From positions 1 through 49,686 of the IMG/VR virus record IMGVR_UViG_3300031885_000024: a DNA stretch of 49,686 nt; one strand, given 5' to 3'. Below are positions 1-49,686 of this stretch, one piece after another. The notes below the pieces were generated by a model. It was not told where the DNA came from, searched no databases, and saw only the letters and a list, made by a program, of their open reading frames with translations. The stretch is from a virus. The first letter of the stretch is position 1, and every line of letters begins with the position of its first letter. Position numbers and translations under genes: made by a program.

Positions 1-234
1 CTGACACGCGGCCAATGCGTCGTCGGCGTCATCCCGCTCCTGCACCGCCGCGTCGCGCTCGGCTTTCATTGCGACCAGCACGTCATGCTGCGCGGACACC
101 AGCTTTTCCGCCGCGTCGCGCTCGGCTGCGAGGGCGTCGTAGGCTCCCAACAGTTCAGCGATGTTGCACACCGTGTCACCGCGCTGCGTGTACAGATATG
201 AGCGGCCCTCTGCGAAGGCTTCACGTACCTCCGT
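1..234. repeat. Left copy of contig-terminal overlap
   Basis: Bases 1-64 match 49516-49579 and bases 108-234 match 49560-49686 exactly. The left copy has 63 extra bases, bounded by two copies of CCGCCGCGTCGCGCTCGGC (45-63 and 108-126). The 127-base exact overlap equals a common de Bruijn k-mer length, so it probably marks assembly closure of a circular or permuted genome rather than a physical terminal repeat. That reading is inference. Confidence 0.8.
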
Positions 235-609
235 AATTGCTTCCACCTCAGTCTCCGTCTTCTCGTACGGATCGTCGCGCAACGCGAGCAACGCGGCGTG
301 GTCGGCGTCCGTGAACGTGCCGTCATCGCACCGAAACACCACTTCGGCGGCACTGTGATACACGCGGCGCAACCCGCTCCCCTTCAACGGCGCGGCGTCG
401 GTCCAGTGCTGGCGCTCGGGATCGTAGACCACGCCCTTGTACGGCCGCAACCGGCGCGGAGGTGTCTGCGTCTGTTCGGTTAGATGAGGCTTGAGAGTTT
501 TAATGATGTGCTCGGCAAGATAATATGAGCTAGCGGACATGAGTGTCCCTCCATCTTCTCTATCTATAAACTCTCTAATAACCTCAGTAAGCAACCTTTT
601 CTCTACCAT
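1..609 (-). CDS. Chimeric coiled-coil protein, 5' part (continues across contig join)
   Basis: The reading frame is open from an ATG at 609 to the left edge (203 codons). In a circular reading it continues at 49515 and stops at 49306. The start is chosen because AGGAGAG lies just upstream, overlapping the stop of the helicase gene; a second in-frame ATG at 540 with GGAGGG is the alternative. The first ~45 residues are AT-rich and phage-like. From about base 470 the composition turns GC-rich and the protein becomes a charged segment followed by an alanine/glutamate-rich coiled coil (repeats of AERDAA). It resembles a phage N-terminus joined to foreign sequence. Function unknown; no catalytic motif is visible. 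This copy carries 21 residues that the right-hand copy lacks. Confidence 0.75.
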   Translation of the reverse strand, partial: MVEKRLLTEVIREFIDREDGGTLMSASSYYLAEHIIKTLKPHLTEQTQTPPRRLRPYKGVVYDPERQHWTDAAPLKGSGLRRVYHSAAEVVFRCDDGTFTDADHAALLALRDDPYEKTETEVEAITEVREAFAEGRSYLYTQRGDTVCNIAELLGAYDALAAERDAAEKLVSAQHDVLVAMKAERDAAVQERDDADDALAACQ

Positions 610-617
610 CTTCTCTC

Positions 618-1835
618 CTAATCGTTAGCGAAGTAGTATCTCGTAGTTCCCACCTGCTTGAACAATAGATCACCACACTGAATACATCCTCTCAACAACT
701 CCATCAGCTTGTTCGGTTCTGCAACGCTACGGAACTGTGCAAGAATCTCTTCCTCTGCAACTTCTCCTCGTGTCAATACAAAACCTGTGATAGCATCCAT
801 GTCGAACACGAAGCGATTCTCACCCACACCACCAAAGATCTTGCCAAGTTGAGCTTCGGTAGATTCCAGTGCTCTCACTGCCCAGTCGAAATCTTCTTTC
901 GTAATCAACAGTGAGTTACCCTTCGACACACTGTGGATGATGGCGAGTTTGAGAATCATCATAGGCTTGCGAGAATGATAACCTGCAAACCGTGCATCTA
1001 CTGGTGGAGATGAGGCGTGTCGATCATTCCACTCGTTTAGATAATCTTCCATCCCTTCATCTAGCTCCACCTCTCCAGCAAGATTAGATATCTCAATCAG
1101 ATCGTGGAGAAGATCCTTCTCTAGCTGGCCATCATCTCGTTCCTTCATTCGTGTGGTGTAGATGAGTCGAGGTGCTCTCAATCTCTCTTCGTAGATAAAG
1201 ATAACTCGACTCGCAAACCCACCACCGATTACACCTGCACTCATATTCTCACTAATCCATGCAGGAGTTGTAGCAGAGAACATATTGAGCGAGGGGCGAA
1301 GTCCAACCTGTACACCACGCATCATCGTACCAACTTCCAAACTCTCTTTGTTATCATACATTGAGGTAAGGAAGTCGTACATCTCGCCGGGTTTGTTCTT
1401 CTGCATCAAGTCTCCAAACTCACCGACCATAAGATAGACGGAAGTATCTGGAGTCTCGATCATCTGTTGAGTGATGAGTTCCTTCGTGAAGAAGGACGGA
1501 CCCTTACGAAGGCCAGGAACTTGTGTGAGAAGTTTTGCAGAGAAGCTCGTCATGCTCGTAGTCTTTCTCATTCCAGGAGGACCGACGAACATCAAGTAAA
1601 GATGCGGGAAACATTCCCATGAACCAAGATGCTTCTCGGAAATCTTTACTTGTCTGCGAAGGGCTGCTGCGATGGTGTAGATGCCAGACCAAAAGACGTA
1701 AGCGGAAGGAGAATCGGTGCGGGGTAATGCCCACTCTGCGAAACTATCAATCCAATTCTCCAACCGTCGCTTTCCAGTCTGCTCATCTTCACCAAGATTA
1801 AGCTGCTTCTTCCCATCGTTCGGGATAGATGTCAC
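618..1835 (-). CDS. DUF3987-like replicative helicase/ATPase
   Basis: A 405-residue P-loop protein, probably the replication helicase. Residues ~83-92 hold the Walker A-like FVGPPGMRKTTS, in which the usual GK is RK. A hydrophobic strand ending LMVGEFGDLM (~140) is the candidate Walker B. The C-terminus (~340-405) looks like a small winged-helix tail. Overall it resembles phage DUF3987/DnaB-type helicases. The start is a GTG overlapping the end of the polymerase palm gene by 38 bases; no later in-frame ATG would keep the N-terminus. It follows polymerase directly, which supports a replisome role. No primase domain is recognisable in it. Confidence 0.6.
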   Translation of the reverse strand: MTSIPNDGKKQLNLGEDEQTGKRRLENWIDSFAEWALPRTDSPSAYVFWSGIYTIAAALRRQVKISEKHLGSWECFPHLYLMFVGPPGMRKTTSMTSFSAKLLTQVPGLRKGPSFFTKELITQQMIETPDTSVYLMVGEFGDLMQKNKPGEMYDFLTSMYDNKESLEVGTMMRGVQVGLRPSLNMFSATTPAWISENMSAGVIGGGFASRVIFIYEERLRAPRLIYTTRMKERDDGQLEKDLLHDLIEISNLAGEVELDEGMEDYLNEWNDRHASSPPVDARFAGYHSRKPMMILKLAIIHSVSKGNSLLITKEDFDWAVRALESTEAQLGKIFGGVGENRFVFDMDAITGFVLTRGEVAEEEILAQFRSVAEPNKLMELLRGCIQCGDLLFKQVGTTRYYFAND

Positions 1836-2589
1836 AGTCCACCGGAATAGTAAAGGTTTCTCCGTTCACCATCAACGGACGCTTTAAGATAGAAACAGTT
1901 TGCTCAGCAATCTCGCTGATCAGAGCCTTCGGAGTCTCCAATACAACTGAGTCGTGAGCAGTCTGAATCATCTTGATTTCTTTCTTAGATGGTAGAATGA
2001 TCTTTCGATAGATCGTCAGTAGTCCGCCCTCGATACCCAACTCAGGCTGAACTGCTCCATTCATGTGGTCGGCGACTGTAGACTGAGGAACATATGCGGT
2101 TGCTTCTTTAAGGAGATCATCATTCCAGAGTCCGAAGAAGTATCGCTGGCGTTTGTATGGAGTGATGAGTGTTCTTGTGGATCGTAGCTTATCGTCAATT
2201 TCTGCCCACCACATTCGAACGTTAAATGCACTGTGCCAACGTTCGTAATAGGTCTTGGCTTGCGGGAGAGAAACCGTAACAATGCCCTCTTTGTTAATGG
2301 ACTCACAGAGTTTTCCAGCAGAAGTTCGATAGTTAAGGGAATGGTTTCCTTTCTTACCGACATATCGTTCACTCTTTGTGATGAGGTTAACGGGTTTCTG
2401 GAAGATGATTGAGGCTGCATATTTGTGAAGATCACCGTCTGCGAGTTCTCGCTTCATGTTCTCATCGCGAGCGAGATAGGCTACAACCCACGCTTCTGCT
2501 GCGGACAAGTCAACAGAGATGAGAGAGCAACCTTCTCGCGCACGGATGATAGAGCGAAAGGGATACTTCACTTTCTCACTTGTAGTCAT
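1798..2589 (-). CDS. Family A DNA polymerase, C-terminal palm/fingers part (split gene)
   Basis: 263 residues covering only the catalytic C-terminus of a PolA-type polymerase. Motif A is SVDLSAAEAW (D27, E32). Motif B is RYVGKKGNHSLNY (R75, K79, Y87), and the residue matching E. coli F762 is His83. The PQSTVADH segment (~169) matches the conserved QGTAAD region. Motif C is AHDSVVLE (H212, D213), with Ser in place of the usual Glu. The thumb, the exonuclease and the TGR motif lie in the gene at 2978-4588. Two small genes sit between the parts, and this gene starts 14 bases before the end of the second. The two chains presumably assemble into one enzyme (inference). Confidence 0.88.
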   Translation of the reverse strand: MTTSEKVKYPFRSIIRAREGCSLISVDLSAAEAWVVAYLARDENMKRELADGDLHKYAASIIFQKPVNLITKSERYVGKKGNHSLNYRTSAGKLCESINKEGIVTVSLPQAKTYYERWHSAFNVRMWWAEIDDKLRSTRTLITPYKRQRYFFGLWNDDLLKEATAYVPQSTVADHMNGAVQPELGIEGGLLTIYRKIILPSKKEIKMIQTAHDSVVLETPKALISEIAEQTVSILKRPLMVNGETFTIPVDCDIYPERWEEAA

Positions 2590-2803
2590 ACTTTCCCCTT
2601 GTTCCTACATACCTATCAGTGATGTCAGCGGGAATGGGAAGCATAACGATGTTCTTAAACTGCTCGATGAACTCAGAGAAGTGGTGTCGATCACGGAAGG
2701 AGATGTAGGAATTTGCCTTCACGTCTGTAATGTGAATGACTCCACCATCATGCTCTTCGACTTTGTAAGTATTCTTGAGGGTCTTGATTGTTGCGGTCAT
2801 CAT
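2576..2803 (-). CDS. Small protein between polymerase parts (75 aa)
   Basis: A 75-residue protein of unknown function, starting at tandem ATGs (2803/2800) with AGAGG just upstream. It has alternating beta-like segments and an aromatic, histidine-rich stretch (RDRHHFSEF) but no family I recognise. It lies between the two polymerase genes and overlaps the palm gene start by 14 bases, so translation is probably coupled. It is not a homing endonuclease by motif (no HNH, GIY-YIG or LAGLIDADG). Confidence 0.7.
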   Translation of the reverse strand: MMTATIKTLKNTYKVEEHDGGVIHITDVKANSYISFRDRHHFSEFIEQFKNIVMLPIPADITDRYVGTRGKYDYK

Positions 2804-2807
2804 ACCT

Positions 2808-2981
2808 CTACCTACCCTCCCAGTTACTAGTCTGGATTACATATCGCTTTCCAGCCTTTACAATGTAACGAACTTGCCCATCTTCCAGCTTAACAATAAG
2901 CTTTCTCCGCTGTGGGATGAGCTTCTTGATGTGAGCAGGAAAGGTAAACTTGCCGAAGCCTTGAATCCTCTGGGTAATCAT
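2808..2981 (-). CDS. Small basic protein between polymerase parts (57 aa)
   Basis: The ATG overlaps the stop of the UDG-polymerase gene (ATGA). The 57-residue product begins MITQRIQGFG, is rich in Lys/Arg and ends in TSNWEGR. It resembles a small beta-barrel or nucleic-acid-binding fold but has no recognised motif. The gene is too short for usual ORF cut-offs. Tight overlap with polymerase on one side and a 4-base gap to the next small gene support it being real. It could be a linker or accessory subunit of the split polymerase (speculative). Confidence 0.65.
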   Translation of the reverse strand: MITQRIQGFGKFTFPAHIKKLIPQRRKLIVKLEDGQVRYIVKAGKRYVIQTSNWEGR

Positions 2982-4588
2982 ACCTCAATCTCCTCTCGGG
3001 GAAGGGTTTGTGCGTTGAACCCACTACCATCCACATAGTTACTTGCACTCCATCTTCCTGTTTCCGTTCCACTCACCTTATAGCTGGATCGAATTCTTCC
3101 ATCCGGCGAGAGCTTGATGTTGAGGTAAGATGAGATGAGCTTTTCGTAACCACGAACGAGAAGGAGAAGTTTCAATGCTGAAAGTTTGAACAGCCAATCC
3201 TGCTTACTCTTATCTGTCTTTCGATTGTCCATCTCTTTCTGAGAGTAGGAGATAAGAGAGACGAGCGCATCTTCGTTTGTGGTAACCTTGTTCTCTCGAT
3301 TGCTTCGAGTTGGGAGGCTGAGCTTCTTATGAAGGAACTCGATTACTTGTTTCGGAGATGCTGTGTTGAATGGCTGACCGTTGATTGCATAGAGATAACC
3401 GCGAGCGGTGTCGAGCTTGGCTGTGATGGAATCACGAATGAGATTGATTCGTTCAACATCAGGTTCCATTCCACTTTCTTGTAGATGAAGTGCTACGGGA
3501 ATGATGGACATCTGATAGTTGAAGGTGTTTCTCATCAGTGGATTCTTATCGAGGATCTCTTCTTGCTTCTCTCGTGTCTCGAAAGTTACAATGCAGTCTT
3601 TGCAGTTGTAGTCCCAGAGAGTCTGTCGGAAGTTTGGAGAGGAATCTTTCCCGTCATCCTTATAGTATGGCTCGTCAGTGTATACGGAAGTACAGAAGTC
3701 GAGGCCGATTGGAAGCTCGGGGGCGATGACTCTCTGCGCGTACATGGTGTCGAAGTCATACTTATCTTCGGGGACGGTAATTCCATTTAGCCTCAGAACC
3801 TCTACGTCGAACAGACCGTTGTGGAAGGTTATTGAATTAGCAGCATCAAAGATGGATTGGACGGCCACCACAAACTCAGGATCAATGCCTTGACTAATAG
3901 GATAGCGATTGCGGATGCAGACAGCGTCCCGATTCGATAAACCGAATCCGATGCAGAGAATGTGAGTTGTTCCGCGGATGCTTTCGATGTCTGCTGTAAC
4001 AAAGGGCTTCGAACTAACTTTAGCGAGGAGAGCGTGGATTTCGCCAAGCGCATAATCCTCATCAAAATAATGTACAGGATTAGTGTAACCATCTTCTAGT
4101 ATCCTCTTTGCTTTACGTAGGTCGAACTCGATAATGGGAGGAACTTGTCCATCACTGAATGCCATCGCAGGGTGAATGGTCGGAAGGACATAGGATTTAT
4201 TGTGCCTCAGAACCGAACCTCTCCACTTCGTAATCCCTTCACACCCAGTAAGAAACTTGAGTGCTTCGTTTCCCATTGCAATGATGATCTTGGGAGAGTG
4301 AGAAGAGAGGTAGGAGATTAGTTCTGATTTTCCTTCGAGGAGTTGTTGCGAACCGTGAAGGAGTTTGAAATCATTCCCTTTCGGTTGGTAGTTACAGACA
4401 TTTCCGATGCGGCAAGACGCTCGGCTAATCCCAACCAGTGAGAGTAGATGGTCAAGGAATTCTCCTGTGCGACCAACGAAAGGTATTCCTTGTAGGTTAT
4501 CATCTTCTCCTGGAGCTTCACCGAGGATGAAGATGTCTGCGTTTTCTGGTCCGACATGGTTAACTTTCTTGTGAGAGATGTGGCTCAT
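2978..4588 (-). CDS. Uracil-DNA glycosylase / 3'-5' exonuclease / PolA thumb fusion
   Basis: 536 residues from the ATG at 4588 (ATGA overlap with the upstream stop; a GTG at 4597 would add three residues). Residues ~20-150 are a family 4/5-type UDG with GEAPGE, FVGRTG and IHPAMA motifs. Residues ~195-350 are a DnaQ-type exonuclease: ADIE (Exo I), FHNGLFD (Exo II) and YNCKD (Exo III) are all present, so proofreading is probably active. The C-terminus holds the polymerase thumb and the TETGRWSA motif, then stops before motif A. The palm is encoded separately at 1798-2589. The UDG lacks an obvious N-terminal iron-sulfur cysteine pair. Confidence 0.88.
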   Translation of the reverse strand: MSHISHKKVNHVGPENADIFILGEAPGEDDNLQGIPFVGRTGEFLDHLLSLVGISRASCRIGNVCNYQPKGNDFKLLHGSQQLLEGKSELISYLSSHSPKIIIAMGNEALKFLTGCEGITKWRGSVLRHNKSYVLPTIHPAMAFSDGQVPPIIEFDLRKAKRILEDGYTNPVHYFDEDYALGEIHALLAKVSSKPFVTADIESIRGTTHILCIGFGLSNRDAVCIRNRYPISQGIDPEFVVAVQSIFDAANSITFHNGLFDVEVLRLNGITVPEDKYDFDTMYAQRVIAPELPIGLDFCTSVYTDEPYYKDDGKDSSPNFRQTLWDYNCKDCIVTFETREKQEEILDKNPLMRNTFNYQMSIIPVALHLQESGMEPDVERINLIRDSITAKLDTARGYLYAINGQPFNTASPKQVIEFLHKKLSLPTRSNRENKVTTNEDALVSLISYSQKEMDNRKTDKSKQDWLFKLSALKLLLLVRGYEKLISSYLNIKLSPDGRIRSSYKVSGTETGRWSASNYVDGSGFNAQTLPREEIEV

Positions 4589-5040
4589 CCTTTCCACCTA
4601 TCGTCTGTGCCAGAGTTACGAGTTACATAAGTGAGAAGAAACATGATGCAACACGCTGCATGAGCAAGGTGAGAGAATCCCGTTTCGGGATCATTATCTT
4701 CTCCCTTCCACCACGCCCACATATGACGCATCAATGCACCAAAGGGACGTGACCACTTCATACCTTTCTCCCAGTTTCTATCTTCGTACTTCTTTGCACC
4801 ATACGCGAGGACGATCGAGAGTGATTCGATCATTTCTGGTGCAATGAGTTCGGGGCGAAGCTTCTTGTCTCCGTCGAACTTTACTCCTTCTTTCAGCTTG
4901 TCTGGATCAGGGACTCCAAGCATGAAGTTTTTTCCTAGGTAGGTTTGTTCATACATCTTAGCAAATTTACAAGCCTTTCTGTCCTGACAAGATAAATCAA
5001 AGCAGTTCAAGCCGCCTGAACAGTAGCTTATATTACTCAT
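4585..5040 (-). CDS. dATP/dGTP diphosphohydrolase-like protein
   Basis: 151 residues resembling the phage dATP/dGTP diphosphohydrolase N-terminal family (DUF5664 type). Evidence is the block YGAKKYEDRNWEKGMKW followed by a histidine-rich helix RHMWAWWKGE and SHLAHAACC. The N-terminus has four extra cysteines (CSGG..CFDLSC..KAC), a possible metal site. It probably trims the purine dNTP pool. The start ATG overlaps the upstream stop (TGATG) and the 3' end overlaps the UDG-polymerase start. No PurZ gene is visible, so a link to modified purines is not supported. Confidence 0.65.
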   Translation of the reverse strand: MSNISYCSGGLNCFDLSCQDRKACKFAKMYEQTYLGKNFMLGVPDPDKLKEGVKFDGDKKLRPELIAPEMIESLSIVLAYGAKKYEDRNWEKGMKWSRPFGALMRHMWAWWKGEDNDPETGFSHLAHAACCIMFLLTYVTRNSGTDDRWKG

Positions 5041-5273
5041 CAGAAAGGAACCGGAAGAGGTTCAGAGAGAGTGTTGCACCCGAGAGTTGAGAAGAGTTCG
5101 GGGACAGTTCCTTCAATCCCATACGCTGCTTCGAGACGGGCTTCCTTAACATGAAGCACATCATCAATCACCGTGATGCCAGTGATCTCACTGGTGCGGA
5201 CATACAGCTTGTGCTTTTCCTTGTAGGTTTCGAGTTCGATAAACTCGTGACCGTTACCTTGGATGAGTCTCAT
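5040..5273 (-). CDS. Hypothetical protein (77 aa)
   Basis: 77 residues with mostly beta-strand character (YKEKHKLYVRTSEITGITV). No family recognised. It is coupled to the diphosphohydrolase by a TGATG overlap and lies 2 bases after the GroES-like gene, so it belongs to the same operon. Confidence 0.7.
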   Translation of the reverse strand: MRLIQGNGHEFIELETYKEKHKLYVRTSEITGITVIDDVLHVKEARLEAAYGIEGTVPELFSTLGCNTLSEPLPVPF

Positions 5274-5275
5274 CT

Positions 5276-5680
5276 TTAATCCTTCCTATTCTTCAGGTTG
5301 AGCTTGCGGGGAAGTTCCCAATACTGCTGACGTATAAGATCCACCGAGGACTCATATGTGGCAGGGAAGAATCCGCCATCTCTAGACATATGATACAGCC
5401 CCGCGATATTTGTAGCGTCTGGGTGAAGGGTGCATTCGATTTGATCCTCTGGGAGGATGATAAGTCCACCCTCTCCTTCGATATGCAACACTGTACCCGT
5501 CCAACCAGAGAAAACCACATAGTCCCCGACTCGTACATCTTTAACATCTGGTCCGACATACTTCACAACTCCTTGATCTGCACGTTCTCGTGCCACATCG
5601 GGAATGTAGATTCCTGTCTTAGTCTTTTCAGGATCGCCGATGTAGGCTACGGCAACCTTATCGCGTGGGAGAGTTATCAT
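5276..5680 (-). CDS. GroES-like co-chaperonin (Cpn10 fold)
   Basis: 134 residues. Residues 1-85 match the Cpn10 pattern: PRDKVAVAYI near the N-terminus, a mobile-loop-like segment KTKTGIYIPD, then GVVKYVGP, VRVGDYVVF and a C-terminal LPEDQI strand. Residues 90-134 are an extra tail not found in bacterial GroES (~97 residues). It probably joins host GroEL to fold capsid or other phage proteins, as T4 gp31 does. No GroEL gene is present. The start overlaps the upstream small gene by 23 bases. Confidence 0.8.
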   Translation of the reverse strand: MITLPRDKVAVAYIGDPEKTKTGIYIPDVARERADQGVVKYVGPDVKDVRVGDYVVFSGWTGTVLHIEGEGGLIILPEDQIECTLHPDATNIAGLYHMSRDGGFFPATYESSVDLIRQQYWELPRKLNLKNRKD

Positions 5681-5831
5681 CTTTCTTTGCTATGCGTAGG
5701 GTGGAAGAACGTAGAGGTGAAGCGTAGAGAATAAAGGACATCTGCATCTTCCTAATCTTACGCTCCTCTGCGTTAGGAGCATCATTGATATACTGGATTG
5801 CTTTTTCTCGGGCTTGCGTTAGTTTACTCAT
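5658..5831 (-). CDS. Small hypothetical protein (57 aa)
   Basis: A 57-residue basic protein starting MSKLTQAREK, its ATG overlapping the stop codon of the gene above (AATGAGTAA). The first half is a probable helix (AREKAIQYIND, EERKIRKMQ). It ends 23 bases inside the GroES-like gene. Too short for common ORF cut-offs; supported only by tight coupling and protein-like composition. Confidence 0.55.
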   Translation of the reverse strand: MSKLTQAREKAIQYINDAPNAEERKIRKMQMSFILYASPLRSSTLRIAKKDDNSPTR

Positions 5832-6015
5832 TCTCTAGCTCCTTCTCTCGTGGTGATGCTAGTTCATACAACCCTAGCTTAGTGAGTGCTTCCTTCTCGT
5901 TCTCCAACAACTTCACCAGTGTCTCAACGAAAGGTTGCTGCTGAAGGCTCCACTTTTTTAGCGACAAGTGCAGCATAGTCTTGTGAATTGCCGCTGCTGT
6001 TTCGATTCGATTCAT
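5824..6015 (-). CDS. Small helical protein (63 aa)
   Basis: The frame runs from 6066; the ATG at 6015 (after GGACGTGATAGCG) is preferred because it shortens the overlap with the upstream gene, and ATG 6039 is the alternative. The product is helical and charged, beginning MNRIETAAAI and containing FVETLVKLLENEKEALTKLG. No family recognised. Confidence 0.5.
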   Translation of the reverse strand: MNRIETAAAIHKTMLHLSLKKWSLQQQPFVETLVKLLENEKEALTKLGLYELASPREKELENE

Positions 6016-6217
6016 CGCTATCACGTCCGTCTGTGCCATTCGATAGATATTCTGTAAGATCGACACCTGCTACCTCAGCAATGTTGGTGAGAAGATTGCA
6101 GCGAGCTTGGAGGGAGAGAAGAGAATCACGAGTTTCGGAGATCTTCTCAGTGAGAGCTTTCACTTCTGCCGGAAGGTTGTCAGCAAGGAAGCGTTCGATG
6201 TTACTTTTCTGAATCAT
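5924..6217 (-). CDS. Hypothetical coiled-coil protein (97 aa)
   Basis: 97 residues. Residues 10-50 predict a coiled coil (LPAEVKALTEKISETRDSL), followed by a Ser/Asn-rich tail that overlaps the next gene by ~92 bases in another frame. Part of the early operon. Unknown function. Confidence 0.55.
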   Translation of the reverse strand: MIQKSNIERFLADNLPAEVKALTEKISETRDSLLSLQARCNLLTNIAEVAGVDLTEYLSNGTDGRDSDESNRNSSGNSQDYAALVAKKVEPSAATFR

Positions 6218-6218
6218 C

Positions 6219-6482
6219 TTAGCGGAGATTGTTGGGTGGGTTTAGTTCAACTTGTTCTTCGGACTTTCGGACTGTGACCATGCCGTTGGAATTAGTGCGA
6301 TACCAAATCTTCCCATGTTTGGCAATGAGATGAAGCATTCGTTTAAGATCATGGGGAGTGGGATTCCAGCCAACCTCCCGCATTCTTTCTGCGATGACGG
6401 TGTGTCGTTCCCATCTTGGTCCAACTGCATCCAGACAGTCGTCATAGAAATGTCTTCGGCGTGGAAAGCTATTTCGCGACAT
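6219..6482 (-). CDS. Small winged-helix-like protein (87 aa)
   Basis: The ATG at 6482 is chosen (MSRNSFPRRR); it overlaps the end of the upstream gene by 14 bases. The segment HTVIAERMREVGWNPTPHDL, then a helix and the strand GKIWYRTNSN, reads like a winged helix. DNA-binding or regulatory role is inferred only from this pattern. Confidence 0.55.
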   Translation of the reverse strand: MSRNSFPRRRHFYDDCLDAVGPRWERHTVIAERMREVGWNPTPHDLKRMLHLIAKHGKIWYRTNSNGMVTVRKSEEQVELNPPNNLR

Positions 6483-6834
6483 GAGATTTAAACTCTTTCC
6501 GTATCTGGGTGAGTATCGCAATGTCTCGTGCTAACTTCTCGGGGTGATGAACGCTATTGTATGAGATGGATTCGGCGATGGCAGAGAATCTTAGACAAGT
6601 ATGCACGCTGTCGCTCCTTGCTAAGTTAAGATAGAGAGACATGTACTCCTTTGTTTCTCTCCTTGACTTACTCAGTACATCATCCATCTTATGTAGCTTC
6701 TTGTTACATCTGTTCAAGTTTCGCCGAAGGATCTTGTTCTTACGGACGAGTCGGATGTATCGCTCCACTAACTTATTTACTTGAAGTGTAGCGAGGCCAA
6801 GGATTCCGCGTGTACTATCTGAGGTGGGTTTCAT
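6469..6834 (-). CDS. Basic helical protein (121 aa)
   Basis: 121 residues, strongly basic between 20 and 65 (VERYIRLVRKNKILRRNLNR), then an amphipathic helix. It may bind nucleic acid by charge. No family recognised. No clear ribosome binding site precedes the ATG. Confidence 0.6.
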   Translation of the reverse strand: MKPTSDSTRGILGLATLQVNKLVERYIRLVRKNKILRRNLNRCNKKLHKMDDVLSKSRRETKEYMSLYLNLARSDSVHTCLRFSAIAESISYNSVHHPEKLARDIAILTQIRKEFKSHVAK

Positions 6835-6846
6835 AGAGTTAGATGG

Positions 6847-7101
6847 TTAAGGAGATTTCAACTGCTTGGCTACACCTCTAGTCAGTGCCTCTCTGACTAT
6901 ACGAATTACAAACTGTGTATCAGATTCTCGAGGATCTCTACTCTGTTCTCTGATGTAATTTGTAGGTATAGAAACTTTGGTATCTGTCTCCTTATCCCAC
7001 AGTATATATGTATCATCAAAGTGATTAGCATACCACCTAAACCTCACAGGCTTTTCTGGATCTTTTGGATCACTAAACCTGACATACAGTGGAAGTTTCA
7101 T
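6847..7101 (-). CDS. Hypothetical protein (84 aa)
   Basis: The ATG at 7101 (MKLPLYVRFS) is preferred, because the longer frame from 7149 would run into the tRNA gene. The N-terminal half is beta-like, with several Asp-Pro pairs (SDPKDPEKPV). Function unknown. First gene after tRNA-Gln in the direction of transcription. Confidence 0.55.
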   Translation of the reverse strand: MKLPLYVRFSDPKDPEKPVRFRWYANHFDDTYILWDKETDTKVSIPTNYIREQSRDPRESDTQFVIRIVREALTRGVAKQLKSP

Positions 7102-7138
7102 AAAGTTAGAGTTAGAGTTAGAGGTAAGGTTGGGAAGA

Positions 7139-7209
7139 ATGCCCTTCATGGAATCGAACCATGATTCGCAGATCCAAAGTCTGCTGTCTTACCGTTAGAC
7201 GAAAGGGCA
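7139..7209 (-). tRNA. tRNA-Gln (anticodon UUG)
   Basis: A full cloverleaf can be drawn by eye on the minus strand. The acceptor is TGCCCTT/AAGGGCA (7 pairs). The D arm has the AACGGTA loop. The anticodon stem GCAGA/TCTGC encloses CTTTGGA (anticodon TTG, reading CAA). The variable loop is GAAT, and the T arm is CATGG-TTCGATT-CCATG. No CCA is encoded. It lies between the SSB-like gene and a small gene in the early unit, so it is probably processed from the operon transcript. Confidence 0.93.
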
Positions 7210-7267
7210 AAAGAAGTGAGAGAGAACCTTCAATGAAGATGATCCTCTCTCACAACTTACTACTTGG

Positions 7268-7726
7268 TTATCCGTTCAAGGGACGGATATTCTTAAACGT
7301 CTGGTAGGTGCGTTCCGGCTTGGCGTTCTGGCCAAGGCTTGCACGGAATACACAACCTTCGAGGCGAGCATAACCGTCACCAAGAACCGGCGGAGATTGT
7401 GTCGAATCGAGCGTGAGATCCATGTCTGCATTCTCAGAAGCAAAACGCGCATCTTCCTTGCCGGGAGTATAACCCAGCGCTGCCATGATAACACGACCAG
7501 CCGACGAGAAATCCGTCTCGGGCTCCCACACTTGGAAAGCGGGCGGGCGCTTGTTCAGAAACGGGCCAGCGTTGATTGCAAGATCGAAGGAAAGTACCGG
7601 CTTCGGATTGTCGTTACCAACCATGCGATAGTTAACCTTGACAATCTTCAATTCGTAGTCGTCGATCGGTGCAACCCAACCAGTCGTAGTGAAGTCGCCA
7701 GCGAGCGGATTGAATGGAGTGGACAT
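7268..7726 (-). CDS. Probable single-stranded DNA-binding protein
   Basis: 152 residues, directly downstream of the Sak4-like recombinase (6-base gap). Beta-rich with regular spacing (YELKIVKVNYR, KPVLSFDLAI, FQVWEPETDF, GYARLEGCVF), as in OB-fold or DUF669-type phage SSBs. The C-terminus (KNIRPLNG) lacks the acidic tip of bacterial SSB. The assignment rests on position and strand pattern, not a diagnostic motif. Confidence 0.5.
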   Translation of the reverse strand: MSTPFNPLAGDFTTTGWVAPIDDYELKIVKVNYRMVGNDNPKPVLSFDLAINAGPFLNKRPPAFQVWEPETDFSSAGRVIMAALGYTPGKEDARFASENADMDLTLDSTQSPPVLGDGYARLEGCVFRASLGQNAKPERTYQTFKNIRPLNG

Positions 7727-7732
7727 GACTTG

Positions 7733-8593
7733 TTAAACCTCTACTTGGGATGATGAAGAACCACCGGAAGTGGTGGGATCTTCGAGGGCGGGAAGAGCAT
7801 CATGAACTCGCTTCAAAATCTTCGGCCAGTCCAGATTATCTTCCACAACTTTGAACGTACTGTAACGATCCTTCGCTGCTATGATATCATCAGGATGACA
7901 TTGGAATCGCTTAGTCCAGCTTGGCTCTTTACCCACTCTTGTGATGCGGAAGATTAGATCGAAGTCTCTTCCAATACTCTCAGGTGCAGCCCTACCAGTG
8001 AAGAGTGGAGCGATACGGATGAGTGTTTCCTCGTTTGTCTTCTTATCTTTCTTGTACACATTCTTCTCATGACAGCCGACGAGAAGATGCTTCTTGTGAA
8101 TCTTGCACGTGCTAACAAGATTGATAAGGAAACCTTCGACGAGACTCATCTGTGTTCCAAAGTCAGCCATCGTTGGAAGAATAATCGAATACTTACCGAT
8201 CTTACTCTTCGACTGTGATCGCTGCTCCATGAAGTTAATACCCACTGCCTTGTTCATCGCCTGCATATTTAGGAATGACGAGTCATCAATGATGATGTTA
8301 TCGAACTCACTACTTTTTGTAGTCAAGTAGTTGTTGATAATGTTCGTCATCTTGTCATACGCATTCGACTGAGAGGGATCTTCGTCTGGAGTTACAATCT
8401 CGATGAATGGATTACATCCGGGATACCGCCTTCGGAAGGAAGGATTCTGGAGAGTAACAAGTCCAGTAGGTGATCCGATAATTAGCGAGCGAGAGCCAGC
8501 AGAACCGAATAGGTCTGTCTTACCAACTCCAGGTGCAGAGTAGAAGATAGCTGCAACCGATTCGGAGAAGGAGACTTCATTCAGGCGTGGCAT
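7733..8593 (-). CDS. RecA-like AAA ATPase, Sak4-type recombinase
   Basis: 286 residues. Walker A SAPGVGKTDL at ~19-28; Walker B FDNIIIDDSS at ~97-106; a sensor-like CHEKNVYKK after 170. The size and layout match phage Sak4/AAA_24 single-strand annealing ATPases. The Ser/Gly-rich C-terminus (TTSGGSSSSQVEV) is a flexible tail. Position beside an SSB-like gene and upstream of nucleotide and polymerase genes supports a recombination role. Confidence 0.7.
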   Translation of the reverse strand: MPRLNEVSFSESVAAIFYSAPGVGKTDLFGSAGSRSLIIGSPTGLVTLQNPSFRRRYPGCNPFIEIVTPDEDPSQSNAYDKMTNIINNYLTTKSSEFDNIIIDDSSFLNMQAMNKAVGINFMEQRSQSKSKIGKYSIILPTMADFGTQMSLVEGFLINLVSTCKIHKKHLLVGCHEKNVYKKDKKTNEETLIRIAPLFTGRAAPESIGRDFDLIFRITRVGKEPSWTKRFQCHPDDIIAAKDRYSTFKVVEDNLDWPKILKRVHDALPALEDPTTSGGSSSSQVEV

Positions 8594-9026
8594 AGTGATT
8601 TTCCTGTGCGGGTTTCATATGAGCACGAATAGCCGTGAGAACTTGGATTGCGTAGTCGAGAATATTAAAGATGATGATCTTCTTTCCTCCTGAGTCAGTA
8701 CGTGAACAGAAGTCGATTAGGATTTGATAGGATGAGTCCTTCCAGATTCCGTCGTGAAACGAGAAGAGCTTGTTACTGAGCGCATTATACTGGTACCGAT
8801 ACTTCCCACCAAAAACCGTGAAGAGGAAACTATCTTGGATGAACCCATGACGAGGACGATTCAGCCTTTCGGTGACGCGGAACTTAAGTTCGCGAAGTTC
8901 ATCTGGGGAAAGTTCAAGAACAAGTTGAGCAATATCAACCTTGTCAGGTTGAGTTACAACATTGATGATCTTCGGCTTACGCGTGCGAGCTGCCTTCTTT
9001 GCGGTAGCTTTCTTTGCGGGCGTCAT
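8577..9026 (-). CDS. Hypothetical protein with basic N-terminus (149 aa)
   Basis: 149 residues after a clear AAGGA ribosome binding site. Residues 1-20 are an Ala/Lys-rich stretch (MTPAKKATAKKAARTRKPK) typical of DNA-binding tails; the rest is an unrecognised globular domain. It overlaps the Sak4-like gene start by 17 bases, which suggests a recombination or replication partner. Confidence 0.65.
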   Translation of the reverse strand: MTPAKKATAKKAARTRKPKIINVVTQPDKVDIAQLVLELSPDELRELKFRVTERLNRPRHGFIQDSFLFTVFGGKYRYQYNALSNKLFSFHDGIWKDSSYQILIDFCSRTDSGGKKIIIFNILDYAIQVLTAIRAHMKPAQENHYATPE

Positions 9027-9051
9027 AACAGTTCCTTTTTTGTGAGGGAGT

Positions 9052-9249
9052 TTATTCAGGATCGTCTTGAGATGAGATGACTAGAAGCTCTTCGTCGCTG
9101 TCATCTTCCTCGATTGAGATGTGCTCGGGAAAGAGTTCCATCACATCTGAGTCAACACCGTGAACATCATAGATAACAACGGTGGCGTGTGGACTGAGGC
9201 CATTCCTGACCTCTGATTGAAGATGTTCGATGAGTTCTTTTACTGTCAC
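9052..9249 (-). CDS. Small acidic protein (65 aa)
   Basis: GTG start overlapping the nuclease stop. It begins TVKELIEHLQSEVRNG, resembling the many small phage proteins with a ‘value-of-information’ helix followed by VVIYD and an acidic C-terminus (EEDDSDEELL). Function unknown. Confidence 0.6.
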   Translation of the reverse strand: MTVKELIEHLQSEVRNGLSPHATVVIYDVHGVDSDVMELFPEHISIEEDDSDEELLVISSQDDPE

Positions 9250-10178
9250 TTTTCTTCTTCCTCACGTGTGTGATCCCAGAACTTCTGGATAAAGTTGCTC
9301 TTCAATTCCCACTCCATACCACCTGGAGTTTGCTGCCGACACACGGTACGATAATCGCACCAACTACAATTACTTTCATGCTTCGGCCAGATGTCATGCA
9401 GACGAGAGAACTCCATCTGCTTGTAGATAAACATCTGATCCTTCTCCCACTCAATCAACTCGTGATGAGACTTCGAGATGAGTTGAGCAATTACCTTGGG
9501 ATGTTTCGGATCACTCTTGGTTGGTGGTTGGTTCTCGACAACTACAAATTCTGCACCATCAATCTTTCCCATTGAGGGGTTAGATGATGACCAGCCAGCC
9601 AAGCGAGATGCAGCATACACATACCGAGTAACTTGATCGTTTGGATTGAGAGTTGGAAGAAACCAATTAGCTTGCTTGGTTGTAGTCTTCCAGTCTCGAA
9701 TCAGTGGACGATCACTTCGTGTGAAGAACATATCGAACCGACCACCGATGATCGTGCCATCGGGAAGCTCGACATTGAAAGGTTGTTCGATACCTTTCAC
9801 TTCCACATTACCAAGAGCTTTCTCTTTCTGGTAGAACTCAGTGAGAAGTTTAATAGTGCGACCGAACCTTTCGACGGTAAGATGAGGCCACTTGCTTCCC
9901 ATCGGTGGAGCTTTGTAGATAGCGAGAGCCTTGACGAAACTCTTCTGCACATCTCCTTCGGTGAGATACATCGTCTCCATAAACATATGGACGGCGTTGC
10001 CCCAACCGAAGATAACTTCCATCTCTTGCTTCGCGAGTGTTCTTCCGATGACAATGCGAAGGAAGTATTTTCGCGGACACTCTTTCCACAACTTCGTAGC
10101 TGTGTGATCTTTGATGAGTGGTTCCTTTCGTTCAAACATCGGAAGGAACTCTCGCTTGGGATGCTCGTGGGTTAGCAT
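9246..10178 (-). CDS. Cas4/RecB-like PD-(D/E)XK exonuclease with Fe-S cysteines
   Basis: 310 residues. Cys34 in LWKECPRKYFL and a C-terminal NCSWCDYRTVC (~269-280) give the four-cysteine pattern of an iron-sulfur cluster, as in Cas4 and AddB nucleases. The catalytic core is GGRFDMFF (Asp) followed by RDWKTTTK (Asp-x-Lys). It probably degrades or processes DNA ends with the Sak4-like ATPase. No CRISPR array is visible in the window, so this is a recombination nuclease rather than an adaptation enzyme. Confidence 0.8.
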   Translation of the reverse strand: MLTHEHPKREFLPMFERKEPLIKDHTATKLWKECPRKYFLRIVIGRTLAKQEMEVIFGWGNAVHMFMETMYLTEGDVQKSFVKALAIYKAPPMGSKWPHLTVERFGRTIKLLTEFYQKEKALGNVEVKGIEQPFNVELPDGTIIGGRFDMFFTRSDRPLIRDWKTTTKQANWFLPTLNPNDQVTRYVYAASRLAGWSSSNPSMGKIDGAEFVVVENQPPTKSDPKHPKVIAQLISKSHHELIEWEKDQMFIYKQMEFSRLHDIWPKHESNCSWCDYRTVCRQQTPGGMEWELKSNFIQKFWDHTREEEEK

Positions 10179-10188
10179 TCTTCTTGTT

Positions 10189-10395
10189 TTATCTTAGGTT
10201 TGTTTCTTCTACTGTCCGCTGCGCGGCATCTCGTAACATACTAGACAAACGGAAGTCGTTCTCAGAAAGGATCTGATCGAACTGATACAGCAACTCGTTG
10301 ATGATATATGATAGCTTAACTGAGGAACCGAATCGTGATTGGATTGCTATGATATGTGCTTCTTCAATCTCAACGTGTCGCTGTACCTTTGCCAT
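10189..10395 (-). CDS. Ribbon-helix-helix-like small protein (68 aa)
   Basis: 68 residues. A short N-terminal strand (VQRHVEIEEA) and two helices fit a ribbon-helix-helix DNA-binding protein, a candidate transcription regulator. GAGAAG precedes the ATG. It could be the factor for one of the dyads in the control region, but nothing in the sequence shows this. Confidence 0.45.
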   Translation of the reverse strand: MAKVQRHVEIEEAHIIAIQSRFGSSVKLSYIINELLYQFDQILSENDFRLSSMLRDAAQRTVEETNLR

Positions 10396-10396
10396 G

Positions 10397-10726
10397 TTAC
10401 TTCTCAGTCACATTGTGTAGGGTGTATCCGCGGTACTTATCCCACGTTGCAACAAAGCGAGACTCGGGAAAGCGCGCACACCACTCATGGTATGCAACAG
10501 CGCAGAGAAGGTTGGAGGCTGAGAAGAGAAGAATATCATTCTCGTTTGCATCCTTGAAGAAATCACGGAAGAGCTTGTGGAGCTTGTCGGGATTTTGAAG
10601 AACGATTCCCTTTGTCATGAACACCAACGCACCCAAACTCGTAGCCGATTCGTAATCGTTGTTCGGATAGTAGTTGGGGACAAAGACAGTCGGGACGGAC
10701 TCGGTCGTGGTGATATTGTCTGTCAT
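10397..10726 (-). CDS. Hypothetical protein (109 aa)
   Basis: 109 residues; ATGA overlap with the upstream gene. No family recognised. It contains a hydrophobic helix ILLFSASNLLCAVAYHEWC that is too polar at its end to be a sure membrane segment. Confidence 0.65.
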   Translation of the reverse strand: MTDNITTTESVPTVFVPNYYPNNDYESATSLGALVFMTKGIVLQNPDKLHKLFRDFFKDANENDILLFSASNLLCAVAYHEWCARFPESRFVATWDKYRGYTLHNVTEK

Positions 10727-11208
10727 GTTTCGTTCTCTACGAAAAGAAAGGTGAGGAATTTATCGGAGACTTCGAGTGTGTAGCTATTGAAAGAACAGAG
10801 AGTTTGTAGCTTTTCAATATCTACATCGGATAGGGAGGGAGAGCGAACAAAGCGAATCTTCTTTGGTTTGTCGAGGAGAATCCGTGAAGCAATAGCGCCT
10901 CGTGTAAGATTCTCTTCAACCGTCTCTCCATCCCATACTTCTACAACCATCGAACTTGGAGCGAGGGAGGATAAGTCGAATGGTGCTGATATCTCAACCC
11001 ATACTCCGTTGCTTTGTTTCTTGAATCGAAGGCGGTGAGAGTGAGTAGAGAAGAGGGAGGATCGTATCGTCCACAAATCTTCATAGAGGGAGGATGGAGA
11101 ACCTTCTAGAAGAAATGATGTGTACTTACTGGATGATAGGATTCTCGCTAACTTCTCGATTAACTCCCGATACTTCGCTGCTTTCCGTGGAGACAGATAC
11201 CGTGGCAT
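10723..11208 (-). CDS. Hypothetical protein (161 aa)
   Basis: ATG 11208 (MPRYLSPRKA) is taken; a TTG at 11220 would add four residues. The N-terminal helix is basic and the rest is mixed alpha/beta. No recognised domain. It overlaps the upstream gene's 3' end by ~80 bases. Confidence 0.6.
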   Translation of the reverse strand: MPRYLSPRKAAKYRELIEKLARILSSSKYTSFLLEGSPSSLYEDLWTIRSSLFSTHSHRLRFKKQSNGVWVEISAPFDLSSLAPSSMVVEVWDGETVEENLTRGAIASRILLDKPKKIRFVRSPSLSDVDIEKLQTLCSFNSYTLEVSDKFLTFLFVENET

Positions 11209-11425
11209 TCGTTGGCTCAACTGTTAAAAGAGTCGTTGACAATTTAGCACAGACAACTAGAGCCTGAGCAATTTCTTTATGTTTACCTCCGAGGGCTGCG
11301 TAAAGGATTCCACTAGAGGTGTAGAGAAGGATGGATGCGATCTCCAATTGAGTGATGTCTGGATACTCTTCACACAACTGAAGATACATCTTCTCTCCAT
11401 ACTGTGTGATTTGTTCTTCTGTCAT
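11126..11425 (-). CDS. Hypothetical helical protein (99 aa)
   Basis: The start at 11425 is chosen because GGAGAAG stands just before it; the frame is open further upstream to 11512. The body is helical (ITQYGEKMYLQLCEEYPDIT) with a small hydrophobic helix (ALGGKHKEIAQALVVCAK). The Ser/Val-rich tail overlaps the next gene. Function unknown. Confidence 0.55.
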   Translation of the reverse strand: MTEEQITQYGEKMYLQLCEEYPDITQLEIASILLYTSSGILYAALGGKHKEIAQALVVCAKLSTTLLTVEPTNATVSVSTESSEVSGVNREVSENPIIQ

Positions 11426-11435
11426 ATCTTCTCCG

Positions 11436-11756
11436 TTAGAGTTTCTTGAGGACTCGATATTTCTTGAAAGCAATTGCCATTGCTTCGGGACCACTACGAA
11501 TGGGGATGCCATCGGCGAATTGATAACGATCGCTTGCGATGTCGGAAAGTTCTTCGATCACAGAATCAAGTACAACTCCTTGATTGAGTGCGAAGGTTAG
11601 CATCCGACTAAACCCATTGCACCATGCAGCCACAGAAGATCCAGCCTTACCGATCGTAATGTCTACACGAACGATAACATTCTTATCTTCTGTAATGCAG
11701 ATGGTTGCATCACCATCGGGAGTGGGAAGAGAGAAGGTATAGTTCTCATATCCCAT
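11436..11756 (-). CDS. Stand-alone TSCPD-domain protein
   Basis: The ATG at 11756 gives 106 residues; an ATG near 11825, overlapping the end of the acidic gene, would add a Ser-rich leader. The core VRVDITIGKAGSSVAAWCNG, followed by a helix and FADGIPIRSGPEAMAIA, matches the TSCPD domain found at the end of B12-dependent ribonucleotide reductases and as single-domain phage proteins. No reductase gene is present here, so it may modulate a host enzyme or act on its own (inference). Confidence 0.65.
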   Translation of the reverse strand: MGYENYTFSLPTPDGDATICITEDKNVIVRVDITIGKAGSSVAAWCNGFSRMLTFALNQGVVLDSVIEELSDIASDRYQFADGIPIRSGPEAMAIAFKKYRVLKKL

Positions 11757-11817
11757 GCTATTACTTAGATTGTTAGAGTGTGATGGGGAGGGGGATGAAA
11801 GGATGGGAAGATTGTTC

Positions 11818-12141
11818 TTAATCATCATCGTCACCGAACAGATCCTCACCTAGAAGGTCATCCTCATCATCTTCCTCTTCCATCTTCTCGATGGTATCTT
11901 CCAACTCCAACTCCTCTTCGATGTCATCCTCTTCACGAGTTGGATCGTAGTTCATGAGGATCACAGCATTCTTCAAACGCTCCATCTCTTTCTCTACTGT
12001 AGCTGATACAGTGAATCCAGAGAGGGTGAGTTCTTCGTCGAGAAGAAGTAGAAGGTTGTTTACTGGGGCGATGATACTAGGAGGCAAACCCTTTTCTCCT
12101 AGATGCACACCCACCAACAGTCGAATCTCAGAAAGGAACAT
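11818..12141 (-). CDS. Acidic-tailed protein (107 aa)
   Basis: GGAG precedes the ATG. The first 70 residues are hydrophobic and helical (IIAPVNNLLLLLDEELTLSG); the last ~40 are almost all Asp/Glu (DPTREEDDIEEELELEDTI, ending FGDDDD). The acidic tail may mimic DNA or bind a basic partner. No family recognised. Confidence 0.65.
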   Translation of the reverse strand: MFLSEIRLLVGVHLGEKGLPPSIIAPVNNLLLLLDEELTLSGFTVSATVEKEMERLKNAVILMNYDPTREEDDIEEELELEDTIEKMEEEDDEDDLLGEDLFGDDDD

Positions 12142-12183
12142 CTTTACTCCGGTACGGGTGAATTGTGGAGAGGTGAGCGAGAA

Positions 12184-12645
12184 TTATGTGGGCCAGTAGT
12201 AACCATACTTCTTTTCTTCTGTCGGAAAATACTGACGATAGAACGTCTCATCCTTAAAGAGAAGAGAGGATCTATGTGTGGAGATGATACGGTTGAGAAG
12301 TTTCTCATCTGTCATCCACGGTGGGTAGATGAGAGGTAGAGAAAGAAAGGATTGGAAGTATTCTGTGAGAGAATCTTTCATCCCCCTTGCTACCCACTCC
12401 TTACACATCTTACCACCATACACCGCAAGCATACCTTCGTATCCTCTCCACATCTTTACCGCAGGATGATTCTTCCACGCGAGATTAGATGGAGTGGAGA
12501 AGGGAGTGAACTTAGCTTTATACTTTGCGATGGCTAAGTTTGTTTCCAAGATCTGCTTCGTCTCTACTCGTTGCTTACCCAACCTCTTGTTGTCTAGAGT
12601 GGACGCGGTGAGAGAGAAAGATGGATGTGTGAGGAATGTTTGCAC
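12184..12645 (-). CDS. Pyrimidine-dimer DNA glycosylase-like protein
   Basis: 153 residues. The N-terminal signature LDNKRLGKQRVETKQIL and the AWKNHPAVKMWRGYE block are those of the pyrimidine-dimer glycosylase (T4 DenV-like, MSMEG_6728) family, common in phages. Expected role: excision of UV dimers from phage DNA. The C-terminal part is longer and aromatic (EEKKYGYYWPT). It follows the 12.65 kb gene by 2 bases. Confidence 0.8.
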   Translation of the reverse strand: MQTFLTHPSFSLTASTLDNKRLGKQRVETKQILETNLAIAKYKAKFTPFSTPSNLAWKNHPAVKMWRGYEGMLAVYGGKMCKEWVARGMKDSLTEYFQSFLSLPLIYPPWMTDEKLLNRIISTHRSSLLFKDETFYRQYFPTEEKKYGYYWPT

Positions 12646-12647
12646 GA

Positions 12648-12839
12648 CTATCTCCGTCCATAGAGTGTGTCGCGAATATCTGTAACGAAGTTAACAAGTT
12701 CGTTTAACTCTTCATCTGTCGTCATCACGTGACGATTGTTACCATCTACTTCAAGTTCCATAAATCTAATAGCTGTGTTGGTGCTATTGAACTGGACGTG
12801 AAACTTGAGCGTTGCGGATTTGCTTTGGAATGTTTGCAT
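12648..12839 (-). CDS. Hypothetical protein (63 aa), first gene after promoter
   Basis: 63 residues, beta-rich then helical (TDEELNELVNFVTDIRDTLY). It is the first gene downstream of the near-consensus promoter at 12881-12909. No family recognised. Confidence 0.6.
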   Translation of the reverse strand: MQTFQSKSATLKFHVQFNSTNTAIRFMELEVDGNNRHVMTTDEELNELVNFVTDIRDTLYGRR

Positions 12840-12880
12840 AGTCGGTGGGAATTATTTAGCGGAAGGGGTACATAGAGGGG

Positions 12881-12909
12881 AGTATAACGGGTAGGGGGAA
12901 GAAAGTCAA
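12881..12909 (-). promoter_or_regulatory. sigma70-type promoter, minus strand
   Basis: On the minus strand TTGACT (12904-12909), a 17-base spacer and TATACT (12881-12886). It points at the 12839-12648 gene and the genes beyond. Same -10 and spacing as the promoter at 17694-17722. Confidence 0.8.
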
Positions 12910-12911
12910 GT

Positions 12912-12960
12912 GGGCATGGGGGGTTGACAAGCCATGCCCCTTGACAGTCCTCTCACTGTC
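12912..12960. promoter_or_regulatory. Two inverted repeats upstream of promoter
   Basis: GGGCATGG (12912-12919) pairs with CCATGCCC (12932-12939), and GACAGT (12943-12948) pairs with ACTGTC (12955-12960). They lie immediately upstream of the -35 of the 12.9 kb promoter and after the stop of the upstream gene. They could be operators or a weak terminator; no T-run follows on the minus strand. Confidence 0.5.
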
Positions 12961-12981
12961 GCTCCGCGCATCTTTTCAAAG

Positions 12982-13236
12982 TTAACCTAGCCACTCTGAA
13001 AAGTTAAGCATATTAATAATCTTCCACTCCGTAACGGTTGTACACTCATCTATTCCATCATAGATGATGTGTGATTTGAAGAGTATTCGGAGAGTGTCGA
13101 GTGACTGAATTCCACACACATAAGTGAGAAACTCTCCTTCGTATGGAGCCATCTCGTGATCTACTATAACTGTACCATCATCATCTACATAGTAGATAGT
13201 GAGGGAGTTGTTGTAGTTATCGTGAACGACTAGCAT
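12982..13236 (-). CDS. Hypothetical protein (84 aa)
   Basis: 84 residues starting MLVVHDNYNN, beta-rich with a C-terminal helix. It overlaps no gene but lies directly after the 57-residue gene (stop at 13237). Last gene of its operon before the 12.9 kb control site. Function unknown. Confidence 0.6.
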   Translation of the reverse strand: MLVVHDNYNNSLTIYYVDDDGTVIVDHEMAPYEGEFLTYVCGIQSLDTLRILFKSHIIYDGIDECTTVTEWKIINMLNFSEWLG

Positions 13237-13410
13237 CTATTCTGCTCCATCGTCAAAGATGATGTCTCTCACATCTAGAGATTTCCTAACTTTGGATAGA
13301 GAGGAGTAGCCTGACTTATCTTCATATTGGCTCTCCCAAAACTTCAACTCCATCTTGTCGTTATAGTACCACATGACAAGACCATAGTACCTACAATAGG
13401 AAACAATCAT
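13237..13410 (-). CDS. Small hypothetical protein (57 aa)
   Basis: ATG 13410 overlaps the upstream stop (TGATG) after a strong GGGGAGGAG site. The product starts MIVSYCRYYG and ends IIFDDGAE. It is aromatic at the N-terminus (VMWYYNDK). Too short for usual cut-offs, but the ribosome binding site and coupling are good evidence. Confidence 0.65.
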   Translation of the reverse strand: MIVSYCRYYGLVMWYYNDKMELKFWESQYEDKSGYSSLSKVRKSLDVRDIIFDDGAE

Positions 13411-13631
13411 CACTCCTCCCCGTCGTCGTGAATGATTGTTTCCCCTTCGCTCAACCTACTACGAATCTCGCTGAATGTCCTTTCCACTGGCCAGCCCAGA
13501 CTTGTCCGCGTCCTGTCGAGAATCACAGAGCAGACAATTCCTCCTTCATCGGTGCGGGAATACTCGTAGTCTACCTCCACCGGAGAAGTGAGTAGCTGCG
13601 GATCTTCTACTGCCTTGCGAATTATAATCAC
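13410..13631 (-). CDS. Hypothetical protein (73 aa)
   Basis: GTG start with AGGAGAG upstream. 73 residues, beta-rich (VEVDYEYSRT, GIVCSVILDR) with a helical end (EIRSRLSEGE). Lies 18 bases after the SNF2 helicase. Unknown function. Confidence 0.6.
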   Translation of the reverse strand: MIIIRKAVEDPQLLTSPVEVDYEYSRTDEGGIVCSVILDRTRTSLGWPVERTFSEIRSRLSEGETIIHDDGEE

Positions 13632-13649
13632 GATCTCTCCTATCCTTGG

Positions 13650-15497
13650 TTATCGGTTAGTCTTGAGAAGATCAATCAACTCACTCATGATACTATTCTG
13701 TTCGGTAGCGTATCCCGCTGTACCATCTACCGCAGCTTCGAAGATAGCCATCTTCTTCATGAGAAGTGAAAGGATGAGTGTATCTACAGTGTTAGAAATC
13801 TGTGCCCATACACTTGTTGCACCGTGCAAATCTACCAATCTACCATACGCTCGCGCTTCACCTTGTGTAATATCTTTCGGTGTCCACGGTAGATCGTTGA
13901 AGTAGATTGTAGATGCAGCGGTAAGGTTGAGTCCTTCTTGTCCAGTCGCTACAGTGAGAACTAGCCCACGTGTGGATGGATTGTTGTTGAAGTCATTCAC
14001 ATATCCCATGCGAGTTTCCATCGGGATGTCACCGTGAATAACATTCCAACCCATCTTTGCTGCAATCTGCTTTGCGGACATCTTGAAGTTAGAGAAGACG
14101 ATGATCTTCTCATCTGTTTCTTCAAGGAAGTTGTTGAGATATTCGATAGATGCATCAGCCTTAGCATCAGCGACAATCTCACGCAAGCGATTGAGTTGGA
14201 CGAGTGTGTTCTGAATATCTTTCTCGCCACCATCAATAGTCTTGTAGACCATTTCAAGTGCAGCTTTGTAGCGTTCCTTGTGAAGGGGAGAGAGGTCTAC
14301 AGAATGAGTGATGCGTGTAATGGGAGGCAAGTCAGTAAGAACATCTTTCTTCGCACGACGGAACATGTATGGAAGGAGAGCTTTCTGTAACTCCTTCGGA
14401 TTCTTGGGGAATCCATTTCCATTGTCGTGTGTGTTGAGAAAGGATTGCTCCGATGGAAACATATCGGGAGCTACCCAGTGGAGGAGGGGAAAGAGTTCTC
14501 GAATACGATTGACAAGGGGAGTACCAGTCATCGGCATCTTTCGCTTGATCTTCAACTTAAGGATAGCTTTCGTACGCTTCGCGTTCATATTCTTGAACGA
14601 GTGAGCTTCGTCAGCAGGACAGAAGTCTAGAAGATTTGCAGCTGATACAATGTTGAGGAAGTCTACCCAGGGATATGAGATAACTTCTTCATCATCATCA
14701 GCAAATTCAAGTTTCTTCGTGACAAGTTCTGTTCCGATAACTTCATAGTTGAGGATGAAGTATTGGAATTCCGTAGAGAGGAGAGCTTTCATGCAACTCT
14801 CATCGGGAACTCTACCCGAGAGGATAACGGGACGTTTCGATGTAAGCTTGCGAATCTCGGCATCTAGATTCTGCACGAGAGATGCTTTGGTAAGGAAGAT
14901 GGTGCGATAGTTGCGAGACTCTGCAAACTTAATCGCCACGGCTGTCTTACCTAGACCCATATCCAATGCAAGGATCTTATCATCTTCATTGTAATCCATG
15001 TAGCGAAATGCCGCTGCTTGGAATGGACGAAGAGTGATTGGACCAAGGATGTGATCTACTTCGGGAGCATCGTTCGCAACTGCATACTCATATGCTTTGC
15101 GCTCTCTTTCAAGAACACTACGCACATAGAATGCTACAGCAGGATCGATGGTGAAACGATAATGCTTGTACTCAGTGGAGAGAATCGTATAGAGCTTAGG
15201 AGATTCTTCCAATGGGATATGAAAGGAACCATATCCGCTAGCGTACTTGTAGTCAGCGAAGGGAGTTGGTGAGAAGAAAGAACCTTGCGCGACTGTCACC
15301 AATACTCGCGTTGCTCCCATCTTTCTAATGTCAATATTGAAAGAGGGCGGAGTGGCAATGGGAGTATTATCGGGAGTGAGGTAAGACTTGGGTTTCGGGG
15401 GTGCAGTGATAGCAGTTTGAAAGGTGGGAAGTACCATCTCTTTCTCTGCTTGTGATCGCGGGTCGATCGGAAAGTCGTTAGATGAGATGGTATTCAT
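13650..15497 (-). CDS. SNF2-family DEAH helicase
   Basis: 615 residues. Motif I DMGLGKTA (~179-186), motif II DEAH (~296-299), motif III MTGTPL, motif IV/V region IIVFSNFKMS and GQEGLNL, motif VI QGEARAYGR. The SNF2 layout is complete but motif VI is slightly degenerate (usually Q..R..R). The ~140-residue N-terminal region is unlike known domains. Role: probably remodelling of replication or recombination intermediates. The ATG overlaps the upstream stop. Confidence 0.85.
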   Translation of the reverse strand: MNTISSNDFPIDPRSQAEKEMVLPTFQTAITAPPKPKSYLTPDNTPIATPPSFNIDIRKMGATRVLVTVAQGSFFSPTPFADYKYASGYGSFHIPLEESPKLYTILSTEYKHYRFTIDPAVAFYVRSVLERERKAYEYAVANDAPEVDHILGPITLRPFQAAAFRYMDYNEDDKILALDMGLGKTAVAIKFAESRNYRTIFLTKASLVQNLDAEIRKLTSKRPVILSGRVPDESCMKALLSTEFQYFILNYEVIGTELVTKKLEFADDDEEVISYPWVDFLNIVSAANLLDFCPADEAHSFKNMNAKRTKAILKLKIKRKMPMTGTPLVNRIRELFPLLHWVAPDMFPSEQSFLNTHDNGNGFPKNPKELQKALLPYMFRRAKKDVLTDLPPITRITHSVDLSPLHKERYKAALEMVYKTIDGGEKDIQNTLVQLNRLREIVADAKADASIEYLNNFLEETDEKIIVFSNFKMSAKQIAAKMGWNVIHGDIPMETRMGYVNDFNNNPSTRGLVLTVATGQEGLNLTAASTIYFNDLPWTPKDITQGEARAYGRLVDLHGATSVWAQISNTVDTLILSLLMKKMAIFEAAVDGTAGYATEQNSIMSELIDLLKTNR

Positions 15498-15781
15498 GAT
15501 GGATCACTGTCGAAAAGGTGTGGCTCGTGAATGGTCATGCGTGTGTGAGTGGCAATTCTCTCTTCCTTATTGGGATAGAGTTGACGCATGATAGTCTTGT
15601 ACTCAGCTTGCTCGATCACACCACGGCGTAAGTCTTCCTCACTTCCATAATCATAATACCAATCCATCATGGATGCGAAGTTCTTAACGATGTACTCTTT
15701 CATCTCGTTCGGAGAAGATTCACCGAAGTAGATGTTACACGAGATGGGATTGTTGAACCCGATGAAGAGCTTGATATACAT
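15494..15781 (-). CDS. Hypothetical protein (95 aa)
   Basis: 95 residues with aromatic, acidic character (MMDWYYDYGSEEDL). Stop overlaps the helicase start (ATGA), so the two are probably translated together. No recognised domain. Confidence 0.6.
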   Translation of the reverse strand: MYIKLFIGFNNPISCNIYFGESSPNEMKEYIVKNFASMMDWYYDYGSEEDLRRGVIEQAEYKTIMRQLYPNKEERIATHTRMTIHEPHLFDSDPS

Positions 15782-15784
15782 AAG

Positions 15785-16516
15785 CTAGATTTCGGTTGGA
15801 AGTAGAGAGGATTCGCGATAGTCAACGTGAGTAACCATGCCGCCAGTGTCATCATTCGAGAGAATGTAACTCACCGGTGGTTCTTCCTTAACTTTCTTGT
15901 AGCTTCGTGCCATCTCTAGAATATCAATCATCTCTTCTGTCTCGCTATCTTGTAGCATGAGAAGGGAGAGATGATGGCGAAGCGCATTCACCTGAGATTC
16001 GAGCGGGATGAATGGGATAATCTCAGCGGAAAGCGTACGTCCACCAAGTTTATCTGTTAGGATAAGTGTACCAGAGAGCGAGAAATACCTTTCATCTAGT
16101 GCATTGTATCCTACTCCCAAGATCTCACGCCGAACGCGCTTTCGTTCTTTTGTGATAGCATATGCCAGATCGCCAGTGATAAGCGCGCTTCCAGCCCTTG
16201 AAAGAGTCGCGGCAAGCTTGATAGCGCGGAGTGCAGCGAGCTTGAACTTGTTGACACGAGGTTTATCACTCCTATCTAGGGTGAGGAACTCGTTACCGTT
16301 AACTAGAATAACGGCAGGTTCGCAGCCATTGCGTTGAATCTGAAACAGATCACCATCACGAAGGCGAAAGGATAGAACGGTACGCCAGTTGGTGGGATGA
16401 TCCAAGTCATCTGCATATGATTGCAGAATTGAGTGTGCAGCAGATGACGTAGCTTCTATGAGAGCATTAAGCTGCTCTGACGGAAGTGATAGAATAGATG
16501 TGGATGGAATATCCAT
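15785..16516 (-). CDS. Hypothetical protein (243 aa)
   Basis: 243 residues after CCGGAACG. The centre is Ala/Leu-rich and basic (FKLAALRAIKLAATLSRAG, KERKRVRREI); the C-terminal ~40 residues are acidic. No family recognised. Upstream of the SNF2 helicase in the same operon. Confidence 0.65.
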   Translation of the reverse strand: MDIPSTSILSLPSEQLNALIEATSSAAHSILQSYADDLDHPTNWRTVLSFRLRDGDLFQIQRNGCEPAVILVNGNEFLTLDRSDKPRVNKFKLAALRAIKLAATLSRAGSALITGDLAYAITKERKRVRREILGVGYNALDERYFSLSGTLILTDKLGGRTLSAEIIPFIPLESQVNALRHHLSLLMLQDSETEEMIDILEMARSYKKVKEEPPVSYILSNDDTGGMVTHVDYRESSLLPTEI

Positions 16517-16568
16517 GATCGTTCCGGTTTTCGTTGAGGGTTGTGAGATGGGAAGGAAATGGATGGAT

Positions 16569-16644
16569 ATGAAAATGGCAAAGATAAAGAAGAACTTATC
16601 ACGTTGCTGTGATACAGTAACTTCTCTACCTTTGCCATTTTCAT
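16569..16644 (-). other. Long stem-loop after the 178-aa gene
   Basis: ATGAAAATGGCAAAG (16569-16583) is perfectly repeated in inverse at 16630-16644. Inside, TTATCAC/GTGATA and AGAAG/CTTCT can also pair, giving a ~76-base hairpin. It begins 9 bases after the stop of the upstream gene and ends ~50 bases before the next ATG. No T-run follows, so RNA stabilisation or processing is more likely than termination. Confidence 0.65.
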
Positions 16645-16652
16645 TACCAACC

Positions 16653-17189
16653 TTACTTGTTCAGACCCAGCAGCGCCATGAGTTCGGCCGCCAGCTGCAT
16701 CGGATTGTCCTTGTACTGCTCGGCAATCTGTGCAGCCTTCTCCTGCGTAGCCTTGAGCGAAACACGACCGCTCGACTTCTCGGTCTCGACGAAGATGTTA
16801 ACTTCATCCGCCGCATCACGAACGAAATCAGCAAGATCAGCCGGAAGGATCTTGGAATCAATCACGCGCGAGCGAACGATGCGAACAGTCTCGTTACGTT
16901 CAGCGGTATTGATAAGATCAAGGACGGCCGTCTCAAACTGTGCGGGAGCTACTCCCTTCGATTCTGCATGAGCGCGAGCATCGGCGATCGACGAATATTC
17001 ACGAACGAGAATCGCAACGGGCGAAACCTTAATCACCGGAACGTTCTTCGCATTTTCACCATCACCAATCTTCTTCGACGGGAGATGCGGATAGTCGGAA
17101 GACTTGAGATTGTTCGCAGTGAACTCGAAAAACTTCGCTTCGCCCTTCGCAGTCTCGCCCTTGCCGGATGCAACCAGAGTGTACGACAT
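16653..17189 (-). CDS. Probable abundant early protein (178 aa)
   Basis: 178 residues, GAGG before the ATG. Codon choice is more GC-rich and regular than in neighbours (like the SSB-like and capsid genes), which suggests high expression. Segments include VSPVAILVREYSSIADARA and a long helical C-terminus (KAAQIAEQYKDNPMQLAAE). No family recognised. It lies behind the 17.7 kb promoter and in front of a long hairpin, which also fits a major early product. Confidence 0.7.
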   Translation of the reverse strand: MSYTLVASGKGETAKGEAKFFEFTANNLKSSDYPHLPSKKIGDGENAKNVPVIKVSPVAILVREYSSIADARAHAESKGVAPAQFETAVLDLINTAERNETVRIVRSRVIDSKILPADLADFVRDAADEVNIFVETEKSSGRVSLKATQEKAAQIAEQYKDNPMQLAAELMALLGLNK

Positions 17190-17267
17190 AATAAAGCCTC
17201 ACAAATAAGTGAGTGATGTTTGCAACACTACCGATTTGTAGCGTCGCGGGTAATCCAACTTCTCCGA

Positions 17268-17405
17268 TTAATTGAAGTTGGAATTCTTCTGAGACTCTGT
17301 TGTAGAGAGTTCTCGCAATACTGGTTCAACTGCCCAGAAGATTTCTCTAGCTAGCTGTCTAGCTTTAGCTGAATCTTCCTTTCTCTGCTTCTCTTCTTCT
17401 GTCAT
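17268..17405 (-). CDS. Small charged protein (45 aa), tentative
   Basis: A 45-residue frame starting MTEEEKQRKE, helical and charged, ending QKNSNFN. No Shine-Dalgarno sequence is seen; TATAATT sits directly before the ATG. Protein-like composition is the only support. Confidence 0.35.
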   Translation of the reverse strand: MTEEEKQRKEDSAKARQLAREIFWAVEPVLRELSTTESQKNSNFN

Positions 17406-17545
17406 AATTATATGATAGTAGGTTGAGTGAAAATATTCCACGGAAGCTTTACACTTATGAGGTGCAAACTTCGCTCCCTACTTGATTAGGGTAGGTTTCC
17501 ACAAATATACTAGGTAATCAGCCTTTCTATTTGTGCGTGGGGAAA

Positions 17546-17630
17546 TAGTCTACCGTGGAATCGAACCACGCTAAGAGAGCAAAGGAAACCGGAGAGAAAA
17601 CTCTGCTACAATCTTAGGCCATCGTAGACC
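17546..17630 (-). ncRNA. tRNA-like structure in leader of early transcript
   Basis: Minus strand: acceptor GGTCTAC/GTAGACT (7 pairs, one G-T) with discriminator A, and a perfect T arm CGTGG-TTCGATT-CCACG. Total ~85 bases, the length of a class II tRNA. The D region can form CGAT/ATTG, but the anticodon region gives only AGAG-TTTT-CTCT, with no standard 7-base loop. It starts ~57 bases after the predicted start of transcription. It could be a decayed tRNA, an intron-bearing tRNA or a tRNA mimic. Confidence 0.6.
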
Positions 17631-17693
17631 GTAGAGATAATTATCCAATCCCGCCAAGGATAAATGAATAACTATCTCGCCCTGCATGGATCT

Positions 17694-17722
17694 AGTATAA
17701 CACAATGGGGGGTGAATGTCAA
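17694..17722 (-). promoter_or_regulatory. sigma70 consensus promoter, minus strand
   Basis: Minus strand TTGACA (17717-17722), 17-base spacer, TATACT (17694-17699). A perfect -35 and near-perfect -10. It fires towards the tRNA-like fold and the genes from 17405 downwards. Confidence 0.88.
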
Positions 17723-17841
17723 TAGGGCGGGTCGAAATAGTCGGGGGGAATATTGGCCAGCGGGTCAGCGGGGGAGCCCGCCGCTAGCAGGGCTGCGAGG
17801 GTAAGGGCTGGCGAGACGGCTTGACAGCTAACTAGCTCCCC

Positions 17842-17859
17842 TACCTTAGACGTAAGGAT
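17842..17859. promoter_or_regulatory. Dyad TACCTTA-GACG-TAAGGAT (operator candidate)
   Basis: An 18-base near-perfect dyad that matches the one at 20317-20334 in both arms and in spacer length. It lies ~120 bases upstream of the 17.7 kb promoter. Confidence 0.55.
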
Positions 17860-17894
17860 AAGCTTGTTTTCTGTGAGAGTAAGCGAGATGATTC

Positions 17895-18059
17895 TCACGG
17901 GAATATCTCCGTGAGTGAAAGGAGTTTACCATCAACTGTACCGAGGTCGATTGCATCGCGTGCAGTATTAAGAGCCTGCTGCCAGGAATGCTCTTTAATG
18001 TAAAAACTCTTCTTATCTCCTTTCGGGAAGATAATTGTGTATACGAAGGTTCTCAGCAT
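17895..18059 (-). CDS. Small hypothetical protein (54 aa)
   Basis: ATG 18059 follows GGAGTACTAAG and sits just after the upstream stop. 54 residues starting MLRTFVYTII, with a C-terminal helix (WQQALNTARDAIDLG). Its final codons form a CTCACGG/CCGTGAG hairpin. Function unknown. Confidence 0.6.
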   Translation of the reverse strand: MLRTFVYTIIFPKGDKKSFYIKEHSWQQALNTARDAIDLGTVDGKLLSLTEIFP

Positions 18060-18060
18060 C

Positions 18061-18312
18061 TTAGTACTCCTCCATGATAGCTTTATCCATGAGATCCTCG
18101 GTGATGTTTGTTGTCTTGGTAGTTTTTTCGTGTACTTTAACATCATACACAGGATTGGGAAATTTCTCCATGAGGTCTCTCAGAAATATCACTGCATCTT
18201 CTTCGGGTTGAGAGAGCTCTACTACAAAATAGAGATTGTAGTAATGCTCCTGCGTAATGGAGTTGATATGGGCTGACCTGCGATGGATACTAAAGAGATA
18301 AATCTTTTTCAT
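18061..18312 (-). CDS. Hypothetical protein (83 aa)
   Basis: 83 residues after GGGAGGTAGAG. Begins MKKIYLFSIH; alternating strands with a helix in the middle (EEDAVIFLRDLMEKF). Coupled to the 54-residue gene. No family recognised. Confidence 0.65.
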   Translation of the reverse strand: MKKIYLFSIHRRSAHINSITQEHYYNLYFVVELSQPEEDAVIFLRDLMEKFPNPVYDVKVHEKTTKTTNITEDLMDKAIMEEY

Positions 18313-18395
18313 CTCTACCTCCCTCCTACTGAGATGTGAAGATGTTTAACAAGGACAACAAGAGCTTCGAGAGTAAGCGAGATGATCTTCATGGG

Positions 18396-18611
18396 TTAGT
18401 CTTGCTTGAAGTGGATATGTTCGGTGGAAGCGGGAGATTCATAAAGAGAATCGTGAAAGTATTCTATCCTCACACTCCCGTTGCGATGTACATAATCCCG
18501 GGCAACCTGACGAATCTTGCGTTTCGTCTTTGCTTTGAAAACTATACGATTGTTCATGCCAACTTCATCGTAAGTTCCATCGGGATTAACTCTTGTGATG
18601 ATTGCTTTCAT
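18396..18611 (-). CDS. Small basic protein (71 aa)
   Basis: 71 residues after GAGGATTAAAAG. Strongly basic centre (KAKTKRKIRQVARDYVHR). Possibly nucleic-acid binding. No family recognised. Confidence 0.65.
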   Translation of the reverse strand: MKAIITRVNPDGTYDEVGMNNRIVFKAKTKRKIRQVARDYVHRNGSVRIEYFHDSLYESPASTEHIHFKQD

Positions 18612-18614
18612 CTT

Positions 18615-18842
18615 TTAATCCTCGTGGTATTCATCCCAAAGGAGATCGTAGCAAGTTCCACAAATCCCAGAGAGAAGGAGTTCGCGCTTTTCCTCTGAGA
18701 GATATGGAAATGCAGCTTGAATGCGAAGTGTACCAACTTTCCACAAATAATAGTCATCCTGTTCTACTATGATTTCGTGGTGGGTTCCACACCCTAGACA
18801 ATTCTTTGAGACGTCTAGGAGATTATCGAATTCCTTGGTCAT
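18615..18842 (-). CDS. Small zinc-ribbon-like protein (75 aa)
   Basis: 75 residues with two Cys pairs, CLGCG (~15-19) and CGTCY (~61-65), separated by a helical stretch: a likely zinc-binding knuckle. Start overlaps the upstream gene by 20 bases. Function unknown. Confidence 0.65.
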   Translation of the reverse strand: MTKEFDNLLDVSKNCLGCGTHHEIIVEQDDYYLWKVGTLRIQAAFPYLSEEKRELLLSGICGTCYDLLWDEYHED

Positions 18843-19209
18843 CTATGTCATCTCTCCATCGTTTCGAGATAACAACACTAATACGTTCGATTAGTGTCGC
18901 TTCACTCGGGTTAAAAACGAGTTGCTCACTTCCACCTTCGCAGTCGGTAAGATGAAAGAATGTCCCTTCCGCTACTTCATATATCGAAACAGGAACGTCG
19001 GCATACTCACCATCCAAGGGCTTCAACATCTTGTGGACATCTGCTAGTTTATAGACCGCATAACGGTAGGTGGGGCTATCTCTCCACGTATCCGCAATGT
19101 GACCAAACTTATCCCGAGATGGCGCATGAAAGGAAGGTCTAAAACATACATCTAAGAGAGACCACGATGGACCAATTCCGTTAGCATCTTCTACGCGATA
19201 GACTCTCAT
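18823..19209 (-). CDS. Hypothetical protein (128 aa)
   Basis: The frame is open from 19467, but that N-terminal part is repeats and TA-runs from the origin region. ATG 19209 (MRVYRVEDAN) is the likely start, although no Shine-Dalgarno sequence is obvious. The domain is mixed alpha/beta with conserved-looking aromatic residues (YRYAVYKLADVHKML). First gene after the candidate origin. Function unknown. Confidence 0.6.
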   Translation of the reverse strand: MRVYRVEDANGIGPSWSLLDVCFRPSFHAPSRDKFGHIADTWRDSPTYRYAVYKLADVHKMLKPLDGEYADVPVSIYEVAEGTFFHLTDCEGGSEQLVFNPSEATLIERISVVISKRWRDDIDDQGIR

Positions 19210-19265
19210 ATCTATATGTAGAGGTTTGGGGTTGAAAGAGAGTGGAAGGGTGCTACAAAAAAGAA

Positions 19266-19311
19266 TTCTATCTGACAGATTCGAACTGTCAAGAGCCAGA
19301 ACTCTGATAGA
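19266..19311 (-). ncRNA. Mini tRNA-like fold lacking a D arm
   Basis: Minus strand: acceptor-like TCTATC/GATAGA, one hairpin AGAG-TTCTGG-CTCT, then a perfect T arm GACAG-TTCGAAT-CTGTC. Only ~46 bases, so no D arm. It may be a tRNA remnant or a mimic in the leader of the 19.2 kb gene. Confidence 0.45.
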
Positions 19312-19315
19312 AATA

Positions 19316-19580
19316 GTTCCCATGGTTTCCCACGGGTTCCCATCCTTTCCCATGGATTCCCATGAAAACCCTTGGTTTTCTGGGTATGGCGTACATCGGT
19401 CTAGGAGGGTGTCGTTGTTAGTAGTTATATTAATAAAAATTTTAAATATATATATATATATATACAACTACCTACCCTCCCCCCAACCTATGAATGCCAT
19501 ACCCAGAAAAACAAGAGAAAGCATGGGTAAGTATGGGTAATCGTGGGGATGCGTGGGAAAGCTGGGGAAAGCATGGGAAC
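19316..19580. other. Candidate replication origin: opposed iteron arrays around a TA core
   Basis: Left array 19316-19375: six 10-base units, consensus NTTCCCATGG (five good, one degenerate). Right array 19521-19580: six 10-base units, consensus GCATGGGAAA, i.e. the inverse. Between them TTTTCTGGGTATGGC (19376-19390) and its exact inverse (19496-19510), further partial symmetry (GGAGGGT/ACCCTCC), and a TA dinucleotide run at about 19446-19464. The 10-base period places each site on the same helix face. This is the architecture of an iteron origin with an unwinding element; function is inferred. Confidence 0.7.
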
Positions 19581-19638
19581 GAAAAAATAAATGTTGTAAC
19601 GAAAGAATAAAAGTTGCTAACTTTTGAAAGTTAGTGAA

Positions 19639-19680
19639 AATCCAAAAGGCCCAACAAAATTAATTGTTAGGCTTTGGAAA
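19639..19680 (-). terminator. Rho-independent-like terminator after the 123-aa gene
   Basis: Minus strand hairpin CCAAA..GCC.AACAA / TTGTT.GGC..TTTGG with small bulges, followed by ATTTT. It lies ~35 bases after the stop at 19715 and would insulate the origin from the upstream unit. Confidence 0.6.
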
Positions 19681-19714
19681 AAACTCAGCGGGCAGAAACT
19701 TTCTTACTACTTTA

Positions 19715-20086
19715 CTAAATGTCCATCGTTGCGAGAGTTGGCATGAGTTTCTCGCTCGCCGATGGAATGCTGTCCGCATTCTCTTGTACGAACTTCGCCC
19801 AACTTGCGTAACCTCTGGCGCGAATGATTGCGAACGCTGCTCGGCGCACCTGAGATTCGAGGTAGCTCAATCTCATCATGGCGCCGTTATCCATCATTGC
19901 GCGAACTGCTTCTATGTTCGCTTCGGGTAGGTTCGCTTCCTGCATCCGTGCCACCGTATCGGAAACCATCCTGACGTTAGCAGCGAGTGAATCACGCTCG
20001 GTGATATAACCGAGAACGTTCTCACGAGTGAAGCTGCTAAGTACTTCCTGAGCACTACGGCGCTTGTTCTTGTTCTTGCGTGACAT
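19715..20086 (-). CDS. Hypothetical protein (123 aa), own transcription unit
   Basis: ATG 20086 is preferred because GGAGA stands ~9 bases upstream; the frame is open further to 20293. N-terminus is basic (MSRKNKNKRRSAQEVL), the rest helical with two likely long helices (AANVRMVSDTVARMQEANL, LSYLESQVRRAAFAIIRA). The composition is GC-richer than neighbours. It has its own promoter-like region and a terminator, so it may be an immediate-early DNA-binding factor. No family recognised. Confidence 0.65.
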   Translation of the reverse strand: MSRKNKNKRRSAQEVLSSFTRENVLGYITERDSLAANVRMVSDTVARMQEANLPEANIEAVRAMMDNGAMMRLSYLESQVRRAAFAIIRARGYASWAKFVQENADSIPSASEKLMPTLATMDI

Positions 20087-20237
20087 CTGAAAATCTCCGT
20101 TTTCGTTGTGTTTGGTGGAATGCTTCGTGATTGCGCGCAATGGCACGCACTTCGCGAAAGCTTCCGCCCGCTGGGTTGTCAAATAGCTATCCGGTAGACA
20201 TACCGAACGGTCATACACAAGACGTATGACAGAAGGT

Positions 20238-20265
20238 AAGGTAACACATTCCGCAGGCAAGTCAA
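20238..20265 (-). promoter_or_regulatory. Promoter candidate for the 123-aa gene
   Basis: Minus strand TTGACT (20260-20265), 16-base spacer, TACCTT (20238-20243). The -10 is weak and overlaps AAGGTAAGGTAA, half-sites of the 20.3 kb dyad. Confidence 0.4.
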
Positions 20266-20293
20266 CGAAGAAAACCCGAATTGTTTGTAACAC

Positions 20294-20322
20294 TTGACTT
20301 TGTACCGCTGGTCCTATACCTT
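20294..20322 (+). promoter_or_regulatory. Plus-strand promoter candidate
   Basis: TTGACT (20294-20299) with either TATACC (15-base spacer) or TACCTT (17-base spacer). The latter lies inside the dyad at 20317-20334, so a bound factor would block it. Confidence 0.4.
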
Positions 20323-20334
20323 ACCCCTAAGGTA
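20317..20334. promoter_or_regulatory. Perfect dyad TACCTTA-CCCC-TAAGGTA (operator candidate)
   Basis: A perfect 7+4+7 inverted repeat at the centre of the divergent control region, recurring with one change at 17842-17859. Confidence 0.65.
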
Positions 20335-20360
20335 AACATAACTCACAACAATATCTCACA

Positions 20361-20522
20361 ATAAGATTCTCACTACTATGATTCTTAGTGGTGAGAGATG
20401 CGCGGAGCGACCGCCCCGAGAATGAGAATTCATTATCACCTTCGCGCTCGCTCACCATTGTGACTCTCACCACTGAGATATCTTCCCCCTACTTTCTCAC
20501 TGCTAAGATTCTCACCGCTAAG
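20361..20522. repeat. Five copies of CTCAC(C/T)(A/G)CTAAG
   Basis: Copies at 20369-20380, 20384-20395 (inverted, forming a hairpin with the first), 20466-20477, 20496-20507 and 20511-20522. ATAAGATTCTCAC at 20361 is repeated at 20503. They may be binding sites for a replication or late-transcription factor. Confidence 0.65.
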
Positions 20523-20768
20523 TATCACACACCTGAAGGGAGGGGAGGGGTGAAAGTAGCGAGTCCCTTATAATATAAAGCAAGTGCAACAAAATTTTTA
20601 ACAAATTTTCAACCCTTTTTTTTTTTTTCGTCCCACTTTAATTCTTTTCTTTTCATTCTTTTCTCTTTCTTCTCACACTCACAAGGCTTTCGCTCACAAG
20701 GGTGTCCACCTTCCCTTCCCACCCTCCCCCTACTACCTTCCATCTATCCTCATCACGGAGAGCATGAA

Positions 20769-21110
20769 GTGTCACAAAGCAGGGTAACAACTTTCACACT
20801 TACAATTCCCAGCGGACAAACTACATCTAATGTAGCTCGTGCCTGGGAGACGTATGGGAATAGTGCAGGATTAATAATTCAATCTCCTGCAACTCTTCCA
20901 GAGACTGTTACGATTCAAGTAAGTAATGATAACGGAGTGAGTTGGGCGGCTCTTCAAGATGGAAGTCCGTTGGCGGATGTTACAACTCCGGGAGCTGGTA
21001 AGGCGGCAGTTTATGATCGTCTTGCAATTGCACAACAGTTTCGACTCGTTGCAGGAGCGGCGGTGGGAGGGAATCGAGTCTTCTCAATTTCCTTCTCTTC
21101 TCTTTACTAA
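20769..21110 (+). CDS. Small beta-rich structural protein (113 aa)
   Basis: GTG start after GGAGA; the nearby ATG (20764) leads to a stop within eight codons. The Thr/Ser-rich beta pattern (TFTLTIPSGQTTSN, TVTIQVSNDNGVSWAALQDG) is like phage fibre or decoration domains. First gene of the plus unit. Confidence 0.6.
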   Translation: MSQSRVTTFTLTIPSGQTTSNVARAWETYGNSAGLIIQSPATLPETVTIQVSNDNGVSWAALQDGSPLADVTTPGAGKAAVYDRLAIAQQFRLVAGAAVGGNRVFSISFSSLY

Positions 21111-21145
21111 GAAGAGATTATGAATATTCTTACTGGAGTATTTAT

Positions 21146-22033
21146 ATGAGCCTCATACTGCTGTCCCGCTGTCGCGGCGGCGCGAGTGGGGGTGTTACTG
21201 GATACACCGCCGCTTCGACATGGCAGAATACGGGGCTGTGGGCGCCTACGGGCAACGTCCCGCGTGACGATAGTGCCCGTATTCCTGCCGATGTCATGTC
21301 GTGGGGCGGGACCGAAATACCCGGAGAGTTCCAATTGCAAACGGCGGTCAAGCGCCCTGGCAAATCTCACGCGCTGCAAATTACCTACCCCGGCACTGGC
21401 ACCGATGTGAACCGCGAGCCCAATTTCAACTTGGGGCGGCGCATGGGGGGCGAAGGGCAAACGATGTGGGTGGAATGGTGGATGCGTGTCGGCGGGACGT
21501 TTGCGCCGAATGCAGGCACAAAAAAGATGTTCCAAATGTGGAACGCGGTATACGGCTGGAGTTCGACCATTGGCCTGTCGTTTATCACGGACCCTGATGG
21601 CGCTGTCATATTGCAGCAAGCGATCACGGGGTCTGGCATCGACCAAGCAGGATTCACCGGCACGTATTACACAAACGTGTTCCAAACGCCAACCCAGACG
21701 TACCCGAGCGGTATCACACGTCTCGTTGCGCCGAGCAGTTCGGTGACCCCCACGATAATGGCGCTTGATACATGGCACCAACTCCGCGTCAAAGTGCGGT
21801 GGTCGTCGTCTTTTTTGGCGCTTGATGGCCGCTTCCAAGTGTTTGTCGATGGCGTGCTATTTCAAGACTCAGGGAACTGCAACATCCACAACAACCGCGA
21901 CGAACGAAACGCAGGCGCCCCTATTGGGCTGCAAATGGGCTACATCATGGGGTACGCCAACGGCGGCTACACCGCCAATAGTCCGTGGTATTGGAGCGAC
22001 TTTTCCGTGTCCACCATTAACCCCGGATGGTGA
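21146..22033 (+). CDS. Concanavalin-like lectin-fold protein (fibre/adhesin candidate)
   Basis: 295 residues after GGAG. The beta-sandwich pattern fits LamG/polysaccharide-lyase-like lectin folds: MWVEWWMRVGG, WHQLRVKVRW, FQVFVDGVLF, MGYIMGYANGGY. G+C and codon choice (GCG, CGC) are far above the phage average, pointing to recent transfer. Likely role: binding of host surface sugar. No catalytic site can be fixed by eye. Confidence 0.6.
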   Translation: MSLILLSRCRGGASGGVTGYTAASTWQNTGLWAPTGNVPRDDSARIPADVMSWGGTEIPGEFQLQTAVKRPGKSHALQITYPGTGTDVNREPNFNLGRRMGGEGQTMWVEWWMRVGGTFAPNAGTKKMFQMWNAVYGWSSTIGLSFITDPDGAVILQQAITGSGIDQAGFTGTYYTNVFQTPTQTYPSGITRLVAPSSSVTPTIMALDTWHQLRVKVRWSSSFLALDGRFQVFVDGVLFQDSGNCNIHNNRDERNAGAPIGLQMGYIMGYANGGYTANSPWYWSDFSVSTINPGW

Positions 22034-22036
22034 TGT

Positions 22037-22666
22037 ATGGCAATCATTTGGCGTAGTACATTCACCGCAGATAATGGCACTAATGTCACGACCATCACGC
22101 CAGAAGTCGGGTCGGCGATGCTTACGGTACCCGGTGTGTTTCCGCTACAGGTCACCGCCGATCGCGCACGCGCAAACACTGGCGATACCTTCTCCATCTG
22201 CCAAACGCCGACGCTAGGCGCAAACGCGAGTTATGTCGTGCGCGCCATTGCGCGTCAAATCACGAGCGCGTCATTTGGGTGGAAACTATATGCGCGCACT
22301 GTGTTTGCTTCCAGCGTCGGATACGAGCTGACCTACGAACCCGGCTTTTTGCGCCTCCGCGCGAATGACGGCAGTGGGTGGGTGGTACTCGGCACGACTA
22401 CCAGTTTCACGGGCAGCAATGGCGTTGATTACACCGTCGAACTGGTGTGCAACGGGAACCAAATCTCTGCGGCGATTAACGGCACGACACTGCTAGGCCC
22501 CTTTACCAACACGCTGGTTTCTGTCGCCAATGCTGCCGCCTTGGAGACGGGTGAGTACACCAGCAATCAAGCGACTGCGGGATGGCACTGGGACTCGTTC
22601 GAAGTAGATACAATTGGCGGTGGCAGCTCCACCTCCGCCTTCAAAGCCTACTACGCACACTCTTAA
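22037..22666 (+). CDS. Second lectin-like beta-sandwich protein (209 aa)
   Basis: 209 residues with a similar plan: YVVRAIARQI, VDYTVELVCNGNQISAAING and a C-terminal WHWDSFEVDTIGGG strand. It shares the GC-rich codon use of its neighbours. Three bases separate it from the preceding gene. Probably part of the same receptor-binding set. Confidence 0.55.
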   Translation: MAIIWRSTFTADNGTNVTTITPEVGSAMLTVPGVFPLQVTADRARANTGDTFSICQTPTLGANASYVVRAIARQITSASFGWKLYARTVFASSVGYELTYEPGFLRLRANDGSGWVVLGTTTSFTGSNGVDYTVELVCNGNQISAAINGTTLLGPFTNTLVSVANAAALETGEYTSNQATAGWHWDSFEVDTIGGGSSTSAFKAYYAHS

Positions 22667-22674
22667 GGAGACGT

Positions 22675-23142
22675 ATGAGCATTACTGCATTCCCTTCGGG
22701 GCAAACGGATGTCACGACGTACTGGGTGGCATACAACAACACCACTGGGGCGCGTCGGACGGACATCGTATTTAATACTGCTGCGCTGAACATCGGCTAT
22801 ATCCGCAATCGCAACGCAGAAGTGTTGGCGACAACGGGAGGTGGAACTGCTCCTGTCACGTTGGCTGCTGACAATACTGCACACACCGATTGGGGCTTTC
22901 GGCATATCGGCGGCGGAATATATCGCGTGGACTTTCCCGACGCAGCTTTTACAGCTGGCGTGGATTTCGTAATTCTTGATCTGTTCGGTCCCACGGATAC
23001 TGTGTTTGTCCCTGTTGGTGGGCTGATTGATATCTTGGGCGCAAATCCTCGCGCTGCGTTGGTGAATGTGAACATCGAGCAGGTGAACGATATCCAACTG
23101 CAAGGTGATGGCACTCCTGCTAATTCTTTCCGCCCCGCATAA
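22675..23142 (+). CDS. Fibre-cassette protein (155 aa)
   Basis: ATG 22675 after TAAGGAG; the longer frame from 22582 overlaps the previous gene. 155 residues, beta-rich: ITAFPSGQTDVTTYWVAYN, YRVDFPDAAF, VDFVILDLFGPTDTVFVPVG. Resembles tail-fibre domains seen in other phages, GC-rich like the two genes before it. Confidence 0.6.
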   Translation: MSITAFPSGQTDVTTYWVAYNNTTGARRTDIVFNTAALNIGYIRNRNAEVLATTGGGTAPVTLAADNTAHTDWGFRHIGGGIYRVDFPDAAFTAGVDFVILDLFGPTDTVFVPVGGLIDILGANPRAALVNVNIEQVNDIQLQGDGTPANSFRPA

Positions 23143-23156
23143 GGAGCAATTAAAAG

Positions 23157-24107
23157 ATGCCTAACGTAATACTAGGGTCAGTTCCATACCGTACAGACAC
23201 AGTTGATGGGATAGAAATTCCTGTACACAAGATTGCATACGGACTTGCAGGAACAGAAACGCTCGTCTCTTCCGCCAATCCGTTTCCTGTCACAGAATTT
23301 CCGCTAGTAGTGACTGGACAAGCGGGACAAACTGCTGTCGTCAATAACATTCTGACACCAGTAGCGGGAACTGCTCCAACGAACTCCGAGCAATTCCGGG
23401 CCGCTTCAGTTCAAGTTATTTCTACAGCGACAGGTGGAACGTTCATCTTTGAGCAATCAATTGATAACGTGAACTGGCGCCCGCTGCCGGTGTTCAATGC
23501 GGAACTGGTCACGGGTGCGTCAATTACGGCAGCGATCACGGCGACTGCTTCGCAGATTATCTACACGTTCCCGCTGCGTGGCGTGTTCGTGCGCTTGCGT
23601 ATTGCTACAGCTCTCACAGGTGGCAGCATCCAAGCGTTTTCGCGCTTCTCCACGGACCCGTGGGTACCAGCAGCGGTAACGGGTACGGTGACGGCCAACA
23701 TCGGCACGGGATCGTTGGCGGCGGGCACGAACGCCATTGGTGATGTAGGCTTCCAGTATCGCGCTAATGCGACCGGCGCCGCGTCCAAGTTCCATTTGGT
23801 CAGCGCGGCGACGACCAACCTGACGAACGTGAAGGCGAGCGCAGGTCGTTTGCTGGGCTGGCGCGTGCAGAACACGAACGCGGCCGCGCGCTACGTCAAG
23901 CTGCACAACGTTGCCACGGCTCCGACTGCTGGCGCTGGCGTTGTCGAAACCATCGGCGTTCCGCCCAACTCAGTCGTCACCGGCCAGTTGCCGGGCGGCT
24001 CCGCGTTTACCACCGGTATCGCAATTTCGACGGTGACCGGATCAGCTGACGCGGACACGACGGTGGTGGGCGCGGGTGATCTTATCATCGATTTGTTCTT
24101 CGCCTAA
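23157..24107 (+). CDS. Beta-rich structural protein (316 aa), compositionally chimeric
   Basis: AAGGAG before the ATG. The first ~105 residues are AT-rich; from about 23470 the codons turn GC-rich. Motifs such as TGTVTANIGTGSLAAG and KLHNVATAPTAG are typical of phage virion beta domains. The composition switch inside the frame suggests a recombination junction. Virion protein, exact place unknown. Confidence 0.6.
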   Translation: MPNVILGSVPYRTDTVDGIEIPVHKIAYGLAGTETLVSSANPFPVTEFPLVVTGQAGQTAVVNNILTPVAGTAPTNSEQFRAASVQVISTATGGTFIFEQSIDNVNWRPLPVFNAELVTGASITAAITATASQIIYTFPLRGVFVRLRIATALTGGSIQAFSRFSTDPWVPAAVTGTVTANIGTGSLAAGTNAIGDVGFQYRANATGAASKFHLVSAATTNLTNVKASAGRLLGWRVQNTNAAARYVKLHNVATAPTAGAGVVETIGVPPNSVVTGQLPGGSAFTTGIAISTVTGSADADTTVVGAGDLIIDLFFA

Positions 24108-24313
24108 TGTTCCTCGTCATTCTGGAAGCGCAGAACGCGCTCAGCGGAACATTCGCACCCTACCGTCCTCCTTACTTTAATTTCTGGGCTCCAGGAGTTT
24201 GGGCACGAGGAACATGGGGAATGAATGATGAATGGACACCAGCTAGTGGTGGAGGCGGTGGAGCTGGCCCAGCCAAAACTTCCTGGTTCTACCGCCGCCG
24301 CCGTTTCTTCTAA
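24107..24313 (+). CDS. Small Gly/aromatic protein (68 aa)
   Basis: Start overlaps the upstream stop (TAATG). Aromatic and Gly-rich with a basic end (WFYRRRRFF). The YNFWAPGVW-type segment is like small linker proteins near fibre genes. Function unknown. Confidence 0.5.
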   Translation: MFLVILEAQNALSGTFAPYRPPYFNFWAPGVWARGTWGMNDEWTPASGGGGGAGPAKTSWFYRRRRFF

Positions 24314-24330
24314 CTCTCACAACTTCTATC

Positions 24331-24471
24331 ATGCCAAAGCCTCCGAAGCCGTACGGACTTCCCAAATCAAAGGTCCGTGTTCCCAAGCCTAAAGCAACCG
24401 CGGGAAAGCGAATGCTCTCTTCCATGAAGAATCGCCTGAAGGTCAATCCTTACTCGAAGAAAGGTAAGTAA
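24331..24471 (+). CDS. Small basic protein (46 aa)
   Basis: Starts MPKPPKPYGL and ends NPYSKKGK, highly basic and Pro-rich. It ends just before the small terminase gene. Similar short Lys/Pro proteins precede terminases in other phages. Too short for usual cut-offs. Confidence 0.5.
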   Translation: MPKPPKPYGLPKSKVRVPKPKATAGKRMLSSMKNRLKVNPYSKKGK

Positions 24472-24472
24472 G

Positions 24473-25084
24473 ATGAAGATGCACCGCACACTTGATAAAA
24501 GTCACGGTGGTGCGGATACCCAGTATAACCGGAACTGGAAACCTATCCACACCAGTATCGTCCTAGACTATGCACAGGGACGAACGATTTCCCAACTTGC
24601 TGAAAAGTTCGGATTCGCTCCATCTACGATTGGAAACATCGTACGGTCTAAGAAGGCGAAGGATATTGTAGGCAGGATTGAGCGGAATATCCTCAAGAAC
24701 GGTAGTGAGGCATTTCCGGACGCCCTTAAAAAGGCTAAAATCCTTGCCTTCCAGCGTATGCAAGACTTCCTCCAAGATGATGCACTCGCTGAAAAAGCTC
24801 CCTTTGCCTTCTTCGACAAGGCTGCGAAAGCGGTAGAAGTATTCTCTAAGCTGGAATCTCCATCTGGTCCAGAGGCTCCGGCTTCTCAAACCAATGTCCA
24901 GCTAAATATCTTTCAAAACCCCGAACAAGTTTCGGCACTCACTGACGGGCTTAACAAAGCTCTCGAAGTATCTCAGCGATATGCCGAATTATCTCCGGTA
25001 TCTGTAGATGGATCTACTCTCGAACAGCACCTCCTTACGGGAAGCCGAGAAACTTCAGGAGCAGTTGGGGATCGAGAAGATTAA
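24473..25084 (+). CDS. terS: Terminase small subunit
   Basis: 203 residues after AAAGG. The N-terminal helix-turn-helix (GRTISQLAEKFGFAPSTIGNI, ~37-57) would recognise the packaging site; the following helices suit oligomerisation. It directly precedes and overlaps the large terminase. Identification rests on the HTH and position. Confidence 0.7.
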   Translation: MKMHRTLDKSHGGADTQYNRNWKPIHTSIVLDYAQGRTISQLAEKFGFAPSTIGNIVRSKKAKDIVGRIERNILKNGSEAFPDALKKAKILAFQRMQDFLQDDALAEKAPFAFFDKAAKAVEVFSKLESPSGPEAPASQTNVQLNIFQNPEQVSALTDGLNKALEVSQRYAELSPVSVDGSTLEQHLLTGSRETSGAVGDRED

Positions 25085-26600
25085 TCTTCTTCGCAGGAAG
25101 GCAAAGACAGATCTTTACTTTCTTGCAACTACGATCCTTGGTTACAACAAACTATCTCCTGGACTTCACGGGCACTTCTCAACGTGGATGCGTCGGACTT
25201 CGGGGAAGCAATGGAGATTGATCCTACTTCCCCGAGGTCACTACAAATCCACCATTACTACGATTGCAGATTCCATCCAAATAGCTCTACCGGATGATGG
25301 AGGAAACGAGCCGTATCCAAGAAATCTTGGACCCGAAGTGAGAGTTCTAATTGCTCACGAAGGTAAAGAACACGCGGCTCGCTTCCTTACATCAATCACG
25401 TCTCACTTCACTACAAATCCACTCTTAATGGCTCTCTATCCTACCTGTACTCCAGGTAAGAGTCAGAGAGTAAACAATTCAGAACTCGAACTTCCGCGAA
25501 AGAGTTATTGGGCAGAGCCTACATTTGACGTAATGGGTGTAGGTTCGAGAGCACAAGGACGACACTATGACTTCCTAAAGCTGGATGACATTTATGGTGT
25601 CGAAGCTCGTGACTCAGAAGCAGTGCACAAAGCTACACTTCTCTGGATCGACAACATTCAATCATTTCTTCTCACGCCATCCAGCGATCACATCGACTTT
25701 ATCGGTACTCGTTATCGTTTCGACGATGTGTACCAACACGTGATGAATGTGTATGAGGATGAATTGATTAAGTATGTCCGTCCTGTAGAGGAGTACAGCA
25801 AGGAGCTGGACCGGAAGGTGTCTATCTTCCCAGAACAGTTCCCCGAGAGTACATTGAAGATACTCAAGAAGAACCCAGTGGTGTTCAACTCACAGTATCT
25901 TAATGATCCACTCGCGGGAGATGCTGAGTTTGACCGTTCTTGGGAGCGATACTACAAGAGGATTAAGTGGGATACACTCGATAAACGAGTGAGCTACGAA
26001 GACAATGAAGGAATTGTCCGGACATTCTCTTGGCTAGAGCTGGATAGAGTTATCTTCGTCGATCCTGCCACGAAGGGAAATAGTGGGATTGTAGTGACGG
26101 GAACTGATAACTCTCGTAATCCGAAAGCATTCATCCTCGAATCAATCCAAAAGCCGCTCGATCCTCCCGCGCTGGTGAATCTCATCTTTCAGTTGAATCG
26201 AAAGTGGGCACCAAGAGCAGTAGTGATTGAAGAAGTTCTTTTCTCTCAACTCTTCCGTCACTGGATTCAACGTGAACAGGGAGTGAGAAATGAATACTTC
26301 CGAATTATTCCTGCCAAGACAAAGCAGAGAAGTAAAGAAGATCGAGTGAGAGGTTTGGCTACATGGTTTGCCAATGGGCAGATTATGTTGCATGAAGGGG
26401 AAGAGGAGTTGGTAAGACAGTTTCGTCAATTCCCAGGTATCAAGGAATATCACATCCTCGATGCACTAGCATATGGTCCAGAGTTTTGGAGGGCCAGTGC
26501 GGGAAGTGATGAGATTGAGGAGCGGGAATCGGCAATTGAGATGATTAAACGCACTCGCGATCCAGTCACAGGTTACTCTAAAGTGAGGCATGGAAGATGA
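25008..26600 (+). CDS. terL: Terminase large subunit
   Basis: 530 residues. ATPase: Walker A-like LLPRGHYKST (~73-82) and Walker B FLKLDDIYG. Nuclease: VIFVDPATKG (first acidic residue), VVIEEV and HILDALAYG near the C-terminus. The ATG at 25008 overlaps the small subunit by 77 bases; no better start is seen. It packages DNA into the procapsid through the portal. Confidence 0.93.
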   Translation: MDLLSNSTSLREAEKLQEQLGIEKINLLRRKAKTDLYFLATTILGYNKLSPGLHGHFSTWMRRTSGKQWRLILLPRGHYKSTITTIADSIQIALPDDGGNEPYPRNLGPEVRVLIAHEGKEHAARFLTSITSHFTTNPLLMALYPTCTPGKSQRVNNSELELPRKSYWAEPTFDVMGVGSRAQGRHYDFLKLDDIYGVEARDSEAVHKATLLWIDNIQSFLLTPSSDHIDFIGTRYRFDDVYQHVMNVYEDELIKYVRPVEEYSKELDRKVSIFPEQFPESTLKILKKNPVVFNSQYLNDPLAGDAEFDRSWERYYKRIKWDTLDKRVSYEDNEGIVRTFSWLELDRVIFVDPATKGNSGIVVTGTDNSRNPKAFILESIQKPLDPPALVNLIFQLNRKWAPRAVVIEEVLFSQLFRHWIQREQGVRNEYFRIIPAKTKQRSKEDRVRGLATWFANGQIMLHEGEEELVRQFRQFPGIKEYHILDALAYGPEFWRASAGSDEIEERESAIEMIKRTRDPVTGYSKVRHGR

Positions 26601-26833
26601 ACGAGAAGAAAGGACTCAAGGATAATCCTATTACAACCATCGCTGGTGCCGGTTTGGGTGCAGGTACCATTGTACTTTCCCTACTTCCTACAGAAGTTCG
26701 AGATGGTTGCATGGCTGCTGTCATGGATTCTAATAATCCTCTCGTTGTTTCTATTCTCCTCCTCGCAGCACTTCTACTTACCGTCATCGGTCCCTCTCTT
26801 GCCTCGCGCAACAAGGAAACCAAAAGCGAGTAA
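26597..26833 (+). CDS. Putative holin (two membrane segments)
   Basis: 78 residues. Membrane helices at ~10-30 (TTIAGAGLGAGTIVLSLL) and ~47-66 (PLVVSILLLAALLLTVIG), with a charged N-terminus and a Lys/Glu C-terminus: a class II holin plan. ATGA overlap with terL. The endolysin lies 9 kb away, so the lysis genes are split. Confidence 0.65.
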   Translation: MNEKKGLKDNPITTIAGAGLGAGTIVLSLLPTEVRDGCMAAVMDSNNPLVVSILLLAALLLTVIGPSLASRNKETKSE

Positions 26834-26870
26834 CATCATTCGAGCGCTCACTCGTATCAAGAAGGTGTGG

Positions 26871-27131
26871 ATGGCTCGGGAAGAGTTCTTCAAGAAGTGG
26901 AATAAACTTCGGAGATTACTCTATGAAACTCCTGACTATCAGATGTTTCTTCTTGAGGTAAGAGAGCGAGCGGGAGGACGGTGTGAAAGATGCAGCAAAC
27001 CGGGGAGAGAGGTTCATCATAAGGTGCGAGTATACGATGATCCTTCTTTATCTCTCGATGTCAATAACGGTGAGCTATTGTGTAAGAGGTGCCATAAACT
27101 CCACCATAAGAAGGAGAAAAAAGAGAGATGA
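26871..27131 (+). CDS. HNH endonuclease
   Basis: 86 residues from ATG 26871 (AAGGTG upstream). Zinc/HNH core: CERCSKPGREVHHKVRVYDD ... NNGELLCKRCHKLHHK, with two Cys pairs and the HH/N/H residues. Small HNH proteins beside terL assist cleavage at packaging in HK97-like phages, so this is the likely role rather than homing. Confidence 0.8.
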   Translation: MAREEFFKKWNKLRRLLYETPDYQMFLLEVRERAGGRCERCSKPGREVHHKVRVYDDPSLSLDVNNGELLCKRCHKLHHKKEKKER

Positions 27132-28900
27132 CACTTCCCTATTTGCAGGGGATGATTCCTGAGGTTCCAAAAGCTACTCCGCCTCCTCCGCCTGATAACA
27201 TCCTCGCAAAGATTATTGCAGCAATGATCTTTACATCGTCTCAGAATGTCGGAAATGCTGCTGCGCGAGTAATGAGGAGTGCAGGAGATGCTCAGAAGGA
27301 AAGCTGGAAGAAGTTTCTCAGTAATCCTAATGCAGCGAACAGTGTGGATATTGCAGGTGACTTGGTGATGCCGATGGCGGGGAGCCTCAAAGCTTTTAAC
27401 TCTGTTGCACGAAATCCTAGAAGTGCTGACTTTCTAGATAATCTGTATTCTAGATTATCAGCCGCAGTTACTTCTGGTCCTCCCAAAGGTCAAGGCCAAC
27501 AATGGCTAAGACATCTTGAAAAAGGTGCAGCTAAAGGAGAGATAGATCACACAGGCCTGAAGGATTTTCTAGAGCGTAACTTGGGGAGAGTCATCAGTAA
27601 AGATGAAATCTTTAATGTTGCTTCTAAGAATCCAGTCAAGCTGGGAGAAGAGATATATGAATTTCCTGGAACTGGTTATGCATCACACTGGCCTAATCTT
27701 CCAGATAATCTTAAGACAGATCCCGGGACTTACAAAGAAATCGTGTTGTCTAGTAACCTTCCAGAAGGTTCAAACAATTCTTTACGAGTAAGGCCTCTAG
27801 AACAACCAGGCCAACACTTTGATCCCACTAATCAAGTTGGCCATCTTCGTACAAGACTTGGTGAGAGGGATGGAAAGAAGTCCCTTGTTCTAGGCGAGGT
27901 TCAGTCAGACACTCATCAGAATGCTAGAACAGAGGGTAGGCTAAGTAAGTCAGGGGAGAAATTACCCTCTGAAGTAGAAAGACTCTACCAAAGATTTAAG
28001 AAAGTTGATGCCGAGCTGGCAGCTCATAAAAAAGCAATAAATGCAGGCGATCCAAACGTCACTACAGAAGGTGATTACCAGCTTCGTAAGAAGTGGTCAG
28101 AAGCAGAAGCCGTATGGAAAGATTATAGTCAGGGTAGGGGTGGCGTTCTCCCACTTCCGTTTCAAAGTGATAAAGAGTGGCCAGAACTGCTTCTAAAGAG
28201 AGCACTATTCGAAGCTGCAAAGAATAATGCTGATGAGGTTTTCATCCCTTCTGGCAATTCTATTTCTGAGGCTGTGGGGATGCCAGCGGGAGGTCAAAAG
28301 TTTTATGATAAGGACCTCCCGAATCAGATGCTAGAGTACGTCAAGAAACAATTAGGGGTTCAAGTTACTCCCGAAGCTTTACAGAAGGCTAGTGGTGGTG
28401 CTCCTACATTGCGCAAGATATATGAAACCTTGAATCCTAGGATGGTGGGCCCAAATCAGTGGGCAATACCTGATTTGCCTGGACCACTTCCTGAACGTTA
28501 TGAAGAGTTTTTAGTTTACGCTCCCGTTAATAATGTGCAAGCTTCTCCAGAGGCTATTGATGAAGTTGCAAAGGCGTTCTCTTTGATAGCCTCAAAGTTT
28601 GGCGGTTCAAATTTACCGGGCATCTCTGGGATGTCTGGAGTAAACGCTAACGCATTCAGGGCTGACGCAGGACTTCTTATGGATAGGTTGAGAACTCCTG
28701 TTACAACAGTTCCTGATGGAACCGCAATCCCTCTGCCTCCGGAAGCACGAGATAAGATCCTCACAGATGGTCAACGTTTGTGGGCAGCTCTAATCTCCAC
28801 TCTCGGCGGCACCGCTGCACTTAACTCCAACAGAAAGAAAAATGAAGATCTACAAGACTCTTCGCGGACAAACCGATCTACTCACCGTCGATACCAATAA
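27128..28900 (+). CDS. Polyvalent-domain (LPD) virion-associated protein
   Basis: 590 residues. The block KSLVLGEVQSDTHQ, followed ~75 residues later by PLPFQSDKEWPELLLKRAL, then YDKDLPNQMLEYVKK, is the signature of a large-polyvalent-protein-associated domain found in phage proteins that are injected with DNA. Proline-rich N-terminus (PKATPPPPPD); C-terminal ~30 residues overlap the next gene. Enzymatic activity unknown. Confidence 0.6.
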   Translation: MTLPYLQGMIPEVPKATPPPPPDNILAKIIAAMIFTSSQNVGNAAARVMRSAGDAQKESWKKFLSNPNAANSVDIAGDLVMPMAGSLKAFNSVARNPRSADFLDNLYSRLSAAVTSGPPKGQGQQWLRHLEKGAAKGEIDHTGLKDFLERNLGRVISKDEIFNVASKNPVKLGEEIYEFPGTGYASHWPNLPDNLKTDPGTYKEIVLSSNLPEGSNNSLRVRPLEQPGQHFDPTNQVGHLRTRLGERDGKKSLVLGEVQSDTHQNARTEGRLSKSGEKLPSEVERLYQRFKKVDAELAAHKKAINAGDPNVTTEGDYQLRKKWSEAEAVWKDYSQGRGGVLPLPFQSDKEWPELLLKRALFEAAKNNADEVFIPSGNSISEAVGMPAGGQKFYDKDLPNQMLEYVKKQLGVQVTPEALQKASGGAPTLRKIYETLNPRMVGPNQWAIPDLPGPLPERYEEFLVYAPVNNVQASPEAIDEVAKAFSLIASKFGGSNLPGISGMSGVNANAFRADAGLLMDRLRTPVTTVPDGTAIPLPPEARDKILTDGQRLWAALISTLGGTAALNSNRKKNEDLQDSSRTNRSTHRRYQ

Positions 28901-29081
28901 GAGTGATGGTGTGTTGACGATCGAGATTCTTGAGGGAATTGAGAATCCCGCAACGGTTCGTTCTATGTCCTTTCCCGTTCCTCCCGACATTGCGCGTCTA
29001 GTTGTTCGTGCATTGTTTGATGGAATGAGGATTGAAGATCCGGACGGAGATCTTCCGATCTATAAGGTAGATCCATCATGA
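28842..29081 (+). CDS. Hypothetical protein (79 aa)
   Basis: 79 residues, beta then helix (LTIEILEGIEN, IARLVVRALFDGM). Overlaps the 590-residue gene by 59 bases and the next by 4. Function unknown. Confidence 0.6.
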   Translation: MKIYKTLRGQTDLLTVDTNKSDGVLTIEILEGIENPATVRSMSFPVPPDIARLVVRALFDGMRIEDPDGDLPIYKVDPS

Positions 29082-29302
29082 GTGGACACAATATTCATAC
29101 AGTCCCGATAAATGACTTGAAGGAGCATAACACAAACGGCATTCACTGTGAGTGTTCCCCTGAAATTCGTTTAATCTGTGAAGACTGCGATGATGGATGT
29201 TGGAAGTGCGAAGGAGGCCACACAGTTTTAACTCCAGCAGAAGCTAAAGAAGCTTCCGATGTGTTGGTTATTGTACACAACGCATGGGATGGCAGGGAAT
29301 AA
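29078..29302 (+). CDS. Small zinc-ribbon-like protein (74 aa)
   Basis: 74 residues. HCECSPE and CEDCDDGCWKC provide a likely zinc site; the end IVHNAWDGRE resembles a family of small phage proteins that begin with VPINDLKEH. Role unknown. Confidence 0.65.
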   Translation: MSGHNIHTVPINDLKEHNTNGIHCECSPEIRLICEDCDDGCWKCEGGHTVLTPAEAKEASDVLVIVHNAWDGRE

Positions 29303-29320
29303 TCCCCATCATTACTCTTC

Positions 29321-29375
29321 GAACAGCGCTGTTCGCGGTGGCGCAAGGAGCTTGCTCCTGCCCGCGCCATCCGCG
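29321..29375. repeat. GC-rich double palindrome
   Basis: GAACAGCGCTGTTC (29321-29334) is a perfect palindrome. It is followed by a hairpin: CGCGG-TGGCGC-a-AGGAGC-TT-GCTCCT-gccc-GCGCCA-t-CCGCG (29334-29375), 17 paired bases. No T-run follows. It stands between the zinc-ribbon gene and a GIY-YIG-like gene in otherwise AT-rich DNA. Confidence 0.75.
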
Positions 29376-29397
29376 TTAAACCTTTCTGCTAAGTCTC

Positions 29398-29733
29398 ATG
29401 CCTAAAAAGCAATATGACTCATGGAAGAAAAATGGATGGTGTGTTTATCTTGCATGGATTGGAGATAAACCTTACATAGGAATTACTAGTGACATGGATA
29501 AAGCTCTTGTAAGGCTGGTTCGTAATAACAGACTTGTGGGAGTGTCCTTGGAAACTAAAGTTCCTATTGGGGATATTGCTCATGCTCATGATGTTCGAGA
29601 TTATCTTAACTCTCTGGATATCTACGACGCAATCGAGTTGCTTGAGAATCCTAACCTTCCTGCTATGGTCCCCCGTTCACTTCCCATTACTTGGCGTGAG
29701 CACGTTAAATACATTATGGACCGAGGATCTTGA
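29398..29733 (+). CDS. GIY-YIG-like small protein (111 aa), tentative
   Basis: 111 residues. VYLAWIGDKPYIGITSDMDKA near the N-terminus resembles the paired GIY...YIG strands, with the first tyrosine motif degenerate (CVY). The conserved Arg and Glu of the family are uncertain. It lies between a strong palindrome and the portal gene, which fits a mobile nuclease, but a structural role is possible. Confidence 0.4.
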   Translation: MPKKQYDSWKKNGWCVYLAWIGDKPYIGITSDMDKALVRLVRNNRLVGVSLETKVPIGDIAHAHDVRDYLNSLDIYDAIELLENPNLPAMVPRSLPITWREHVKYIMDRGS

Positions 29734-31616
29734 TGTATCCACGACATCTAAACCTTAAAGAAGAAACTCGCAAAGAGTTAGTGAGTTGGCTGGACTCAGA
29801 ACTCATTAATCATCTAGGCGAGCGGACAGAGCTGATCGACAAGCTCAAGAGGTACCAGTCTGACTACCTAGCCGAGCCCTCCACAGAGGTGGCTACCTTC
29901 CCCTTTCTAGGGGCCTCCACTATCATTATACCACTGACAGCAATCGCTGTAGAAGCTGTGCATTCTCGAACAATGCAAACAGCATTTGCACACGATCAGC
30001 TTGTCAATGTAAAGATCAAGAATCCTGCTGATGAGGAACTTGAACCCGAACTCGAACGATATCTTCACGAAGAACTTATCGTTGGAGCTTCATTCAAAGA
30101 GTCAGTCGAACCAGCAATTCTCGAATTAGAAAAGCTGGGAACAGGAATCATCGAGACTCAGTATTGCTACCATTCTCGCAAGGGAATTCGTTCTACTGAG
30201 AAAGGAGAGGAAGAGTTTGAAGTAATCTTCAAGAATGGTCCTTCTTTCTCTTCTGTTCCCGTCTCGCAATTCCTTCTCCCTTTCGACTGTCTCGATCTTC
30301 AATCAGCTCGTTGGTGCGGAAAGGTATTCTCACTCACTGAACACGAAGTTAAGTTTCGTGAGGCCGATGGATACTTTCTCGAAGGTACCTACGATAAGCT
30401 AAAGAATCACTTTATTCCCCCCACATCTGATATCGACAACGCAACATCCTATATGGATCGCGTTGAAGCGATCACTAAGACCGATCCATCTTGGCCCACT
30501 GATCTTCAGTTCTACTGGATCGCAACCACGTGGGAGATTGTTCCTGGCCGGTTCGAAGAAATCTTCGTGATCTTCCAGCGAGACATCCAAGACATCGTTG
30601 GTATCTGGTATAACTGGTATGAGGATCTTCGCCGTCCATTCGCGAAGGGTGTCTACTTTCCTCAAGAGTTCCGCTGGTACGGTATTGGAATTGGTAAGCA
30701 GAACGAACAGTTCCAATATGAAGTAACCACGCAACACCGTTCTCGCCTAGACAACGCTACCATTGCGAACATGAGAATGTTCAAGGTGAAGCGTAATTCT
30801 AGCATCAAGGAAAACGAACCTATCTTTCCTGGAAAGTTCTGGTTCCTTGACGAGATGGATGATCTGCAACCGTTGGAGATGGGTGATGTTAAGTCATCTG
30901 CCTACAACAATGAAAACCAAGCAGTCATCTTCTCGCAGCAACGTAACGGCGTGAATGAACTCACTCTCGGTATGCCGAACACAGGAACTCCTGGAACGGC
31001 AACATCTGAGATGTCTCGCATTCAAGAGAGTGCGCGAAAGTTCGATTACTCCTATGGAAATATTCGAACGCTTCTTGATGAGTCTCTTCATCACGGACTT
31101 CTCACTATCGCTCAGTGGGGACCGTCGGTATCTCGACTGGAATTCAATCCGAAAGGAAACAAGATCGCTTCCTTCCTCAAGTCTCCTTTCGAATACTTCC
31201 GAGATAAGATTCTCCTTGAGATCCATCTCGCCAATCAGAATCAGAATAAGTTTCGTGATCGCCAAGATGCAACACAGTTGGTTGGTACCTTTCAGCAATA
31301 CTACACCAACCTTCTCGCACTTGCAGAAGGCAACCCACAACTTACTCAGCAGATTCAGAAGGGTGCAATGGATGGTGCGAATCTCGCAATGCGTCACATT
31401 ATGGAATCGTTTGACATTCGTAACCCCGACCGTTTCCTCGTAAACTTCTCACTTCCTCAACCCGTAACTCCAAATGATCCAAGCCAACTTGGAGGAGGAA
31501 CGACGCCAGTTAGCGGATCTAATGCGTCTACCGGAGTCCAAAGCAATCTTATCTTGGCTCCAAACGCAGCAAGCATCCTACCTAATCTCCCTGGCCTCTC
31601 AGGCCAGTTGGGATGA
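29733..31616 (+). CDS. Portal protein
   Basis: 627 residues from the ATG at 29733, overlapping the upstream stop (a TTG one codon earlier is an alternative). Layout typical of podovirus portals: N-terminal helix, FPFLGASTIIIPLTAIAVEA, WYNWYEDLRRPF, FYQ/GIGIGKQNEQ region, then a long helical stem and a flexible Gly/Ser/Asn C-terminus. Position after terminase and before scaffold and capsid supports it. Confidence 0.8.
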   Translation: MYPRHLNLKEETRKELVSWLDSELINHLGERTELIDKLKRYQSDYLAEPSTEVATFPFLGASTIIIPLTAIAVEAVHSRTMQTAFAHDQLVNVKIKNPADEELEPELERYLHEELIVGASFKESVEPAILELEKLGTGIIETQYCYHSRKGIRSTEKGEEEFEVIFKNGPSFSSVPVSQFLLPFDCLDLQSARWCGKVFSLTEHEVKFREADGYFLEGTYDKLKNHFIPPTSDIDNATSYMDRVEAITKTDPSWPTDLQFYWIATTWEIVPGRFEEIFVIFQRDIQDIVGIWYNWYEDLRRPFAKGVYFPQEFRWYGIGIGKQNEQFQYEVTTQHRSRLDNATIANMRMFKVKRNSSIKENEPIFPGKFWFLDEMDDLQPLEMGDVKSSAYNNENQAVIFSQQRNGVNELTLGMPNTGTPGTATSEMSRIQESARKFDYSYGNIRTLLDESLHHGLLTIAQWGPSVSRLEFNPKGNKIASFLKSPFEYFRDKILLEIHLANQNQNKFRDRQDATQLVGTFQQYYTNLLALAEGNPQLTQQIQKGAMDGANLAMRHIMESFDIRNPDRFLVNFSLPQPVTPNDPSQLGGGTTPVSGSNASTGVQSNLILAPNAASILPNLPGLSGQLG

Positions 31617-31806
31617 AGTCCGTAAGACACAAGGGTCTTACGCAGCAGTAACGAAACTTATTACTTACTTGTTAGAGGTAGAGAAAGATGACAGGACCAA
31701 GCTTCGTAACACAGAACGATCCGAGCCAAACCGAGGATCAGAATCTAGATCAAGCGGACAGCGGGGAGTCACAAGAACAAGTCGATCAGACTTCTCAAGC
31801 TACTGA
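31474..31806 (+). CDS. Overlapping small protein between portal and scaffold
   Basis: The frame overlaps the portal by 143 bases and the scaffold gene by 119. Residues 1-75 look real (RRQLADLMRLPESKAILSWL, AVTKLITYLLEVEKDD); the Ser/Arg tail lies over the scaffold start and may be a by-product. ATG 31522 is an alternative start; neither has a clear ribosome binding site. Small proteins occur at this place in related phages. Confidence 0.45.
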   Translation: MIQANLEEERRQLADLMRLPESKAILSWLQTQQASYLISLASQASWDEVRKTQGSYAAVTKLITYLLEVEKDDRTKLRNTERSEPNRGSESRSSGQRGVTRTSRSDFSSY

Positions 31807-32500
31807 TTCTTCTACTCCTCCGAGTGATCCTCGCGAGCTTCAGATTCTGGAACAATACGCTCGTAACGCGAGCCAACAGAATCAGGTACTCCAGCAGCAG
31901 CTCCATGAAATGCGTCAGCAGCTTTCTGGACTGTCTACTCGTACCGAACAAGCTGCTCCAAAGACTCCGATTATCACAGACGATGATCTTCGTGAGCGTC
32001 CGGCAGAAGCAATGGAGCGACTGTTTGAAGCTAAGCTAGAGGAACGGCTTAATCGTACGATTGCACCGCTTCTTGAAGAGCAGCGTAATCAGTCTCGTGA
32101 ACGAGCTTTTGTTCAGAACTTTTCCTCTACTCTCCAATCAATCAATCCTCAGCTTGTCCCGTACGCTGAGCCGATTGCACAAGAAGTTCGCCAGTTCCTT
32201 GGTTCTGCTGACCCGACTCCGCAGAATCTCCAAATGGCAACTTACATGATTCTTGGTAAGTACGCTGCAAGTGGTGGGCTTCCTCAGAACAATCCCACTG
32301 CTCCTTCTAGTTCTCCTTCTACTCCTCCTATGACACGGCAACCTATTCCCGCCGCTGCTCCAACATCTGCTCCGCGTAGTCGTCCGACTGCTCCGAAACT
32401 TGATGAAGTTCAGCTTCGCGCTTTTAACCGTCTCGGCTATAAGGCAGGACAAGAGCAGGAGTTTATGGACTTCCTCAGTGCAGATGAGGTGCAGTTCTAA
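31688..32500 (+). CDS. Scaffold protein
   Basis: 270 residues. Acidic, Gln/Ser-rich N-terminus, a coiled coil (NASQQNQVLQQQLHEMRQQL), an Asp/Glu-rich helical centre, a Pro/Ser/Ala linker, and a C-terminal basic-hydrophobic tip (FNRLGYKAGQEQEF). This order and place just upstream of capsid genes are typical of scaffolds. Confidence 0.75.
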   Translation: MTGPSFVTQNDPSQTEDQNLDQADSGESQEQVDQTSQATDSSTPPSDPRELQILEQYARNASQQNQVLQQQLHEMRQQLSGLSTRTEQAAPKTPIITDDDLRERPAEAMERLFEAKLEERLNRTIAPLLEEQRNQSRERAFVQNFSSTLQSINPQLVPYAEPIAQEVRQFLGSADPTPQNLQMATYMILGKYAASGGLPQNNPTAPSSSPSTPPMTRQPIPAAAPTSAPRSRPTAPKLDEVQLRAFNRLGYKAGQEQEFMDFLSADEVQF

Positions 32501-32997
32501 TGTCTCGCCCAGTTGATATCAATCTCACGAACTCTTCGTCGATGCCTGAACCGACAGACGATGAGCTGAAGAAGTTTGCAAGTCGAATGATTTCGGTTCT
32601 TGATCGTGGTCATGTTATTGACCGTTTCAAAGTAGGGGGTGCACCGGATGACATTCATTACGAATGGCACAAGGACGATCCTCTTACTCATGCTCGACTT
32701 ACTTCCAAAGGATTCATCACTGATGATGCTTTGGCGAAGTCAAGCAATTTCGTACATACTGATGGTGCGGGCAATCCTCGTATTGCGGATGTGCGGTTGT
32801 ACAAGATTCACAAGAAGAACTACGAAGTTCTTCAGGCCATTGAACTTGAACAATCTCGCCGTGCTCAAGATCCTCGCCGCGCTGGTCAAGACTTCATGAA
32901 TACGCTGAAGAATGAAGGCGGATTCAAGTGGGCGAAGGACGAGACGGAAGATTCTCAGATCACTGGCCGCGAGTATAATCCTCTCAATTCTAAGTAA
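32500..32997 (+). CDS. Virion-region hypothetical protein (165 aa)
   Basis: 165 residues; start overlaps the scaffold stop by one base. Charged, with DIHYEWHKDDP and IHKKNYEVLQAIELE. Placed among head genes but no family recognised. Perhaps a head-assembly factor. Confidence 0.6.
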   Translation: MSRPVDINLTNSSSMPEPTDDELKKFASRMISVLDRGHVIDRFKVGGAPDDIHYEWHKDDPLTHARLTSKGFITDDALAKSSNFVHTDGAGNPRIADVRLYKIHKKNYEVLQAIELEQSRRAQDPRRAGQDFMNTLKNEGGFKWAKDETEDSQITGREYNPLNSK

Positions 32998-33006
32998 GGA
33001 GAAACG

Positions 33007-33510
33007 ATGTCGCAGGTACTTGGTTTTGGTCCAGCTTATGGACCACAGGGAGGTTCTCCTCTCGTTCTCGAATATAATGCAACGGCTGGCGCAGATTTCG
33101 AGGTTGGTGAAGTTCTGATCCACTCGGCTGGTGAAGTTGTTTCTGCTGGTGCAGATCCTGCTGCTGGTACGATTGTTGGTGTTGCACTTGCGCCAGATGA
33201 TGGTGCTCCTGGTTTCAACATGGCTAACCAGCCGACGACTGTAACGGGACGCACTAAGAATGTTACCGTTGCACTCGCCAACGGTAATGTTTTCCGTGGC
33301 CGTCTTGTTAGCGGTTCGGCTACCGTGATTGCTCCAGTTGCTGCTGATGTCGGTGCAAGCTACGGTATCACGAAGTTCGGTAGTGTGTGGTATGTTGACA
33401 AGGCTAAGACCGGTGGTTCCGCTCGCGTTGTTATTACGAAGGTTGACACGCTGAACGGTTACAACGTAGTGTGGTTCCGCTTCATTGAGTCGTTCACTGT
33501 CACTGTCTAA
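33007..33510 (+). CDS. Probable capsid decoration protein (167 aa)
   Basis: AAGGAG upstream. 167 residues of Ala/Val/Gly-rich beta sequence (EVGEVLIHSAGEVVSAGADP, GTIVGVALAPDDG), like small head-decoration domains. It precedes the major capsid gene by 14 bases. Confidence 0.6.
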   Translation: MSQVLGFGPAYGPQGGSPLVLEYNATAGADFEVGEVLIHSAGEVVSAGADPAAGTIVGVALAPDDGAPGFNMANQPTTVTGRTKNVTVALANGNVFRGRLVSGSATVIAPVAADVGASYGITKFGSVWYVDKAKTGGSARVVITKVDTLNGYNVVWFRFIESFTVTV

Positions 33511-33524
33511 AGGAGTAATTAAAG

Positions 33525-34442
33525 ATGCCGGGACCAGTAACTCGTAACCTGAATCCTCTTGCCTATCGTCCGGGACTTCGCTCCGAATTCTGGGATAGCT
33601 ACAAGTACAATTCGCCTGAGTGGAATTTCTTCCTCAAGCGTACCACTCGTGATCGTCCCGAAGTCGAGATGGCAACGGTTCGTGGTTTGAATCGTATGTA
33701 TCAGACTGGCGATGGTGAGCCGGTAACGTTTGATCCGATCGAGATGGGCCGTAAGGCCGCTGCCGTTGATCGTGAATTCAAGGCGGGCTATGCTCTTACC
33801 TTGAAGGCGCGTGAAGATGACTTCTACGGAAAGCTGAATCAGGGTGCTAAGCATCTTGGTCATGCAGCTTTCATGACGGAAGAATATCTCGGCGGTGGTT
33901 TCCTCGATGCTGCTACGTCAAATACTGTGTACGCTGGTGAGGATGGTCTTTCGCTCCTCAACACTGCACACACGCTGATGGGTGGCGGTACGGTTGCTAA
34001 TCGTCCTTCGACGGAAGTTGGTTTCTCCATCGCGGGCATTACCAATCTGATGGATCTCGCAGGCAAGATGAAGGATCAGAACGGTGATCCGATTGTCGTT
34101 CGTCTGCGTAAGGCCATTATCCCGAACGATCAGGGTATCATTCAGGATGCGTGGAAGATCTTCTCCATGAACATGGAGCCGTTCACGGCGAACAACGACG
34201 AGAACGCGATCAAGGGTCAGCTTGGTAAGATTGACTACGCGGTTAATCACTACATGACGAGCACGACTCGTTATTTCATGATTGATCCGGACTTGAACGA
34301 TGCGAACTTCGACGTTCGTACGAAGCTCTCGCTGAAGGATTGGGAAGATAACGACACGGATACGTTCAAGGTTCGTGCGCGTATGCGTCTCTTCCTGTTC
34401 TTCTACAACTACCGCGGTTGGTACGGCGCTTCGCCGGCCTAA
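33525..34442 (+). CDS. Major capsid protein
   Basis: 305 residues; AAGGAG upstream; codon use is biased towards the GC-rich set seen in strongly expressed phage genes. N-arm, then WNFFLKRTTRDRPEVEMATV, a long helix and P-domain-like segments (GLSLLNTAHTLMGGGT, MDLAGKMKDQNG) fit an HK97-fold capsid. Size and position between decoration proteins and after scaffold support it. Confidence 0.8.
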   Translation: MPGPVTRNLNPLAYRPGLRSEFWDSYKYNSPEWNFFLKRTTRDRPEVEMATVRGLNRMYQTGDGEPVTFDPIEMGRKAAAVDREFKAGYALTLKAREDDFYGKLNQGAKHLGHAAFMTEEYLGGGFLDAATSNTVYAGEDGLSLLNTAHTLMGGGTVANRPSTEVGFSIAGITNLMDLAGKMKDQNGDPIVVRLRKAIIPNDQGIIQDAWKIFSMNMEPFTANNDENAIKGQLGKIDYAVNHYMTSTTRYFMIDPDLNDANFDVRTKLSLKDWEDNDTDTFKVRARMRLFLFFYNYRGWYGASPA

Positions 34443-34477
34443 TCATCCTTCTTCATTGACTTTCGTAGGAGATTGAG

Positions 34478-34948
34478 ATGCGCGCTACAGCATTTAGTTG
34501 GTTGACGTTCAACCTCGCTCGTCAGGATCGTATTCCGGGCGCAGTCGGCGGTATTGTGGAAATCTTCACTGCCGCTGCTGCACTGAATACGGGTGACGCT
34601 GTGTTTCTTTCTGCAGCTGATACCGTCAACAAGTCAACGACTGCCACGAACTATGTGGGCTTCATTGGCGTTGTTGTTGGTGGGCAGCTTACGGGAGATA
34701 ACATTGTCACTACTCCTGGTGTTGCTGCTGCTGGTACGAATCAGCGTGTTCTAGTCCAGATTGCAGGCGTTGCAACCGTCGTTTCTGGCGCTGCAATTAC
34801 TGCCGGTACTAACTTCTCAGTTGGTCCTGATACTACTACCGCTGGTCGTGTTATTGCTGGTACAACTGCCGGTCAGGTTCTTGGAAAGGCTCTTTCCAGC
34901 GCTGGCGCTGCGGGTGTCAACGTTCGTATTCTTCTCTCTCATCGTTAA
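34478..34948 (+). CDS. Second head decoration protein (156 aa)
   Basis: 156 residues, Thr/Ala/Gly/Val-rich (AAALNTGDAVFLSAADTVN, GFIGVVVGGQLTGDNI), resembling DUF2190-type decoration domains. GGAGAT upstream. Follows the major capsid gene. Confidence 0.6.
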   Translation: MRATAFSWLTFNLARQDRIPGAVGGIVEIFTAAAALNTGDAVFLSAADTVNKSTTATNYVGFIGVVVGGQLTGDNIVTTPGVAAAGTNQRVLVQIAGVATVVSGAAITAGTNFSVGPDTTTAGRVIAGTTAGQVLGKALSSAGAAGVNVRILLSHR

Positions 34949-34959
34949 CCTCTAGGAAA

Positions 34960-35241
34960 ATGAAGCTGCCTCTATTTGTTTCTGCCTCGCCCGCTGCTTC
35001 AACTTCACCTTTCGTGCTGATTGGAATTGGGTCTTGGAGATTCGCCTCTAACCAACAAGATTCGATTATCGAACTGCGGTCGAAATGCCAACAGATTTCG
35101 ATTCCAGTCAGCCACGAAGGAGAGTTTGTTGTGGACATTCCAACACTGTTTCAAGTCATAGTGACCTCTCCTGGAAAAGAGAATTCACTTACGATCTTCC
35201 TAGAGAAAAAGAGAGATGCCTCCAAGCCCGGACCAGTCTAA
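34960..35241 (+). CDS. Hypothetical protein (93 aa)
   Basis: 93 residues; N-terminal hydrophobic beta segment (FVLIGIGSWRF), no signal peptide in the strict sense. Unrecognised. Overlaps the next gene by 26 bases. Confidence 0.5.
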   Translation: MKLPLFVSASPAASTSPFVLIGIGSWRFASNQQDSIIELRSKCQQISIPVSHEGEFVVDIPTLFQVIVTSPGKENSLTIFLEKKRDASKPGPV

Positions 35242-35500
35242 AGAGACGATTGAAACAATCTACCGGATAGTAGAACTCGTTCTCATTCCACTACTCTGGA
35301 AGATTTATCAGGCGATCGACAAGCTGAAAGAAGAAACCTCAACACTCAAGACCATTCTTATTGGAGTCGATGGTAAGAACGGAATACGATCACGGGTGTT
35401 GAGATTAGAGAAGAGCCAACATCAGACTGCTATCTTTCTCGCAAGAGTTGTTGGCAGTCACCCGAAGATGGATAACGACGAAAGCGAGGAAGAGCTGTGA
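35216..35500 (+). CDS. Possible membrane-associated lysis accessory (94 aa)
   Basis: 94 residues. One hydrophobic helix (IYRIVELVLIPLLWKIY, ~15-31), then a coiled-coil segment (IDKLKEETSTLK, RLEKSQHQ) and an acidic end. The plan resembles holin-like or spanin-like accessory proteins, and the gene overlaps the endolysin start. Role is inferred from position only. Confidence 0.45.
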   Translation: MPPSPDQSKETIETIYRIVELVLIPLLWKIYQAIDKLKEETSTLKTILIGVDGKNGIRSRVLRLEKSQHQTAIFLARVVGSHPKMDNDESEEEL

Positions 35501-36027
35501 GCTTCACTCACGCATTACCTATAATTCTCCGTCACGAAGGAGGGTATGTAAATGACCCTGATGACCGTGGCGGAGCGACGAACAAGGGAATCACCCAAGC
35601 AGTCTATGACACGTATCGAGAGCGAATTGACAAGCCAATTCAGCCAGTAAAGCAGATCACAGATGAAGAGGTTTCTGCAATCTATGAAAAGAACTACTGG
35701 TTGGACGGCCTTTGTGATCGCTTGCCTTATCCTATCGCTATGGTTCATTTCGATTTCGCAGTGAATGCGGGAATCACTCAAGCATTTAGAACACTACAGC
35801 GAGTAATCGGAGCAGAAGCAGATGGAAAATTTGGGCCTCGTAGCTTTGAGGCATTGGGTCGGGCCATTCGTGATCGGGGAGTTGCCGCATTAGCTGATGC
35901 GTACTCCGATGAGCGGGTGGCCTTTTATATTACCATAACTGAGCGTCGTCCAGTGAATGTCAAGTTTCTGATGGGATGGTTTCGTAGGACGATCGCCACT
36001 CGTAACTTTGCTAGAACTCTCAAATGA
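35497..36027 (+). CDS. Endolysin, GH108-type muramidase
   Basis: 176 residues. Catalytic motif HEGGYVNDPDDRGGATNKGI with Glu14; a helical domain follows (VHFDFAVNAGITQAFRTLQ), then a PG_binding_3-like C-terminus (GADGKFGP-type EADGKFGPRSF). No signal peptide, so a holin is needed. It would cut the glycan strands of peptidoglycan. Embedded in the structural operon rather than beside the holin. Confidence 0.9.
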   Translation: MSFTHALPIILRHEGGYVNDPDDRGGATNKGITQAVYDTYRERIDKPIQPVKQITDEEVSAIYEKNYWLDGLCDRLPYPIAMVHFDFAVNAGITQAFRTLQRVIGAEADGKFGPRSFEALGRAIRDRGVAALADAYSDERVAFYITITERRPVNVKFLMGWFRRTIATRNFARTLK

Positions 36028-36671
36028 CTCTAAGCCTCCAAGACTTTCGAGATGAACTTCGGTCATCTTGTGGCATGGATGAGGATGATCTTCCTAATGC
36101 CACAGCGGATAGATTTCTTAATATCTCGTGGTGGGAACTCTCGGATAAAGTAGACTTCTCTGAGAAGGAAGCTATCTCCTCATTCTCTCTTGCATCGGGC
36201 GTTCGTTCTTATCCTACTGATTCTATCACTACGGATATCAATTCGATTGTGATGGTTCAGATTCGTGTGGATGATGAATGGGTGACGATGAAGAAGAGAG
36301 ATCATAATGAGTTGATGGATGGAGAGAACGTCTCACCTGAGTCTTATGCAACTCCGGAGAGATACTCGAAGTTTGAAAACTCTCTCTATTTCGATCCGAC
36401 TCCGGATAAGATTTATCCTTCTCGTATCTCTTATCTTCGCACACTCGATGACATTGCAGTTAGTGGAGTTACCATTCCACGAGTGTGGCAGGAGTTTATT
36501 ATTCTCGGCGCACTTGCAAGAGTCTACCGTCGAAAGGGTGACCTTCAGCGAAGCGCAGCAATCCGTAACGAACGCAATGAACTTAGCCTCACTGCACAAA
36601 CTGTGAAGTCACGAGAGACTGTTGATCTTCGTACAGTTGGCGTGCAAGTCCTTCGTCAGAGGTATCCCTAA
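36024..36671 (+). CDS. Head-tail connector / adaptor
   Basis: 215 residues; ATGA overlap with the endolysin. Pattern matches phage adaptor proteins: N-terminal LQDFRDELRSSCGM, FLNISWWELSDKVDF helix, beta strands, and C-terminal helix YRRKGDLQRSAAIRNERNE. It probably docks the tail to the portal. Confidence 0.65.
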   Translation: MTLSLQDFRDELRSSCGMDEDDLPNATADRFLNISWWELSDKVDFSEKEAISSFSLASGVRSYPTDSITTDINSIVMVQIRVDDEWVTMKKRDHNELMDGENVSPESYATPERYSKFENSLYFDPTPDKIYPSRISYLRTLDDIAVSGVTIPRVWQEFIILGALARVYRRKGDLQRSAAIRNERNELSLTAQTVKSRETVDLRTVGVQVLRQRYP

Positions 36672-37219
36672 TGCCGTATACACATACCAACGGTGTTAAC
36701 GTAGCTAAGCCTGCGGGCAGTGATCCTGCTACGGTTGCAGCTGATATGAGAGATATCAAGCTTGCATGGAATGAGAGATTCACAGATGTACTTGGTGTTA
36801 ACTTTGCAACTGCTGATCCAGTTGTTCCCACGAAGGTTGGTCCTGCACTTACCATCCAAGGCAAGCAGATTGGTACTCCAATCTTCAATGCAGGGAATAG
36901 CGGTGCATCCAAGACGATCGATTGGGATGATGGGGATCAGCAGCAGTTGACAGTCAATGCGAACACTACACTAACTTTCACAAATTCAATCGCGGGAAGG
37001 ACCTACTTTCTTTTCATCCTTCAAGACGCTACAGGTAATCGCTCCATTGCTCTTCCTGCTACCGTTCGTTCCTCGAATGGACTTGCATTCTCACTGGTCA
37101 ATGTATCTACTGAGGCAAGCCGACTCACGATTGTAGTCCTCACCGTGACTCCATATACGAGCGGCGGCTCTCCTGTACTGGTCGGCTCAGTCGTGGCCGC
37201 AAACGTCAATGTTAGCTAG
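36671..37219 (+). CDS. Tail-fibre-like protein (182 aa)
   Basis: 182 residues. The repeat-like block SKTIDWDDGDQQQLTVNANT and TLTFTNSIAGRTYFLFILQD is a beta domain common in tail appendages. Start touches the upstream stop. Probably a virion surface protein. Confidence 0.65.
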   Translation: MPYTHTNGVNVAKPAGSDPATVAADMRDIKLAWNERFTDVLGVNFATADPVVPTKVGPALTIQGKQIGTPIFNAGNSGASKTIDWDDGDQQQLTVNANTTLTFTNSIAGRTYFLFILQDATGNRSIALPATVRSSNGLAFSLVNVSTEASRLTIVVLTVTPYTSGGSPVLVGSVVAANVNVS

Positions 37220-38252
37220 ATTCGTTCCTGGGATTATTCCTCCGACAATGAATACTGCTGTGTTGACAGAGATTGCACCAGCGGCATTTGCAGATCCGTA
37301 CAACTATACATATCAAATCACTGTAACCATTACTGCAACTCTTCCTGCCCCTCCTGGATCTTCTGGATGGCGAGCCTATGTTGCAACTAGCCCTTCATCT
37401 TCTGGACCATTCGAGACTCCTGCATCTTCGTTTTCAAATGTTGGGGTCACTGTAAACAATCTAACATTTGTTCTTAACTCATCCGCAGTAGCCTCTAATT
37501 ACCTTCGGGTTCTTGTTGCTTCTACAGATCAGTTTGGAAACGTTACACAAATTGTAACTACGTCTAACATTCTCCAAATGCCGAGCCGTAAGAAGCTCTT
37601 CACTCGTACGTATGCTAATGCTGTCGGCTCTTTTAATCATCCTGTTGGACCTACCAATTATGATGTATTCTTTACATCTAATGGCGGTAGAGGTTCAGGT
37701 GAAATTCCCGGCGCTCAATGTTGGGGTGGTGGTGGTGCTGGCGTACGAATAAATAATCTTACTGTTGATACAGCAGATTACTTCTATGATACACGCAAAT
37801 CTGTGAGTCCTGCTTACTTCCGTAAGACTTCTTCGGGAAATACTTCCGATCAAATCTATGCGCTCGCGGGGTCTAATGCCACAATATCTCCATACAATGA
37901 TGGAACTGGTGCAGCTGTTGCAACCATCACAGGATTCTTTGCGAGTGGTACACTGATTGCAAACCTTGCAGGGCAGACTGAAGCTACCCCAGTTGGCGGA
38001 AGTAGTGCTACTATACTTGGCGGGCGTTCGGGCATTCATAATGCAAACCCTCCAATATTTCCGGGGCAAGACTCATCTCCTTCTGGTGGCTTGTCTGGTC
38101 TTGTAGATACTAATGGCGACGGCTCTGCCGACATCTCTGTATTCAATGCAATCGCGTATGGCTGCGGTGGATACAGTGTAACATTCCCAGAAGGTTCTCC
38201 GGTTTTCGGTGAAGGTTCTTCAGGCTGCGTACAGATATTGTATTATGAATGA
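37209..38252 (+). CDS. Glycine-rich tail protein (347 aa)
   Basis: 347 residues. Fibronectin-like N-terminal half, then a Gly/Ser/Ala-rich C-terminal half (GGGGAGVRI, GGSSATILGGRSG) as in tail-tip glycine-rich domains. Overlaps the next gene. Confidence 0.6.
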   Translation: MLARFVPGIIPPTMNTAVLTEIAPAAFADPYNYTYQITVTITATLPAPPGSSGWRAYVATSPSSSGPFETPASSFSNVGVTVNNLTFVLNSSAVASNYLRVLVASTDQFGNVTQIVTTSNILQMPSRKKLFTRTYANAVGSFNHPVGPTNYDVFFTSNGGRGSGEIPGAQCWGGGGAGVRINNLTVDTADYFYDTRKSVSPAYFRKTSSGNTSDQIYALAGSNATISPYNDGTGAAVATITGFFASGTLIANLAGQTEATPVGGSSATILGGRSGIHNANPPIFPGQDSSPSGGLSGLVDTNGDGSADISVFNAIAYGCGGYSVTFPEGSPVFGEGSSGCVQILYYE

Positions 38253-39051
38253 TTTCTCTCCTTCTATCCTAGACTCTCCTCTTCGAAGAGAGCTTGGCCA
38301 ACTCACAGGAAGGCCACTACGAATTGTAGATAATGTTGAGTTTGCATCTCCAGTGAAGTTTGAAGAGCTCTCTGAAGCTCCACTGCAACTCATTCCGACA
38401 AACTCAACTACACCATCTGTACTAAATCTTCTTCGGTTTAAGTTCCAAAACACTGTTCCGATAACTGTTACTAATTTCATCGGCGGACAAGAGGGTCAGC
38501 ATATCATGGTGATTGGAGATGGTAACACCACTATCACGCATGGTACACAAATCTTCAATACGTCTGGTGCAAATCTTCTTCTTGTAGATAATCGAGTTTA
38601 CTCTTATCTGTTTGCACAGGGTGCGTGGAGAGAGCAAGGTGGTGCTCCGGTTCCAAATCTCTCCTTCTCCTCGGCAGCCCTCACAGCTATTACAACTCTC
38701 ATAAATTCTGGTACTTGGTATGACTCGGTATCGTTGTCTCTAAGTGCTGGAACATGGCTCGTTAATGCACACGCAACATTTCAAAGTACACACTCCAATG
38801 ATGTGCTTTACGGTTTGCGCCTTTCAAACGGAACGAATCATTTCGCATCCACTCAGCGGTTCGCACATAATAAGAGTCCCAATGTCTCAAATCTTGCACT
38901 TACTTCTTTAATCCCTCTCATCTCTACTACCACAATACGTCTGCAAGGAATCACTGACGTTGGTGGATCTGCTGTAACGATGCGAGCAGCGACGAGTCTT
39001 TACCCCAGTGGTAATACTGCCACTATCATTTCTGCTGTCAGGGTAGCCTAA
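38245..39051 (+). CDS. Tail-fibre-like protein (268 aa)
   Basis: The ATG at 38245 overlaps the previous stop; an earlier in-frame ATG at 38209 is less likely. C-terminal half (SLSLSAGTWLVNAHATFQS, GLRLSNGTNHFASTQ) resembles C1q-like jelly-roll fibre tips. Confidence 0.6.
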   Translation: MNDFSPSILDSPLRRELGQLTGRPLRIVDNVEFASPVKFEELSEAPLQLIPTNSTTPSVLNLLRFKFQNTVPITVTNFIGGQEGQHIMVIGDGNTTITHGTQIFNTSGANLLLVDNRVYSYLFAQGAWREQGGAPVPNLSFSSAALTAITTLINSGTWYDSVSLSLSAGTWLVNAHATFQSTHSNDVLYGLRLSNGTNHFASTQRFAHNKSPNVSNLALTSLIPLISTTTIRLQGITDVGGSAVTMRAATSLYPSGNTATIISAVRVA

Positions 39052-39052
39052 C

Positions 39053-40636
39053 ATGGTCTATCGAGTTCCTCCAACACCAATAGAACTTCCGCAAATTGTT
39101 CCGCTTGCTGAGTCGCGGATTGTGGGAGGAATGAATTCATACACAGACCCAGCAGACCTTCCGAATGGAATTGCATCTAAGCTCACAGGTGCAGATGTAA
39201 AGGCTGACTACACAATGAGAGAGCCGGGACGGATTACTCTAGCTGGAACTGATCCAGACGGTAATCCAGTCCTACTCTACACAGAGTATTCGCGGTTCGA
39301 TGGAACAAACATCATCCTCCGATTCTCTCGCGCCCGTGTAGATAAGTATTCATCGGGAACGTGGACTGCAATTACTGGAACACTGAGCGGAACAGATCGC
39401 GATCGAATTCGATTTGTCACTACTGCTGATGCGGTTCGAGACTACTTCATCTTCACCAACAATGGTGCAGATAACATTAAGGTCTTGAATACTGTAGCTA
39501 CTTCATTTGCTAATCTTGGAAATGCGGGAAGATACAAGTATATTGTGGCCTTCTTCAATCGCATCGTTGCAGCGAACAAGGTAGATGCAATATCTCCTAA
39601 TCCCATTCTTCTCGCATGGAGTGGAGACTTTAACTTCACTGAGTGGAATCCACTAACCGATATCTCAGCAGGCTCGAACCCACTTCAAGAGTCTCAAGCA
39701 GACTATGCTGATCCTATTACGGGCTTGTTTGCGTTCGCTTCTGTCATGCTTATCTTGCGAGAGCGTTCGCTATGGATTGCGACAAAGCGACCTGTTGCTT
39801 CAAATCCATTTGCTTTCCAAGCCGCATTCAACTACGTCGGGTGCGACTGTCCTGGTTCCGCTACTCAAACCCGCAATGGGATTACATGGTATGACAGACG
39901 GACGAATCAAGCCTACTCATATCAAGTTGGCAGCACACCGCAAGAAATAGGAAGCCAGATTAAGGATGATCTTGCCGGAGCGGTGACGAGTAATGATCTA
40001 TTGTGGGGATCATATGATATGGTGAATGATCGTTACATTCTCACCATACCATCTACTACCACAACGAATGCTCGAATCTTCCGCTACCACTTTCCTACGC
40101 AGTCGTGGACATTCTCTGATGTTAACAATGCATATGGTTACTATCCGATTGATGGTGGGATTTCTCGCCTTACCTATGATCAACTGACTGGTACCTACGA
40201 TCAGCTGACAGCTGCAAATGCAACTTATGATGCAATCGGCCTACTCCCTGAATCTCCTCCGGTGAATCATATCGGGTTTCGCAATGGTTCAATTCAACTT
40301 GAATCTCCCACCGATACGAATGCTCCTGAGTTTGTCTTCGAGTCAAAGGTGTATCGACTTCCGAAGGATGATATCGAAATCTCCGGCTTGATGTTGTTGA
40401 TTAGACCCATTCGAGATGGTTCCCTCACTTTAGAGTATCGAAAGAACGGACGGAATAATTGGGTGAGTTGGAAAACTCTTTCCTTCACCAACACCGAACG
40501 AAGGGTGAGACTGTATGCAGACAAGCTGATTGCTGCTAATGAGTTTCAATGGAGAATCCGTTGTACCACTGGACAGTTTCAACTCATGGAGTATCGCCTT
40601 GATATCTCCGTATCTCCCGAGGATAAGAACACATGA
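39053..40636 (+). CDS. Tail hub / stabilisation-like protein (527 aa)
   Basis: 527 residues, beta-rich with a WD-like pattern: IVAFFNRIVAAN, AWSGDFNFTEW, LILRERSLWIATKRP, TRNGITWYDRRTNQAYSYQ. This is like podovirus tail-nozzle or P22 gp10-type stabilisation proteins. Position between fibre genes and internal virion proteins agrees. Confidence 0.65.
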   Translation: MVYRVPPTPIELPQIVPLAESRIVGGMNSYTDPADLPNGIASKLTGADVKADYTMREPGRITLAGTDPDGNPVLLYTEYSRFDGTNIILRFSRARVDKYSSGTWTAITGTLSGTDRDRIRFVTTADAVRDYFIFTNNGADNIKVLNTVATSFANLGNAGRYKYIVAFFNRIVAANKVDAISPNPILLAWSGDFNFTEWNPLTDISAGSNPLQESQADYADPITGLFAFASVMLILRERSLWIATKRPVASNPFAFQAAFNYVGCDCPGSATQTRNGITWYDRRTNQAYSYQVGSTPQEIGSQIKDDLAGAVTSNDLLWGSYDMVNDRYILTIPSTTTTNARIFRYHFPTQSWTFSDVNNAYGYYPIDGGISRLTYDQLTGTYDQLTAANATYDAIGLLPESPPVNHIGFRNGSIQLESPTDTNAPEFVFESKVYRLPKDDIEISGLMLLIRPIRDGSLTLEYRKNGRNNWVSWKTLSFTNTERRVRLYADKLIAANEFQWRIRCTTGQFQLMEYRLDISVSPEDKNT

Positions 40637-41181
40637 ACGAAGTAACTCTATCCGTAGTATGTAATGAGAGGAAGGGACCAGTCACACGGACTATCTCTCC
40701 TCTCATCTTTACTCCGGAAAATCTGCGGAAGTTCTGGGAGAAGTCATCTCAGTTTCCTGTGATCTTTGGAAGGCGGTTAGACTCTCCCGAAGATTTCATG
40801 AAATACTTCTTCTCTCAGAAAGGTGACTACATCTCCACCACTGGATTGTTCTGGGTAGTGGATGATTTTGTCGGAGTATTCTACTTAACGGAAATCTTTC
40901 CCGAACAGGCCGATGCTCACTTTACCTTCTTCGATCGAAAGCTTGAGGGAAGGGAAGCTCTCACCACTGCTATGATGAAGCACGTGTTTGAGGAATTCCC
41001 TTCACTGGTTCGCCTTAATGTTTCACTCCCTTGTTATGTGAACGATAAGGTATTCCAGTTCATCTCTCGCATTGGATTCAAGTTGGAAGGTCGGAAGCGT
41101 GCGTGTTCTTATTGGAAAGGAAAGTGGTTCGACGCTGTGCAATACGGCATACTTCGGAAGGAACTTCTCACACAGGAGTAG
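40633..41181 (+). CDS. GNAT-like acyltransferase in virion operon
   Basis: 182 residues. The C-terminal two-thirds follow the GNAT order: TGLFWVVDDFVGVFYLTEI, then a helix GREALTTAMMKHVFEEF and VFQFISRIGFKLEGRKRA, where the Q/R-x-x-G-x-G/A loop is not canonical. It lies between the tail hub and the Gln-rich protein. It might modify a virion or host protein. Confidence 0.6.
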   Translation: MNEVTLSVVCNERKGPVTRTISPLIFTPENLRKFWEKSSQFPVIFGRRLDSPEDFMKYFFSQKGDYISTTGLFWVVDDFVGVFYLTEIFPEQADAHFTFFDRKLEGREALTTAMMKHVFEEFPSLVRLNVSLPCYVNDKVFQFISRIGFKLEGRKRACSYWKGKWFDAVQYGILRKELLTQE

Positions 41182-41184
41182 AAG

Positions 41185-42834
41185 ATGGGAGCGAAGGTAA
41201 AGGAAGTAGGTGGCGGTACAGCTACCCCAGTTGCAAATGAGTTTAATAACTTCTTGATGCAACAACTTGGAGGTGGTGGTAACCGTCCAGCAGGAGCGGG
41301 TAACTTTGGCCCGGGATCTCCGGGATGGAATCCGGTAACTGCTGCAACTGTTCAGCAACAATCTAATGCTCAGCAGCCACAGCAACAGTCACAGACTGGA
41401 TTTCAGAATGCCTTTCAGAACGCAATCAGTGGACAGGTTCAGGATAATAGCGGTGCGGGTGGGGCACTTCAGAGCTTCTTCAACAATCCGAATGCTAACA
41501 ATCTGAGCCTTCCTCAGTTCCAGAATCAATTCGCTGCCCCTCAGTTTCAAGATGCCAACCTCTCACAGCTTCCGACAAACTTCGGAGCTGGTCAAACGGG
41601 AATGGCTAACCTGAGTGGATTTGGTAATGCCGCTACCGCTAGCACTCCCTTCAATGCTGTTGAGTCTCAGTTCACTCCGCAGCTTCAGGGATTGATGAAC
41701 TCGGGTGCACAGAATATGAACAATTTCAATATTGGAAACGGTGGGTTCTCTGCTGCATCTAATGGTGCACAAGTGCAGATGGATCCTGGGATGGACTTCC
41801 GTCAGGCGTATGATACGCTTGGACAAGATCCATTGATGGAACGTAATCGCATGAAAGCTGTTGCTGATATGCGTGCTCGTTTCGGTGCAGAGGGCGCGGG
41901 TTCACTTGGCACTGGTGCACAAGTTGCTGAAGGTAATCTGAATGCAGAACTTGCTGCACAAGATGCCTCGATGCGTCGTAATCAGTCCATGCAATTGATG
42001 GGACAGGATCTTGCTAATCGTTCCTCGATGGCTAATGTTGGTTTGCAGAATCGTGGACAGGATATGCAAACTTCCATTGCTAATATGCAGGGTGGATTGC
42101 AAGGTGCACAGAATATGACTTCGGGATTCAACGCACAGAACGCTGCACTTGGTCAGATGCTTGGTGCTGCGGGTCAAGCTCGCGGACAAGACTTCAATGC
42201 ACAACAGAGTATGCAGCAGATGATGTCTCAGCAGGGGATGTTCAATGCTGGGCAGCAGAACACGATGCAACAGAATATGCTAGGTGCTGCGTTGCAGAAT
42301 CAGGGAATGGGAAATCAGTTCGGGCTTGGTGCGGCTGGGCTGAACAACAGCGCAATGCAAAACAACAATCTTAACAACATGAATATGACTCAGTTTCAGA
42401 ATACCTTCAATCAGGGTAATGCGAACTCGATGGCTCAGTTTGGCCAAGCTAACAATGCACTCAACTCTCAGAACATGACCAACCAAGCTCAGATCAACAA
42501 TCAGATGTTGCAGAACATGATTGGTCAGGGGTTGAATATGAATCAGCTGGGTAATTCTAACATGATGGGTGCGCTTGCTCAGTTGTTCGGTGGATTTGGT
42601 CAAGCGAATCAGTTGGGCACTGCACAGGCTCAGACGATTCAGCAGCCTTCCGCATGGGGACAGTTTGCTAATATGGGCGCACAGCTTGCAGGTAATTGGT
42701 TGCGTGGTGGCGGTGGAAATCCGTTTGGTGGTGGTGGAAATTCCGGTGGTGGGACTAGTATGGTTCCTGTTGGTGGTTGGAATTCTCCTCAGGGTATGGG
42801 CAGGGGTGGATACTCTCGTCCAGTGTGGGGTTAA
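41185..42834 (+). CDS. Gln/Asn-rich internal virion protein (549 aa)
   Basis: 549 residues, extremely rich in Gln, Asn, Gly, Met and Ala (QMLGAAGQARGQDFNAQQSM). Low-complexity blocks recur with no cysteine and few charges. Such proteins accompany ejection proteins in podoviruses. The Gly-rich end (GGGGNPFGGGGNSGGG) may be flexible. Function inferred from position. Confidence 0.65.
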   Translation: MGAKVKEVGGGTATPVANEFNNFLMQQLGGGGNRPAGAGNFGPGSPGWNPVTAATVQQQSNAQQPQQQSQTGFQNAFQNAISGQVQDNSGAGGALQSFFNNPNANNLSLPQFQNQFAAPQFQDANLSQLPTNFGAGQTGMANLSGFGNAATASTPFNAVESQFTPQLQGLMNSGAQNMNNFNIGNGGFSAASNGAQVQMDPGMDFRQAYDTLGQDPLMERNRMKAVADMRARFGAEGAGSLGTGAQVAEGNLNAELAAQDASMRRNQSMQLMGQDLANRSSMANVGLQNRGQDMQTSIANMQGGLQGAQNMTSGFNAQNAALGQMLGAAGQARGQDFNAQQSMQQMMSQQGMFNAGQQNTMQQNMLGAALQNQGMGNQFGLGAAGLNNSAMQNNNLNNMNMTQFQNTFNQGNANSMAQFGQANNALNSQNMTNQAQINNQMLQNMIGQGLNMNQLGNSNMMGALAQLFGGFGQANQLGTAQAQTIQQPSAWGQFANMGAQLAGNWLRGGGGNPFGGGGNSGGGTSMVPVGGWNSPQGMGRGGYSRPVWG

Positions 42835-42837
42835 AAG

Positions 42838-44073
42838 ATGAGCATTCCATACATTCCCGGCTGGTGGGATGAGATCAACAAGAACGGTGCAATCACCAAT
42901 CTTGCTCAACAACTTCCCTCCATTATCCAGCCCGATCGCGTAGCAGGCAAGCGACTCGAAGCAATGATCCAACAGAATCCTGAATTAATTACACAGATTT
43001 CTAATATGGACCCTACTGCTCGTCAGGCTATGGCTGGTGCGCTTGGATTTAAGAACTATGATCGTAGTGGATTGGGGAATATCGAGGAAGGTCAGCAGTT
43101 GCAAGATCGAAATGCAATGAAAAACTTCCTCAAGACTGCCACTCCTCGTCAGCAGGAACAGCGACTTGCGAGACTCGCAGGTGTGGAGGATTCTACTACT
43201 ATTGATCGCGGGGATACTGTATTTGGTCTTACTAAAACTAAGACTGAGCAGGATATTCGCACTGGTGAACAGAAGGAGCAACTTCAGGGAATTGAGTTGC
43301 GGGAAGCCCAAGCAATGGAGACATTGAAGAAGCAACTCGAAGTCAGTTTTCCTGCTGACAAGATTGACATCGACCAAGTTGTGGATGATTTTCTCGCGGG
43401 TAAGGCCGATACTCCAATCCTTCAGCGCATTCGCACTGATCCCACTCTCTATGATTTCTTCCAAGGATCATTGAAGTGGAGAATGGATCGGATCAAGATG
43501 CAGGCGGAGAAGGATATTGCGGGATTGCGGACACAACAAGAACAGTTCATGGGAATTAAATTTATTCAGATGGGTGTAGACAATGCTCTCGGAAAGATGG
43601 GAAATATCCAGAAATCTATTGATGCTCTCGGTAAGTTTCCGGGGATTACTGGCCGTGGTGAGGATCTTGCAAAGCTTGAACAAGAGATGCAGCTTGCACG
43701 AGATGAGCATTCTCGCTACGTCGGAGCATTCAATAACGCAATGAACACTGAGTTTGGTAAGAAGTATAAGGCATCCTTTGATGGATCTACTATCACTGCT
43801 CCTCCTGGATTTGCTGCTCCGACTAATCTTATGGATACGTTGGACGCAGCGAAGAATGCAGGAACGAAGCCAGCAGCTAAGCCAGTTGATACCGTTAAGA
43901 ATACTTTCTCCTCATCTCGTACCGTGAGTGCTCCGAGTGCTCCTTCTCCTAAGATTGCTGCGGCAGTTGAAGCATTAAAGAAGGGAGCATCTCTCTCCGA
44001 TCTCGAAGCTTCTCCCGCATTTACTCCGCAAGAGAAGGCAGAGATTCGTAGACGTGCAAGTGGGGGTGAGTAA
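42838..44073 (+). CDS. Internal virion / ejection protein (411 aa)
   Basis: 411 residues, helical: IIQPDRVAGKRLEAMIQQNP, RQQEQRLARLAGVED, a charged central helix and an Ala/Lys/Pro-rich tail. It stands between two other internal virion proteins. The last ~40 residues look like a C-terminal helical motif (EALKKGASLSDLEASPAF). Confidence 0.65.
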   Translation: MSIPYIPGWWDEINKNGAITNLAQQLPSIIQPDRVAGKRLEAMIQQNPELITQISNMDPTARQAMAGALGFKNYDRSGLGNIEEGQQLQDRNAMKNFLKTATPRQQEQRLARLAGVEDSTTIDRGDTVFGLTKTKTEQDIRTGEQKEQLQGIELREAQAMETLKKQLEVSFPADKIDIDQVVDDFLAGKADTPILQRIRTDPTLYDFFQGSLKWRMDRIKMQAEKDIAGLRTQQEQFMGIKFIQMGVDNALGKMGNIQKSIDALGKFPGITGRGEDLAKLEQEMQLARDEHSRYVGAFNNAMNTEFGKKYKASFDGSTITAPPGFAAPTNLMDTLDAAKNAGTKPAAKPVDTVKNTFSSSRTVSAPSAPSPKIAAAVEALKKGASLSDLEASPAFTPQEKAEIRRRASGGE

Positions 44074-47000
44074 TGACTGCGCCAATCAATCCCTTCGATG
44101 AGATTGGGAAGAAGTATAACTCGAAGCAGGTTAATCCATTCGATGCAATTGGAGAACAGTTCTCACAACCTACGGATCTTGGACTCTTCGGGCGTGGCGC
44201 ATCTGCCGCGCTCGGGAGTGCAGGACAGATTGCGGGAAATGTTTTCGGCGGGCTTGGTTGGGTAGCTGAGAAGCTAGGAAAAGAGCGAAGTGGTTTCTCA
44301 GACATTGCGGATAGCTTTCTTCAAACTGCTAACAGGCACAAGAAGTTACTTGAAGCTGATCCCGCAAAGGGCTTCACCGAGAACGCTGTGGAGATTGGTG
44401 GTAAGCTAGCCCCTCAGATGATTGTGGGAACTGGCATTGCAAAGGCTCTCACACCTGCTACTTCCCTCATTGCTAACACACGATTCGGAGATGCAGCGAG
44501 ACGGATTGGAGAAGCATTCTCGAAGAAGCCTAACATTGCGGGAGGAATTGCAACGGGCATTGCTTCGGTTCCTGCGGAGATGGCTGGATCATATGCGTCT
44601 ACTGCGCTGATGAATCCTGAGGATCTTGGTGGAGCACTTCCGATAATTGGTGGCGTTGCGGGAAGTGGACTCACCACGATTCTTGCAGCCAAGGGAATCA
44701 CATCCTCACTGAAGCAAGCAATCAAAGCTTCTCCTCGCACACAACAAGTCATTGATGGGTTGGATGATCCCACTAACCAACTCTTCATGACTACTGTAGA
44801 AAGTGCGAAGAGTTCTATGGCTGCGGCTAGTAAGTTGTATCGAAAGAGTTTTCTCAATAACTCTCTCCTTGAAGTGCCGAAAGAGATTAGTCAAAATCTC
44901 ACTGCTATTAATCGAGTGCTCAAGAGCTTCGAGGTTGATGGCGTGAGTGTGACGAATGTATCTAAGCTCGAAGGACTTCAAACTATTCTCGGTGAGTTGG
45001 TTGATAACTTCGAGAAGGCTAACTGGGGATTGTTTGATCCGAACCAAGTTAAGGCTCTCAAGAATCTCAAGGCGAGTCTCGATGGAATCAAACTTCCTCA
45101 GTACAACTGGGCATCTGCCACACCTGCGGTTTCTGCAATCCAACGGTTGCAAGATAATCTTGAGGTGGATGATGCACTTCGTCTTGATCCTTCTGCTCCC
45201 ATTGGTACTGTAGAATCACTCATTGCGGGTACTCGTCCAAAGGTTCCATCCGCACAAGCTGCAATTCCAGGATGGTTCTCGAAGCAGTACCAACAGTTTG
45301 TGAACTACAAGAGTGGAACGAAGGTATTCAATCAGCTTGCTCCGAATGATAAGGTTAACAATCCGTATGAGATGTTACTACGGTTGAGTGGGAATAATGG
45401 AAGGGTCTATCAGAATCTTGAGGTTCAGCCGAAGCTCTATAATCCTGCTACGAAGGCTTGGGAAGATGCAAAGATTGATGGACAGCAAGTTCTGTCGATG
45501 CGGAATGTTCTTGAGATTGCGGGCACAGACGATGCGAGCCTTGCTAAGTTGAATGGTTATGTTGTGGCGAAGCAGGTTGCGGACGGGAACTTGAGAATTA
45601 CTGGCTTCACTCCTGAATGGGCAGCGAAGGAATTGGTGAGAATCGAGCAGGAAGCTCCTCATATTAAGGAAGCAGGTGAGCACTTCTTCCGTCGTGGAAA
45701 GATGATGGCTCAGTATATGAGGGATCTTGTGGGTGATGACATTGCGGATGAGTGGATGAAGCGAGACTATGCTCCTGCATCTCGTGCACTTATGAAAGAG
45801 AAGAATGCTTTCGGCTTCCTTTCTGGACGTACTGGCGGTGATGAGTTAGTTTATAATCCAGTCTCCAAGCATATCGAGAATGTTTCCGTCGCGATTGCTG
45901 CTACTGAGAAGACGAGAGTGTGGCAACGGATGCATGATCTGTTGGAAGGGAATGGTGGGATGTTGGAAGGAGTTGCGGAGATTGTGGATGTTAACCCCAC
46001 AGTTCTCCAGCGTACTCTTGATGCAGTGAAGAAAGCGAATCCAGATCTTGCAGAACCCGGCAAAGAGATTGCAGCCATGAAGGTTGCACAACTCATTATC
46101 GGTAACTCTCCAGATAAATCAACACAAAGTGTTTCTTTTCTCAAGAATGGTAAGCTTCAAACAATCCGATTCACTAATGACTTTCACGAACTCTTCCAAG
46201 GATTCGAAGGTCCGGGTGAGATGAGTGGATTGGCAGATTTTGCACGAAAGGTTGAGAGTGTTCCTCGTACTGCGTTCTCTCTCGTCAACGATCTCACGAT
46301 GGTTGGACCGTTGCGAGATATCGCAGAAGTCTATGTGAATGATCCGAACATTGTGAAGAATCCAATGGGAATCGCGAGAGTGTTTGTGGATGCGATTCGT
46401 GGGCTTAAAGAAGTGTCGAAGGAAGGTGAACTCTACCAACGGGTGATGGCTGCGGGTGGAGGAATTGGTGGAAGATATGTTGGACCAACTGGTGGAATTG
46501 TAGACATTACCTATCAAGGATTGTTGAAGAAAGCTGCGGGTGAGAGTGAGAGTTTTCTGAGAAAGATGGAACAGTGGTCTGCTAATCTATCTCAAGCTTC
46601 TCGAATGGGCGCAGCGATGCGTGTGTTTGAGAAGGGTGGAAGTGATGCAGAGGCAGCGAAGCTATTCCGTGCTGTGATTGCAGATCCTCAACAGGTGGGA
46701 TCGAAGATGCAAGCAGCAGCACGAATGACGGCCTTCATGAATATGGGCATTCAATCGGTGGATAAGGTAGCACACCAGTTCAAGAATAATCGTGCTTCTA
46801 CTGTCGTCAAGGGAATCGAGGGGATAGCTATTCCCGCTGCGACATTGTGGTGGTGGAATAAGGATGATGCAGAGATTCAACAGCTGAGAAATTCGAAGGG
46901 CGGAGAGAATTACTTCTATCTTCGTATGACTCCCGAGATGGATGTGATTCGCTTTCCGAAACCATATCTCTATGGACAAGTGTTCGGTACGGGAATGGAA

Positions 47001-47738
47001 ACATTCCTCGATGAGATGTGGGGAAAGAATCCTCAAGCTGTGGAGCAGCTGGTTCAGGGTATCTGGAATCAAACTGCTACCAACATCATTCCACTCACTA
47101 CACAATCTCTAGTTAATACTACGCTTGGGCAGAAGTATCTGGGGCTTGGCGAAGGATTGATTCCAGCGGGTGGATCTACCAACAATCAAATGGCAGCGGA
47201 TCAACGCTTCATGAACACCACTACTCTTGCACGAAAGATTGCAGAGGGTACTGGAATTGCTGCTTCTAGTATTGATGATCTTATGAGAACCTTCCTCACC
47301 AATGAACCTTTTAAGGTGGTGTCGGCGATTGATCGTAAGGTGACGGGAAGGACTGAGGGGACAAGAGAAGATGTTCCACTGTTTGGGAAATTTAAGCCCA
47401 CCATTGATAAGTCTAATGTCGGAAGCTTGAATAGGTTCTATGATATGTCTAACAAGTATAGTGATGTTCTCGCTTCCTTTCAGGATGCAGCAAACAAGGG
47501 AGATGGAGAACGTCTACAGAAATTGATGACAATTCACAAGGAAGATCTCCAGCAAGCGATGGTGTTTAAGGAAGGGCTTGCGGATATTCAAGAATTGAGA
47601 AGCACAATCAATATGATTAATGAGAACAAGATGCTTACTCCTGCTGAACGAAGGGAGAAGATTAATGAGTTGTTTAAGGCCATGAGAGACTACTCTACTA
47701 TGTTTCTCGAAGCGTGGGACAGCAATACGAAGAAATAA
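44073..47738 (+). CDS. Large internal virion / ejection protein with LPD38-like domain
   Basis: 1221 residues, the largest gene. N-terminal repeats PINPFDEIGKKY/NPFDAIGEQF, then Ala/Gly-rich helices with membrane-active look (GRGASAALGSAGQIAGNVFG). Residues ~820-1000 (FLRKMEQWSANLSQASRMGA, FMNMGIQSVDKVAHQFKNN, YFYLRMTPEMDVIRFPKPYL) match a large polyvalent-protein-associated domain seen in phage ejection proteins. Probably enters the host with the DNA. Ends at the bidirectional terminator. Confidence 0.75.
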   Translation: MTAPINPFDEIGKKYNSKQVNPFDAIGEQFSQPTDLGLFGRGASAALGSAGQIAGNVFGGLGWVAEKLGKERSGFSDIADSFLQTANRHKKLLEADPAKGFTENAVEIGGKLAPQMIVGTGIAKALTPATSLIANTRFGDAARRIGEAFSKKPNIAGGIATGIASVPAEMAGSYASTALMNPEDLGGALPIIGGVAGSGLTTILAAKGITSSLKQAIKASPRTQQVIDGLDDPTNQLFMTTVESAKSSMAAASKLYRKSFLNNSLLEVPKEISQNLTAINRVLKSFEVDGVSVTNVSKLEGLQTILGELVDNFEKANWGLFDPNQVKALKNLKASLDGIKLPQYNWASATPAVSAIQRLQDNLEVDDALRLDPSAPIGTVESLIAGTRPKVPSAQAAIPGWFSKQYQQFVNYKSGTKVFNQLAPNDKVNNPYEMLLRLSGNNGRVYQNLEVQPKLYNPATKAWEDAKIDGQQVLSMRNVLEIAGTDDASLAKLNGYVVAKQVADGNLRITGFTPEWAAKELVRIEQEAPHIKEAGEHFFRRGKMMAQYMRDLVGDDIADEWMKRDYAPASRALMKEKNAFGFLSGRTGGDELVYNPVSKHIENVSVAIAATEKTRVWQRMHDLLEGNGGMLEGVAEIVDVNPTVLQRTLDAVKKANPDLAEPGKEIAAMKVAQLIIGNSPDKSTQSVSFLKNGKLQTIRFTNDFHELFQGFEGPGEMSGLADFARKVESVPRTAFSLVNDLTMVGPLRDIAEVYVNDPNIVKNPMGIARVFVDAIRGLKEVSKEGELYQRVMAAGGGIGGRYVGPTGGIVDITYQGLLKKAAGESESFLRKMEQWSANLSQASRMGAAMRVFEKGGSDAEAAKLFRAVIADPQQVGSKMQAAARMTAFMNMGIQSVDKVAHQFKNNRASTVVKGIEGIAIPAATLWWWNKDDAEIQQLRNSKGGENYFYLRMTPEMDVIRFPKPYLYGQVFGTGMETFLDEMWGKNPQAVEQLVQGIWNQTATNIIPLTTQSLVNTTLGQKYLGLGEGLIPAGGSTNNQMAADQRFMNTTTLARKIAEGTGIAASSIDDLMRTFLTNEPFKVVSAIDRKVTGRTEGTREDVPLFGKFKPTIDKSNVGSLNRFYDMSNKYSDVLASFQDAANKGDGERLQKLMTIHKEDLQQAMVFKEGLADIQELRSTINMINENKMLTPAERREKINELFKAMRDYSTMFLEAWDSNTKK

Positions 47739-47787
47739 AAAAAGCCCTACCCTCTCGGTGGATTGAGAAGGTGGGGCTTTTCTTTTA
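47737..47787. terminator. Bidirectional terminator
   Basis: AAAAGCCCTACC (47740-47751) pairs with GGTGGGGCTTTT over 12 bases (one G-T) and continues with CTCTC/GAGAAG; A-run and T-run flank it, so it serves both strands. It lies between the stop codons of the convergent arms. Confidence 0.9.
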
Positions 47788-48009
47788 TCCTTCAGTTAAC
47801 TCCCAACCTCTCCGATAGCCAGAGTTAGATGGAGAGAGTGAAGATACTTTTCCTTCCTGTTCTAGCCGGGAGAGGACGTAGGAAACGTGCTTGCGGGGGA
47901 GAGTTAGGGCGGTGAAGATTTCTGTTGTGTCGGCAATATTGTCATCTTGATTTCGAAGGAATTCGAGGATTCGCTGGCGGGTTTCTTGCGCTCTTGCGAC
48001 GTTAGGCAT
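47785..48009 (-). CDS. Winged-helix DNA-binding protein (74 aa)
   Basis: 74 residues: QETRQRILEFLRNQ helix, then FTALTLPRKHVSYVLSRLEQEG (recognition helix) and KVSSLSPSNSGYRRGWELTE wing. A compact MarR/wHTH-like regulator, last gene of the minus unit. It is one candidate for binding the 17.8/20.3 kb dyads. Confidence 0.7.
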   Translation of the reverse strand: MPNVARAQETRQRILEFLRNQDDNIADTTEIFTALTLPRKHVSYVLSRLEQEGKVSSLSPSNSGYRRGWELTEG

Positions 48010-48347
48010 GAGATGATCCTCAGCTTCTCAGCTAGTCTTCGTTTCCGCTCGTACTCACGACGATACTTCCGTCGCTTTTCAGTTCCACCGTAACGAGCGG
48101 AAGCTTGTTTTCGTTGGTCAGAATGGTTGTATTTAGCTTGGCTTTCTTTCTTCCTACGGTCACGACACCGCGAACAATAAGGCGACCGGAGATTCTCCCG
48201 TCGAGTTGAACACGTCCAACAATATCCGCTGTCGAATGCGGTACATCTGGAGCAAACATATAAGACTTCTCCGGTGCGTAAGATAGTGGCGGCGAGCGGG
48301 CGATTACAGGAAGAGTGGATTCTACAGGGAGTGTTTGTGCATCTCAT
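47904..48347 (-). CDS. Zinc-finger protein (147 aa), overlapping
   Basis: 147 residues. CTNTPCRIHSSC, CSRCTAF..YCWTCS and YCSRCRDRRKKE form a run of zinc-binding pairs, followed by a basic helix (KRRKYRREYERKRRLAEKL) as in phage zinc-ribbon/HNH-like proteins. The last ~35 residues overlap the wHTH gene. A competing 75-residue frame (48032-48259) is less convincing. Confidence 0.55.
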   Translation of the reverse strand: MRCTNTPCRIHSSCNRPLAATILRTGEVLYVCSRCTAFDSGYCWTCSTRRENLRSPYCSRCRDRRKKESQAKYNHSDQRKQASARYGGTEKRRKYRREYERKRRLAEKLRIISCLTSQERKKPASESSNSFEIKMTILPTQQKSSPP

Positions 48348-48352
48348 TCTTT

Positions 48353-48541
48353 CTAACCAAAGAGTTTACTGAACCAACTCTTCTTAGGATTCTCTCGGTG
48401 TTCTCGCTCCTTCCCTACATCAGATAACATATCAATTGCCCATCTTACTTGATTTGTGTTATGAGCGTTTAGTAACATACTCTTTGCTAAGTCTTTTGTA
48501 ATCTTAAGTTCTTCGTCGCTGAGGTATTTTAGGTTATTCAT
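48353..48541 (-). CDS. Small helical protein (62 aa)
   Basis: ATG 48541 overlaps the upstream stop (TGATG). MNNLKYLSDEELKITKDLA... with a basic end (NPKKSWFSKLFG). AT-rich like the phage core, so the GC-rich block ends exactly at this gene boundary. Function unknown. Confidence 0.65.
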   Translation of the reverse strand: MNNLKYLSDEELKITKDLAKSMLLNAHNTNQVRWAIDMLSDVGKEREHRENPKKSWFSKLFG

Positions 48542-48936
48542 CAGAGACTCTCCAAAGCTTTGAGGGCGTTTTCGTTTACGAGTACGAGCGGGACGACATA
48601 GTCCCACTCAGCTTCGTTCGCCGACACAGCGACGAACTTCCACTCGGTGAGGCCGTACGCTCGGCACGTATTGGCAATCGCTGCATCGTGCACACTGCCG
48701 TCGGGGAATACAGAGCCGTTCGAGTTCAGCACGAGATGACGCTTGCCGCACTTCCGCTTCTTCGCCCACACGATCCAGCCATCCGTCACCCGCGCCTCAG
48801 CGCGGGCTTCCAGTGCGGCGATGCGGTCGAACAGACTTTCCACTGCGTCTGTTGGATCTTCAAACCGAACGGATTCGTGATCCGCAATCCGCGTCAGAAA
48901 CTTAATCTGTTCGATGACTTCTTCTCTTTCGCTCAC
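48541..48936 (-). CDS. GC-rich island protein (131 aa)
   Basis: GTG 48936 overlaps the upstream stop (GTGA). Helical N-terminus (SEREEVIEQIKFLTRIADHE, IAALEARAEARV) and a mixed C-terminus (WAKKRKCGKRHLVLNSNG). The frame is open further upstream, but coupling supports this start. Unknown function. Confidence 0.65.
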   Translation of the reverse strand: MSEREEVIEQIKFLTRIADHESVRFEDPTDAVESLFDRIAALEARAEARVTDGWIVWAKKRKCGKRHLVLNSNGSVFPDGSVHDAAIANTCRAYGLTEWKFVAVSANEAEWDYVVPLVLVNENALKALESL

Positions 48937-49151
48937 GGCTGCGGCCCTCGGGTGGGGGTGAATGTCGTTGGCGCGTGCATCACGTTGGCGAGTTCGCAGA
49001 ACATCACCACACGACGCTGACGCTCCTCGCCCAGCATGGACCACGTATCGTGTGGGCGCGTGTTCATCGTGCCGATGCGCTCGCCCGTTTCGGCGTTCAT
49101 CATGTTGAGCCGATAACGGCTGTGGACTTCGTAGTTCACAAGAACTCGCAT
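48933..49151 (-). CDS. GC-rich island protein (72 aa)
   Basis: ATG 49151 after GGGGGAG, overlapping the stop of the 52-residue gene (TGATG). Begins MRVLVNYEVH; mixed strands and a helix (MLGEERQRRVVMFCELANVM). No family recognised. Confidence 0.65.
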   Translation of the reverse strand: MRVLVNYEVHSRYRLNMMNAETGERIGTMNTRPHDTWSMLGEERQRRVVMFCELANVMHAPTTFTPTRGPQP

Positions 49152-49309
49152 CACTCCCCCTGCGCCGTGGCTGTGGGTTTGCCAGAGAAGAATTCGTGTG
49201 CGAACCACAAGCCGGTGAACACCGCGCCAAGAATGAGCGTGGCTGTGATGTGCAGTTTCGGGGCGCTCACGACCAACGCGCAGAGAGCGCAAAATCTCGC
49301 GTTGCTCAT
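49151..49309 (-). CDS. Small membrane protein (52 aa)
   Basis: 52 residues starting MSNARFCALC; a hydrophobic segment ITATLILGAVFTGLWFAHEFF (~21-41) is a likely membrane helix. ATGA overlap with the coiled-coil gene. It could be a superinfection-exclusion or holin-like protein, but only the helix is seen. Too short for usual cut-offs. Confidence 0.65.
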   Translation of the reverse strand: MSNARFCALCALVVSAPKLHITATLILGAVFTGLWFAHEFFSGKPTATAQGE

Positions 49310-49686
49310 ACGCTGTCCCCCTTCGCCGTGGCGGCGGTGCGGGCTACTATGCGAAGCGTTGTCTCAGCGGTACAAACACGGCAGCAACCCCCGTAGCCTT
49401 TTGTGTGCTCGCGTGTCTGCGCTTCGTGATCGTAGTTCGTAGCGATATCACGCAACGCAACGACGCATTCATCCAGCTTGGCGCGGAGTTGGGCAATCGT
49501 CCCCGCCGCCTGCGCCTGACACGCGGCCAATGCGTCGTCGGCGTCATCCCGCTCCTGCACCGCCGCGTCGCGCTCGGCTGCGAGGGCGTCGTAGGCTCCC
49601 AACAGTTCAGCGATGTTGCACACCGTGTCACCGCGCTGCGTGTACAGATATGAGCGGCCCTCTGCGAAGGCTTCACGTACCTCCGT
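49306..49686 (-). CDS. Chimeric coiled-coil protein, 3' part (open at right edge)
   Basis: The frame is open from the right edge to a stop at 49306. From the join it reads IAQLRAKLDECVVALRDIA, a short charged stretch with Cys pairs (GGCCRVC) and ends TAATAKGDSV. Together with 609-1 it would give a protein of ~270 residues. This copy lacks the 21-residue insert present at the left edge. Confidence 0.75.
   Translation of the reverse strand, partial: TEVREAFAEGRSYLYTQRGDTVCNIAELLGAYDALAAERDAAVQERDDADDALAACQAQAAGTIAQLRAKLDECVVALRDIATNYDHEAQTREHTKGYGGCCRVCTAETTLRIVARTAATAKGDSV
49516..49686. repeat. Right copy of contig-terminal overlap
   Basis: 171 bases equal to 1-234 except for a missing 63 bases. 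The exact 127-base block is 49560-49686. Confidence 0.8.

Follow-up and report, generated by a model that had tools for sequence, protein, structure and literature searches.

A probable phage replication origin built from mirror-image iteron arrays around an A/T core, with the same layout in related phages

Plasmid and lambda-like replication origins typically have iterons in helical phase next to an A/T element (PMC5043065). In herpes simplex virus OriS and OriL, boxes for the origin-binding protein UL9 are inversely oriented around an AT-rich spacer (PMC12543377), and oriL and oriR of phage SPP1 consist of direct repeats plus an AT-rich unwinding element (PMC6316719). Here we describe an element of ~260 bases in the virus contig IMGVR_UViG_3300031885_000024, in which two sets of six similar 10-base units face each other across an A/T core. 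The whole stretch of DNA analysed, 49,686 nucleotides, is called the window below. In archaeal oriC and in polyoma/papilloma-type origins, inverted initiator sites surround an A/T-rich core, an arrangement that suits head-to-head loading of two helicases. No Orc1/Cdc6, large-T or E1 homologue was noticed here.

The element is nearest in layout to herpes OriS and may work like initiator-dependent origins in general (PMC5043065, PMC12543377). As in OriS and OriL, inverse sites lie on both sides of an AT-rich spacer, whereas the herpes origins have single boxes in place of the six phased 10-bp units found here on each side. With lambda ori and iteron plasmids the element shares repeated candidate initiator sites, helical phase and an adjoining A/T-rich unwinding region. 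However, the four iterons of lambda are 18 bp long and all lie on one side, within gene O, and a lambda-type ori was rejected for the window, where two facing 10-bp arrays lie on both sides of the A/T region and outside any recognised gene. SPP1 likewise offers a phage origin with repeats and an AT-rich unwinding element; it differs in having direct repeats, two origins per genome and gp38/gp39/gp40, compared to one mirror site and a DUF3987/PolA module here.

The window represents a virus contig that is complete or nearly so: the bases at its start are found again at 49516, giving a closed length of about 49.5 kb. Where the ends overlap (1-230 and 49516-49686), they disagree by about 60 bases within repeated sequence, and the closure of the circle therefore spans a small length difference. 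No DNA-level match was found among named phages, nor did a TerL profile scan of species genomes find a prophage or host. Leftward genes encode a DUF3987 ATPase, a uracil-DNA glycosylase (UDG) with a family-A polymerase (PolA), an AAA_24/Sak4-like protein, a PD-(D/E)XK nuclease and an SNF2 helicase; TerL and the structural module are encoded rightward, and the element lies near the switch between the two. The DUF3987 ATPase (618-1835, minus strand) is the candidate replicative helicase that would partner the element; DUF3987 has been predicted to be a helicase of mobile-element replication (PMC5862659). UDG, an exonuclease and the N-terminal part of the polymerase are encoded together at 2978-4597 (minus strand). 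UDG-PolA and DUF3987 were both present in all ten complete genomes checked (the window, G001, G010, G012, G013, G014, G015, MW202554, MW202489 and Mel-JY34; G numbers denote IMG/VR contigs). The polymerase gene as a whole (1798-4597, minus strand) is split into two ORFs with two tiny ORFs between them; a polymerase-ORF gap of about 240-560 nt also occurs in G001 and in distant relatives, and a search of the gap with Rfam brought up no intron.

The left iteron array occupies positions 19316-19375 (plus strand) and the right array 19520-19579 (minus strand), the left with TTCCCAYGG-like units of 10 bp and the right with inverted units, which bears out the original prediction of six 10-base units facing six inverse ones. 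The strict 10-base period also claimed there is seen in the phase of all units and in the exact spacing of five left-hand TTCCCA units (TTCCCA at 19317, 19327, 19337, 19347 and 19357); the sixth left unit is weaker and degenerate, with CCC at 19369. Each unit of the right array is inverted, bears GGG and keeps the 10-bp phase. Inside the arrays lie the halves of a perfect 15-bp inverted repeat, as had been noted from the letters: TTTTCTGGGTATGGC at 19376-19390 and GCCATACCCAGAAAA at 19496-19510 (plus-strand coordinates). A G/T-rich, C-poor tract (19391-19424, plus strand) leads into the core and is mirrored by a C/A-rich tract (19465-19495, plus strand). The central TA run of the prediction proved to be a 40-bp core of A and T only (19425-19464), a candidate DNA unwinding element. 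The two 20-bp direct repeats (19578-19621) adjoining the right array and the short palindrome CTAACTTTTGAAAGTTAG (about 19616-19634) are likewise present where they had been described. Further right, a terminator-like hairpin (19649-19672, minus strand) would end gene X ahead of the element; a strong hairpin stands at the same place in G001. Gene X (19715-20086, minus strand) encodes a 123-aa protein without assigned function.

Two ORFs cross the element, at 18823-19467 (minus strand) and 19226-19540 (plus strand). The first has no match in close relatives and the second matches only an overlapping ORF at the same place in G006; therefore neither looks like a gene, in keeping with the earlier statement that no gene lies inside.

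We scored self-similarity at a lag of 10 across the whole window. The two arrays were the top two sites (30/40 each), the next-best site was at 19427, inside the A/T core, and scores elsewhere in the window did not exceed 22. The left arm scored 33 against the inverted right arm, compared to a mean of 8.6 and a maximum of 17 in 2000 dinucleotide shuffles, and the mirror-symmetry score of the element was unmatched anywhere else in the window. The least stable 50-mer of the whole window is centred in the A/T core. The element thus combines tandem repeats resembling initiator sites, set in helical phase, with an adjoining, easily melted A/T-rich stretch, two features of an iteron origin with an unwinding element. 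As judged from sequence, it is most likely the phage's mirror-symmetric iteron/unwinding-element replication origin, as first proposed: the core is the weakest duplex, and the coincidence of symmetry with low stability recurs in distant relatives (see below).

The main rival to an origin is a transcription control region, with the arrays as operator or activator sites for a phage regulator of the leftward early promoter and the A/T core as promoter DNA. The element does lie between two leftward transcription units, and immediately left of the array the minus strand has a sigma-70-like promoter (TTGACA-16-TAGAAT, 11/12 positions; 19292-19265), with a similar sequence at the same place in G006. 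However, promoter-like sites in the region are no commoner than in shuffles (4 versus 3.4), and G004 has no obvious promoter there by eye. A single promoter needs neither two facing arrays nor a core that is the genome's weakest duplex. A regulon would have in-phase units at other places as well, whereas no second in-phase array of such units was found elsewhere in the window. Regulator sites can co-evolve with their regulator, and an operator region doing so could keep its geometry while its letters change, which counts against the origin. Overall, we regard transcription control as an improbable explanation of the element.

A minimal tRNA-like structure (19266-19312, minus strand) lies beside the left array and overlaps this promoter-like sequence in the window. 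It has a 7-bp acceptor-like helix, a 14-nt bridge and a T-arm with a TTCGAAT loop, lacks an anticodon arm, and drew no ARAGORN or Rfam call. Similar minimal structures are found beside the element in G006, G004 and G009, with helices that differ and still pair. A second, larger tRNA-like RNA at about 17546-17630 (minus strand), with a conserved UCUCCGGUU hairpin loop and again no ARAGORN call, is also present in G001, G004 and G006; of its 21 predicted pairs, 10 have changed on both sides among the four sequences and still pair.

Close relatives were reached via TerL and an early gene, and comprise the IMG/VR contigs G001 (49,062 bp), G004 (38,359 bp) and G006 (20,547 bp). All three are syntenic with the window, most shared proteins being roughly 40-90% identical. 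The original prediction was to fall if the arrays were missing from close relatives with the same replication genes; each of the three relatives whose sequence includes the locus has them, at the syntenic place and with the same layout and motif. The element there lies between the gene X homologue, which is on the same side in each, and the leftward operon. The order in this clade is a TTCCCA array, GGGTATGG, a G-rich, C-poor tract and the A/T core, followed by the mirror of all of these. When the eight half-sites of the four genomes were aligned, the register was kept and GGGTATGG, which lies within the inverted repeat, was retained in every one; the tracts, in which G exceeds C in all eight, vary, as does the length of the core. 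The small genes immediately left of the element differ among genomes, which means that the element is kept while its neighbours change. When IMG/VR was scanned with a DNA pattern of the close-clade layout, whose gap range is unable to match G004 or G001, only G006 and two chance matches resembling coding DNA came back.

The contig ends of G001 fall within its A/T core and the element is a long imperfect palindrome, both of which would suit a genome end or packaging site, either a terminus or a palindrome for telomere resolution. Nevertheless, the sequence runs on through the core in the window, G004, G006, the distant contigs and three named genomes, leaving G001 as the sole assembly that does not pass it, and no fixed genome end was seen; the window and several relatives close elsewhere. 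No resolvase-type gene was noticed among the scanned proteins. A/T stretches of 40-110 bp are a common cause of assembly breaks, and such a break is the simplest explanation for the ends of G001. We consider a genome end or packaging site extremely unlikely.

A partition site or an RNA hairpin/terminator element is very unlikely as well. In some plasmids, phased arrays on either side of a promoter serve as the partition site, and the palindrome would fold as RNA. Against this, neither a partition ATPase nor a filament gene stood out among those window proteins that were read or scanned, and Rfam returned only generic miRNA hairpins for the palindrome, sub-threshold, far below gathering scores and attributable to chance. 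A terminator does not need strict 10-bp iterons, and a separate terminator-like hairpin stands beside the element.

A TerL profile scan reached phages at 40-50% TerL identity; contigs numbered G016 and above are more remote. In eight of these phages (G008-G015), a long mirror-image element built around an A/T core lies between TerL and the replication side; its arm sequences, for example TTCCATCCATCCATGTGGATGG or CCATACACGTGTATGG, differ from those of the close clade. A mirror element is also present in three named phages with no more than about 28-30% identity in polymerase or TerL: MW202554 (35.8-36.0 kb), MW202489 (38.4-38.6 kb) and Microcystis phage Mel-JY34 (PP438425; 44.1-44.3 kb), each located by eye from A/T runs and symmetry and then by scan. 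The proposed search for the same layout in related phages thus found it in 14 relatives (three close and 11 distant, the latter being eight contigs and three named phages), often in different letters. Inversely oriented repeats resembling initiator sites flank an AT-rich spacer in the window and all 14.

With positions taken from the by-eye picks, the element was the strongest mirror-symmetric site in all 15 genomes. Because those positions had been chosen from A/T runs and symmetry, the scan was repeated with A/T runs masked and no positions supplied. In 14 of the 15 genomes the symmetry maximum then lay at most 55 bp from the least stable 50-mer, G008 being the exception. The same scan showed no such coincidence in lambda, T7 or Pf-WMP3, or in nine partial remote TerL loci. 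In arms outside the close clade, TTCC, a motif chosen from that clade, was enriched inward (45 inward versus 11 outward, about 15 expected). It should also be noted that in L060, a 59.7-kb contig whose TerL is 25% identical, the symmetry maximum falls on the least stable 50-mer at about 2570, which suggests that the layout reaches beyond the phage family of the window. Array geometry, mirror symmetry, duplex weakness and the conservation of layout and position are direct observations on these genomes.

GC skew, one of the checks named in the original prediction, gave no signal in the window or in G001. The skew minimum of distant relatives follows the switch in gene strand and lies mostly 1.4-2.6 kb from the element. 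Since skew is confounded with gene direction, we rejected it as proof of an origin.

No cognate initiator was recognised by sequence, profile or fold. Profile comparison of a 178-aa protein (A3, encoded at 16653-17189) with the small element-adjoining proteins of distant relatives (A4 and A5) gave no significant match; look-alike motifs are visible by eye. A4 had no PHROG match, the PDB gave no trustworthy sequence relative, and the predicted models of A3 (poor, pLDDT 47) and A4 (fair, 76) had no fold matches. The SNF2-type SF2 helicase (13650-15497, minus strand), the nearest large replication gene, occurs in the window and nine relatives and was rejected as a universal initiator: it was undetected in MW202554, MW202489 and Mel-JY34, all of which carry the element, and this leaves an SF2 initiator of the herpes kind unsupported as the general partner.

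Two DnaA-based readings were also rejected. The DnaA box TTWTNCACA occurs 0 times in the 49.7-kb window, compared to 3.35 expected by chance, which does not suit a DnaA-dependent oriC; the MW202554 element holds one perfect TTATCCACA. The GT/TAG-rich tracts were considered as DnaA-trios (TAG/TAA), and their in-phase counts in the eight half-sites were not above those of dinucleotide shuffles.

We infer initiator binding, melting, helicase loading and a bidirectional start as the steps of origin function. A phage-encoded initiator would bind both helically phased arrays, one per side and pointing inward, and assembly on both arms would strain and melt the A/T core, the weakest duplex of the genome. 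Two replicative helicases, for which the DUF3987 ATPase is the best candidate, would then be loaded in opposite directions, an outcome that the mirror arrays would permit. Forks would depart in both directions, one through the leftward replication genes and the other through the rightward structural genes, and elongation would fall to the UDG-PolA polymerase; both forks would be mostly co-directional with transcription. Phased iterons at the weakest duplex, a single site per genome, geometry and position kept while the letters change, and a self-contained replication module may together be the trace of a co-evolving initiator-origin pair.

A description of such a layout was not found in the open-licence literature, parts of a few papers being covered, and the element apparently belongs to an undescribed family of phage origins. 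More tentatively, and with the balance somewhat against it, these sites may form a class of phage origin that is distinct, widespread and linked to a UDG-PolA/DUF3987 replisome. In such a class, mirror initiator arrays would surround the weakest duplex, and a pair of DUF3987-type helicases would be loaded head to head in the absence of DnaA, in the manner of some eukaryotic viruses; each lineage would rewrite the arm sequence and keep the geometry.

Phage origins are known for few model phages, and those of uncultured phages are mostly unplaced. The two-part signature described here, a symmetry maximum on a stability minimum, picks out a single genomic site in each of 14 phages among the 15 related ones, including Mel-JY34, whose record names a host. 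It makes the putative origin, its fast-changing recognition motif and the initiator that would bind it directly testable.
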